From: a virus
Direction: 5' to 3' (one strand)
IMG/VR virus record: IMGVR_UViG_3300049846_001738
Coordinates: 1 to 37,343 of that record
DNA: 37,343 nucleotides
Positions 1-37,343 of the stretch are shown here, piece by piece. The translations under genes were made by a program, and so were the position numbers. The notes beneath the pieces are model-generated. The model made no database searches. It saw only the letters and a program-made list of their open reading frames with translations, and was not told the origin of the DNA. The first letter of the stretch is position 1, and each line of letters opens with the position of its first letter.

Positions 1-264
1 AAGGTGGGCGTGGCTGAAGCGGCCGTCGAGGTAGACGAGGTTCACGCTTACGCCATCGGCTTTGAGTTGGACGGCGTAGGGGCCGGGGTTGCGGGCCAGC
101 CAGGCCTCGGGTTCGGGGTGGCAGTCGAGGCTGAGCAGCGGTGTGGGGATGGGAGGCAGGGCGTTGGGGGCGAGGCGTACCAGGCGGTCGAAGGCGGTGT
201 CGCTCATCAGCGGCACGCCTGCGCGGTAAGCGGCGTCGGCTAAGCGGATAAGGGGTGCAAGCAT
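1..264 (-). CDS. NAD+-dependent DNA ligase, compact, 3' end cut by window
   Basis: I translated the minus strand from an ATG at 264; 88 codons stay open to the window edge, so the C-terminal part is missing. An N-terminal stretch resembles LigA domain Ia (AAYRAG, then SDTAFDRLV, residues about 11-29). TPLLSLD at 41-47 matches the LigA PMLSL motif. Lys68-Ala-Asp70-Gly71 is the K-x-D-G adenylation motif, with Lys68 as the predicted nucleophile. In bacterial LigA the lysine lies near residue 115, so this is a shortened phage-type ligase. It would seal nicks during phage replication with the exonuclease, SSB and polymerase encoded nearby. The start sits in the CTTATG context common in this genome and no Shine-Dalgarno is visible. 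An ATP-dependent ligase is less likely because the SDTAFDRLV block is NAD-ligase-like. Confidence 0.66.
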   Translation of the reverse strand, partial: MLAPLIRLADAAYRAGVPLMSDTAFDRLVRLAPNALPPIPTPLLSLDCHPEPEAWLARNPGPYAVQLKADGVSVNLVYLDGRFSHAHL

Positions 265-403
265 AAGGGCTAAGGGGTGTAACACGGGTAAGCGTAGCAT
301 AGGCTGCTGGGGTAGGCGCTGGGTAGCGCGTAAGGGGTGTTGCAAGACTTAGCACTTGGCTGCTTAGCCGCAGGGCCGCAGCGGGGCGTGGCTGCGCGGC
401 CGC
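265..403 (-). promoter_or_regulatory. Ligase leader with two ACACCCCTTA copies
   Basis: This is 139 bases of non-coding sequence between the ligase start and the end of the upstream gene. The 10-mer ACACCCCTTA (minus strand) occurs at 271-280 and 331-340, exactly 60 bases apart, and again on the plus strand just before the sigma factor gene (11941-11950). A 9/10 copy lies inside the ligase codons at 249-258. The rest is rich in CTTAG pentamers. I found no convincing -35/-10 pair. An operator or promoter role is inference. Confidence 0.35.
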
Positions 404-1099
404 TTAGCTGCTTAGCGCCTTGCTTAGCTCCTCCCTTAGCAACTTAGGGAGGCGCTGTTGGGCTAGGCGCTGGCTTATGCCGTAGAAGTCGAAGGCGGTG
501 CGGACCGTTGGGGCCTTGTCGAGGAGGGCGAAGAGGAGGTAGGCGGTGCGGCCCCGGCGCTTGTAGATACCTGGGGGGAGAAGGCCGCCGCTTGAGCCGT
601 TCGGCAGCGCGAAGATGCTGGACTTGTCTCCCTGCAATGCCCTTAGGGTCGATTGATATTGGCTGGGCAGCATGTTGCCGTACTTATTGGTACGCACCTC
701 CCTACCACCGACGTAAGGAACAGGAAACTTATTCGTAACGCCAATCTTACTTAGGCCCTTTCCGAAGCGGGTGGTGTAGGCGGTATGGCTTGAGCTGCCA
801 GCATCTGTGGGATAGATGTAGGTGGCTGGAGCGGTGCCCTTGGAGCCATCGGGGTTAATGAAGAGGCGCAGGCTTAGCGCTCCAGGCTCTTCGGTAATGT
901 TGCGATCGTAACGAGGTGAGCTAAGCGTATAACTTACGGGGTTCTCGAATCTGCCGGCCATCTGCAGGCCTAAGTGTTGTTGGGCCTCAAAACCGAAGCG
1001 ATGCAAGACCCGCCTGCCGGCGTACTTGATCTGCGTGCCCTCCAAGACGTTTAGGCGGCCTAGGAGGCGCTCCACGTCGAACTCGATTGTGCGGGCCAT
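404..1099 (-). CDS. Putative minor tail / virion morphogenesis protein (gpZ-like)
   Basis: 231 residues from an ATG at 1099 with the context GGCTTATGGC. The N-terminus (FDVERLLGRL) is helical, and the C-terminal segment RLPKLLREELSKAL resembles the ends of phage minor tail protein Z / HK97 gp10-type neck proteins. The middle is Gly/Ser/Tyr-rich and looks like a beta-rich virion protein. There is no signal peptide, membrane segment or catalytic motif. It lies between ligase and exonuclease, far from the tail cluster at 16-36 kb, which is odd for a tail protein unless the head-neck module continues beyond the left edge. The assignment rests on composition and weak motif resemblance; an unrelated phage protein is possible. 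It ends with TAAG. Confidence 0.45.
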   Translation of the reverse strand: MARTIEFDVERLLGRLNVLEGTQIKYAGRRVLHRFGFEAQQHLGLQMAGRFENPVSYTLSSPRYDRNITEEPGALSLRLFINPDGSKGTAPATYIYPTDAGSSSHTAYTTRFGKGLSKIGVTNKFPVPYVGGREVRTNKYGNMLPSQYQSTLRALQGDKSSIFALPNGSSGGLLPPGIYKRRGRTAYLLFALLDKAPTVRTAFDFYGISQRLAQQRLPKLLREELSKALSS

Positions 1100-1177
1100 A
1101 AGCCGGTGAGCTGCAAGTTGTGCGTACTAAGAGGCTAAGCGGAGCGGGTGCTAAGTCCCTTGGCAGCGAAGGGGCGG

Positions 1178-1999
1178 CTAGGCCTCGCCGCTTAGCCGCT
1201 TGTGGAGGGCGTCGAAGTGAGCCTCGCAGCGTTCCAGGTAGCGGCACTCGGCGCCGCGCAGCTCCAGAGCGCTTAGTTCGCGGATGTTGGGCGGGCCGAC
1301 GCGGCGGGCTACGACAACAATGCCGCCCCGCGCTTGGAGGCCTGTCATGTGGCGCAGCCCGAGGCTGTAGGCGCCCAGTTGGTCCATGTAATCCTCTAAG
1401 AGTTCTTCGGAGCGTTTGTTGAACGATGTCTTCCAATCAACGACAAGCGGCCCCTTACCTCTTACGTCTAAGAGGGCGTCGCATGTACCTGCGTAGCCCG
1501 CCGGGTGGTGAACGCTGAACTCAATGGCGTGAATAGCAGTCACATTCTCACTAATCCACCCACTTAGGCTGCGCCAGTAGCCGGAGGCAGAGAGGCCGGG
1601 CTTCGGGGCGCTGGGCATCACCTGCTTGATGGCCCATTTGGTGAGGGGTGCTGGGGCGCGCTCCAGACCGTCGGGTTTGGCGTACCAGGAGTTGCGGCGC
1701 TTGGCGGTGGCTTCGGCCATGCGCTTAGCGGTGCGCAGGACGTACTCGGCGGAGTTGTGGGTAAGGGTGCCACGGGTGGCGGCGGTGTCGCGCTCGACGG
1801 CAGCGAGTTCTTCACCTAGGCGGGCGGCCCAGGCTTCTAGGGCTGCTTTGCTGTTGCTTGTCTCCTTAAGGATGCGGGTGACGCTATAATATACATTTCC
1901 ACTGGAATCTCTGTATATACGCCCTGCTGGATCTGATACATCATCACGCTCTAGACGCTCTGCACCAAGAGTAAGCAGCGTATTTTGAGGAATAGCCAT
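1178..1999 (-). CDS. PD-(D/E)XK exonuclease (Cas4/RecB-like)
   Basis: 273 residues. The motifs follow the order of phage RecB/Cas4-like nucleases: RGTLTHNSAE (about 76-85, His and Glu of motif I), GYAGTCDALLD (about 168-178, the metal-binding Asp), VVDWKTS (about 186-192, the D-x-K core) and the QLGAY element (about 207-211) typical of RecB-family QxxxY. It probably resects DNA ends for recombination-dependent replication or degrades host DNA, and would act with the SSB upstream. An in-frame TTG sits directly before the ATG at 1999; I chose the ATG. No iron-sulphur cysteine cluster like that of true Cas4 is seen. The gene begins in an A+T-richer stretch next to the HNH gene. The C-terminus of about 60 residues is unrecognised. 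Confidence 0.78.
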   Translation of the reverse strand: MAIPQNTLLTLGAERLERDDVSDPAGRIYRDSSGNVYYSVTRILKETSNSKAALEAWAARLGEELAAVERDTAATRGTLTHNSAEYVLRTAKRMAEATAKRRNSWYAKPDGLERAPAPLTKWAIKQVMPSAPKPGLSASGYWRSLSGWISENVTAIHAIEFSVHHPAGYAGTCDALLDVRGKGPLVVDWKTSFNKRSEELLEDYMDQLGAYSLGLRHMTGLQARGGIVVVARRVGPPNIRELSALELRGAECRYLERCEAHFDALHKRLSGEA

Positions 2000-2044
2000 C
2001 AAAAAAGTGAAACTGTGTTTAAAGTCTACTACAGGAAAAAAGAA

Positions 2045-2554
2045 TCAGTCCGCGAGTTCCCCAAAATACCGATTAGCTGCTTGCTTGTATGCTATATAAG
2101 CAAGTTCCTTATTATTAAAGCATCCAAGATGTATTAGCACTCCGTCAACTCGTATGCGTGCTTGATACGAAGATTGTGTACGAGGAAGTTTGCGCACACC
2201 CTTGAATCCAGAAGTATTATTTTTGTATAAAGACGTGTTCCTAGCCTGTAAACGCGCTGGAACAAGCCTAAGATTAAATGGTGTATTATTCGATCTATTA
2301 CGATCTATATGGTCAACCTCTAGTGAACCAGGGCTGCTTCCATATATCCAACACCAGACAAGGCGGTGTGCATAATAGCTTTTACCTTTAAAAACACCGC
2401 ATACGTATCCTTTGGAAGATCTACGTCCAAAGTAGCCTAGTTTTGTAGTAGACCCTGCTATAGATTTACGGATTAGACGTCCAGTCCATAGCTCAAGATC
2501 AAAGTGCTCCCAGAGGTCGGTAGGAGTAGGCAGCGTCTTGTATGATTTAGCCAT
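2045..2554 (-). CDS. HNH endonuclease with C-terminal AP2 domain (homing type)
   Basis: 169 residues from an ATG at 2554. An HNH_3-type core is visible: AHRLVW at 62-67, EVDHIDRNRSNN at 79-90 and NLRLVPARLQARN at 94-106, with His63, Asp81-His82 and Asn94 as likely active-site residues. Residues about 115-167 (SGFKGVRK, then IHLGCFNNKELAYIAY and FGELA) form an AP2/ERF-like DNA-binding domain, the usual partner in free-standing phage homing endonucleases. Base composition is clearly more A+T-rich than that of the flanking genes. The gene lies just past an intrinsic terminator and immediately before the exonuclease gene, which fits insertion of a mobile HNH gene. The cleavage target is unknown. 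Confidence 0.85.
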   Translation of the reverse strand: MAKSYKTLPTPTDLWEHFDLELWTGRLIRKSIAGSTTKLGYFGRRSSKGYVCGVFKGKSYYAHRLVWCWIYGSSPGSLEVDHIDRNRSNNTPFNLRLVPARLQARNTSLYKNNTSGFKGVRKLPRTQSSYQARIRVDGVLIHLGCFNNKELAYIAYKQAANRYFGELAD

Positions 2555-2717
2555 CAGCCGGTGTTTCGGTTGGTCATGGAGCAGGGTGTTGGCGCACCGC
2601 TGCTCTTAAATAATAGCAAACCCCCAAGCCACTTAGTTGCGTGTTGGCGGATTCAGGCGACGCAGTAGGCACAGGCTAAGTGGGTGATGTAAGGCATTGT
2701 ACGGCGTAACTTATGCA

Positions 2718-2746
2718 ATAAAAAGAGGCAGGTTAGCGCCTGCCTC
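2718..2746 (-). terminator. Rho-independent terminator after the SSB gene
   Basis: A perfect 8-bp stem GAGGCAGG/CCTGCCTC with a 6-base loop spans 2725-2746. Read on the minus strand it is followed by TTTTTATT. It lies about 37 bases past the SSB stop codon and ahead of the HNH gene, so it would end the SSB transcript. Confidence 0.88.
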
Positions 2747-2783
2747 ACCATTGATAACCAGCTACAGCTTACTGCGGCGCAAC

Positions 2784-3362
2784 TTATTCGGCGGGTTTGA
2801 AGGGGTCGCCGTTTTCCAGCAGGCGGCTGATGTCGAAGCCGGCGGAGCGGGTGTCTTCCCAGGCGGCGGCGATCTCCTTGTCGGCGCCCTTTTTGCGGGG
2901 GACGGGGGTGAGTTTGTACTCGGTGTTGAGGCCGCTGCCTTCCTTGCCAAGCTGGAAGTCGATGGCGGTGATGTCGGAATAGTCCTCCATCTGACTTACC
3001 GCGTCGAGTTCGCGGATCAGGGACTTCTGGCTGAGCTGGAGGACTTCGACGCGGGCGGTCTCGAAGTTGTAGACGGGCAGGGCGAGGGCAAACTTCATGG
3101 GTTCGACGCCGGTGCCTTCGCGGTTCATGCGGCGGGTGTAGTCGCCGAGAGCGAGTGCGATGTCGTCGGGGCTGGGCTCAGAGTCGAAGCGGAAGGGCTT
3201 GGCTTTGCCGTCCGTGCCCTCGGCCCACAGCTCGTAGAACTCCAGCGGCTCGTCGCTGAGGAGGCAGAAGCGGACAGAGGAACCGGCAGCGACTTTGCTG
3301 GGGTTGAGGTAAGCGCCACCGCCGGCGACGGCGGCTTGGGCGTTCTTGGAAAGGAGTCCCAT
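2784..3362 (-). CDS. Phage single-stranded DNA-binding protein
   Basis: 192 residues from an ATG at 3362 (CCCTTATGGG). It resembles the gp32-like/short SSBs of siphophages: an N-terminal basic/Gly stretch, VRFCLLSDEPLEFYELW (about 30-46), a block VYNFETARVEVLQLSQKSL (about 106-124) that matches the usual VYN-x-E-x(3)-V-x(2)-x-x-I-Q-KS pattern, a GSGLNTEYKLTPVP strand near 150, and an acidic C-terminal tail ending in DPFKPAE. Acidic tails of SSBs normally recruit partner enzymes. It is the first gene of the leftward block, divergent from the primase-helicase, and is closed by its own strong terminator, suggesting high, separate expression. It ends in TAAG. Confidence 0.66.
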   Translation of the reverse strand: MGLLSKNAQAAVAGGGAYLNPSKVAAGSSVRFCLLSDEPLEFYELWAEGTDGKAKPFRFDSEPSPDDIALALGDYTRRMNREGTGVEPMKFALALPVYNFETARVEVLQLSQKSLIRELDAVSQMEDYSDITAIDFQLGKEGSGLNTEYKLTPVPRKKGADKEIAAAWEDTRSAGFDISRLLENGDPFKPAE

Positions 3363-3569
3363 AAGGGGGTGGTAGGCGGTTTTGAGGTGGGTGCAGGAGG
3401 CGGTGCCCGTGGGGGCGGTGCCGGTTGCCTAAGCAGTGTAGCACCCGGAGCGGCTTACGGCCTAGTACACCGTTGCGTGTGCAGGGCCTAGGGCTTACCA
3501 TGTGAAAACGCCCCTCGCAGCAGGGCTGGCGAAGGGCGCACGTCTTCTTTACACACCGGATTTTAGCAC
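3363..3569. promoter_or_regulatory. Divergent control region between SSB and primase-helicase
   Basis: 207 bases with no gene. Both early transcription blocks start here, so promoters for each direction are expected, but I see no TTGACA/TATAAT pair with normal spacing. The minus-strand sequence just upstream of the SSB contains TGCTACACT, which could be an extended -10 element without a clear -35. The plus-side half carries a strong hairpin (listed separately). Neither flanking gene has a clear Shine-Dalgarno sequence. Confidence 0.4.
3505..3538 (-). other. Hairpin in the primase-helicase leader
   Basis: Inverted repeat 3509-3518 / 3529-3538 pairs 9 of 10 bases around a 10-base loop. On the minus strand it is followed by TTTT, so it could stop leftward transcription. 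On the plus strand it would sit 31 bases upstream of the primase ATG and could affect mRNA stability or act as an operator. The role is undetermined. Confidence 0.42.
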
Positions 3570-6101
3570 ATGGATACGCACCAGGCGCTGATCGAGTTTG
3601 TTCGATCGCTGCCGATCGGCCCTGCCTACGCGCCGATCTACGCCAAGGGCCAGACGTTTGGGAAGCACCAGTCGGTGAGCACCGGCAAGGCCCCTCACGA
3701 GGATTCGCACCACCGGCGGTTCAACCCGGAGGACGTGGCGTTGCTGCTGGAGAAGCGCCCTGAGGTGTTCCCGGCGGTCGGTCTGTTCACCGGCATCCGC
3801 AGCGATGGGATCGTGATCTTGGATGTCGATGCCAACCTCAGCACGCTGTTGCAGAAGTGGGGCGACTCGGTAAGCGCGGCGCCGCAGATTCGCAGCACTA
3901 AGAAGAATGCGGCGAAGTTTGTGTTTCGCGTGCCAGCGGACCAGCGCAGTCTTGTGCGTGGCATGACGCTTAGCCAGGGGCAGTGCGGTTACGAAATCTT
4001 GTGGGGTATGCAGGGCGTAATTGCTGGCGCGTATCCGGGATCGAGTGACGGCAAAGCCAAGCCGGGCGCCTATCAGCTGGTTTCGGGGGACTTCAATGCG
4101 ATTCCCGATGCGCCCGAGTGGTTGCTGGCGGAGATGCGGGCCAGGAAACAGGCCGAGGTGCCGATCCAGCAGGGGCTGGTTAAGAACAGGAGGGGCCTGG
4201 ACTTTTCGGGGAGGACGCAGGACGAGGTAGCGGAGATCGTCCATGACTGCCTACAGGTGCTGCCTCACTTGGGCAGGGGCAGCGAGGACCAGTGGTGGGC
4301 AGTGGGGGCGATGGTGGCCGAGGCCCTGCCGACTGAGTTGGGCTTGGCGCTGTGGGCGGCTTGGAGTGAGCAGGATCCGGCGTTCCAGGACGACTGGGTT
4401 AAGGGGAATCCGTGCGAGGAGAAGTGGCCGCGCCTTGTGGAGCGGGTGGGGAAGCCGGGGAACCTGGGCCTGGGCAGCTTGGTCAAGCTGGCGGACGATT
4501 ACGACCCCGAGAGGTTGCGATTTCAGGACTCAAGCAGGCGCACGCTTGAGGAGGTCGAGGCAACGCAGGCGCAGCAGTACCGCCATGTCGTACTCGACTT
4601 TGCGGAGGTGATTCGCCGCGCTAAGGAGGTGTTGCATATTGATAATCCGGCGGAGCTGAATTACAAGATGCACGCCCTGGCGGTGGAGGCGGGGTATCGG
4701 GATAAGGAGGCGTTGGAGCGTCTGCTTGTAGACCAGATTCAGTACGAGGGGCAGACAGATACCATGTCCATCGCCCAACTTATGGAGCAGGAATTTGAGC
4801 GCAAGTATGTGATACCGGACCTGCTGCCGAGCCCTTCCGTTGTACTAATTTATGGGGCCGGTGGCGATGGTAAGTCGATGTCGGCGTGGACGTTGGCGAA
4901 GCACGTAGCCATGGGGCTGCCGTTCGTCATTCGCGGGAAGCACGTACCAGTCCAGCAGGGGCCTGTGCTGCTGCTCAACGGTGACCAGCCGCTGGTGCAA
5001 CTCCAGGAGCAGCTCCAGGAGGTTGAGATGCCCGCTTACGCCCCGGTGACGATTCGCACCGACTGGTCGCTCCAGCGCTACGCCCAGTTCATAAGCCTTG
5101 TGCAGGAGATAAAGCCAAGTCTAATTGTGATTGATTCGCTTATTGGTTGCAGTGGGGGTAAGGCGTTCGATGAGAATAAGAGTGACTTTGCGACGCCGCT
5201 GTACTGGCTTACGCGTAATAACGGCGTACTTTTTCCAGCAACAACCATCCTAATTATTCATCACGCGAATAAGCAGGGCGGTTTTAGGGGGACTTCGGCA
5301 ATTAGGGATGCGGTGGACGAGGTGTGGGCGCTGAAACGGCCCTCAGAGCGCCAGCAAGAGGCCGTGGGGGTCAATGCGCGCCTCATAGCCATCGAGAAGT
5401 CGCGGAGCGGTCGTGGGGGCACAGGGCTGCTCCTGAAGCTGGAGGACGACCTGACCTTCACCCTCAGCGACTACGTGCCGGAGGTCGATCCAGCGGAGAC
5501 GGGTCCCAGTGCCATCACAGACCGGGTGCTGGCGCGGCTGCGCGTGGTCTACCCGGAAGCGCGTACCAGGGCAGAGCTGAACGCTGATCCGATCGTCGGC
5601 GGCAGGGTCACCGCGATCAGGAAGGCGCTCCAGCGGCTGGAGAAGCGCGGTCTCATCTGTGTCGCGGATAGGTCTAATGGTGAGACGGGGGGTAAGGCGC
5701 TCCACCACTACCGGGCGGTTCTTAGCTCTTCGCGCGTAGAAGTCTGTAGAGAGAGTCCCATTGCCCAAAACCCTTGTGCTGGAACGGAATCTGCAATGGG
5801 ACAGGGGGGTGTAAATGAGGGGGTGTGTCCCATAGCAAGTGAGGAGTTTTCCACAGATAAGGGGGCAGTTGCGGAAAACGTGGGCGAGGTTGTGGAAAAC
5901 GTGGGTGGCGCTGGTACGACAGATGGGACACCGCCGGAAAACGAAGAAGGCTGTCCCATTGCAAAACCGTTGCAGCGCAAGCGAAGTGCTCGAAATGGGA
6001 CAAGTACGGAACCTATACGCGCGAGGCCCGTTGAGTTGGTGGAACGGACTGTCGAGGAGCTGGAGCGGCTGCGGCGCGATGCCGAGGAGCTGTGGAAGTG
6101 A
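3570..6101 (+). CDS. Bifunctional primase-polymerase / replicative helicase
   Basis: 843 residues. Residues about 15-190 look like an archaeo-eukaryotic (Prim-Pol) primase, with catalytic Asp85-Val-Asp87 in VILDVDANL and a basic strand KKNAAKFVFR (111-120). QWWAVGAMVAEAL (241-253) marks a PriCT-type linker. The C-terminal half is a RecA/RepA-like helicase: Walker A GAGGDGKS at 429-436, Walker B PSLIVIDSL at about 516-524 and a sensor ILIIHHANK near 560. A winged-helix-like stretch follows (about 650-700). Residues about 715-800 are low-complexity, and their DNA carries repeats (see candidate origin). The protein would unwind DNA and lay down primers at the phage fork. The start is the ATG at 3570. 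It overlaps the next gene by four bases (GTGA). Confidence 0.85.
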   Translation: MDTHQALIEFVRSLPIGPAYAPIYAKGQTFGKHQSVSTGKAPHEDSHHRRFNPEDVALLLEKRPEVFPAVGLFTGIRSDGIVILDVDANLSTLLQKWGDSVSAAPQIRSTKKNAAKFVFRVPADQRSLVRGMTLSQGQCGYEILWGMQGVIAGAYPGSSDGKAKPGAYQLVSGDFNAIPDAPEWLLAEMRARKQAEVPIQQGLVKNRRGLDFSGRTQDEVAEIVHDCLQVLPHLGRGSEDQWWAVGAMVAEALPTELGLALWAAWSEQDPAFQDDWVKGNPCEEKWPRLVERVGKPGNLGLGSLVKLADDYDPERLRFQDSSRRTLEEVEATQAQQYRHVVLDFAEVIRRAKEVLHIDNPAELNYKMHALAVEAGYRDKEALERLLVDQIQYEGQTDTMSIAQLMEQEFERKYVIPDLLPSPSVVLIYGAGGDGKSMSAWTLAKHVAMGLPFVIRGKHVPVQQGPVLLLNGDQPLVQLQEQLQEVEMPAYAPVTIRTDWSLQRYAQFISLVQEIKPSLIVIDSLIGCSGGKAFDENKSDFATPLYWLTRNNGVLFPATTILIIHHANKQGGFRGTSAIRDAVDEVWALKRPSERQQEAVGVNARLIAIEKSRSGRGGTGLLLKLEDDLTFTLSDYVPEVDPAETGPSAITDRVLARLRVVYPEARTRAELNADPIVGGRVTAIRKALQRLEKRGLICVADRSNGETGGKALHHYRAVLSSSRVEVCRESPIAQNPCAGTESAMGQGGVNEGVCPIASEEFSTDKGAVAENVGEVVENVGGAGTTDGTPPENEEGCPIAKPLQRKRSARNGTSTEPIRARPVELVERTVEELERLRRDAEELWK
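5755..6002. repeat. Candidate replication origin: inverted iterons plus DnaA-like boxes
   Basis: Inside the 3' part of the primase-helicase gene, the core GTCCCAT (reverse ATGGGAC) occurs six times in strictly alternating orientation: forward at 5755-5761, 5827-5833 and 5953-5959, and reverse at 5795-5802, 5923-5930 and 5995-6002. Most copies share the longer form TGTCCCATTGC. Between them lie TTTTCCACA at 5847-5855, its perfect complement TGTGGAAAA at 5891-5899, and a one-mismatch copy TGCGGAAAA at 5870-5878. The repeats fall in more than one codon phase, so protein repetition does not explain them. Iterons plus DnaA boxes inside a replication gene are a classic origin layout; the origin role itself is inference. 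Confidence 0.6.
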
Positions 6102-6322
6102 GCACCGAGGCGAGACGCATGGGACGCAACGTGAGCAAGGCGTTGCGCAGGGCGCAGCAGGACGAGGAGCGCCTGGAGCGGTTCTTACAGCAGCTGCTCA
6201 CCTGGATGCCGGAGCCGCCGATCAGGTGGCGGGAGAACGCAAAGCCGCCCGGCTCCGCGCCGCGCACCAGCGGCAGACCCACGGGCAGTGACGGCAGGCC
6301 CACGGGCAGCAGCGGCACTTAA
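6098..6322 (+). CDS. Small basic protein, unknown
   Basis: 74 residues if translation starts at the GTG at 6098, which overlaps the primase-helicase stop as GTGA and suggests translational coupling; an in-frame GTG at 6092 and an ATG at 6120 are alternatives. Residues 1-40 form a charged amphipathic helix (SKALRRAQQDEERLERFLQQLL). The tail is Pro/Gly/Ser-rich with a repeated GRPTGS unit. No known family is recognised. Its place between primase-helicase and DNA polymerase suggests an accessory replication role, but nothing in the sequence proves this. Confidence 0.55.
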   Translation: MSTEARRMGRNVSKALRRAQQDEERLERFLQQLLTWMPEPPIRWRENAKPPGSAPRTSGRPTGSDGRPTGSSGT

Positions 6323-6346
6323 CGTGTCGGTGTGCTAGGGTAAGAG

Positions 6347-8266
6347 GTGCGCCAGCGAAAGTCTGGTGTGCCTTTTATTCGCTGTGGATCCATGCCTGGA
6401 ACTGTTGTTGAATCGGCGGCTGCGCCTGTGCTATTTGGTGTTGAGCACCTGTGGAAGGTGGCGCCGTCTGTGACGGTGGCGTTTGACTCTGAAACCACGG
6501 GACTGCAGCCTGTTTATGGCGGGCTGCGCTTGCTGCAGATTGGTGCCCGCGATCGTGCCATCGTTGTTATCGACTGCTGGGAACTTGATGAGTGTGGGTG
6601 GCAAACGATTAGGGACTTTTTCGCTACGCCGCGCACTTACATCGCGCACAATGCCGTGTTCGATCTGGGGTGGCTGCAGGAGCACGGCATATACCCCAAC
6701 GGAACAACTTACTGCACTATGTTGGCGTCTAAGTTGCTGAACAACGGCATTCCCAACCTCAAGCACGGCTTGGGAGTTGTGGTGCAGCGCTACTTAGACC
6801 GCGAACTTAGCAAGGAATTGCAGGCCAGCGACTGGAGCGCTCCAGTGCTGAGCACGGAGCAACTCGCTTATGCGGCGAACGATGTACAGGCGCTGCTAGA
6901 CCTCGATTTGGTGCTGCAAGAGCGCTTAGCTGCTGCACGTCTTACGGCGGCATTCGGCTTGGAGTGCAAGTGCCTGCCGGCTATGGCGCAGATGCAGCGC
7001 ACCGGACTGCCGTTCAATAGGGACAAGCTGGTAGAGCTGCAGGCTGTACTCGAAGGCGATATTGCTAAGTACGGGGAGCAGGTGTTGCGCGAATTAGATG
7101 AGGCATTGCCGGAGGAGCACAAGCTGCCCAAGGATGAGGACGGCAGTTTCAATTTGCGTACCAAGGCGGAGGGATCGGTGCGCTTGGGCACAAAACGCTT
7201 GGCGGGTTTCAATATCAATTCGCCTAAGCAGCTGGTCGAGAAGTTGTCGAAGGTGCTGGGGGTGGTGCCGGTTGACAAGGATGGGAAGCCGAGTGCGTCG
7301 CGCCAGGCTCTGCGTGCCTACGCGGCGGATCACAGCGTTGTGCAGACCTACCTGCTTTGGAAGCGTGCGGAGAAGCGTAGGCAGATGGTAAGTGCGTTGT
7401 TGGAGCACAGGCAGGATGATGGATTCATTCGCGCTGGCTATTTGCAGTTGGGTGCTGAAAGCGGTCGTATGAGTTGCGTCAAACCTAACTTGCAGCAGGT
7501 GCCTAGGGATAATGCGTTTAGGGCTGCAGCTGAAGCGCCGGATGGTTGGAGTTTTGTGTGCGCTGACTTTGGGCAGATGGAGTTACGCCTAGCGGCGGCC
7601 ATTGCACAAGACGAAACGATGATCAGGGCGTTCCAGGCAGACGAAGACCTGCACACACTTACAGCTAAGGCGATTTACGGCGATGAGGTGGACGACGCGA
7701 AGGAGATGAAGCAGCGCCGGCAGGTGGCTAAGTCGGCAAACTTCGGGCTGTTGTTTGGCGCTGGTGCGAAGGGCCTTAGGGAGTATGCAGGTGCTATGGG
7801 TATTACGATGACTATTGAGGATGCGGAGCAAATTAGGGATACGTTCCACGCCACGTACAGCGGTATTGACGAGTGGCAGAAACGCAACGCCCAGGACAGC
7901 AACAAGACGAGTGGGGACAAGTGGGCCGAAGTGCGTATTCCGGTTAGCGGTATGCGTAGGTTTCTGCCTGGGGATATGAATAGGGTTACGGTTCGCTGCA
8001 ATACACCTGTGCAGGGCAGCGGCGCGGCCATCCTTAAATGCGCCTTAGGAAAGTTGTGGCCTACGTTGCGCGACGCAGGAGAAAATACCGCTCGCTTAGC
8101 TGCTGTGGTGCATGATGAAATCCTCTTACTTGTGCGCGAAGGCTTAGAGGAGCAGTGGATGCGTACGTTGCAGGAAGCGATGGAGGGTGCGGAGAGCTTG
8201 TGGCTGGGCGAGATTCCTGCGCTGGCGGAGGCGAACCAGGGCAAGACCTGGGCTGACGCCAAGTAG
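6347..8266 (+). CDS. polA: DNA polymerase, family A, with 3'-5' exonuclease
   Basis: 639 residues from a GTG at 6347; an ATG at 6392 would also keep both domains. The DnaQ-like exonuclease shows Exo I FDSET (46-50, Asp47 and Glu49), Exo II HNAVFDLGWL (101-110) and Exo III YAANDV (175-180). The polymerase domain has motif A DFGQMELR (407-414), motif B RRQVAKSANFGLLFG (457-471) and motif C VVHDE (587-591). Motif A carries Gly-Gln-Met where E. coli Pol I has Ser-Gln-Ile, and motif B ends FG instead of YG. The phenylalanine at 466, equivalent to the Pol I 762 position, predicts normal discrimination against dideoxynucleotides. There is no 5'-3' exonuclease domain, as usual for phage enzymes. It is the main phage replicase. 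Confidence 0.95.
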   Translation: MRQRKSGVPFIRCGSMPGTVVESAAAPVLFGVEHLWKVAPSVTVAFDSETTGLQPVYGGLRLLQIGARDRAIVVIDCWELDECGWQTIRDFFATPRTYIAHNAVFDLGWLQEHGIYPNGTTYCTMLASKLLNNGIPNLKHGLGVVVQRYLDRELSKELQASDWSAPVLSTEQLAYAANDVQALLDLDLVLQERLAAARLTAAFGLECKCLPAMAQMQRTGLPFNRDKLVELQAVLEGDIAKYGEQVLRELDEALPEEHKLPKDEDGSFNLRTKAEGSVRLGTKRLAGFNINSPKQLVEKLSKVLGVVPVDKDGKPSASRQALRAYAADHSVVQTYLLWKRAEKRRQMVSALLEHRQDDGFIRAGYLQLGAESGRMSCVKPNLQQVPRDNAFRAAAEAPDGWSFVCADFGQMELRLAAAIAQDETMIRAFQADEDLHTLTAKAIYGDEVDDAKEMKQRRQVAKSANFGLLFGAGAKGLREYAGAMGITMTIEDAEQIRDTFHATYSGIDEWQKRNAQDSNKTSGDKWAEVRIPVSGMRRFLPGDMNRVTVRCNTPVQGSGAAILKCALGKLWPTLRDAGENTARLAAVVHDEILLLVREGLEEQWMRTLQEAMEGAESLWLGEIPALAEANQGKTWADAK

Positions 8267-8325
8267 CGGCGTAGCAAAGCGGCTAAGGTGCGTAGCACTT
8301 ATGCACCTTGGTTGCGTCGCAGCTT

Positions 8326-8526
8326 ATGCCTACTGGACGTGAACTTATGGTGGCGTGGTTGCGCGATGAGATGCGGCAGGCGTCTGTTGCTGATCTGCAG
8401 CGAGCTGCTGCGTTTCTGGAGTTTGCAAGGCAGGTAAGGCGAGGGTGCGCGAAGCAGCGCAGCGGTGCGCGGAGGCAGCAGAGCAATTCGTGGCGTAGGT
8501 ATGTGGATCCGGCGTTGCGCTGGTAG
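8326..8526 (+). CDS. Small helical protein, unknown
   Basis: 66 residues starting at an ATG in the context AGCTTATGCC. A TTG 18 bases upstream is in frame but less likely. The N-terminal half is a probable helix (AWLRDEMRQASVADLQRAAAFLEFARQV); the rest is Arg/Gln/Ser-rich and basic, so nucleic acid binding is possible. A weak hairpin (8285-8309) lies just upstream. It begins a series of small genes after the polymerase. I do not recognise a family. Confidence 0.6.
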   Translation: MPTGRELMVAWLRDEMRQASVADLQRAAAFLEFARQVRRGCAKQRSGARRQQSNSWRRYVDPALRW

Positions 8527-8551
8527 GCTTAGCACATTGTCACTGCCACTT

Positions 8552-8794
8552 ATGGCCAGGCTGCACGGGGCTAAGGCCTATTATCAGCTGCTGCTGGATC
8601 CGCATCGAGCCCAGTTACTGGAGGACCTGGCGGTTGCTGCGGGGATGCGGCCCAGCGCGTATGCCAGGGAGCTGCTGTACTCCGCCGTCAAGCGGTCCAC
8701 GGAGTCCACAACCTATGGTCTAGCCGAGGCGCAGGACCACGCACTTAGGCGTAAGAGTATTCAGAATCAGGTTCAGGGAAGATCCCGCTCTTGA
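8552..8794 (+). CDS. Ribbon-helix-helix-like small protein
   Basis: 80 residues from an ATG with the context CACTTATGGC; the reading frame extends upstream but this start matches the neighbouring genes. The pattern KAYYQLLLDPHRAQLLEDLA then GMRPSAYARELLYSAV reads as beta strand, helix, turn, helix, as in ribbon-helix-helix (Arc/MetJ, CopG-type) DNA-binding domains. It may be a small transcription regulator of the early region. The C-terminal 25 residues are polar and probably disordered. The family call is based on pattern only. Confidence 0.6.
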   Translation: MARLHGAKAYYQLLLDPHRAQLLEDLAVAAGMRPSAYARELLYSAVKRSTESTTYGLAEAQDHALRRKSIQNQVQGRSRS

Positions 8795-8849
8795 CATCGG
8801 CATGAGGTGCGCCTAAGGTGTAGGCTTCGATGCGTTCTACGCACTGCTT

Positions 8850-9170
8850 ATGGCGTTCTCTGTTCTTTCGGCGGCGGATGTGCCGGATCGTGCTACCCGC
8901 ACGTCCAAAACCACTCCGCTGCGTAATGCGTTGGCTGCTCTGGAGATCGGAGAGGCCATCGAGGTTGATTACGATTCCCACGATCCTGAGGCTGGCTATC
9001 GTCCCACGACCATCAGCCAGGTTGCGGGCACCATGAGTTCCCGTTCCGCTACCGTGCGTTTTTCTGTGCGCAGGAAGGCGGACAACACGGGCTGCTACCT
9101 GATCGCTGGTCCGAAGCCGGATCCCAGCGAAGCCAAGCGCGGCCGTAAGCCTAGGGCCAAGGCTGAGTGA
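8850..9170 (+). CDS. Small basic protein, possible DNA binding
   Basis: 106 residues from an ATG in TGCTTATGGC. The middle (residues about 25-90) alternates hydrophobic and polar residues like a small beta domain: ALAALEIGEAIEVDY, then SSRSATVRFSVRRKADNTGC, then YLIAGPKP. The C-terminus RGRKPRAK resembles an AT-hook (GRP-like basic core), which suggests DNA contact. The gene is followed after 27 bases by an intrinsic terminator, so it closes the primase-polymerase operon. No named family is recognised. Confidence 0.62.
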   Translation: MAFSVLSAADVPDRATRTSKTTPLRNALAALEIGEAIEVDYDSHDPEAGYRPTTISQVAGTMSSRSATVRFSVRRKADNTGCYLIAGPKPDPSEAKRGRKPRAKAE

Positions 9171-9197
9171 GTTGCTCGGCCAACGTGCCTAAGCGGA

Positions 9198-9230
9198 GTG
9201 CCCGCCACTTAGGTGGGCACATTTTTATCT
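9198..9230 (+). terminator. Rho-independent terminator closing the early operon
   Basis: Stem 9198-9206 / 9212-9220 (GTGCCCGCC with GGTGGGCAC, one G-T wobble) around a 5-base loop, followed directly by ATTTTTATCT on the plus strand. It lies between genes in the same direction, so the downstream genes need their own promoter or antitermination. Confidence 0.87.
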
Positions 9231-9248
9231 CTAACTGTTTCACAGCTA

Positions 9249-9692
9249 ATGCTTAGATTCTTCAGCAATGCGTTGTCAACCGAGATCGAGTTTGAAAAAC
9301 TTGATCAACTGAGTAACGCGGATTTGGAAACACTGCACAAGGAGTTGTCGGAGTTGGTGACGACGCTCAGCAGTGCGGTTAGCGACGCCAAGGCCAAGGC
9401 GGCGGCAAGCGGAGTGCCGCTTGACCCGCACTGGCTGCACCGCATCAACACCAAGAAGCGCATTACGTTAAAGTTTGCAACCGAGATTAACTCCAGGTTG
9501 CAGGGGGGCACTACGGTTGAGCAGCGGGCGGAATACGACCGCATTTACAGGGCACAGTTTCGTGCTATTCTTCTGGAGGAGTTTGGCGAGGAGGAGCTTC
9601 TAGAGATCGAACAGGAGGTGCTGGACAAGGCTCGCGCTGCGTACCACGACTGGATCGCCTCCACCAAGCAGCGGGCATGGTTTGTTCCATAA
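9249..9692 (+). CDS. Conserved-looking helical protein, unknown
   Basis: 147 residues from the ATG at 9249 (GCTAATGC). The in-frame start at 9213 lies inside the terminator stem and is rejected. The protein is strongly helical and coiled-coil-like: FEKLDQLSNADLETLHKELS (about 13-32), a basic middle HRINTKKRITLKFATEINSRL, and an acidic helix EEFGEEELLEIEQEVLDKAR. It has no cysteine clusters or membrane segments. It could be an early protein that binds a host factor. It ends in TAAG. Confidence 0.65.
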   Translation: MLRFFSNALSTEIEFEKLDQLSNADLETLHKELSELVTTLSSAVSDAKAKAAASGVPLDPHWLHRINTKKRITLKFATEINSRLQGGTTVEQRAEYDRIYRAQFRAILLEEFGEEELLEIEQEVLDKARAAYHDWIASTKQRAWFVP

Positions 9693-9750
9693 GCTGCGCC
9701 TAAGCACACCCGCTAACCCTCCAACCGCTATCGCTTAAAACTCACCACTT

Positions 9751-9939
9751 ATGACACCGGATCAACAGCTACACACACTGCTCACTGCACAACGCTTTGG
9801 TGGCAACTTTATGAAACATTTGGCTACAGCTGGCCTTGCGGCGGACCCGCAGAACAGGCAGGTGCTGTTTGATGCTTTTCCAGATTTGGAGAACTTCTAC
9901 GGGCCACGCACGATGTTTTACAGCGAGGATCTGGGCTGA
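9751..9939 (+). CDS. Small protein, unknown
   Basis: 62 residues, ATG in CACTTATGAC. It contains DQQLHTLLTAQRFGGNFMKHLATAG then DPQNRQVLFDAFPDLENFYGP. The family is not recognised by name; the length and the tight coupling to the following gene (TGATG, 1-base overlap) support a real gene. No motif indicates an enzyme. Confidence 0.66.
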   Translation: MTPDQQLHTLLTAQRFGGNFMKHLATAGLAADPQNRQVLFDAFPDLENFYGPRTMFYSEDLG

Positions 9940-10217
9940 TGGCTTTTGAACAGATGTTTCGTGCATGGTGGCAAGAGTTTCACGGGCCGCTGCCCAGTGC
10001 GTATTCAGAGGCAACGCATCTAGCGTTCGCGCTTTACACGCTGTGGCAGCCCGTTCCAGCGCCTTCTGACGAACTTGTTGCGTTGTGGTCCGATGCCGCC
10101 TCAGGGGGCGGTGAGGCGACGCTGGCGGAGGCCGATCGCCGCATCGCCGCTATGGCGATCAAGTGGGCCAGGGCTGAGATGATTATGCGGCTGTGGGGTA
10201 AAGATGCTGCCGAGTGA
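9939..10217 (+). CDS. Small helical protein, unknown
   Basis: 92 residues, ATG overlapping the previous stop by one base. It is Trp- and Ala-rich (FRAWWQEFHG, ALYTLWQP, IAAMAIKWARAEMIMRLW), so it is probably a compact helical bundle. There is no signal peptide. It is co-transcribed with its neighbours from 9249 onwards. Function unknown. Confidence 0.66.
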   Translation: MAFEQMFRAWWQEFHGPLPSAYSEATHLAFALYTLWQPVPAPSDELVALWSDAASGGGEATLAEADRRIAAMAIKWARAEMIMRLWGKDAAE

Positions 10218-10230
10218 TTACACCCGCTGC

Positions 10231-10374
10231 ATGGGGCTCACACCCAGGTGTCCTGTACGGAGTAGCTGCGCACGACATCGGGATATACCCGACGACCGCG
10301 CGGTCAGTTGGGTGAGGAATCTGAACCCCGGCGAGGAGCCTAAGTGTCCGTACTTCATTCCGTTTGAATCATGA
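10231..10374 (+). CDS. Short Cys-containing protein (47 aa)
   Basis: This gene fills an otherwise empty 150-base gap. The ATG at 10231 opens 47 codons, and the stop overlaps the next ATG as ATGA. The peptide has LTPRCPVRSSCARHRD (Cys7, Cys13), then VSWVRNLNPGEEPKCPYFIP (Cys39). The spaced CP and CPYF elements suggest a small metal-binding or disulphide-stabilised fold. The amino-acid pattern is coherent across the full length and the coupling to the next gene is exact, which supports real coding. The function is not known. Confidence 0.62.
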   Translation: MGLTPRCPVRSSCARHRDIPDDRAVSWVRNLNPGEEPKCPYFIPFES

Positions 10375-11099
10375 GCAAACAACCGATGCTTACAAAAAAC
10401 ACCGCACGGCTCAAACAGCGTGTGGCCGAACACGTTGCTGCAGACGCCGTTGTGCAGGGTATTTACTGGGACACTAAAATCTTGCGCGGCTGCTTTATTG
10501 GATGTTTGGCTCATGCTGCCGATCCAACACTTAACGAAGAAGAGTATGGGCTACCCGTTGCTGTGCAACGCATAGCTGAAAATATCTTCGAGGCGCTGCC
10601 GGCAAATGAAGCAAAAGCGTTTCTTGCGGCATTGCCTGCTGCAGTGGAGTGTGATGGCAAAGACCTAAGCAAAGTCCATTGGCAGTTTCTTGCCACTGAA
10701 CTGCGCAGTTTGCCTCCACAAGACATCAAGGTTCAGGAGGTCATTGATCCAGTGATTGCTGGCATGGATCTACTGGCGCAAGGTCTTGACTGGCCAGCTG
10801 ATGCTGCCGCTCGGGCTGATGCTGCTGTTGCTGCTGATGCTGCCGCTCGGGCTGATGCTGCCGCTCGGGCTGATGCTGCTGTTGCTCGGGCTGCTGATGC
10901 TGCCGCTCGGGCTGCTGATGCTGCTGCTCGGGCTGATGCTGCCGCTCGGGCTGCTGATGCTGCTGCTCGGGCTGCTGCTGCTGATTGGGCTGCTGCTGCT
11001 GCCGCTCGGGCTGCTGCGCGACTCAATGCGCGGCTCAGGCAGCGTGATCTGCTGCTGCAGTTGATTAAGGATGCCCCTGTGGTAGGGGGTGCGCGGTGA
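10371..11099 (+). CDS. Protein with Ala-rich repeat tail, unknown
   Basis: 242 residues. Residues about 1-135 form an ordinary domain containing GIYWDTKILRGCFIGCL (about 30-46), YGLPVAVQRIAENIFEAL and FLATELRSL, a pattern I associate with phage proteins of unknown function that end in Ala-rich repeats. Residues about 140-225 are imperfect repeats of ADAAARA units, which would give a long alanine helix with regularly spaced Asp and Arg that could self-pair. The tail ends with the amphipathic helix RLRQRDLLLQLIKDAP. Upstream coupling is ATGA; downstream the stop overlaps a GTG start. Confidence 0.7.
   Translation: MSKQPMLTKNTARLKQRVAEHVAADAVVQGIYWDTKILRGCFIGCLAHAADPTLNEEEYGLPVAVQRIAENIFEALPANEAKAFLAALPAAVECDGKDLSKVHWQFLATELRSLPPQDIKVQEVIDPVIAGMDLLAQGLDWPADAAARADAAVAADAAARADAAARADAAVARAADAAARAADAAARADAAARAADAAARAAAADWAAAAAARAAARLNARLRQRDLLLQLIKDAPVVGGAR
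10797..11020 (+). repeat. Tandem DNA repeat encoding the Ala-rich helix
   Basis: About 220 bases made of near-identical units of GCTGATGCTGCCGCTCGG (18 bases) and shortened or extended variants with GCTGCT insertions. Codon use is almost the same in each copy (GCT/GCC, GAT, CGG), so the repeats are recent slippage or recombination products rather than old, diverged repeats. Long open frames on other frames and on the opposite strand here are artefacts of the repeat. Confidence 0.9.
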
Positions 11100-11368
11100 A
11101 CGAACAGCCGATGGACGACAAACTGCACCGCGACTTAGATGAACCGGCTGTGCCGCAAGGCAGGGAGCCGGCCGCTGTCATTGCGCAGCCTAGCGACCAC
11201 CTCTACGTGCGCTTTGCGTCGCTGGAATGGAAGTTGGGCTGCCACATGGCAGAGTGGAAAGCAGCCCGCGAACTGGCCTATCGCATGGGCAAGGCCGGCG
11301 ATGAGCTGAATCAGGCGCACTGCGATGGGGTGGTGCGGCTGCTACGTGAACACTTGGAGGTCATGTGA
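11096..11368 (+). CDS. Small protein, unknown
   Basis: 90 residues from a GTG that overlaps the previous stop (GTGA); an ATG at 11111 is an alternative start. It contains VRFASLEWKLGCHMAEWKAARELAYRMGKAGDELNQAHCDGVV as an apparently helical region. No known motif. It is followed by a similarly overlapping GTG start, so it belongs to a coupled run of small genes from 9249 to 11694. Confidence 0.62.
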   Translation: MNEQPMDDKLHRDLDEPAVPQGREPAAVIAQPSDHLYVRFASLEWKLGCHMAEWKAARELAYRMGKAGDELNQAHCDGVVRLLREHLEVM

Positions 11369-11694
11369 AACGCGACACACTGCGACTTAGCCAGCACCAA
11401 TTCATTGAAACTAGCCGTGACCACAATGGGCGATATTTCATCGCCTATAGCGGCGGGGCATCGGTGTTCATACGCGAAATCGCAGAGCTTAGGCGCTTCA
11501 TGAAGCTGCCAAAAAGCATACCGATGCGCGAAAGCTTGGAGTCATGGCTGGCCAGCTTGGCTGACATGGATGCCAAGCGGCGTGGGGACGTACCAGCGGC
11601 CTTGGGTGATGCGCAGGTTGAGGGCTCCTTTGACCCCTTGGCCCATGCCCTTGATGAATCCGACCCTCAATTCAACACTAAAACGGTAATTTAG
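11365..11694 (+). CDS. Small protein, unknown
   Basis: 109 residues, GTG start overlapping the previous stop as GTGA. The N-terminal part (FIETSRDHNGRYFIAYSGGASVFIREIAELRRF) looks like a beta-hairpin plus helix, and the C-terminus is acidic and probably disordered. No catalytic residues or metal sites stand out. Function unknown. Confidence 0.62.
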   Translation: MKRDTLRLSQHQFIETSRDHNGRYFIAYSGGASVFIREIAELRRFMKLPKSIPMRESLESWLASLADMDAKRRGDVPAALGDAQVEGSFDPLAHALDESDPQFNTKTVI

Positions 11695-11698
11695 CATT

Positions 11699-11926
11699 GT
11701 GAATTGTCCTAAATGTGCAGCTGCTCGCGTTACTGTGGTTACGACTGCGTACGCTACAGAGGGGCAGATCGTTAGACGCAGGCGTTGTCATGCGTGCGAG
11801 CATCGGTGGTACACGATCCAGGCGGTCGAGGTGCTGCTGCCCCCTGGTACGTTTCGGTGGGTGGAGCGGTGCGGCAGGCGTCGCGCTGTGAAACTCATCG
11901 ACCAGAGCCCTACCGCACCGTCGTAA
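11699..11926 (+). CDS. NrdR-like zinc-ribbon protein without ATP-cone
   Basis: 75 residues from a GTG at 11699, four bases after the previous stop. Cys3-x-x-Cys6 and Cys30-x-x-Cys33 with GQIVRRRRCHACEHRW closely follow the N-terminal zinc ribbon of the ribonucleotide-reductase repressor NrdR. NrdR is about 150 residues and continues into an ATP-cone that senses dATP/ATP; here only the zinc ribbon plus a short beta segment and a basic tail remain. It may bind DNA constitutively or modify host NrdR action. No ribonucleotide reductase gene is in the window. It ends in TAAG and lies 39 bases before the sigma factor gene. Confidence 0.72.
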   Translation: MNCPKCAAARVTVVTTAYATEGQIVRRRRCHACEHRWYTIQAVEVLLPPGTFRWVERCGRRRAVKLIDQSPTAPS

Positions 11927-11940
11927 GCTCGCGCTTACCT

Positions 11941-11950
11941 ACACCCCTTA
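11941..11950 (+). promoter_or_regulatory. ACACCCCTTA copy in the sigma factor leader
   Basis: The same 10-mer found twice upstream of the ligase lies here 15 bases before the sigma factor start codon, in the only gap between two tightly packed genes. It could be an operator or a translation-related element. Confidence 0.35.
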
Positions 11951-11965
11951 TCCACCTAGACACCC

Positions 11966-12847
11966 GTGACTGATTCTTTTAAGCAGTACCTAAACGAGAT
12001 TGGGCGCTATCCGTTGCTCACAGCTGAGCAGGAAATTCAGCTGTCGCGTCAGATCAACGCGGCTAAGCCCCTACTCGGTAAAGAGGATCCGACCGTAGAG
12101 GAGAAGCGCATACTTAGGGTTGGGGAGCGTGCCACCCGTAAGCTGATCAACTGCAACTTGCGGCTTGTAGTCACTGTTGCCAAGCAATATACGCGACGAC
12201 TAAATGGCAATGGTATGGAGCTTATGGACCTAGTGCAGGAGGGTGCCCTAGGACTCACGCGAGCCGTTGAATTGTTTGACGGAACCAAAGGCTATAAGTT
12301 TAGCACTTACGCTTATTGGTGGGTTAGGCAGGCGATAACACGCGGCATAGACACTAAAGAGCGGCTTATTCGCGTTCCGCAGCACGGGCTGGATAAGGTG
12401 TATAAGATTGTGCGCTACCAGAAAGAGTATGTGCAGCTGCATGGTAAGTACCCCACCTTAGAGGTGCTTGCGGAAGCGACAGACATTGACGTTGATCACC
12501 TGCAGTTGTTGCTGGCGCGGAATGCGTGGCACCGCAGCCTGGATGAGCTGGTGGCCGACACAGGGAACTCCATTTTGGACATGATTTCGGATGCGGAGGC
12601 GACTGATAGGCAGATCGACTGCATGGAAAGGGACGAAAAGGAAGCGATGTTAGGAATTGCGCTTGACTGTTTGAGTCAGGAAGAACTGCATACCATCAGC
12701 AGACGCTACGGGCTAGAGACAGCAGAACCGATGACGCTATCTAGTATTGCTAAAGAGGATGGTGTATCGAGGGAGTGTGTTCGGCAGCGCGTACAGGTGG
12801 CGCATAATAAAATGCGTCTTAAACTCAGACATGCGAGGTTTGCATGA
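11966..12847 (+). CDS. Sigma-70 family RNA polymerase sigma factor (RpoD/group 2-like)
   Basis: 293 residues from a GTG at 11966. Region 1.2 is SFKQYLNEIGRYPLLTAEQEIQL (4-26). Regions 2.1-2.4 run from about 56 to 128, with NLRLVVTVAKQY, ELMDLVQEGALGL and STYAYWWVRQAITR. Region 3.0 is about 130-142 (RLIRVPQHG). Regions 3-4 follow, with the helix-turn-helix SSIAKEDGVSRECVRQRVQ at about 259-277. Length and motif order match cyanobacterial primary-like sigma factors, so it would bind the host core polymerase and redirect it to phage promoters. In region 4.2 the usual SRERVRQIE reads SRECVRQRV, so -35 recognition may differ. It overlaps the kinase gene as ATGA. Confidence 0.95.
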   Translation: MTDSFKQYLNEIGRYPLLTAEQEIQLSRQINAAKPLLGKEDPTVEEKRILRVGERATRKLINCNLRLVVTVAKQYTRRLNGNGMELMDLVQEGALGLTRAVELFDGTKGYKFSTYAYWWVRQAITRGIDTKERLIRVPQHGLDKVYKIVRYQKEYVQLHGKYPTLEVLAEATDIDVDHLQLLLARNAWHRSLDELVADTGNSILDMISDAEATDRQIDCMERDEKEAMLGIALDCLSQEELHTISRRYGLETAEPMTLSSIAKEDGVSRECVRQRVQVAHNKMRLKLRHARFA

Positions 12848-13407
12848 TTAAGTTGATTGGCCTTTATTCGTCTGCTGCACAGAGCGGTAAGTCGACGGTA
12901 AGCAGGGAGTTGGAGTTGCGTGGGTTTGTGCGTGTGCCGTTTGCTGAGCCGTTGAAGCTAATGGTAGGTGCGCTGTTGGTTGAGGTGGGGCGTACACCGG
13001 GAGAGGTGAGGTGGCTGCTGCATGAGGACAAGGAGGAGGTGCTGGAGGAGTTGGGGGTGTCGTCGCGCCACCTCCTGCAGACACTCGGCACGGAGTGGGG
13101 GAGGCAGTGTATATCGTCAGATGTGTGGCTGAAGGTGTGGAGAGCGCGGGCCAGTCGGTATGAGCGTGTGGTTGTTGATGATGTGCGGTTTGAGAATGAA
13201 GCTGAGTTACTGCGCAGCCTTGGTGGAGATGTGTGGAGGGTTCAGCGGGAGGGTGTGGCGAATCTAAGCACGCACGCATCTGAAGGTGGCTTAGATGCGT
13301 GGCCGCATTTTTCTAGGTACATTACCAATAATGGGACGCTAGGACAGTTGAAGGATGCCATCGCTGCGATACCACTCGGGGAGGATGGTGCTGATCCCCC
13401 AAGATGA
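12844..13407 (+). CDS. Deoxynucleoside monophosphate kinase (T4 gp1-like)
   Basis: 187 residues. The P-loop SSAAQSGKST (9-18) is followed by FAEPLK, the block LLQTLGTEWGRQCISSDVW (about 78-96), and VVVDDVRFENEAELLRSLGG (about 109-128), the arrangement of phage dNMP kinases. HASEGGLD near 150 is another family hallmark. It would phosphorylate dNMPs from degraded host DNA to dNDPs, feeding the polymerase. The start overlaps the sigma factor stop as ATGA, so the two are translated together. The C-terminus overlaps the next gene by about 20 bases. Confidence 0.82.
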   Translation: MIKLIGLYSSAAQSGKSTVSRELELRGFVRVPFAEPLKLMVGALLVEVGRTPGEVRWLLHEDKEEVLEELGVSSRHLLQTLGTEWGRQCISSDVWLKVWRARASRYERVVVDDVRFENEAELLRSLGGDVWRVQREGVANLSTHASEGGLDAWPHFSRYITNNGTLGQLKDAIAAIPLGEDGADPPR

Positions 13408-13669
13408 GGGGTGGCTGCTCCGCCTTAAGACGAAGCAAGGGGTCATCGAGCTTCCACTACGTGGAACTGAGCTTGAGCTTGCTCTTATGGAGGCGGAGCA
13501 GCTTTATGCAGATGCTCGTGTTGTAACTACCGGTAAGGTTAGATGTCCGCAGTGCATACACTGGCACTTTGTAGATGGTGCGTGCAGCTTAGGTTTTCCT
13601 GAGGGAAAGCGAAGCGGAGGTAAGCACGCTAAGGACTGTGCAGCTTTTTGGTTAAACAGCGATGCTTAG
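13385..13669 (+). CDS. Small zinc-finger-like protein
   Basis: 94 residues from the ATG at 13385; upstream ATG 13355 is in frame but lies further inside the kinase gene. A beta-rich N-terminus (WLLRLKTKQGVIELPLRG, then LELALMEAEQLYADARVV) is followed by CPQCIHWHFVDGACSLGFPE and HAKDCAAFW, giving four cysteines in a C-x2-C ... C ... C pattern typical of phage zinc-binding proteins of unknown role. It is the last gene of the rightward block. Its TAG stop is interleaved with the TAA stop of the convergent gene. Confidence 0.68.
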   Translation: MVLIPQDEGWLLRLKTKQGVIELPLRGTELELALMEAEQLYADARVVTTGKVRCPQCIHWHFVDGACSLGFPEGKRSGGKHAKDCAAFWLNSDA

Positions 13670-13962
13670 ATGTCGGGGAACATCTCCCTGACCCATTCGT
13701 AGTATTCGTCGGCAGGCTCTGTTGTACTCGGCTTAGCATCCCTAAGCACTAGGTCTACCTCCATACGACGTACGCGTCCTAAGAGGTTATCTATTAGCTT
13801 ATTGTGGTGATACCAATCAACAATCAGCTTATCTACGAGTTCTGATAATTCGTCGCGACTTAGGCGTGCGGCTGTGCGGCGGTCCAGCTCCTGACGCAGT
13901 TGCGTCTGTAGATCGAGTTCCGGCACTAACCAGTGCTGTGCTTCTGACTCGTTACTAGACAT
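13666..13962 (-). CDS. Small helical protein, unknown
   Basis: 98 residues from the ATG at 13962 (MSSNESEAQHW); the frame extends upstream to 14034, but that would overlap the HNH gene by 49 bases. The protein is charged and helical: LQTQLRQELDRRTAARLSRDELSELVDKLIVDWYHHNKLIDNLLGRVRRMEVDL, probably a coiled coil. The tail YYEWVREMFPDI is aromatic and acidic. It might be a small packaging or regulatory protein since it lies next to an HNH gene, but no family is recognised. Confidence 0.6.
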   Translation of the reverse strand: MSSNESEAQHWLVPELDLQTQLRQELDRRTAARLSRDELSELVDKLIVDWYHHNKLIDNLLGRVRRMEVDLVLRDAKPSTTEPADEYYEWVREMFPDI

Positions 13963-13985
13963 GGATGCGGTACTGCTAAGCCAGC

Positions 13986-14285
13986 CTACTCGCTTATCCA
14001 CCTTTGGATTCTGCTCGCACGCTCTGCACTCCAAGTTGGACGTGCTGCGTACCAGGCGTACCAGTCCTCGCTGCCCTTACTACGGTTGCACTCACGGCAC
14101 GCTGGAACGAGATTGCTTGTAACGGTGTTGCCGCCCTTGTGTCGGGGCTTTACATGATCCAGGGTGTCAGCAGATTCACCACAATAGGCGCAGCGATGCT
14201 GCCATGCGTCAAATATCTGCTGCCTGAATCGTTGCTTTGCACTTCGTTTGGGGATGAGAGAGGAGCCATCAATCTGATGATCCAC
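13986..14285 (-). CDS. HNH endonuclease, small (zinc-binding)
   Basis: 99 residues from a GTG at 14285. CAYC (32-35), TLDHVKPRHKGG (41-52, Asp43-His44 active site), NLVPACRECNRSKG (58-71) and the last conserved Asn/Lys complete the HNH_1 fold with two CxxC zinc pairs. Compact HNH proteins like this often sit beside terminase genes and help DNA packaging; here no terminase is present within the window. It is otherwise a homing-type or restriction-type nuclease. It overlaps the upstream gene by 17 bases. Confidence 0.88.
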   Translation of the reverse strand: MDHQIDGSSLIPKRSAKQRFRQQIFDAWQHRCAYCGESADTLDHVKPRHKGGNTVTSNLVPACRECNRSKGSEDWYAWYAARPTWSAERASRIQRWISE

Positions 14286-14451
14286 GCAATTCGGGGATTG
14301 GCAGGACGTTGACCGAAAGGCCGAGGATGTGATCGTTAGACGGTGCTAGCTCGGTTAGTCGTGCCGCGAAGTCGTGGCTGACCTCTTCTGGATCCTCTTC
14401 CTCGCTCTCAACCACAATCGTGTATTCAATCTCCAGAACGTACTGTTTCAT
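14269..14451 (-). CDS. Small acidic protein, unknown
   Basis: 60 residues from an ATG at 14451 (AGCTTATGAA). It contains YVLEIEYTIVVESEEEDPEEV, an antiparallel beta pair followed by an acidic linker, then a helix and a short strand (LGLSVNVLPIP). The fold looks like a small alpha/beta protein. It may partner the HNH protein with which it overlaps. Not recognised. Confidence 0.55.
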   Translation of the reverse strand: MKQYVLEIEYTIVVESEEEDPEEVSHDFAARLTELAPSNDHILGLSVNVLPIPELRGSSD

Positions 14452-14504
14452 AAGCTGTGCAGTGTTTGCAATACCGTATCCTAACCGCTTAGCCTCTTAG
14501 CAGC

Positions 14505-15737
14505 TTAGGACTTAGGACTTACGAGCAGTGCCCAGCCTGTGTTGGCGCCGTCTGCTTCCCAGCGGCGGAGCCAGTTTTTGCGGCTGTAGGCGATGCCGGC
14601 GCCTTTGCTGTGGTTGACGTAGCCGCCGTTGATCAGGTCTGCCTCTCCGTTTGGATCGTTGTGGATAAAAGCGGCAGATGTGCAGCCGATGACGACGCTC
14701 CAGTGCCCTCCGCCTGTCGGGGCGGTGATCGGGCCTTTGTGCAGCCAGCCGACCATAACGGGCCTGCCTGCACGCAGCTCGGCCTCCAAGAAGGCAGCAT
14801 TACAGTTGGTGCGGAGTCGCGCCTCTAGGCCGAGGCTTTGCAGGGCTTTTACTTGTGCCTGTGAATCAGTTGTATCACCGAACTTAGCGCGAATCTTGTT
14901 GTAGGCGTCATCGCTACTTACTTTGCCATAGAAGCGTGCCACCATAGCGGCGCTGGAGCTGAAGCACTCGCGGTAACCGGTGCCGGAGCTGTTGTCGTTT
15001 TGCGCCTCGTAAGGGACGCGAAGTAAGATGCCCTGCTGCGGCTGCTGTTCTTGCGGCTTCGATTGCTGTGGCTTCGAGTCTTGCACCTTATCTTGCTGCA
15101 GCTGTGGAACCATGCCGCTTAGCCACAGTTCGCCTTCGGCCCTGCGGCGGCGGGCCAGTCCGGCTTCGACGGGCGTCCCAGGGTTGCGGTAGAGCAGCAT
15201 TGCTGCGGGAACAGCGGCCCAGTTCTTGTCGCGCAGGGCGGCGCTGATGGTCTCGAAGTCGGTGTGCCCGTAGAAGTCGCCGAGGTTGTAGGCGAAGCTG
15301 ACGAGGGCGGAACGCTGAGCATCGCTCATGGCGTTCCAGTTCGGGATGGCGCGGAGCTGCTGGGCGATGCGGTCCACCTCCAGGCGGAGCAGCATGTCTG
15401 CTTCGATGACGTTGATCTTGTCGCCGCGTTTGACTGGTGTGCCTGCGGAGTAGCGGGTGGTGCCGTAGCCGATTGTCCAGGGCTCGGCGCCGCTGAGAGG
15501 GTCGGGGTAGGCGCTGAGCCGGCAGCCCTCAAACTCCTTGATCAGTTGGATCGCTGGTGCGAGATCCGTTTGCTTACCGACAGTGCTCCACGTTTTGAAC
15601 CACGCCTGCTCCTTACTTAGTAGTGCAGGTGCGGCTGCGTTGAGTGCGTCTTCCAGTTCGCTTATTGCGGCTAATTGGTGGGGTAGGCCTCTGTAATACT
15701 TAAAGAGGTCGGCAAGGCGAACTGGATTGAATGTCAT
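14505..15737 (-). CDS. Two-domain endolysin: GH24 muramidase plus C39-like peptidase
   Basis: 410 residues. Residues about 60-210 are a GH24 (T4-lysozyme-type) domain: FEGCRLSAYPDPLSG followed by WTIGYGTT, with Glu70, Asp79 and Thr88 in the Glu-Asp-Thr layout, then the SALVSFAYNLG motif (143-153). A Gln/Lys/Pro linker (about 210-236) leads to a papain-like C39 domain: Gln247, Cys259 in YRECFSSSAAM, His345 in GGGHWSVVIG and Asp361 in HNDPNG. The first domain would cut the glycan backbone of host peptidoglycan; the second may cut peptide cross-links or act on proteins. No signal peptide, so a holin is expected to release it. It overlaps the upstream gene by ATGA. Confidence 0.87.
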   Translation of the reverse strand: MTFNPVRLADLFKYYRGLPHQLAAISELEDALNAAAPALLSKEQAWFKTWSTVGKQTDLAPAIQLIKEFEGCRLSAYPDPLSGAEPWTIGYGTTRYSAGTPVKRGDKINVIEADMLLRLEVDRIAQQLRAIPNWNAMSDAQRSALVSFAYNLGDFYGHTDFETISAALRDKNWAAVPAAMLLYRNPGTPVEAGLARRRRAEGELWLSGMVPQLQQDKVQDSKPQQSKPQEQQPQQGILLRVPYEAQNDNSSGTGYRECFSSSAAMVARFYGKVSSDDAYNKIRAKFGDTTDSQAQVKALQSLGLEARLRTNCNAAFLEAELRAGRPVMVGWLHKGPITAPTGGGHWSVVIGCTSAAFIHNDPNGEADLINGGYVNHSKGAGIAYSRKNWLRRWEADGANTGWALLVSPKS

Positions 15738-15994
15738 GGGCGTTGAAGATGCTGTGGAATGGCCTGGCGGTCAGCAAACGCCCCCTTGATCTCGGACCAG
15801 ATGATGGGGCTGAGCATGGCGGCCACAACGGCTAGGATCACGACCTGTGCCATGCGTGTCTCCAAGCGGCCTACGCGAGCGCCGAGAGAGCTGCGTTCGC
15901 CTTTGTCGGAGATTGCGGCATCGAGGAGCTGCTTGAGCTGACCTTCAAGCACACCTATAGCGCGGAGAATCTCACCGTGTGTTGGCTCGCCCAT
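15734..15994 (-). CDS. Coiled-coil protein with one membrane segment (holin or spanin candidate)
   Basis: 86 residues from the ATG at 15994. A GTG ten codons upstream is in frame but would overlap the preceding gene. Residues about 5-50 form a helix with heptad character (ILRAIGVLEGQLKQLL, ARVGRLETRM), followed by one hydrophobic segment VVILAVVAAMLSPIIW (about 53-68) and a short polar tail. The layout resembles XhlA-type holin-associated proteins. It sits directly before the endolysin with an ATGA overlap, so it probably belongs to the lysis group. Function not proved. Confidence 0.6.
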   Translation of the reverse strand: MGEPTHGEILRAIGVLEGQLKQLLDAAISDKGERSSLGARVGRLETRMAQVVILAVVAAMLSPIIWSEIKGAFADRQAIPQHLQRP

Positions 15995-15998
15995 TGTT

Positions 15999-16151
15999 TC
16001 AGCGCCTGCGAGAGGCAATGCCACGCATTGCTGAGAGGATCAGCTGGACCCAGCCATTGGCGCGAACGCCGGGCACAAGGCTCAGGATCTCGGAACCGGC
16101 CAGCAGACTGGCAACAATGGTCGTGACCGATTCGGGTGTAGGGGCAGCCAT
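15999..16151 (-). CDS. Tiny hydrophobic protein (50 aa), lysis-cassette or virion-associated
   Basis: 50 residues from an ATG at 16151, five bases before the next start. It reads as one amphipathic or hydrophobic helix (VTTIVASLLAGSEILSLVPG), then a turn and a second hydrophobic helix (WVQLILSAMRGIA) with a basic end RRR. The SEILSLVPGVRANGWVQLIL pattern is one I associate with small cyanophage proteins. Two short hydrophobic helices beside an endolysin make it a pinholin-like candidate; that role is inference. Confidence 0.6.
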   Translation of the reverse strand: MAAPTPESVTTIVASLLAGSEILSLVPGVRANGWVQLILSAMRGIASRRR

Positions 16152-16237
16152 ACGGAAGGCGTGTCTTGTCTCCAGACTAAACCGGGTGGCACGTAACTTC
16201 TAGGTACATCGCCTGCTCTACCAAGCGCTAAGCACTA

Positions 16238-16372
16238 CTACTTACCCTGGCCGCGCGACTTCTTGCGGCCGTGGTTGGGCAGGCTGTGCTGCCCTTGCCC
16301 TTGGCGGGTGCGCTTGGGCTTGCCTGACTTGTGCTCAACGCGTCCCAGTGCAGTTTTGGATTTAGCGGCCAT
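16238..16372 (-). CDS. Basic 44-aa cyanophage-type protein
   Basis: 44 residues from an ATG at 16372, which overlaps the stop of the upstream 26-aa gene by one base. The peptide starts KSKTALGRVEHKSGKPKR and goes on TRQGQGQHSLPNH, ending SRGQGK. The KTALG, KRTRQG and RGQGK blocks match, as far as I recall, a short highly basic protein common in many cyanophages. About one third of residues are Lys/Arg/His, so it should bind nucleic acid, possibly as an internal virion protein. Good support for a cyanobacterial host. Confidence 0.82.
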   Translation of the reverse strand: MAAKSKTALGRVEHKSGKPKRTRQGQGQHSLPNHGRKKSRGQGK

Positions 16373-16452
16373 CAGTCATCAGTGCGTGGGTTGATTGCTA
16401 AGAGGCAGTAGCCCATTAGCAGTAGTGCCGATAGAAGAAAGGCTGCAATCAT
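16372..16452 (-). CDS. Micro membrane peptide (26 aa)
   Basis: 26 codons from an ATG at 16452. It encodes one transmembrane helix AAFLLSALLLMGYCLLA with a polar end INPRTDD, and its stop overlaps the next ATG (TGATG). It starts two bases after the previous gene's stop. The exact junctions on both sides and the clean hydrophobic helix argue for a translated gene. Possible holin-like or membrane-modulating role; otherwise unknown. Confidence 0.5.
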   Translation of the reverse strand: MIAAFLLSALLLMGYCLLAINPRTDD

Positions 16453-16454
16453 AC

Positions 16455-16925
16455 CTATGCGCCTGCATTGGAAACAGGCTTAACAGGCCATGCACTGTAT
16501 GTGCCGCTGGTTACGTATGAGGCCAACTTAGCTGTGTCTTGCGTGGAAGTAATAGACTTAATTTTTTCGCTAGCAGTTACGCGAATCTGCTGGCGCCACG
16601 CCTTGATGTCTGCTGGCACTTGCGTTCCATCATCTACTTCTCGGATTATCATCCAATCTGTGTCACCAAGCAGCGAGCTGGCGTTGCGCCTTACGTGAGC
16701 CACGTATTCTTCCACCAACTGAGTGTGATCCTTGGGATCGTTAGGGGCCCAGTAAAAACGCTGGTCGTACCAGTCAGGTTCCGCTAGCGGACCAGTGATA
16801 CCAAGCGCCTTCCGATCCTCTGCGGTGGAAAACAGCAGCCAGTTGTCTGGATACTGGACTTCACCCAAGGTGAACGCCATGTCGGTGGAGACGGTACGAC
16901 CATCGGGGAGCTGGTAGCTGGCCAT
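16455..16925 (-). CDS. Tail fibre assembly chaperone (APC-like)
   Basis: 156 residues from an ATG at 16925. The N-terminal half is fibre-end-like (YQLPDGRTVS then FTLGEVQYPDNWLLFST). The C-terminal half, LLGDTDWMIIREVDDGT then VPADIKAWRQQIRVTAS, matches the phage tail assembly chaperone family that follows fibre genes (DTDW, IRE and W-R-Q-x-[IL]-R elements). It probably helps fold or cap the fibre encoded just upstream at 16932-21154. It is the last structural gene before the small lysis-side genes. Confidence 0.78.
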   Translation of the reverse strand: MASYQLPDGRTVSTDMAFTLGEVQYPDNWLLFSTAEDRKALGITGPLAEPDWYDQRFYWAPNDPKDHTQLVEEYVAHVRRNASSLLGDTDWMIIREVDDGTQVPADIKAWRQQIRVTASEKIKSITSTQDTAKLASYVTSGTYSAWPVKPVSNAGA

Positions 16926-16931
16926 GTTGCC

Positions 16932-18545
16932 TCAGGGGTTGAGTTGAGCGCGTGCGTACTTGAATGGATTACCAGTTGTGGTAACAGAGTATGTGTTGTT
17001 ACCGCTGGCGTTGTGCGTCAAGCTACTTGTGCGCAGCTTGAATCCACTAGCTAGTTTATCGGCGTGAGTGCCGAAAGTGACGGCATTGCCATTGATTGTC
17101 ATCGCTGTAGGTGTGCCATTAAGCCAGACACATGGTCCATTAGCGTTTGCATTGCCTGTAAATGTACCGTTTGTTGTGATGCTTCCCGCATCTAGGTTGG
17201 TATCGCATAGCGCCTTGTAGCCGCTTGGAGCAGTATAGGCAAAGGGGCGTTGCCCGAAATTGACAGTCGCAGTAGAACTGGTGCCACCATCCGATACATA
17301 GAACATATAGGAGCTGGCTACTCCTATTGTCTGCGTTGTGACGATGACGTTGTTCTTTCTGATGACAACTGATCTGGTATCTACGTCGATGGCTACGGAG
17401 ATAATATTATTTACCGCTGCGCCGCCAACGGTAGCTACCGTGGATCCATTTACATATACGCGGCCATCAAGGACGTAATAGGTTACGCCTGGCGTGCCAG
17501 CAGTTTGCCATGGGCGCGTTGTTGCGTTATGCGCTGAAGTGCATACGCCGAACATCTGAGTAGTACCGCTAACGACTGTAAATTCTGCATACCATTTACC
17601 TGTTGACATGTGATGGGTAGATCCAATCCAGCCAGTGGCTGTTGTACAGTCAAGCCCACCATTTGTCGTCGATGCTAGGTAAGTGTGCAGCGGATTAAGT
17701 CCCGCGTAATTTCCTCTGACTTCGCCGCCAACTCCAGTATCTGTACCGTAGCTGGTGGGATTGTCTACATGGCTGTCATTGCCGGCACCGGCTGTAACAC
17801 TGAGATTTACGGGTGTCCAGTTGTTGGTTCCAGCCTGGTCCTTGCCGAGTGTTACAGCTGTCGCGGCCGAGTTGTCGCTGAAATTCAACTTATACCCATT
17901 GGTGCCATAGGTGCCGCTGTAAGGGATCGGCTGCCATTCGCCATAGGCGTCCGTAGCGCCAAAGCTAGTAGGTAGCAAAGCTTGACCGTCTACGAAGTTG
18001 ATTTCTGCAAGTTGGGCGTCCAGCAGATATGTACCGTCCCATACATAACGACAGAGGTTATGGGCTACTGTATTGTTTACGCTGTACTGAGTGCTAATAG
18101 GCGGATATGTACCTGATACGCTAAGTCTACTGTTGTTTACATAGAGCTGGATTCTATCGGATGCTGTTGCGCTATCTGTATCTAGAGAAACAAGTATGTG
18201 GTACCAAGAGGTTGCGTCTCTCAAGAATGTTGTAGACGTAACTTCAGTGGCTGATCCAGTTGCGTGCCAACACTTAAACCATAGGCGTCCTGACGAAATA
18301 AATAATGTCGCTAGTCCTGTTGGGTCTCCTGATGTGCTAAGCGGACCGGCTGAAAAAATAACTTGAACACTAGACACGTCAAATACCTTTATCCATCCAC
18401 TCCATGTCCACTTCTTCCTATTGCCAGCAACGCTTGGCGTCCTGATCAAATGGGCCGAATCTGTAGCGTTGAAACGCAGGCTTCTGCTGACTTGATACGT
18501 CAGTCCTTTGGAGAAAAGGAGCGGATTAGAGCTGCCAGGGATCAT
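16932..18545 (-). CDS. LamG/SPRY-like receptor-binding tail protein
   Basis: 537 residues. Residues about 20-200 form a concanavalin-like (LamG) jelly roll: SLRFNATDSAHLIRTPS, WTWSGWIKV, WYHILVSLDTD, IQLYVNNSRL and AQLAEINFVDG. Residues about 280-440 resemble an SPRY domain (GKWYAEFTV then YVLDGRVYVNG and SVAIDVDTRSVVI). Such LamG-SPRY proteins are frequent in marine phages and bind host-surface sugars. Its start overlaps the fibre's stop by ATGA, so the two are made together and probably sit together at the tail tip. No peptidase or lyase residues are visible. Confidence 0.78.
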   Translation of the reverse strand: MIPGSSNPLLFSKGLTYQVSRSLRFNATDSAHLIRTPSVAGNRKKWTWSGWIKVFDVSSVQVIFSAGPLSTSGDPTGLATLFISSGRLWFKCWHATGSATEVTSTTFLRDATSWYHILVSLDTDSATASDRIQLYVNNSRLSVSGTYPPISTQYSVNNTVAHNLCRYVWDGTYLLDAQLAEINFVDGQALLPTSFGATDAYGEWQPIPYSGTYGTNGYKLNFSDNSAATAVTLGKDQAGTNNWTPVNLSVTAGAGNDSHVDNPTSYGTDTGVGGEVRGNYAGLNPLHTYLASTTNGGLDCTTATGWIGSTHHMSTGKWYAEFTVVSGTTQMFGVCTSAHNATTRPWQTAGTPGVTYYVLDGRVYVNGSTVATVGGAAVNNIISVAIDVDTRSVVIRKNNVIVTTQTIGVASSYMFYVSDGGTSSTATVNFGQRPFAYTAPSGYKALCDTNLDAGSITTNGTFTGNANANGPCVWLNGTPTAMTINGNAVTFGTHADKLASGFKLRTSSLTHNASGNNTYSVTTTGNPFKYARAQLNP

Positions 18546-21154
18546 GCTACGTTCACAAGAAGTTGAGCGGTGATGCGCGTGGCTGATTCCACGTAATAGA
18601 CCAGTGTAGACACGCTGCTAAGACCGGTGCTCATAGTTGGTGTGCCACCAGAGAATTTCCAGGCCGTGCCATAAGCAACAGTATATGCAGTTGTGGCGTT
18701 CTGCGTAATTACGATCGCTCCACTTTGGCCTGCAGTAAGATTAGTTGGGTTTGCCAGCGTTACTGCTGATCCCAGTGTGAGGCTGAAGTTGTTGGCTACA
18801 GCAAAGTCTGGTGTGACAGTAGCTGCACTCGTCAGAGCACTTACCGTGCCACGCTGAGCGGCGGTGAAGGTCTGTGCGGTTGCGAGTGCGGCGTAGCCAG
18901 TGATGGTTTGTCCAGCGGCGAATGTGATCGCGCCTGTCATCGTGCCACCCGCCTTGGGTAGCGCCGCGTTGGCTAGGTCGTAGGCGGTTTTGACGGCAGC
19001 AGGCGTTGCAGCGGTCGAAGTACTGGTACTGGCAACGCTATCGGTAAGTTGCAGTTTACCTGCTGTTGTTGTCGAGCCAGCAACGACTGATGTGACACCA
19101 GCATTAGTGATTGTTACATCACCGGTTGGAATGACAGCGGTGGCGACGTTGCTTACGTTGCCGACCAGAATGGAGCCGCTATTGAGTGGCGCGAGCTTGC
19201 TAAATGCGATGGCAGCGCTTGTGCTGATGTCGGCATTTACGACTACGCCTGCCGCGATACCGACTACGCCTGCGTTGCTGATTGTAATATCGCCGCTTAC
19301 AGCAACGGCAGTCGGTACATTGGCTGCACTACCGACGATAATGTTGCCACTGGTCAGTGAGGCCAGCTTGCTAAGTGCAATGCTGCCGGCCAGCATTGTG
19401 TTGGTGACGGTGCCGGTGTCGCCAGTTGTGATGACCGTGCCACTCCGATCCGGCAGCGTGATCGTGCGATCTGCTGTGGTTGGATCGGTGGCGGCGATGT
19501 ATGTCTGGAATGCGTTGGTTGTTGCACCCTCGAATGCCAATGCACCGGTCGGGCCGATCAGTACCTCGCCTGTAATGGTGCCGCCTGCTAGAGCAAGTTT
19601 TTCAGTGTCAAGCTCGGTTATCGCGGCCTGAACATTACTGGCCGTTATGTTGCCGGCAGGCGTAAACGTAATGCCGCTGGCCTGTGCAACGCCAGCAACG
19701 GTGGTGGATACCTTGACAAGTTGCCATGCCGTGCCATTTGACAGGATCATGTCAGGCGCAGCTAGCGCACCGGCTGGAGCGTTGCCACTTGTGATTGTTC
19801 CGTTGACAGTTACAACAACGTAATATCGGTTGTTGTTAGCCGATGCAGCCGGCAGTGCGCCGCCTACTGTCAGGCCGAGTGCAGCGCCGGCTGCTGTTAC
19901 GGATGCAACCTGCCCGACACCACCACCGAGGCTGGCGTTAAACGTACCAGCGAAGACGATCTCGCCGCTTGTAATCGTAATCGGCTGCCAAGCATTGCTA
20001 TCCCAGAGGTACAGATCGCCGTTGATCCTGTCGAAGAAGTATTGGCCGGTGAACTCCGCCACCGGAAATATCGTGATGCCAGATGTGCTGCCTGGTCCGC
20101 CAAATTGAGTGACGCTGCTGTTGGCCAGCTTGGCGCCAGTTACAGCGTCATTGGCGATGCGGTCTGTTGGCAGTTGGCCGCTGGTCAGGATCGACGCATC
20201 GAGGTTGGGGATGTCGGCGGCCTGCAGGCTGCTGCCGGTTGTGACATGCCCCTGCGCATCAATCGTGACTTTGGGATAGGTGCCGGCTGTTGCTGCGTTG
20301 CTGTGGTTCAGCTGGCCATCGGTGCTGACACTAAGGCCCGTGCCTGGATAGCTCGCACCGATGGAGCCGGCCGCTGCGATCGGCAGGTCGCCTGAGGTGA
20401 TCAGCCTGCCGCCGGTTACCAGGCCATTGGCGTCGTAGCGGACAAGGTGATAGACGGAGGAGTTGGCGGCAACGGTGTTGTTGATCTGCAACTGATCGCC
20501 GCTCATCGTGAGGCCATTGCCGTTTACACGCACGGCGCCTTTCGCGGCGGTTGTGGCAGTCGGTAGATCCGCTCCTGTGATCAGCCGGTAGGACACCGCT
20601 CCAGCGGCGCCCGCCGGGCCCGCAAGGAACTGCGCAGCCTCGGTTGTGTTGTCCAGCGTGGTGGTAATTGTGGCAGTAGTGCCCGACTGCACCACGTTGA
20701 CGTTTATGATACTTGTGGTGTCTCCAACAACTGCACTGATAGATCCGGCAGCCTTGATTGACTGCCATGCCGAACCGTTCCAGGCATAGGTGGCAAGGGT
20801 TGCAATATCAACTGCGAGCTGGCCGATAAATGCACCGCTGGCCGGTAGTGCTGCAACAAATTGAACGGTTGACGAGTCTGCTAGCTTAGCGGCCGTGACT
20901 GCGTCATTGGCTAACTGGGTTTCGGTAATGCTACCACTTATTAACGCTGCACTCGGTATAGAGTTATTATTAAAGATGATCTTGCCACTTGGAATTGTAC
21001 TATCCGCAAGCAGCGTAACTGCGTAGCCAAGAAAGTCGGTAACGGTAATCTTTTTCGTTTCGCTGGCCGATAGATCGACGATCGGCAGTAGATCACCGAT
21101 GGCCAGGTCAGCACCGGCTAAGGCTGCTAGTTCTGAAATCCTTAGGTCGGCCAT
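18542..21154 (-). CDS. Tail fibre protein with repeated beta-rich modules
   Basis: 870 residues from an ATG at 21154. The N-terminus (LRISELAALAGADLAIGDLLPIVD) resembles the attachment domain of many phage fibres. The body has repeated modules: GSAANVPTAVAVSGDITISN near 630 and GNVSNVATAVIPTGDVTITN near 680, plus several TNTMLAGSIALSKL-type repeats. It ends with LPKAGGTMTGAITFAAG and a beta tail of the trimeric-fibre type. It is Ala/Thr/Gly/Ser-rich with no cysteine, typical for fibres. It binds the host with the LamG protein encoded next. Confidence 0.9.
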   Translation of the reverse strand: MADLRISELAALAGADLAIGDLLPIVDLSASETKKITVTDFLGYAVTLLADSTIPSGKIIFNNNSIPSAALISGSITETQLANDAVTAAKLADSSTVQFVAALPASGAFIGQLAVDIATLATYAWNGSAWQSIKAAGSISAVVGDTTSIINVNVVQSGTTATITTTLDNTTEAAQFLAGPAGAAGAVSYRLITGADLPTATTAAKGAVRVNGNGLTMSGDQLQINNTVAANSSVYHLVRYDANGLVTGGRLITSGDLPIAAAGSIGASYPGTGLSVSTDGQLNHSNAATAGTYPKVTIDAQGHVTTGSSLQAADIPNLDASILTSGQLPTDRIANDAVTGAKLANSSVTQFGGPGSTSGITIFPVAEFTGQYFFDRINGDLYLWDSNAWQPITITSGEIVFAGTFNASLGGGVGQVASVTAAGAALGLTVGGALPAASANNNRYYVVVTVNGTITSGNAPAGALAAPDMILSNGTAWQLVKVSTTVAGVAQASGITFTPAGNITASNVQAAITELDTEKLALAGGTITGEVLIGPTGALAFEGATTNAFQTYIAATDPTTADRTITLPDRSGTVITTGDTGTVTNTMLAGSIALSKLASLTSGNIIVGSAANVPTAVAVSGDITISNAGVVGIAAGVVVNADISTSAAIAFSKLAPLNSGSILVGNVSNVATAVIPTGDVTITNAGVTSVVAGSTTTAGKLQLTDSVASTSTSTAATPAAVKTAYDLANAALPKAGGTMTGAITFAAGQTITGYAALATAQTFTAAQRGTVSALTSAATVTPDFAVANNFSLTLGSAVTLANPTNLTAGQSGAIVITQNATTAYTVAYGTAWKFSGGTPTMSTGLSSVSTLVYYVESATRITAQLLVNVA

Positions 21155-21168
21155 GTCACCCCGGCGTG

Positions 21169-22065
21169 TTACTCGTTAGCCTCTTGAAGTAGGCTAGCAG
21201 ACGCATCCTGATCCAAGAGGATGCTCGAAGCGTCTTCTTGTAGCACTTTATATTCTGGGATAGTTTTCACCTTGAGACGAATCGGTCCTGTCGTAATGAA
21301 CTCTGCGGTCATCTCTACGATAGTGCCTGGAGCGAACTGAACCGCAGAGTTTGTGATTATTCCGTCTACATCGTACCAGATTGTATCGTCAGCTTGACCT
21401 GCAACACCGCTGGGATTGTACTGGTCCGTTTTTAGGTAGAGCTTAGCGCTAAATTCACTGCCTACTTCTGTGCGGAGCGCTAGTTGCAGGAGGTACTGTG
21501 CTACTTCGTATTCGCCGCCACCGCAGCAGTCCACGTAGTCCCATTGGCAGCTGATGCGGCCGGAACCGGACATCAACGATGACCACTGCGACCGGAACTG
21601 GTCCGACAACGCTGTGACATCCACAGCTTCGCGTTGAGTGTTAAGCTCGTAGTTAGTAATAGCACCTAGGATACGGTCTTTTGTATTTGCAACTACCACC
21701 TTTATGGGCACCTGCGTAGCAAGTGCGTCCAACGCAATGGCATTAGCAGTAGTGCCATTTACGGCGTCTGCAAACGTCGAGTACAGCTTGATGCTGCCCA
21801 GCTCATCTACATGCACAAACCACTTACCGTTAGATTGCTTTACTCCGTTAGCCCATCCGGCAGTGCTTATCCAGTCGAGCGTCGCACCGTCTGTGCTAGT
21901 TATTTCAATTTTGTCACCAGTAATTAGGAAGCCTGGATCAAAATCAAAAGAAAATCTCTTTCTAGACGTATTTACGTCTGATGAATTGATTACAGACAGC
22001 AGGGCACCTTGGTCGGACTTACGCCGTAATGTAACCCTGCCAAACGTGCCGAGATATACTGCCAC
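21169..22065 (-). CDS. Tube-like virion protein (baseplate/tip region)
   Basis: 298 residues. Residues about 130-185 (ITNYELNTQREAVDVTAL, then SGSGRISCQWDYVD) look like the strand pattern of phage tail tube proteins (E-V-T-T-x-x-D ... G-S-G-x-[IL]). The N-terminal part is beta-rich. The C-terminus carries a short repeat, VLQEDASSILLDQDASASLLQE, that might contact another protein. It lies between the tube-like 143-aa gene and the fibre and overlaps the former by one base (TAGTGGC junction region at 22065). It could be a tip adaptor linking tube to fibre. Function inferred. Confidence 0.5.
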   Translation of the reverse strand: MAVYLGTFGRVTLRRKSDQGALLSVINSSDVNTSRKRFSFDFDPGFLITGDKIEITSTDGATLDWISTAGWANGVKQSNGKWFVHVDELGSIKLYSTFADAVNGTTANAIALDALATQVPIKVVVANTKDRILGAITNYELNTQREAVDVTALSDQFRSQWSSLMSGSGRISCQWDYVDCCGGGEYEVAQYLLQLALRTEVGSEFSAKLYLKTDQYNPSGVAGQADDTIWYDVDGIITNSAVQFAPGTIVEMTAEFITTGPIRLKVKTIPEYKVLQEDASSILLDQDASASLLQEANE

Positions 22066-22496
22066 TAGATTGTTACCGTAGTGAGATTGCCTGTTCCTTG
22101 AAAACTTATCTGAGCTGTTACAATCTCGCCAACAGCAGCCCCAAGCTGTCCGCTTGTAATGTAAGCAGTTAGCTTAACGTCATTTAAGTCAGATCCGTCC
22201 GCTAAGCGGAGTGTGAGCGTGACAGCATCGGCTTCGGTAGCGCCATCGCTGTTTGTATTTATCAGCTTCTTAAGCAGTGGACTTACTGCTATGTTACCGC
22301 TATTTTCCTTATAGTATATCAAATTAGCACTACCGCTGCAGGAAAGAACTCCTGGTGTAAAGGTGCGGCGTGTGTCGCCGATGGTGGTCGTTTCCAGCAG
22401 TTCTAGGTCAGCTTGCAGCTGCCAGCTCGTGACCTTGACCAAGGTCGTTCCACCGAGAAGCAGCCGCCCATCTCTGCCTGTATAGACCTTGGCCAT
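22065..22496 (-). CDS. Tail-tube-like protein, second copy type
   Basis: 143 residues with an unusually good ribosome binding site: AGGAGG seven bases ahead of the ATG. The line VKVTSWQLQADLELLETTTIGD then TFTPGVLSCSGSANLIYY is the typical beta-sandwich signature of phage major tail tube proteins, and AVGEIVTAQISFQGTGNL is a usual C-terminal strand. The main tube protein is at 34398-35327, so this smaller one may be a distal tube or baseplate ring. The strong Shine-Dalgarno suggests many copies. Confidence 0.58.
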   Translation of the reverse strand: MAKVYTGRDGRLLLGGTTLVKVTSWQLQADLELLETTTIGDTRRTFTPGVLSCSGSANLIYYKENSGNIAVSPLLKKLINTNSDGATEADAVTLTLRLADGSDLNDVKLTAYITSGQLGAAVGEIVTAQISFQGTGNLTTVTI

Positions 22497-22518
22497 GGCT
22501 TATCCTCCTGTGATCAGT

Positions 22519-22896
22519 CTAGAGAACGCCAAGCAGTTTCACCTGAACACTGCTGAGGCCGGGCCGCACGCTGGTGATCGTGGGCGGCTCTGCGTAACGC
22601 CATTTGCTGCCGGTGTTAATAGCGGTGAGCGTTGTACTTGAGCCTTCCCAGCCAGCTAGCAGGGCCTTTGGCAGCTTGAATGTGGTGTAGACGCCAAACA
22701 CTTCATCGTAGTGCGTTACAAAAGAGTCTGCATTGGTATCAGTGATATTGTCATAGCTAAGCGTGAGCATCATGCCGCTACGCTTGCTTCCGTACATAAT
22801 GCGTACTTCGGCGCCGGATTGCGCCTTAAATATCTTTACGGGATAGTCACCCGCGTCAAAGTTGCGGCTGGTCGGCTGGAGCGTAGGGAATGCCAT
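22519..22896 (-). CDS. Minor tail protein, small
   Basis: 125 residues from an ATG at 22896, overlapping the tip protein stop region. It contains TSRNFDAGDYPVKIFKAQSGAEVRI, then MMLTLSYDNITDTNADSFVTHYDEVFG, then FKLPKALLAGW and a beta end VRPGLSSVQVKL. This pattern is common in small cyanophage and siphophage tail proteins found after the J-like gene. It has no cysteines and no membrane segment. It is probably a distal-tail or adhesion adaptor. Confidence 0.6.
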   Translation of the reverse strand: MAFPTLQPTSRNFDAGDYPVKIFKAQSGAEVRIMYGSKRSGMMLTLSYDNITDTNADSFVTHYDEVFGVYTTFKLPKALLAGWEGSSTTLTAINTGSKWRYAEPPTITSVRPGLSSVQVKLLGVL

Positions 22897-25800
22897 CAGT
22901 CTTCACCTTGCCCGATGATTTCAAAGGCAGTAGTGCTGAGCACATCGGCGGCAATCAGGCTGCGACCTTGGCTGTCCACGGGAAAACTGCTTGCCTTTAT
23001 ACCCACGATACCGTCCTCGTTCAGGTCGATCGCTTCCACCTGATACACCTGGCTGCTCGCCTGTGTGTTTTTGACCGAGAAGACCGAATTGCGCATGTTG
23101 GTTGCAGTACCATTGCGTATCTTTAGCGTGCCTTCGTCGGTATCAGGCATGTTGCGCTCCCAGTAGTACACATTGTAGTTACCATCCGTCATCGGGCTGA
23201 CGCTTACAACAGTGCCGTCTTCGAGGATAATGCCATTATTAGTGGGGCTGTAAGGGCTTTGCTGCACGGCAACACGGATATAATCGCCAGGTGAAAGCGC
23301 AACACCATAGGGCAAAGTCTGGAAGTTAATTGTATGGGTAACGTGCTTGCGTACTGCTAGGAAATACTTAGCGGCTTTCTCGGCGTGGTCGAGACTTGTA
23401 ATGTGCGGCAGGTCGAACTCTTCAAGCGGTAGTGCGTCCGCGCCAGCGGCGAGGTAGCGCACAACGATGCTCTCCTGCTGCGGCAGCTTGTTGTACGGAT
23501 TGCGGCGATACATCACAGCCGCTTGGAACATTTGGCGTTCTTCCAGATCAAGCCACTCAATGCTTAGGCTACCTTCAATGATGTTGCCATCGGTGAACAT
23601 AGCGCTAATAGAGACTGGGACGTTAGCAATCTCGTATTTGTTGTTGATCGGCAGTGCGGGATTGACGCTAAGCAGGCCGTTTTTGATTGCAACAAAGCAC
23701 AGCAATGACGGCACCTTTTCCGCCATCCAACTGCGCAGGTTTACCGGCTCAGCAATTACATCGTCAAAAAATAGCTTGTTGGCGCGTAGGTATTTGCCGG
23801 TAGCGACTAGCTGATCACGGTCCAGCAGGCTTACGTTGATTGCAGCGCCAGCGCCGGTATCCGTATCGGTGGCGAGATACCAAAGTAGATCGCTGAATAG
23901 GTTGCTCGGACCAACGCCGCCATCGACTAGGCGGGTCACATGCACGCCATCACCGACATAAACGCGCAGCTGATCAAGCGATGAAAAGTTGTTTGCAGAT
24001 TGCAGCTTTAAGCCAACTGTTGCGCAGTTCTTGTAAGTAACAGTTCGATCTTCTGCAACGCTTTCATTGACGTAAACCACCTCATGTTCAGGGCCGTTGT
24101 CGCAGCTGCGAGTGATCAGATCGCCGTAATGTGAAACTTCTGCAATGCCGCTGTAGTATTCCCATACTCGCGTAGCGCGGCGTGGTTTATCGAAAGGCAC
24201 GTATGTGCTGGCACGCAGTACGCGATAGGCAAAACGAAACTTGACTCCAGCTACATTGGTTGCATTCTTATAGAAGATTTCACCGCCGTTCCATTCGCCT
24301 GTATAGCTTGCAACTTCGGTCTTGATGATCTCCCACCACATATTGCGAGGCGTGCCGCTATATGCCTTGTAGTAAGCGCGCAGTGTGACGCGCATAGTAA
24401 TAGTACGAGTAGGCGCTTCAACGTTGTAGCTCCATGTGCTGAATGTATAGATAGAACCCGCCGGCCTGTTGTTGTAATACGGATCAACGCCAGACGCGCT
24501 TGACATTATATTGCTAAGCGTACGTGCTTCGGCAATACTGTTATTGTCGGCGTTGTAAGCATTAAGAAACTGGACAGTGAATGTATCCGCTGGTATCCAT
24601 TCGCCATAGACAAGTTCGTTCAGCACTTCAGGCCGCGCAACCATTTGACGATGGGTGAAATGATCGATCGGTCTGATATAACGCCCGCGACCGCCTACGG
24701 TAAACGGTCCCATGTAGGTATCAGCTGTTGATTCAACGTATGGAGAATGCGCACCATGCAGCTCAAACACGTCATAGTCTCCATCACCCTGTTGCGAGAT
24801 CACTGCGCTGTTGAACGGACGCAGCCTGAACTCATACATGGACTCTGATGGATGTTTGATGCGGATAAAGCTAAATATGTCTTGCGGGGTCGATCCTCTA
24901 ACAGCAAACACAGCGAGGTTGACGAAGCCTTCGTTAGTGTTTAGTGAGTAGAACTTTTCTGCATTAGCAGGGCGCACATCAAGCGCAAAGTACGATACAC
25001 GGAATGCGTAACTTGTATTCTTGCCTTCGCGTACTTGGATGCCTTTTGCGTTGTACTTATACAGTTCTCCTGGCGAAGGCACGCTACTGAAGTTTGTGAT
25101 ACCGTTAAAGCGTGTCCATACTTGCGATTTAATGCCGATCTCGGTTACATCACAGGGCCGCGTGTTGCGTACACTGCCAAAATCAACCTTAAGGATTGGA
25201 TACCATGTCTCGTCAATATCGACACCGTAAGGCAGTACGTGAGTTTCGCTGATCACCTTTTCGGCAACAATGCCAATTTTGTTTTGCGCGGTACTCCACG
25301 CTTCAAGGCACTTAAGCTTTGCTGTAAGGTACTTTGTATTGCTTGCGTTGTCTAGAACGATATTTGACGGCGAGCGGCTAATGACTTGCCATACGCTGCG
25401 GCCGATCATAAACGTGTCGCCCACGGTCATCGCTTGCTCGTATTGCACTGATTCAGAATCAGTGGTTGAGCGTATATCGTCTAGTCGTGATTTTGTTGAG
25501 TCTTGGCCGTGCGCATCAAACGGCTCCGGATCTTGCCGGCCCTGTCCGACGCGAACTTCGATAATATCGCCTGCGGCTACAAAGCGCTCTTCCTTGATTG
25601 CACCAGTCCATACGGTGTATTCCGACTGGCTTTTTGGTATAGGTTGGCGCGATTCAATGGGATCAGGCAGTTGATACCTGCTGCCTGTCGCTGCGCTTGT
25701 AATTGCGATAATGCCAACGTGTCTGGCATAGTTACGCCCAGTGCCTGGCATACCAGACTTGAGGCGGTCTTTTGAGCGATCACCACCGCCATATTCGTGT

Positions 25801-26780
25801 GTTTCACGCAGGTATGGCTCTACAAACTTCTGCTGGTTGGTTTGCTGCTGATCCCATGTTTCTTCTGGCGCATCCTTTAGCAGCTGAACGATCTCCCAGT
25901 TTGGTCGTATTGGCGTGCCGTTTGGGATGCCGGCATACACACCGAACCGTGTTTGGTTGCTAGGTGTAAATGCACCGCAGAAGCCTACGTCTTCAATGCC
26001 ATTACTTGTGGGGCAGATAAAGGCGTCCTCGCCTGCTTTTGGCGCGGCTGGCATTGAAAGGCTGCCATAGCGCAAGTGATCACCACGCAGCCTGCTGTCA
26101 GGGTATATCTCGTTTGATCCACTATTCCAGTAGAACTGAAAATTATCTGCAAACGCACTGTCCAGTGCGTTGTTGCCTAGGAAGATGCCGGCGAGATCCG
26201 GCTTTGTCATCTTGCCTTGGCCGGCGATGGCTACCATTTCGATGACTTGGAAGCCGCCCCAGCTCTTGAGGCGTGACCAGACCAGCGACGGGGAGATCAG
26301 CAAGCCGCCGGTGCTGTAACCGCTGTGATCTTCGCGCTTGGTGAACGCGATAGGTACAACGTTGCCGTACGCGGCGAGGTCTTGTACGGAATCGAAGCCA
26401 AACGATGGTGCGTAATTTTCGCGCCCGGTGCGGCCGCCTAATTGGCGCTGTCGTTGCCGTGCGGGGCTGTCTAGTTTGGGCTTGGGGGTAAGTAGATATG
26501 AGGCGGCAGTAAGCGCAACGCCAATGACTAAGTTAATAAGAATAGGTACAATCGTTGGTAATGCCGCGTAGATTTCTGGGATATGCTCATACCCTGCGGC
26601 ACGTACTATTGACCTACGTTGCGCTTCTCTAATGAATAGGCGGTATTCGTCTTCCGAGCACCCTAACGTAGCAATTAACTGCTTTTCGTACGGAAGAAGC
26701 GGATATTGTGCATCGCGCCGATAGGGCACCATGCCACCTTGCCAAGCTCGTGACTGATGTAAAGGATTCCTTGATGCCAT
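22896..26780 (-). CDS. Tail tip attachment protein (gpJ-like, possible I-J fusion)
   Basis: 1294 residues. The position after L- and K-like genes and the length match central tip proteins (lambda gpJ). Near residues 65-95 there is a hydrophobic segment IVPILINLVIGVALTAASYLL, as in the separate lambda gpI, which has no independent gene here. Beta-rich hub domains fill the middle, and a final section (about 1100-1250) resembles the fibronectin-like/hub C-terminus of tip proteins. The ATG at 26780 overlaps the K-like gene by about 105 bases; an ATG at 26732 with AAGGTGG just upstream is an equally good start. It recognises the host and closes the tail channel. Confidence 0.78.
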   Translation of the reverse strand: MASRNPLHQSRAWQGGMVPYRRDAQYPLLPYEKQLIATLGCSEDEYRLFIREAQRRSIVRAAGYEHIPEIYAALPTIVPILINLVIGVALTAASYLLTPKPKLDSPARQRQRQLGGRTGRENYAPSFGFDSVQDLAAYGNVVPIAFTKREDHSGYSTGGLLISPSLVWSRLKSWGGFQVIEMVAIAGQGKMTKPDLAGIFLGNNALDSAFADNFQFYWNSGSNEIYPDSRLRGDHLRYGSLSMPAAPKAGEDAFICPTSNGIEDVGFCGAFTPSNQTRFGVYAGIPNGTPIRPNWEIVQLLKDAPEETWDQQQTNQQKFVEPYLRETHEYGGGDRSKDRLKSGMPGTGRNYARHVGIIAITSAATGSRYQLPDPIESRQPIPKSQSEYTVWTGAIKEERFVAAGDIIEVRVGQGRQDPEPFDAHGQDSTKSRLDDIRSTTDSESVQYEQAMTVGDTFMIGRSVWQVISRSPSNIVLDNASNTKYLTAKLKCLEAWSTAQNKIGIVAEKVISETHVLPYGVDIDETWYPILKVDFGSVRNTRPCDVTEIGIKSQVWTRFNGITNFSSVPSPGELYKYNAKGIQVREGKNTSYAFRVSYFALDVRPANAEKFYSLNTNEGFVNLAVFAVRGSTPQDIFSFIRIKHPSESMYEFRLRPFNSAVISQQGDGDYDVFELHGAHSPYVESTADTYMGPFTVGGRGRYIRPIDHFTHRQMVARPEVLNELVYGEWIPADTFTVQFLNAYNADNNSIAEARTLSNIMSSASGVDPYYNNRPAGSIYTFSTWSYNVEAPTRTITMRVTLRAYYKAYSGTPRNMWWEIIKTEVASYTGEWNGGEIFYKNATNVAGVKFRFAYRVLRASTYVPFDKPRRATRVWEYYSGIAEVSHYGDLITRSCDNGPEHEVVYVNESVAEDRTVTYKNCATVGLKLQSANNFSSLDQLRVYVGDGVHVTRLVDGGVGPSNLFSDLLWYLATDTDTGAGAAINVSLLDRDQLVATGKYLRANKLFFDDVIAEPVNLRSWMAEKVPSLLCFVAIKNGLLSVNPALPINNKYEIANVPVSISAMFTDGNIIEGSLSIEWLDLEERQMFQAAVMYRRNPYNKLPQQESIVVRYLAAGADALPLEEFDLPHITSLDHAEKAAKYFLAVRKHVTHTINFQTLPYGVALSPGDYIRVAVQQSPYSPTNNGIILEDGTVVSVSPMTDGNYNVYYWERNMPDTDEGTLKIRNGTATNMRNSVFSVKNTQASSQVYQVEAIDLNEDGIVGIKASSFPVDSQGRSLIAADVLSTTAFEIIGQGED

Positions 26781-27037
26781 GCTATGCCGAAATGGCCTTC
26801 AGCAGGAAGAATGGCCACGTCGCCATCATAGATCGGTGGGCTGATACGACGACCCCAGCGCAGTAGATCACGCGCAATAGTGCGATTGCTGGCGTCGTAC
26901 CACGCCGCATTAAATGGCGGTGTGCGGATGCCCAGCCTGCTGAGCACCTCGTAGACAAGGTGGATGCAGTCCAAGGCGCCATCGGGATCGGTGCCATCGG
27001 CGCCTAGGCGGTATGGGCGCCCGATCAGGTCCATCAT
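26675..27037 (-). CDS. NlpC/P60-type tail assembly protein (gpK-like)
   Basis: 120 residues. GALDCIHLVYEVL places Cys24 at the head of a helix, with GDVAILPAEGHFGIAWH giving His in the GHFGI element, which is the NlpC/P60 Cys-His layout found in lambda gpK-like tail proteins. Such domains cut peptide links in peptidoglycan as the tail passes the cell wall. The N-terminal IGRPYRLGADGTDPDGALDC is also family-typical. It overlaps the L-like gene by ATGATG and the J-like gene by up to 105 bases. Confidence 0.83.
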   Translation of the reverse strand: MMDLIGRPYRLGADGTDPDGALDCIHLVYEVLSRLGIRTPPFNAAWYDASNRTIARDLLRWGRRISPPIYDGDVAILPAEGHFGIAWHQGILYISHELGKVAWCPIGAMHNIRFFRTKSS

Positions 27038-27495
27038 TGGATGCGGACGTTTGCTGTAATTGGTAGGTTGCCGACCAGTTGCTTGGTTAGCTTTTTGCGT
27101 GGTATGTCGGCACCTACTGCGTCTAGTACGGATGCCATGCGGATTTCGATGCCGTTATCGCTCCACGAGCCGGCAACGACCTGCGCCACGTAGTTGACAA
27201 GCATCGTTGGATTGCTGCTGTCGGCTGGGTCGATCATCATCACGTAGCAGCGTGCAAGCCACCGCTCGCGGATCGCGGTTTCAGCCCAGCCGCGTGCCAG
27301 CGCGTTGTTGGGAAACCCGAGGGAGGCTGGCTGGTTGTCGCCGGATTTTGTGGTGGTGGCACCGCTAAAGGCGAAGGGCAAGAAGCCGTAAGTTTTGCCT
27401 TGCCACGCTACGTCCTGATTTACCCAGTAGTTTTGGAAATACTGCGTGCTGGTGCCGGTCAGCGCGAGGTATTGCCCGATCGCCTGTTCGCTCAT
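27034..27495 (-). CDS. Minor tail protein (gpL/DUF1833-like)
   Basis: 153 residues from an ATG at 27495. WQGKTYGFLPFAFSGATTT, then GDNQPASLGFPNNALARGW and a series of short strands with MASVLDAVGADIPRK match the L-like/DUF1833 minor tail proteins that sit between tape measure and K. No cysteine cluster is present, so unlike lambda gpL it should not carry an iron-sulphur centre. It overlaps both neighbours by four bases. Confidence 0.68.
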   Translation of the reverse strand: MSEQAIGQYLALTGTSTQYFQNYWVNQDVAWQGKTYGFLPFAFSGATTTKSGDNQPASLGFPNNALARGWAETAIRERWLARCYVMMIDPADSSNPTMLVNYVAQVVAGSWSDNGIEIRMASVLDAVGADIPRKKLTKQLVGNLPITANVRIQ

Positions 27496-30400
27496 CGCAT
27501 ACCTACCCTGCTACGCACAGCGGTTGACTGTTGCAGGCTACGCAATGCACGCTGCTCACCGCGTTGTGCGCCTTGTGCGGCGGCCTGCTGCATTCCGTTG
27601 CGGAATTGCTCTGCCGTGACGTACTCGACGTTGTTGATTCGCTCGACGCTGTAGCGCACGTCGATGGGGCCGCCGGCCGCCGGGTTGCCGGCACCGCCAA
27701 CAGCAGCAGGATCTCCCACAGCCGCGATCGTACCAGTCGCGCTGATCGGCTTGTAGCGGTTGAGTGCCTCGGTGCGCTGCCTCATCTTGACCGGAATGCT
27801 GCGACCATCAGGCAGCGGGACATAGGCCTCTGGACCGCGCTCACCAAACACCGCCATTTGCGGGCTGTTCGCAACACCCCCAGCCGCATACCTCCTAAGC
27901 GGGAGCGGACCAGTGCTCGTCATAATTCCGCCGTTAGCAAAGCCCGGCATGGGGATGGTCTCGTTGATACTCGGAATCTGAGCCCAGTCGGTGCCGCCGA
28001 GGTTCCCGAAGATACCTCCGCTTCCTCCTCCCCAGTTGGTATCAGCTAGTGGTGTTGCGTCTGCTGTAAATGAACCGGAGGAGCCGGAAGATCCGAAAAC
28101 CTTAGCAAGTGTATTCAATGCGATGATAACAAGCTGCTTAGCAATAATCTGTGCCGCCATGTCGATAAACGCCTTGGCGATGCTTGAGAACATCTCCGCC
28201 AGCGTTTGCTTGATCGTCTGGGCGCCTGTCACTAAGTTGGTGACGGCGCTACTAATCGCGGTACTTAGGCTGCTTTCGACCGTTTGCGACATGCTGACGG
28301 CGACTTTTTGAATGTCGGTTAGCTCATTGCGCTGCTGGCGAAGCTGGCCTATGCGATTGGCTATAGCGTTATCGGAAGCAGCTGCGTTTTCACGCAAGAG
28401 GCGGGCCTGTTCAGCGTACTGCTCATTTATTCCAGCTAAAACCTCCGTAAGTTTACCAGCTAGCTCGGGCTTTTGTGCTACGAGCTTTAAGTATGTCTGC
28501 TGTGCCTCGTTTTGCTTTTGACTAATACGCAGCAAATCCTCTTCGAGGCTTATGCGCTCGGGGCTTACACCTTCCAGGGTTAGGCGATTGCGCAGGACTT
28601 GCAGCGCGTTGCTGTCGCGCATAGTTGTGTTCTGTTCGCGCAGCGCTTCGGTAGCTTTGAGTGTGAATTGCTCAAGCACAGCGGCGCGCTCTTTAGCGGC
28701 GTTATCATCAATAAGTTTCTGTAGGGACTCAGCCTGGTTTACGTCGAGGCTCTCGATTCCTGCCTTACCGGCCGCTTGGATGGCGCGGTTCTGCTGCGTG
28801 GCGGCGCCCTTAGGTAGCTTTGCTGATCCTGCCTGTAGATGCAGCAAGCGCATCCTTCCTTCCGGTGTATCTATTTCAACTGCGTAACCACCGGCGCCTG
28901 TAAACCCTAAATCGCGCAGCAGACTGGCCCCGCTTTTCAGTGCAATGCCACTCCCCGCAGGTGTGCCAAGGTCTATACCACCGTGAAAACTACGCCCAAA
29001 TAGCTGGCGTGGTCCATAGGGGCTAGTCACGCCAAAACTAGAAGGATTACGTCCGTTTATACTTAAATAGCGATCTACGTCTTGTGCCGTGATACGGCGT
29101 CCATCTGCCCAACGCGCGTCGAGGTGCGGGCCTGTGCTATCGCCCGTGCTACCGGTCTTGGCTATAAAGCCAGCCGTACCGCTCAACTTAGCTGCGCCTT
29201 GGCCCTCAAAAGTGGCGCGGATGGCAGCACTTTGCTGGGCCTGTTTGGCCAGGCGCACGTTTTCGGCGGCGGCAGTGCGACGCTCCTCGATGTCACGCAG
29301 GCTGCGCTGCAGATCCTCAAAGTTACTTACAACGTCGCGTGCAACCCCTGTTTCGCGTAAGATGCGGTTCTGTGCTTGGGTATCGTCGAGGCGTTTCTGC
29401 AGTTCGTAGCGCTGACGGTCCAGCTCAATTTGGTGCTGGAACACCCGATCGGCTGCACGGAGCTGCTGATCGAGCAGCGTGTTGGCCAAGCGTTGCTGTT
29501 CGGCAGCGGCTGCTTGGTCCTCGCGAGCGACCTTGTCTGCTGCTTGTTTGGCCTTATCTTTATCGTCGCTAGGCGCAGTAGGTAAATTGGTGGGGGTATA
29601 GGCGGTTGAGACACCAGGTTGTTGTAGCGCTTTATAGATAGCATCAAGGTTTGCTTTAGTACTTTTTACACGCGTCTGCGCTGCTGTAATTTTAGCACTT
29701 ATAGCTACAAGCTGCTGATTTAAGGCCGCTGCCGATACATTATCATCAACAGCATACATTTGAGTTTCTACGCTTAGCTTTTGTTGTTCCAGTCTCTTAA
29801 CTTCGGAAACATTAAAGTTGTAAGCAGCGCTTGTATCAGCAGCTAGTTTACTAAGTTGGCTGCGATTAAGAGCGGAGCCGCCCATATCTTTAAGCCATGC
29901 GGGTCCGCTAGTCTGCCCAGTCGCTTTCTTGAAGTCATCAAAGGCTGCGCGCACATCTCCAAGACGCTTCAAAGCCTCTAAGACGCCAGCAATAACTATA
30001 GTTATGACTATGGGCCTAGCTGCAACGGCTGCCAGTCCTGCGATTTTGGTTGTAAGACCTCCCGCACTAAGTGCAGTTGTCGCCATAACATCGCCGGTTA
30101 TCTTTGCCGAAGTAGCAGTACCGGTAAAGAATGCTGCAAGATTTACAGCAGCGAGCGATGCCATGGCACTGCGTAGTGCTAGCAAACCCGTAGTAACAGC
30201 ACCAAGTTGTAAAGCGAATGTGGCCAAGCCAGATGCAGTTTTGTTCTCGATCAAGAACTCGAACGCGGCGGCGAGGCCCTTCATTGCCGCGACTACTGCT
30301 GGCGTAATCTTGGTGATAAAATCTGCAAAGGCGGATTGCAGTGAGGCGCCGACAGGCTGCAGCGCCCTGCCCACCTCAAGCTGCATATTCTTGAACGCAA

Positions 30401-33299
30401 CACTTAGACGCGCACCAGCCTCTTGACTGGATGCAGCGATTTTGAGTGCCGTCTGCCCATACTCACTACTAATTAGCTGCAGGAACTTCATCAGGTCGTT
30501 CAGACCCACTTGGCCCTGCTGGAGCGCCTTCTGCAGTTCGGGACCGGTCATGCCGGCGGCTTTGGCGAAGAGGGTGAACGTGCCAGGCAGGCGCTCAGCG
30601 ATCTGGTTGAGTTCCTCGGCGCTGACCTTGCCCTTGGAGAAGACCTGTGTAAGTGCTAAGAGGGCGCCGTCGGCCTGCTCGGCGTTGCCACCGGTGGCCT
30701 TCACAGCTTCGTTGATGGCGCGGAACGCAAACGCAGAATCGCTTACCTTGCCCCCGGCGCCCAGTACCGCAGCGCTTAGGCGTGTCATCCCCTGGATCGC
30801 CGTCTCTTGGGGGATGTTGAGGTCACGGGTAACAGAGGCGGCGGCGGCGAGGGCTTGGTTGTAAGCCTCTTGGCTACCGACGATGCCGCGCAGTGCGATC
30901 TGCAGCTTGTCAATGCCGGCGGAGTATTCGGTGACGCCGGCAAGCTGCTGGCGGAATATGCCGACCTGCGCACCAAAAGCTGCGCCAGCGAAGGCGCCGC
31001 CTACGCCGCCGACTGCTAGGCCGCCGAGACCGCCGATGAGGCCCTCGGGACCGCCGAAGATGCCGCCGCTAAGTGCTGCGCCGACGCCTTGGGCGATTTG
31101 CATTCCGCTAAGCCGTTTGGTGCCGCGATTCTGTCGCTTTTCTAACTCACGATCAACTAGCTGACCATGCTGTTCAATAATTTGATTTACTTGTTTGAAA
31201 TCAGCGGCAGTAGGACTAAGGATGTCCTGTAGACCACGCAGACTGGAAGAAAATTCACGCAAATCTTCTGTGCTGCGCTTACTTACAGATCCAAAGCGCG
31301 TAACTGCCGCCGTTAGTTTGTCATACTCGGAGGGAGCAGATGGAGGAATGGGAGCGGCGGCAGGTGGCGGCGTTCCCGTGCGACCACCACGACCCCCGCT
31401 AAGTGCCGTGATGAAGTCAAGGGAAAGCTTATTTGCTCCGCTATTTAGAGTTTTTGCATCTACAGCACCTGCTGTAATGCCCTGTGCAATGCTTTCACCA
31501 ATCTGTGTACTTTTTTGTCTTATGTTTACGTCACGGCCACCTTTGTCAAAAGCGGTAAACACATCGGTTAGTACCTGAGTTGCGCTACGTCCCATCATGG
31601 ACTGCTCTCTTCTTACTGAAGCAGAGGCGAGGTTTGTGATGCCTTGGTAGAGAGGGGACAGCTCTCGGCCACCCAGACCTAAAGCAGAGGCAGCGGCTTT
31701 CTGCTGCTGTGCTAGAAGGTCTAGGCGCTGCATCTCACGCTTAAACTGCTGCTCTTCAGCAGCAGCCTCTGCTCGAATCCGCGCCATCTGAGCTTGATGC
31801 GCTTCCTCTTCCTTAGCGTCCGCTAGCTCAAGCTGCTTAGCTTCCTGCTGTCTAAAATTTAATTTTGCACTAAGTAGGTTGTCTAGAGCGCCGGCATACG
31901 ACGCTTCAAAATCCGTAAGACTGGCGACGAACTCTCTTTCCAGGCGGACACGTTCTCTTTCTTGATACCCCCTATTTCTCCGTATGGAACCTTGAACTGC
32001 CTTGTCTCCTTCTTGCGGTGTTATTGATTGCGAAAATGCTGCAAATCCGCTCGCCGGGGTCGCAGCCAGGCTGGCTTGTGTAGTTTGCAGTGCGCTTAGC
32101 TGCCGTTCCAGTGAACGTGCTTGAAGTTCCAGTAACCGGAATGCACGAGCATCATTGCTGGTACTTGTATCCAGCAGTCCCTGCTCAGTGCGTACAGAAG
32201 CTATGACTTCCCGCAGATTTGTTAGGGATGGCGCAATATCGCCTGTGCTTAGCTGCTGCACAAAAGCCGCCGCTACTCCCTTTGTTGCGTCTCTCAGCTC
32301 CCGTTGCGCCGCAGCTGCGCGTATAGCCGCATCAGTAAACGCAGTTGTACCTATAGTTGTATTGTCAAGCCGGTTGCGCAGCTCAGAAAGGCCTTGGTTT
32401 ATACCTGCGAGAGTGTTAGGTAGGTCGCCAAAGCTGCGGGTTAAGCCTTCTGCGGTACGCGAGCCGGTGCCAGTAAAGTCTGGCGACATGAAGAGAGCAT
32501 TTGCGTCTCTTACCGCTTGCCGTCGTTGTCTTACGTTTTCGCTTAGGTCTAGGGCGCCTGCTTGCTGTCTAAAGGTCGCAAGTATACGCTCCTGTTCGGC
32601 AATGGCTTGGGTTACACCAGATTGTCCTCGTAGCTCTGTGCCTTGGCTGAATTGTCTGCGTTCTGCAGCAGTAAGTGTTTGAAGGCGCTCTAGTTCTGCC
32701 TGTTCTAGGGAGATTCGATCGCGTACATCCTGTAAGTCTCTACGGATTTTTGCTGAAGACGAGGGTAGTCCCCTGTTTAAAGTTGCGTTGGTGCGCCTTT
32801 GTATTCCTTCTATTTCTTCAAGTCTAGTTGTGGTTCTCTGTATGTCTGTACCGAGCTGCGTAAATAGTTGTGATCCTCCTCGGGTGGCTTGCTGCAGCTC
32901 AATCAGAGCGGTACGCTGACGCCGCAGTGCTTCTGTATTGTTTGTGATAGCCCCGTACTGGGCGGAGAGGCTAGCCCGTTGGGCTACTGCTTGTGCGGTG
33001 TACCCGCGTGAAGCTGCTTCTAAGTCTGCAATATCGCGGCTCAGTTCGGTGTAGGCAGCGCCGCATAGATCTGCCTGAGTGCGTAGTCCCTGAAACGCAG
33101 AAATCAGGCCCTTATTTACCGCCTCCGTGTTGCCTGCAGTCTTGGCAAAATCAAACAGCGCATCCCTTACAGAGGTAATGTCCTTTTCGGTAAAGCCTGT
33201 TACCTTGTTTAGTTCTCTAAATGACCCCTTTATCTTATCTATATTTTCAAAACCTTCCTGCTTCAGCCTGAGGATAATATCCTCAATCTGCTTAGCCAT
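27492..33299 (-). CDS. Tape measure protein with internal M23 peptidase domain
   Basis: 1935 residues with an SD-like GGGGGAGG before the ATG. The first 700 residues are coiled coil. A Gly/Ala hydrophobic stretch (about 735-785) and the segment ELNQIAERLPGTFTLFAKAAG fit the tape measure domain. Residues about 1425-1485 form an M23 metallopeptidase: FHGGIDLGTPAG (His-x3-Asp zinc pair) and MRLLHL. The C-terminus has the usual hydrophobic helix pair (AFIDMAAQIIAKQLVIIAL). At roughly 0.15 nm per residue the tail would approach 280 nm, a family rule rather than a measurement. It sets tail length, helps DNA injection and locally cuts peptidoglycan. It shares ATGGCTAA with the T stop. Confidence 0.94.
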   Translation of the reverse strand: MAKQIEDIILRLKQEGFENIDKIKGSFRELNKVTGFTEKDITSVRDALFDFAKTAGNTEAVNKGLISAFQGLRTQADLCGAAYTELSRDIADLEAASRGYTAQAVAQRASLSAQYGAITNNTEALRRQRTALIELQQATRGGSQLFTQLGTDIQRTTTRLEEIEGIQRRTNATLNRGLPSSSAKIRRDLQDVRDRISLEQAELERLQTLTAAERRQFSQGTELRGQSGVTQAIAEQERILATFRQQAGALDLSENVRQRRQAVRDANALFMSPDFTGTGSRTAEGLTRSFGDLPNTLAGINQGLSELRNRLDNTTIGTTAFTDAAIRAAAAQRELRDATKGVAAAFVQQLSTGDIAPSLTNLREVIASVRTEQGLLDTSTSNDARAFRLLELQARSLERQLSALQTTQASLAATPASGFAAFSQSITPQEGDKAVQGSIRRNRGYQERERVRLEREFVASLTDFEASYAGALDNLLSAKLNFRQQEAKQLELADAKEEEAHQAQMARIRAEAAAEEQQFKREMQRLDLLAQQQKAAASALGLGGRELSPLYQGITNLASASVRREQSMMGRSATQVLTDVFTAFDKGGRDVNIRQKSTQIGESIAQGITAGAVDAKTLNSGANKLSLDFITALSGGRGGRTGTPPPAAAPIPPSAPSEYDKLTAAVTRFGSVSKRSTEDLREFSSSLRGLQDILSPTAADFKQVNQIIEQHGQLVDRELEKRQNRGTKRLSGMQIAQGVGAALSGGIFGGPEGLIGGLGGLAVGGVGGAFAGAAFGAQVGIFRQQLAGVTEYSAGIDKLQIALRGIVGSQEAYNQALAAAASVTRDLNIPQETAIQGMTRLSAAVLGAGGKVSDSAFAFRAINEAVKATGGNAEQADGALLALTQVFSKGKVSAEELNQIAERLPGTFTLFAKAAGMTGPELQKALQQGQVGLNDLMKFLQLISSEYGQTALKIAASSQEAGARLSVAFKNMQLEVGRALQPVGASLQSAFADFITKITPAVVAAMKGLAAAFEFLIENKTASGLATFALQLGAVTTGLLALRSAMASLAAVNLAAFFTGTATSAKITGDVMATTALSAGGLTTKIAGLAAVAARPIVITIVIAGVLEALKRLGDVRAAFDDFKKATGQTSGPAWLKDMGGSALNRSQLSKLAADTSAAYNFNVSEVKRLEQQKLSVETQMYAVDDNVSAAALNQQLVAISAKITAAQTRVKSTKANLDAIYKALQQPGVSTAYTPTNLPTAPSDDKDKAKQAADKVAREDQAAAAEQQRLANTLLDQQLRAADRVFQHQIELDRQRYELQKRLDDTQAQNRILRETGVARDVVSNFEDLQRSLRDIEERRTAAAENVRLAKQAQQSAAIRATFEGQGAAKLSGTAGFIAKTGSTGDSTGPHLDARWADGRRITAQDVDRYLSINGRNPSSFGVTSPYGPRQLFGRSFHGGIDLGTPAGSGIALKSGASLLRDLGFTGAGGYAVEIDTPEGRMRLLHLQAGSAKLPKGAATQQNRAIQAAGKAGIESLDVNQAESLQKLIDDNAAKERAAVLEQFTLKATEALREQNTTMRDSNALQVLRNRLTLEGVSPERISLEEDLLRISQKQNEAQQTYLKLVAQKPELAGKLTEVLAGINEQYAEQARLLRENAAASDNAIANRIGQLRQQRNELTDIQKVAVSMSQTVESSLSTAISSAVTNLVTGAQTIKQTLAEMFSSIAKAFIDMAAQIIAKQLVIIALNTLAKVFGSSGSSGSFTADATPLADTNWGGGSGGIFGNLGGTDWAQIPSINETIPMPGFANGGIMTSTGPLPLRRYAAGGVANSPQMAVFGERGPEAYVPLPDGRSIPVKMRQRTEALNRYKPISATGTIAAVGDPAAVGGAGNPAAGGPIDVRYSVERINNVEYVTAEQFRNGMQQAAAQGAQRGEQRALRSLQQSTAVRSRVGMR

Positions 33300-33659
33300 C
33301 CTGCTTATCCTCCCCCTTAGCCAACGCGCTGAGAGCGGCAGTTTCCATGATCTGCAGGCCCTCCAGCATGTCGAGGCGGTCGTCCACGCAGTATAGGTCC
33401 ATCAGGCCGCCAGGCATCAGCAGCACCTCGTATTTCAAGCCGAGGTAGCCCGCCATGGTGGTGTTCCACTGCGTCTGCATTCTTAGGAACATCATTACGA
33501 TGTCCCAGTTTTCGTCCCAGACCTCGTAAGGGGCGGCGGGTTCGGGCTTAACGCTGTCCGGCAAAGCGAGACCGAAGACCTTAGCGTCGTCTTCGGTCTT
33601 GTCCTCCTCGCGCTTAGTGTTTCCGCTTACCCAGAACTCCGCCGCACCCTTCAGTTTCC
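33292..33659 (-). CDS. Tail assembly chaperone T segment, made as G-T fusion by -1 frameshift
   Basis: After a -1 slip at GGGAAAC (33654-33660), reading continues without a stop through KLKGAAEFWVSGNTKREED and on to the stop at 33292. The last 80 residues (YEVWDENWDIVMMFLRMQTQW, then MAGYLGLKYEVLLMPGG) match the DUF1799-type partner of phage tail chaperones. On its own the segment has only a TTG as a late start, which supports the fusion. The product joins to G (33977-33660) and would recruit the tape measure to the tube, as gpGT does in lambda. Confidence 0.85.
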
Positions 33660-33977
33660 CGACTTAGCGCCGTCGAAGGTCTCGGTGTACGCCTTCAGGA
33701 CACCGCGCACCCAGTAGGGGTCGTCGGCGAAGTCGGTGAGGGCCTCGATGGAGAAGGGGAGGTCGGTGCCGTCTTCGTCGCTGATGCCGTTCCAGCCGAG
33801 CACGACGGCTTTGAGCAGGGGCAGATCGCCCTTCTCGCTGAGCTTGCCGAACTCCTTACGGCCCAGGCGCTTGAAGGTGATGTCGAAGGTGCTGGAGTCG
33901 AACGTGCCGCCGTCAGCGGGTTCTTCGATGGTTACAGGCCACTTGAAGGTTTTGACCTTCTTGCGAACGAACGCCAT
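33651..33977 (-). CDS. Tail assembly chaperone G
   Basis: 108 residues from the ATG at 33977 (AACTTATGGC); further upstream starts give no better context. It includes KVKTFKWPVTIEEPADGG, then FDITFKRLGRKEFGKLSEKGD and DPYWVRGVLKAYTETFDGAKSGN, typical of lambda-like G proteins. The TGA stop follows immediately after the slippery heptamer, so G is the non-shifted product and G-T the rare one. It lies between the major tail protein region and the tape measure, as in most siphophages. Confidence 0.85.
   Translation of the reverse strand: MAFVRKKVKTFKWPVTIEEPADGGTFDSSTFDITFKRLGRKEFGKLSEKGDLPLLKAVVLGWNGISDEDGTDLPFSIEALTDFADDPYWVRGVLKAYTETFDGAKSGN
33654..33660 (-). other. Programmed -1 ribosomal frameshift site GGGAAAC
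   Basis: The heptamer G GGA AAC (zero frame) fits X-XXY-YYZ and differs by one base from the lambda G/T site GGGAAAG. The zero-frame TGA comes next (33651-33653), so ribosomes either stop to give G or shift to give G-T. The -1 frame is open on both sides. Confidence 0.9.
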
Positions 33978-34019
33978 AAGTTGTAGGGGGTGTGTACTGT
34001 GCGTTCTCACTATAGGCGC

Positions 34020-34050
34020 AAAAAAGCCACCACGCTAAGTGGCGTGGTGG
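34020..34050 (-). terminator. Rho-independent terminator between major tail and chaperone genes
   Basis: A perfect 9-bp stem CCACCACGC/GCGTGGTGG with a 6-base loop (34027-34050), followed on the minus strand by TTTTTT. It separates the major-tail transcript from the G/T-tape measure transcript and may lower downstream expression. Confidence 0.9.
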
Positions 34051-34098
34051 TAAGTGGCGGCGCGGCTTGGCTGCGCGGGGGCTTGGTTGCGCGGCGGC

Positions 34099-34308
34099 TT
34101 AGTCGGTGGGTTCGGTGTCTATGGGGTCTGTTGTGGCTGGGGTGTCGAAGGGATCTGCTGAGGGTGGCTCGGTGTCTGAGGTGGTGGGGGCTTGGGCGGG
34201 TTCGGTGCGGTCCAGCAGTTCCCACTTACCGGTTTGAGGGTCGAGGAGGTAGCTGCCGCCCTCGGCGGGCAGCGGCGCTGGTACGGGAGAGGGGGCAGCT
34301 TTTGCCAT
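34099..34308 (-). CDS. Small acidic Pro/Thr-rich protein
   Basis: 69 residues from the ATG at 34308 (CACTTATGGC). The first 20 residues are Ala/Pro-rich, then SYLLDPQTGKWELLDRTE forms a small beta unit, and the last 30 residues are Pro/Thr/Asp repeats (DTEPPSADPFDTPATTD). It lies directly after the major tail protein and before the terminator, so it is probably made in high amount as a tail accessory or decoration protein. Family not identified. Confidence 0.62.
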   Translation of the reverse strand: MAKAAPSPVPAPLPAEGGSYLLDPQTGKWELLDRTEPAQAPTTSDTEPPSADPFDTPATTDPIDTEPTD

Positions 34309-34397
34309 AAGTGGTGATGGGGACGGGGACGAAACAAGCACGGCGCCCTCCAAAGGCAGCGCCACTTAGAGGTCGCGCAACTTAGGCGCCACGCAAC

Positions 34398-35327
34398 TTA
34401 GGTGAACACGAGGCTCATTTCGTCGTTGCCGGAGGTTGTGGGAACGGCGATGTAGGGGATGTTGAGCATCTGGATGCCGTCCTGGTCCGCGTAGGAGGGG
34501 TTGGCGATGTCACACTGCAGGGCGTTCAGGGTGACGCGGTTGCCGGCGGTGGTGCCGTGCAGGAAGGTCAGGTTGCCGGTGGTCTCGGTCTGCGCGGTGC
34601 TGAAGTAGTCCTTGGTGGCCAGGGTGGGGGCCTCGATCATCACCGTGCCAGCAGGCTTGCGATCGGTGATGATCACCTCCTTGGTGCAGCCGACCAACTC
34701 GCGGTAGACAGTGCTGTTGGCGATGTCGAAGGTTACGGACTGGAGGCAGCCGGCGTAGGAGAAGAACTGGAACGAGGAGGTGTTGCCCTGCTTGAAGATC
34801 AGGGGGCTGGCCTGGGCGCTGTAGGTGACGGCGGGGGCAGCGGTGTCGGTCGGGGCGTTGTAGACGCCGGTCATCGTGAAGTCGATGGTGGGGATTTCGC
34901 CCACGGCGGCGTTGAGTGTGAACGTTCCACGGCAGCCGGTGGCTTTGTGCAGGATGCCATCGTTGTTGAAGTAGATGGTGGCGCTGGAGAAGGAGGCGCT
35001 GACCGGGGCGTAGGTCACCGAGGTGGTGGCCACGATCGTTTCGCTCATGCCGCAAGCCTGCAGGATCGCACCGAAGCGGGGAGCAGTTCCGGCCGTGCCA
35101 GACCCGGCAAGCTCCACCTGGAAGGTGATGCCAACCCGGCTGTTTGCCAGCAGCTGCGGGCTGTTGCCCAGGTAGGGGCGGATCAGGTCGCGGCTGACGA
35201 GATCGGCCTCGATCGGAGTGATGTCGAGGTTGCGCACCAGCAGCGCGTCGGTGCCGGCCGGTGTGCTGTCAGTACCGTAAGTGGTTTCTTTTTTAACGAG
35301 AATTAGCCGCTTCCTTGTAAGCGCCAT
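34398..35327 (-). CDS. Major tail (tube) protein
   Basis: 309 residues from an ATG at 35327 preceded by a strong site GAGGTAGGA. It starts LILVKKETTYGTDSTPAGTDALLVRNLDITPIEADLVSRDLIRPYLG, the start pattern of a common siphophage tube family, with alternating beta strands, GTFTLNAAVGEIPTIDFTMTG (about 135-155) and a C-terminal strand ending in EMSLVFT. It lies between terminator protein and chaperones, as in lambda-like phages. It polymerises around the tape measure to make the tail tube. Good candidate for the most abundant tail protein. Confidence 0.86.
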   Translation of the reverse strand: MALTRKRLILVKKETTYGTDSTPAGTDALLVRNLDITPIEADLVSRDLIRPYLGNSPQLLANSRVGITFQVELAGSGTAGTAPRFGAILQACGMSETIVATTSVTYAPVSASFSSATIYFNNDGILHKATGCRGTFTLNAAVGEIPTIDFTMTGVYNAPTDTAAPAVTYSAQASPLIFKQGNTSSFQFFSYAGCLQSVTFDIANSTVYRELVGCTKEVIITDRKPAGTVMIEAPTLATKDYFSTAQTETTGNLTFLHGTTAGNRVTLNALQCDIANPSYADQDGIQMLNIPYIAVPTTSGNDEMSLVFT

Positions 35328-35448
35328 TAGTTCCTACCTCGTGTGAGTTTGGGGTGGGCCGGTGTGTGCCGGCTTTCGGGTGTGGAGGTAAGTGCCCCCT
35401 TTCGGTAGGCAGGCTAAGTGGTGGGGCTTGAAGTCCTTGCGGTGCGGC

Positions 35449-35874
35449 TTAGATCGCCAGGTTGCTGACGGAGGTGCGGTAAAGCACGCGGTAATTGCAG
35501 AAAATTACGCCTACTGGTGTGTCGGCGGATTCAAGCGTGAACTCGGTTGGGCCGGGTTGTATGTCGATGCATAGACCGCCTAGGGTGAGGTCGGCCATAA
35601 GTTTGCTGTGTAGCGACTCAATTATGGGATCGGCTTCCTGGTCTGGTACGGCGGCGCGGACGATCACAACCACACGCATGTTCAAGGTGTGGTCAAGCGT
35701 GGGCAGCGACGTGTTCTGCGCCACCAAGTCGATTATGGGCTCGACGATGAGCGCAGGGCTTTCGGCACGGGCCACGGGCTCTACCCGGCTGCGGTAGATC
35801 CGCGTACTGACCCCCACGGTATCCGTAAGTGCCGTGCGGACAGCGGTAAGGATGGCTTCGCGCTTAGTTGTCAT
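35449..35874 (-). CDS. Tail terminator / completion protein
   Basis: 141 residues from an ATG at 35874. The pattern REAILTAVRTALTDT, then VYRSRVEP-like IYRSRVEPVARAESPALIVEP, then HTLNMRVVVIVRA and QEADPIIESLHSKLMADLTLGG is characteristic of gpU-type terminators (helix, beta hairpin, helix). It would cap the growing tube and join tail to neck. It lies just upstream of the major tail gene, the expected place. Confidence 0.78.
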   Translation of the reverse strand: MTTKREAILTAVRTALTDTVGVSTRIYRSRVEPVARAESPALIVEPIIDLVAQNTSLPTLDHTLNMRVVVIVRAAVPDQEADPIIESLHSKLMADLTLGGLCIDIQPGPTEFTLESADTPVGVIFCNYRVLYRTSVSNLAI

Positions 35875-35929
35875 GCCCCCAACTTAGCTGCGCGGCCCCG
35901 CGACTTAGCCACGCGCTTGGCCACGCAAC

Positions 35930-36112
35930 TTAGCGGGCCAGCAGCTGGTCTAGGTACAGCTCGGCTTGCCAGCGGTCTTCGCAATAGCGGCAGTATCCCT
36001 TAGCGCAGGCGCGGTGGTAGATCTCACCGCGCTGGTTCTGCAGCACCTCGATGGTGCCACCGTCGCGGCTAATTGCGTCGAGGGTTTGGGGTGGCGCGGT
36101 GTCGGGACTCAT
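35930..36112 (-). CDS. Small Cys-containing protein, unknown
   Basis: 60 residues from an ATG at 36112, overlapping the stop of the upstream 29-aa gene as ATGA. It contains GGTIEVLQNQRGEIYHRACAKGYCRYCEDRWQAELYLDQLL. Cys-x4-Cys-x2-Cys with a near His might bind metal. The helix at the end could pair with another protein. It is not a known tail protein; probably an accessory gene carried in the late operon. Confidence 0.55.
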   Translation of the reverse strand: MSPDTAPPQTLDAISRDGGTIEVLQNQRGEIYHRACAKGYCRYCEDRWQAELYLDQLLAR

Positions 36113-36198
36113 GGCAACACCTTAGATGCCAGCCACAGGCTAAGGCCGCAGATCAAGCAGTAGGCGGCGGTTAGCACCAGCCAGTCATGCAGGGTCAA
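36109..36198 (-). CDS. Micro membrane peptide (29 aa)
   Basis: The TTG at 36198 opens 29 codons: LHDWLVLTAAYCLICGLSLWLAS, one hydrophobic helix, then KVLP and a stop overlapping the next ATG. The start overlaps the end of the upstream gene (36185) and the stop is exactly coupled to the downstream gene, which fits a real gene despite the weak start codon. Function unknown; chance reading of a short frame remains possible. Confidence 0.42.
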   Translation of the reverse strand: MTLHDWLVLTAAYCLICGLSLWLASKVLP

Positions 36199-36373
36199 CG
36201 GCGTCCTCCAGCGCAGCGGGGGAGCGGCTAGTCATGTGCTCCAGTTCTTTCAACCGTTGCAGTGCAGCAGCAATCGCCGGGGCATTTACGGCACCGTGTG
36301 ATTGCAGCAAGGCAAGCTCGACTAAGGCGGGCTCCGCCAAGCTAGGTGGCATGGGAGTTGGATGCTCAGTCAT
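36185..36373 (-). CDS. Small helical protein, unknown
   Basis: 62 residues from the ATG at 36373 (MTEHPTPMPPSLAEP), chosen because it overlaps the upstream stop by eight bases, as in other gene pairs here; an in-frame start at 36421 lies inside the neighbour. The protein has one helix LVELALLQSHGAVNAPAIAAALQRLKELEHM, and resembles short helical proteins of many small phage operons. No known function. Confidence 0.55.
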   Translation of the reverse strand: MTEHPTPMPPSLAEPALVELALLQSHGAVNAPAIAAALQRLKELEHMTSRSPAALEDAVDPA

Positions 36374-37130
36374 TGACGCCCTCCAGCTCGGCGGCGATGG
36401 CGAGGAGGTGCTGTCGCACATTCATTAAGCGTTTCCAAACAATCGTTTCAACAGGTGGACAACAAAAGGTGTCGTCAGGCTTCACAGTCTCCGGCACCAA
36501 TTGATCCGCAGCAGCACGTAGGGCGGCGGCAAGGGCAGGAATCAGGTCTTCACCAATGTGATCTGCCCGCAGGGGGTAGGTGCCAAACGCGTCCCGCACC
36601 GCCTGCGCTTCCGACAGCGGCAGGGCGTGGGCGGGGAGCCAATAGCGGTGGATCTCAGGGAATCGCTGAGCCCAGGCAGGAAAGCCAAGAATCCACGTTG
36701 AATCCCCTGGCGCAAACTGTTCTCCGCCCCACCAACACCTCCCCTCCGCATCGCAGTCCTCCGGCCCCGGCAGCCGCTCATGCACGCTTACCGGCTGCGG
36801 CGCCTGCCGCTGCAGCAGCTCGGCGGCGCACTCCGCCACCTCCCCGTCGGCTGGGGGTGCAGGCTGATGGCCCCAGCGGGCGCGATCGGCGGCGATGGCG
36901 GCACGCATCATCCGCAGTTCCCGCTCCCAGCCCTTGAGGTCGTAACAGGGTGTGCCGATGTTCGCGCAGCGCAGCAGCTCCTGATCGGTCAGCTCTCCCG
37001 CCACCTCGGGCTCCGGCTCAGCCAGGGCTGCGCGGGCGCGAGTGAGTAATTCTGCTGGCTGGTAGTAGTGCTTCGTGAGACGAGCAACAAACTCGGTCAG
37101 CTCAGCACACAAGGCGCGGAAGTCAGTCAT
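36366..37130 (-). CDS. DUF551-like protein of cyanophage/cyanobacterial type
   Basis: 254 residues from the ATG at 37130; an in-frame alternative at 37163 is inside the neighbour. The central segment VSVHERLPGPEDCDAEGRCWW, then WILGFPAWA and HRYWLPAHALPLSEA has the LP-x(6-8)-V/C-x-W ... HW-x-P layout of DUF551-related proteins, which are common as accessory genes in phages. Flanking helices are charged (QELLRCANIG, WERELRMMRAAIAADRARWG). It has a partly repetitive Ala-rich end. The role of the domain is unknown. Confidence 0.65.
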   Translation of the reverse strand: MTDFRALCAELTEFVARLTKHYYQPAELLTRARAALAEPEPEVAGELTDQELLRCANIGTPCYDLKGWERELRMMRAAIAADRARWGHQPAPPADGEVAECAAELLQRQAPQPVSVHERLPGPEDCDAEGRCWWGGEQFAPGDSTWILGFPAWAQRFPEIHRYWLPAHALPLSEAQAVRDAFGTYPLRADHIGEDLIPALAAALRAAADQLVPETVKPDDTFCCPPVETIVWKRLMNVRQHLLAIAAELEGVND

Positions 37131-37343
37131 CAAGTTGCTCCAGTGCGCGGCGGATGGTGTCAATGCCCGAATCCATGAGCACTGTTTTGCCAGAGGTGTA
37201 CCGCTGCAGAACGTCCAGCGCCTGCTCCTTCAAGCTCGGCGGCTTGGGGCGGCGGGCGGCGCGGATGTAGCGAGCAAAGTCATAAGCATCCTCACCTGCG
37301 TCAATCTCAACCAGCCTTAGGCACGCCTCCAGCTCCTGGTCTG
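37123..37343 (-). CDS. Small protein, 5' end beyond the window
   Basis: 73 codons are visible and the start lies outside. The C-terminal part PSLKEQALDVLQRY, then GIDTIRRALEQLDD has the look of short helical proteins in cyanobacterial phages (KEQAL and TIRRALE motifs). The upstream part DAYDFARYIRAARRPK is basic. The stop overlaps the DUF551-like gene's start by eight bases. No function assigned. Confidence 0.6.
   Translation of the reverse strand, partial: DQELEACLRLVEIDAGEDAYDFARYIRAARRPKPPSLKEQALDVLQRYTSGKTVLMDSGIDTIRRALEQLDD

Follow-up and report, generated by a model that had tools for sequence, protein, structure and literature searches.

To our knowledge, the origins of most uncultured phages are not known, and the question raised by the present locus is whether an origin can lie hidden within a replication gene. 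The locus belongs to a virus, IMG/VR record IMGVR_UViG_3300049846_001738, which was analysed over its whole 37,343 bases (hereafter the window). Its primase-helicase gene (3570..6101, + strand; 843 aa), which carries Pfam PriCT_2 and AAA_25 as well as PHROG primase/helicase matches, ends in a run of short inverted repeats that a first-pass annotation had taken for a candidate origin served by both a phage initiator and host DnaA.

A symmetric array of sites selected as DNA

Six copies of GTCCCAT/ATGGGAC are present at 5755-6001 in the 3' end of the gene, in the strict forward-reverse alternation first described: F1 at 5755..5761 (+; AGTCCCATTGC including flank), R1 at 5796..5802 (-; TGTCCCATTGC), F2 at 5827..5833 (+; TGTCCCATAGC), R2 at 5923..5929 (-; TGTCCCATCTG), F3 at 5953..5959 (+; TGTCCCATTGC) and R3 at 5995..6001 (-; TGTCCCATTTC). 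The longer form TGTCCCATTGC, said to occur in several copies, is exact in two (5793-5803, reverse; 5952-5962, forward) and near-exact in the first, so that 'several' was slightly generous. GTCCCAT is indeed enriched in the window, occurring 13 times against 2.9 expected, a count reached in none of 100 shuffles. Paired as F1/R3, R1/F3 and F2/R2, the sites are arranged about a common centre near 5878 (window numbering). This symmetry is limited to the arrangement of the sites, since the arms around 5877 match at 55/150 positions, which is unexceptional at base level (mean 37.9, sd 5.8, maximum 64 elsewhere), and a long perfect palindrome was therefore rejected. Outside the sites lie the arms of a further inverted repeat, I6, each with CGCGCG (5730..5743, +, and 6011..6024, -); flanks of this type were found in 44/76 genomes on the left and 43/76 on the right. 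Over half of the genomes thus have the element beside the array, compared to ~1% of control 70-mers.

A first scan yielded 80 viral relatives, to which two MAG contigs were added, and in most of these TGTCC/GGACA clusters in the last ~350 bases of the homologous gene, and later scans brought the set to 144 distinct C-termini of homologues. The array occupies the same gene position in nearly all of the 144 and is kept down to 46% identity. Arrays hold six to ten alternating sites across the group, typically ordered F-39-R-32-F-x-R-32-F-39-R, and additional tandem copies, R or F, without a partner are frequent. In 20 diverse genomes the spacings were F1-(38 to 40)-R1-(32 to 33)-F2-(16 to 94)-R2-(32 to 33)-F3-(38 to 40)-R3, with small deviations in three. 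Outside the array, a genome's own motif is found in only 0-2 copies in 6/8 long records. Motif density and presence in relatives, two of the checks by which the first-pass annotation could have been refuted, both came out in its favour.

Could the encoded protein account for these repeats? The first-pass annotation held that it could not, and its view was borne out. A repeated peptide, CPI.NPSAGADSA.MGQ, might be the object of selection with the DNA pattern as its by-product, and in several relatives the peptides encoded by F1-R1 and F3-R3 are indeed alike in part. However, inverted copies encode different residues, and they are not confined to one frame. The codon phases in the window are 0,0,0 for the forward copies and 0,1,1 for the reverse ones, and family-wide each of the three phases is used by forward and reverse copies alike. 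Synonymous recoding with the protein held fixed destroys the motif, leaving a mean of 0.66 copies compared to 5.68 observed, and the observed copies exceeded all 200 synonymous redraws in 71/78 genomes. Moreover, the tail that carries the sites is predicted by AlphaFold2 to be disordered (residues 720-825, pLDDT ~27) and is poorly conserved among relatives. Codon phases and recoding together contradict selection at the peptide level, to which we attach practically no credence, and the array is under selection as DNA.

The copies also evolve in concert within each genome. While TGTCC itself is near-invariant, identity at site positions 6-10 is 0.678 between different slots of one genome, against 0.381 when a given slot is taken across genomes and 0.363 for different slots of different genomes. 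Such concerted change is the pattern expected if a single trans-acting protein reads all the sites.

A predicted reader within the same protein

The protein encoded by the gene comprises, in order, a primase-like N-terminal part with PriCT_2, an AAA_25 helicase of the RepA/DnaB type, a C-terminal winged helix and the disordered tail. In the AlphaFold2 model, the helicase part has a predicted RecA-like fold of the hexameric-helicase type with a Walker A motif (AAA_25, a conserved GGDGKS, and Foldseek matches to 1nlf, 1g8y and DnaB), resembling DnaB and RSF1010 RepA (RepA TM by target 0.63-0.65). The winged helix, also seen in AlphaFold2 models (5514..5717, +; codons 649-716), is the predicted reader of the array; its nearest folds are winged helices of the Fur/Zur/MarR type, matched with a probability of ~1 but an E of only ~0.01-0.05.

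The Arg684 codon (5619..5621, +) falls in the recognition helix of this domain (680-692, AI-R-KALQRL), and the identity of residue 684 predicts site positions 6-7. Among the discovery set of the first 83 loci, sites read TGTCCCA in genomes with Arg684, TGTCCC plus a following C in those with Lys, and TGTCCA in those with Gln. The overall rule, by which Arg predicts TGTCCCA, Lys TGTCCC(C/T) and Gln/His TGTCCA, describes site spelling across ~130 genomes. On later-fetched sequences it held for 63/64 classifiable arrays (Arg with C6-A7, 35/35; Lys with C6 followed by C or T rather than A, 9/10; Gln/His with A6, 19/19), although the His class and the T7 variant were first met in this hold-out set and so broaden the rule more than they put it to a strict test. 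The exceptions are L027 and L039 (Arg with TGTCCA), L141 (Lys with TGTCCCA), L005 and L072 (TGTCCT), and L006-8, in which the sites are mixed. Pairings of Arg with G and of Gln with A would fit common protein-DNA contacts.

Shared ancestry was addressed with pairs of genomes on a tree built from residues 1-640, that is, with the winged helix left out. Among independent supported pairs differing at site base 7, residue 684 was concordant in 7/7 (two-sided sign test, p 0.0156), and 2/2 independent pairs agreed with it at base 6 (C6/A6). Of 573 variable columns, 684 alone changes from Arg to Lys in 7/7 of the chosen pairs, the next best doing so in 4/7, which counts against mere co-transfer of neighbouring DNA. 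In a plain mutual-information ranking, column 684 came second owing to clade effects, and it was the independent-pair test that settled the ranking.

A distant relative with a diverged recognition helix, L274, keeps the FRFRFR layout but has a different site, GCCACCCT; its GCCACCC/GGGTGGC copies lie in the last 300 bases of the homologous gene, with spacings of 38-21-48-21-38 taken from the printed sequence. Together, selection on the DNA, concerted evolution, the residue-684 code and the layout in L274 make it most likely that the array is an iteron cluster read by the very protein that encodes it, and it is from these patterns that we infer physical binding.

A probable iteron-type origin embedded in its initiator gene

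What, then, would such a self-read array do? Most likely it serves as the replication origin of the virus. More specifically, we think it probable, judging from sequence patterns, that the array is an iteron-type origin located in the stretch of the gene that codes for the initiator's disordered tail, with that protein's winged helix as its reader. The first-pass proposal of an origin within a replication gene is thereby upheld as regards a cis-acting array read by the initiator, for which conservation, concerted evolution and the residue-684 code all speak, whereas origin activity itself we infer. Two customary markers bear on this point. The GC-skew switch that had been looked to as a check was absent from the array both in the window and in seven long relatives, the skew being mostly monotonic. 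Likewise, no AT-rich unwinding element is conserved beside the repeats, AT content being 0.45-0.48 in the array compared to ~0.42-0.45 in the preceding bins of the gene; such an element is usual for iteron origins but not universal.

The absence of both markers would also fit the case in which the protein bound the array to control transcription or termination of the operon, or to titrate itself in the control of replication, while replication started elsewhere, and binding sites within a protein's own gene could well autoregulate it. We regard this as unlikely, though the strongest of the alternatives, since the sites lie at the 3' end of the gene rather than at its promoter and are scarce elsewhere in the genome, and for initiators of the SaPI, SPP1 and lambda kind the origin iterons are located within the initiator's gene or immediately after it. 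The repeats might instead act by folding, forward onto reverse, into a hairpin of RNA or single-strand DNA, as in ssi sites or the stem-loop of pRN1. F1-R1 and F3-R3 do form inverted pairs ~50 bp long with partly palindromic interiors, and pRN1, which likewise couples a primase-helicase to a winged helix, has a stem-loop origin 3' of its gene (PMC4234260); but all copies of a genome change together and not pair by pair, unpaired tandem copies are common, and the residue in the recognition helix tracks the spelling of the site, all of which make folding a distinctly improbable basis for the array. A packaging (pac), recombination or partition site, which can also consist of clustered repeats and sit in a gene, is more improbable still: the array of the window is not at a terminase gene, the ORFs scanned showed no partition genes, and the co-variation is with the replication protein.

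Returning to the origin reading, the putative binding sites fall inside the initiator's own coding frame, as in systems of the lambda O and SPP1 gene 38 kind. The lambda ori lies in the middle of gene O (PMC3985674) and SPP1 oriL within gene 38 (PMC6316719), so that in both, as is proposed here, a protein binds origin repeats that form part of its own coding sequence; however, those initiators are not helicase-primases and their repeats are direct, whereas here they alternate. In the literature covered on SPP1 and lambda, a one-residue code read from a virus family is not described. Among initiator helicases, SaPI Rep and SCCmec Cch2 have a C-terminal DNA-binding domain that reads short iterons on the 3' side of their own gene (PMC7581432). 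Likened by description, they too join a helicase to a C-terminal reader with iterons on the 3' side of the gene, but their iterons come after the gene and their helicases and primases are of other kinds, whereas here the sites are in the gene, alternating and symmetric. According to PMC10612081 (citing Ziegelin 2005 and Mardanov 2006), the single large primase-helicase gene repA of PY54 and N15 suffices as a minimal circular replicon, which would imply an origin within the gene; on that description it resembles the present gene, with its large primase-helicase and probable internal origin. In pRN1, ORF904 comprises a primase, a helicase and a winged helix, with the stem-loop origin 3' of the gene (PMC4234260), and phage BIP-1 has a primase-polymerase, an SF3 helicase and a winged helix; both share the order of functions seen here and an origin on the 3' side of the gene. 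They differ in having an SF3 helicase and a single large stem-loop with no iterons, compared to the RepA/DnaB-type helicase and iteron array here. A single large stem-loop of the pRN1 type 3' of the gene was accordingly rejected for the present locus, where alternating sites inside the gene are found instead. Embedded origins are thus already known; what looks new is the one-residue code, together with an array that is conserved, alternating and symmetric, and our search of the literature collection covered found no paper on coevolution of an initiator's recognition helix with its iterons.

The first-pass annotation had also proposed a part for host DnaA. The boxes it named are all present in the central spacer: TTTTCCACA at 5847..5855 (+), conserved in L002, L003, L064 and L082, its inverted partner TGTGGAAAA at 5891..5899 (-), and a one-mismatch copy at 5870..5878 (-). 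Elsewhere in the window TTTTCCACA-like sites occur only as single one-mismatch copies. As the annotation stated for Synechococcus oriC, TTTTCCACA is the DnaA box of Synechococcus PCC 7942 and of most cyanobacteria (PMC4674748). The clade of the window (five genomes) has GTTTTCCACA-N13-TGTGGAAAAC at the centre of the array. From start to start the two are 23 bp apart in L002, L003, L064 and L082 but 44 in the window, because a 21-bp tandem duplication special to it (5861-5902) has intervened, creating the third box-like site and adding roughly two helical turns to the spacer. The spacer is variable, but the boxes are unchanged at every third codon position. Compared to cyanobacterial oriC, which uses the same box sequence (PMC4674748), there are only two or three boxes here, nested within the array of one phage clade. 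Outside that clade the pair is absent and the array is kept without it, so DnaA boxes were rejected as a general feature of the origin. Of the suggested pairing of phage initiator with host DnaA, the initiator would thus be the protein's own C-terminal winged helix, whereas the DnaA half is supported in the five-genome clade only; DnaA assistance is plausibly an addition made in one clade and not a general part of the mechanism.

We propose that the winged helix (residues 649-716) would bind the alternating TGTCCCAT sites, with residue 684 of the recognition helix helping to read bases 6-7. Once bound, the protein might bring its own helicase, of the RepA/DnaB type, and its primase onto the centre of symmetry. 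Loading would probably proceed in both directions, which the symmetry of the sites would favour, and the loaded helicase and primase would start phage DNA synthesis. In the clade of the window, opening may in addition be assisted by DnaA through the inverted pair of host-type boxes at the centre. Whether the whole amounts to a swappable initiator-origin module, with the origin written in the tail, a residue switch among Arg, Lys, Gln and His that yields mutually non-interfering replicons, and DnaA boxes added in one clade, seems to us an evenly balanced matter. If true, phages co-infecting the same cyanobacteria could carry replicons that do not interfere with one another. Initiator and origin would be a single stretch of DNA, which would explain their staying matched through recombination. 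One sequence rule would also place a probable origin in well over 100 viral contigs and name its predicted reader domain, with a putative one-residue specificity code obtained alongside.

Relatives, probable host and neighbouring genes

The virus group that carries the array is large and mostly unstudied, and its nearest cultured kin are phages of cyanobacteria. A nucleotide search against GenBank phages gave no match to the window, and a protein search for named relatives of the primase-helicase returned S-CBS4 alone, at 29% identity over the helicase; no comparable array was found in S-CBS4 or S-CBS1. In S-LBS1 (L084, MG271909), some twelve copies of a TGCCTAACC/TGCCCAACC repeat, facing either way, lie at 34239-34641, directly 3' of the annotated primase-polymerase gene. 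They are a probable origin of this cultured cyanophage and a probable parallel to the array, and the S-LBS1 genome paper mentions neither repeat nor origin.

The tail-tube protein of the window is 68% identical to that of the Synechococcus phage S-CBS1, 53% to that of S-LBS1 and 45% to that of S-CBS3, and a sigma-70 factor at 11966-12847 has the cyanobacterial RpoD family as its best model, with a score below the model's cut-off. These matches make a picocyanobacterial host likely. A sigma factor is annotated in the S-CBS1 and S-LBS1 records too. Two relatives, L082 and L083, carry the phage gene on contigs binned in MAGs labelled Microbacteriaceae and Sphingobacteriales, which may be mis-binned virus contigs or a sign of other hosts.

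A further replication gene, that of DNA polymerase A, lies downstream on the same strand in 62/116 loci with enough flank, which speaks for the origin reading, as does the RepA/DnaB-like helicase. The replication module of the window is adjoined by an HNH endonuclease gene (2045-2554, -), possibly a homing endonuclease, which is present in 5/116 such relatives. Further along the window, dense low-complexity CAGCAGC/CTGATGC repeats occupy 10797-11060 within the ORF at 10371-11099.
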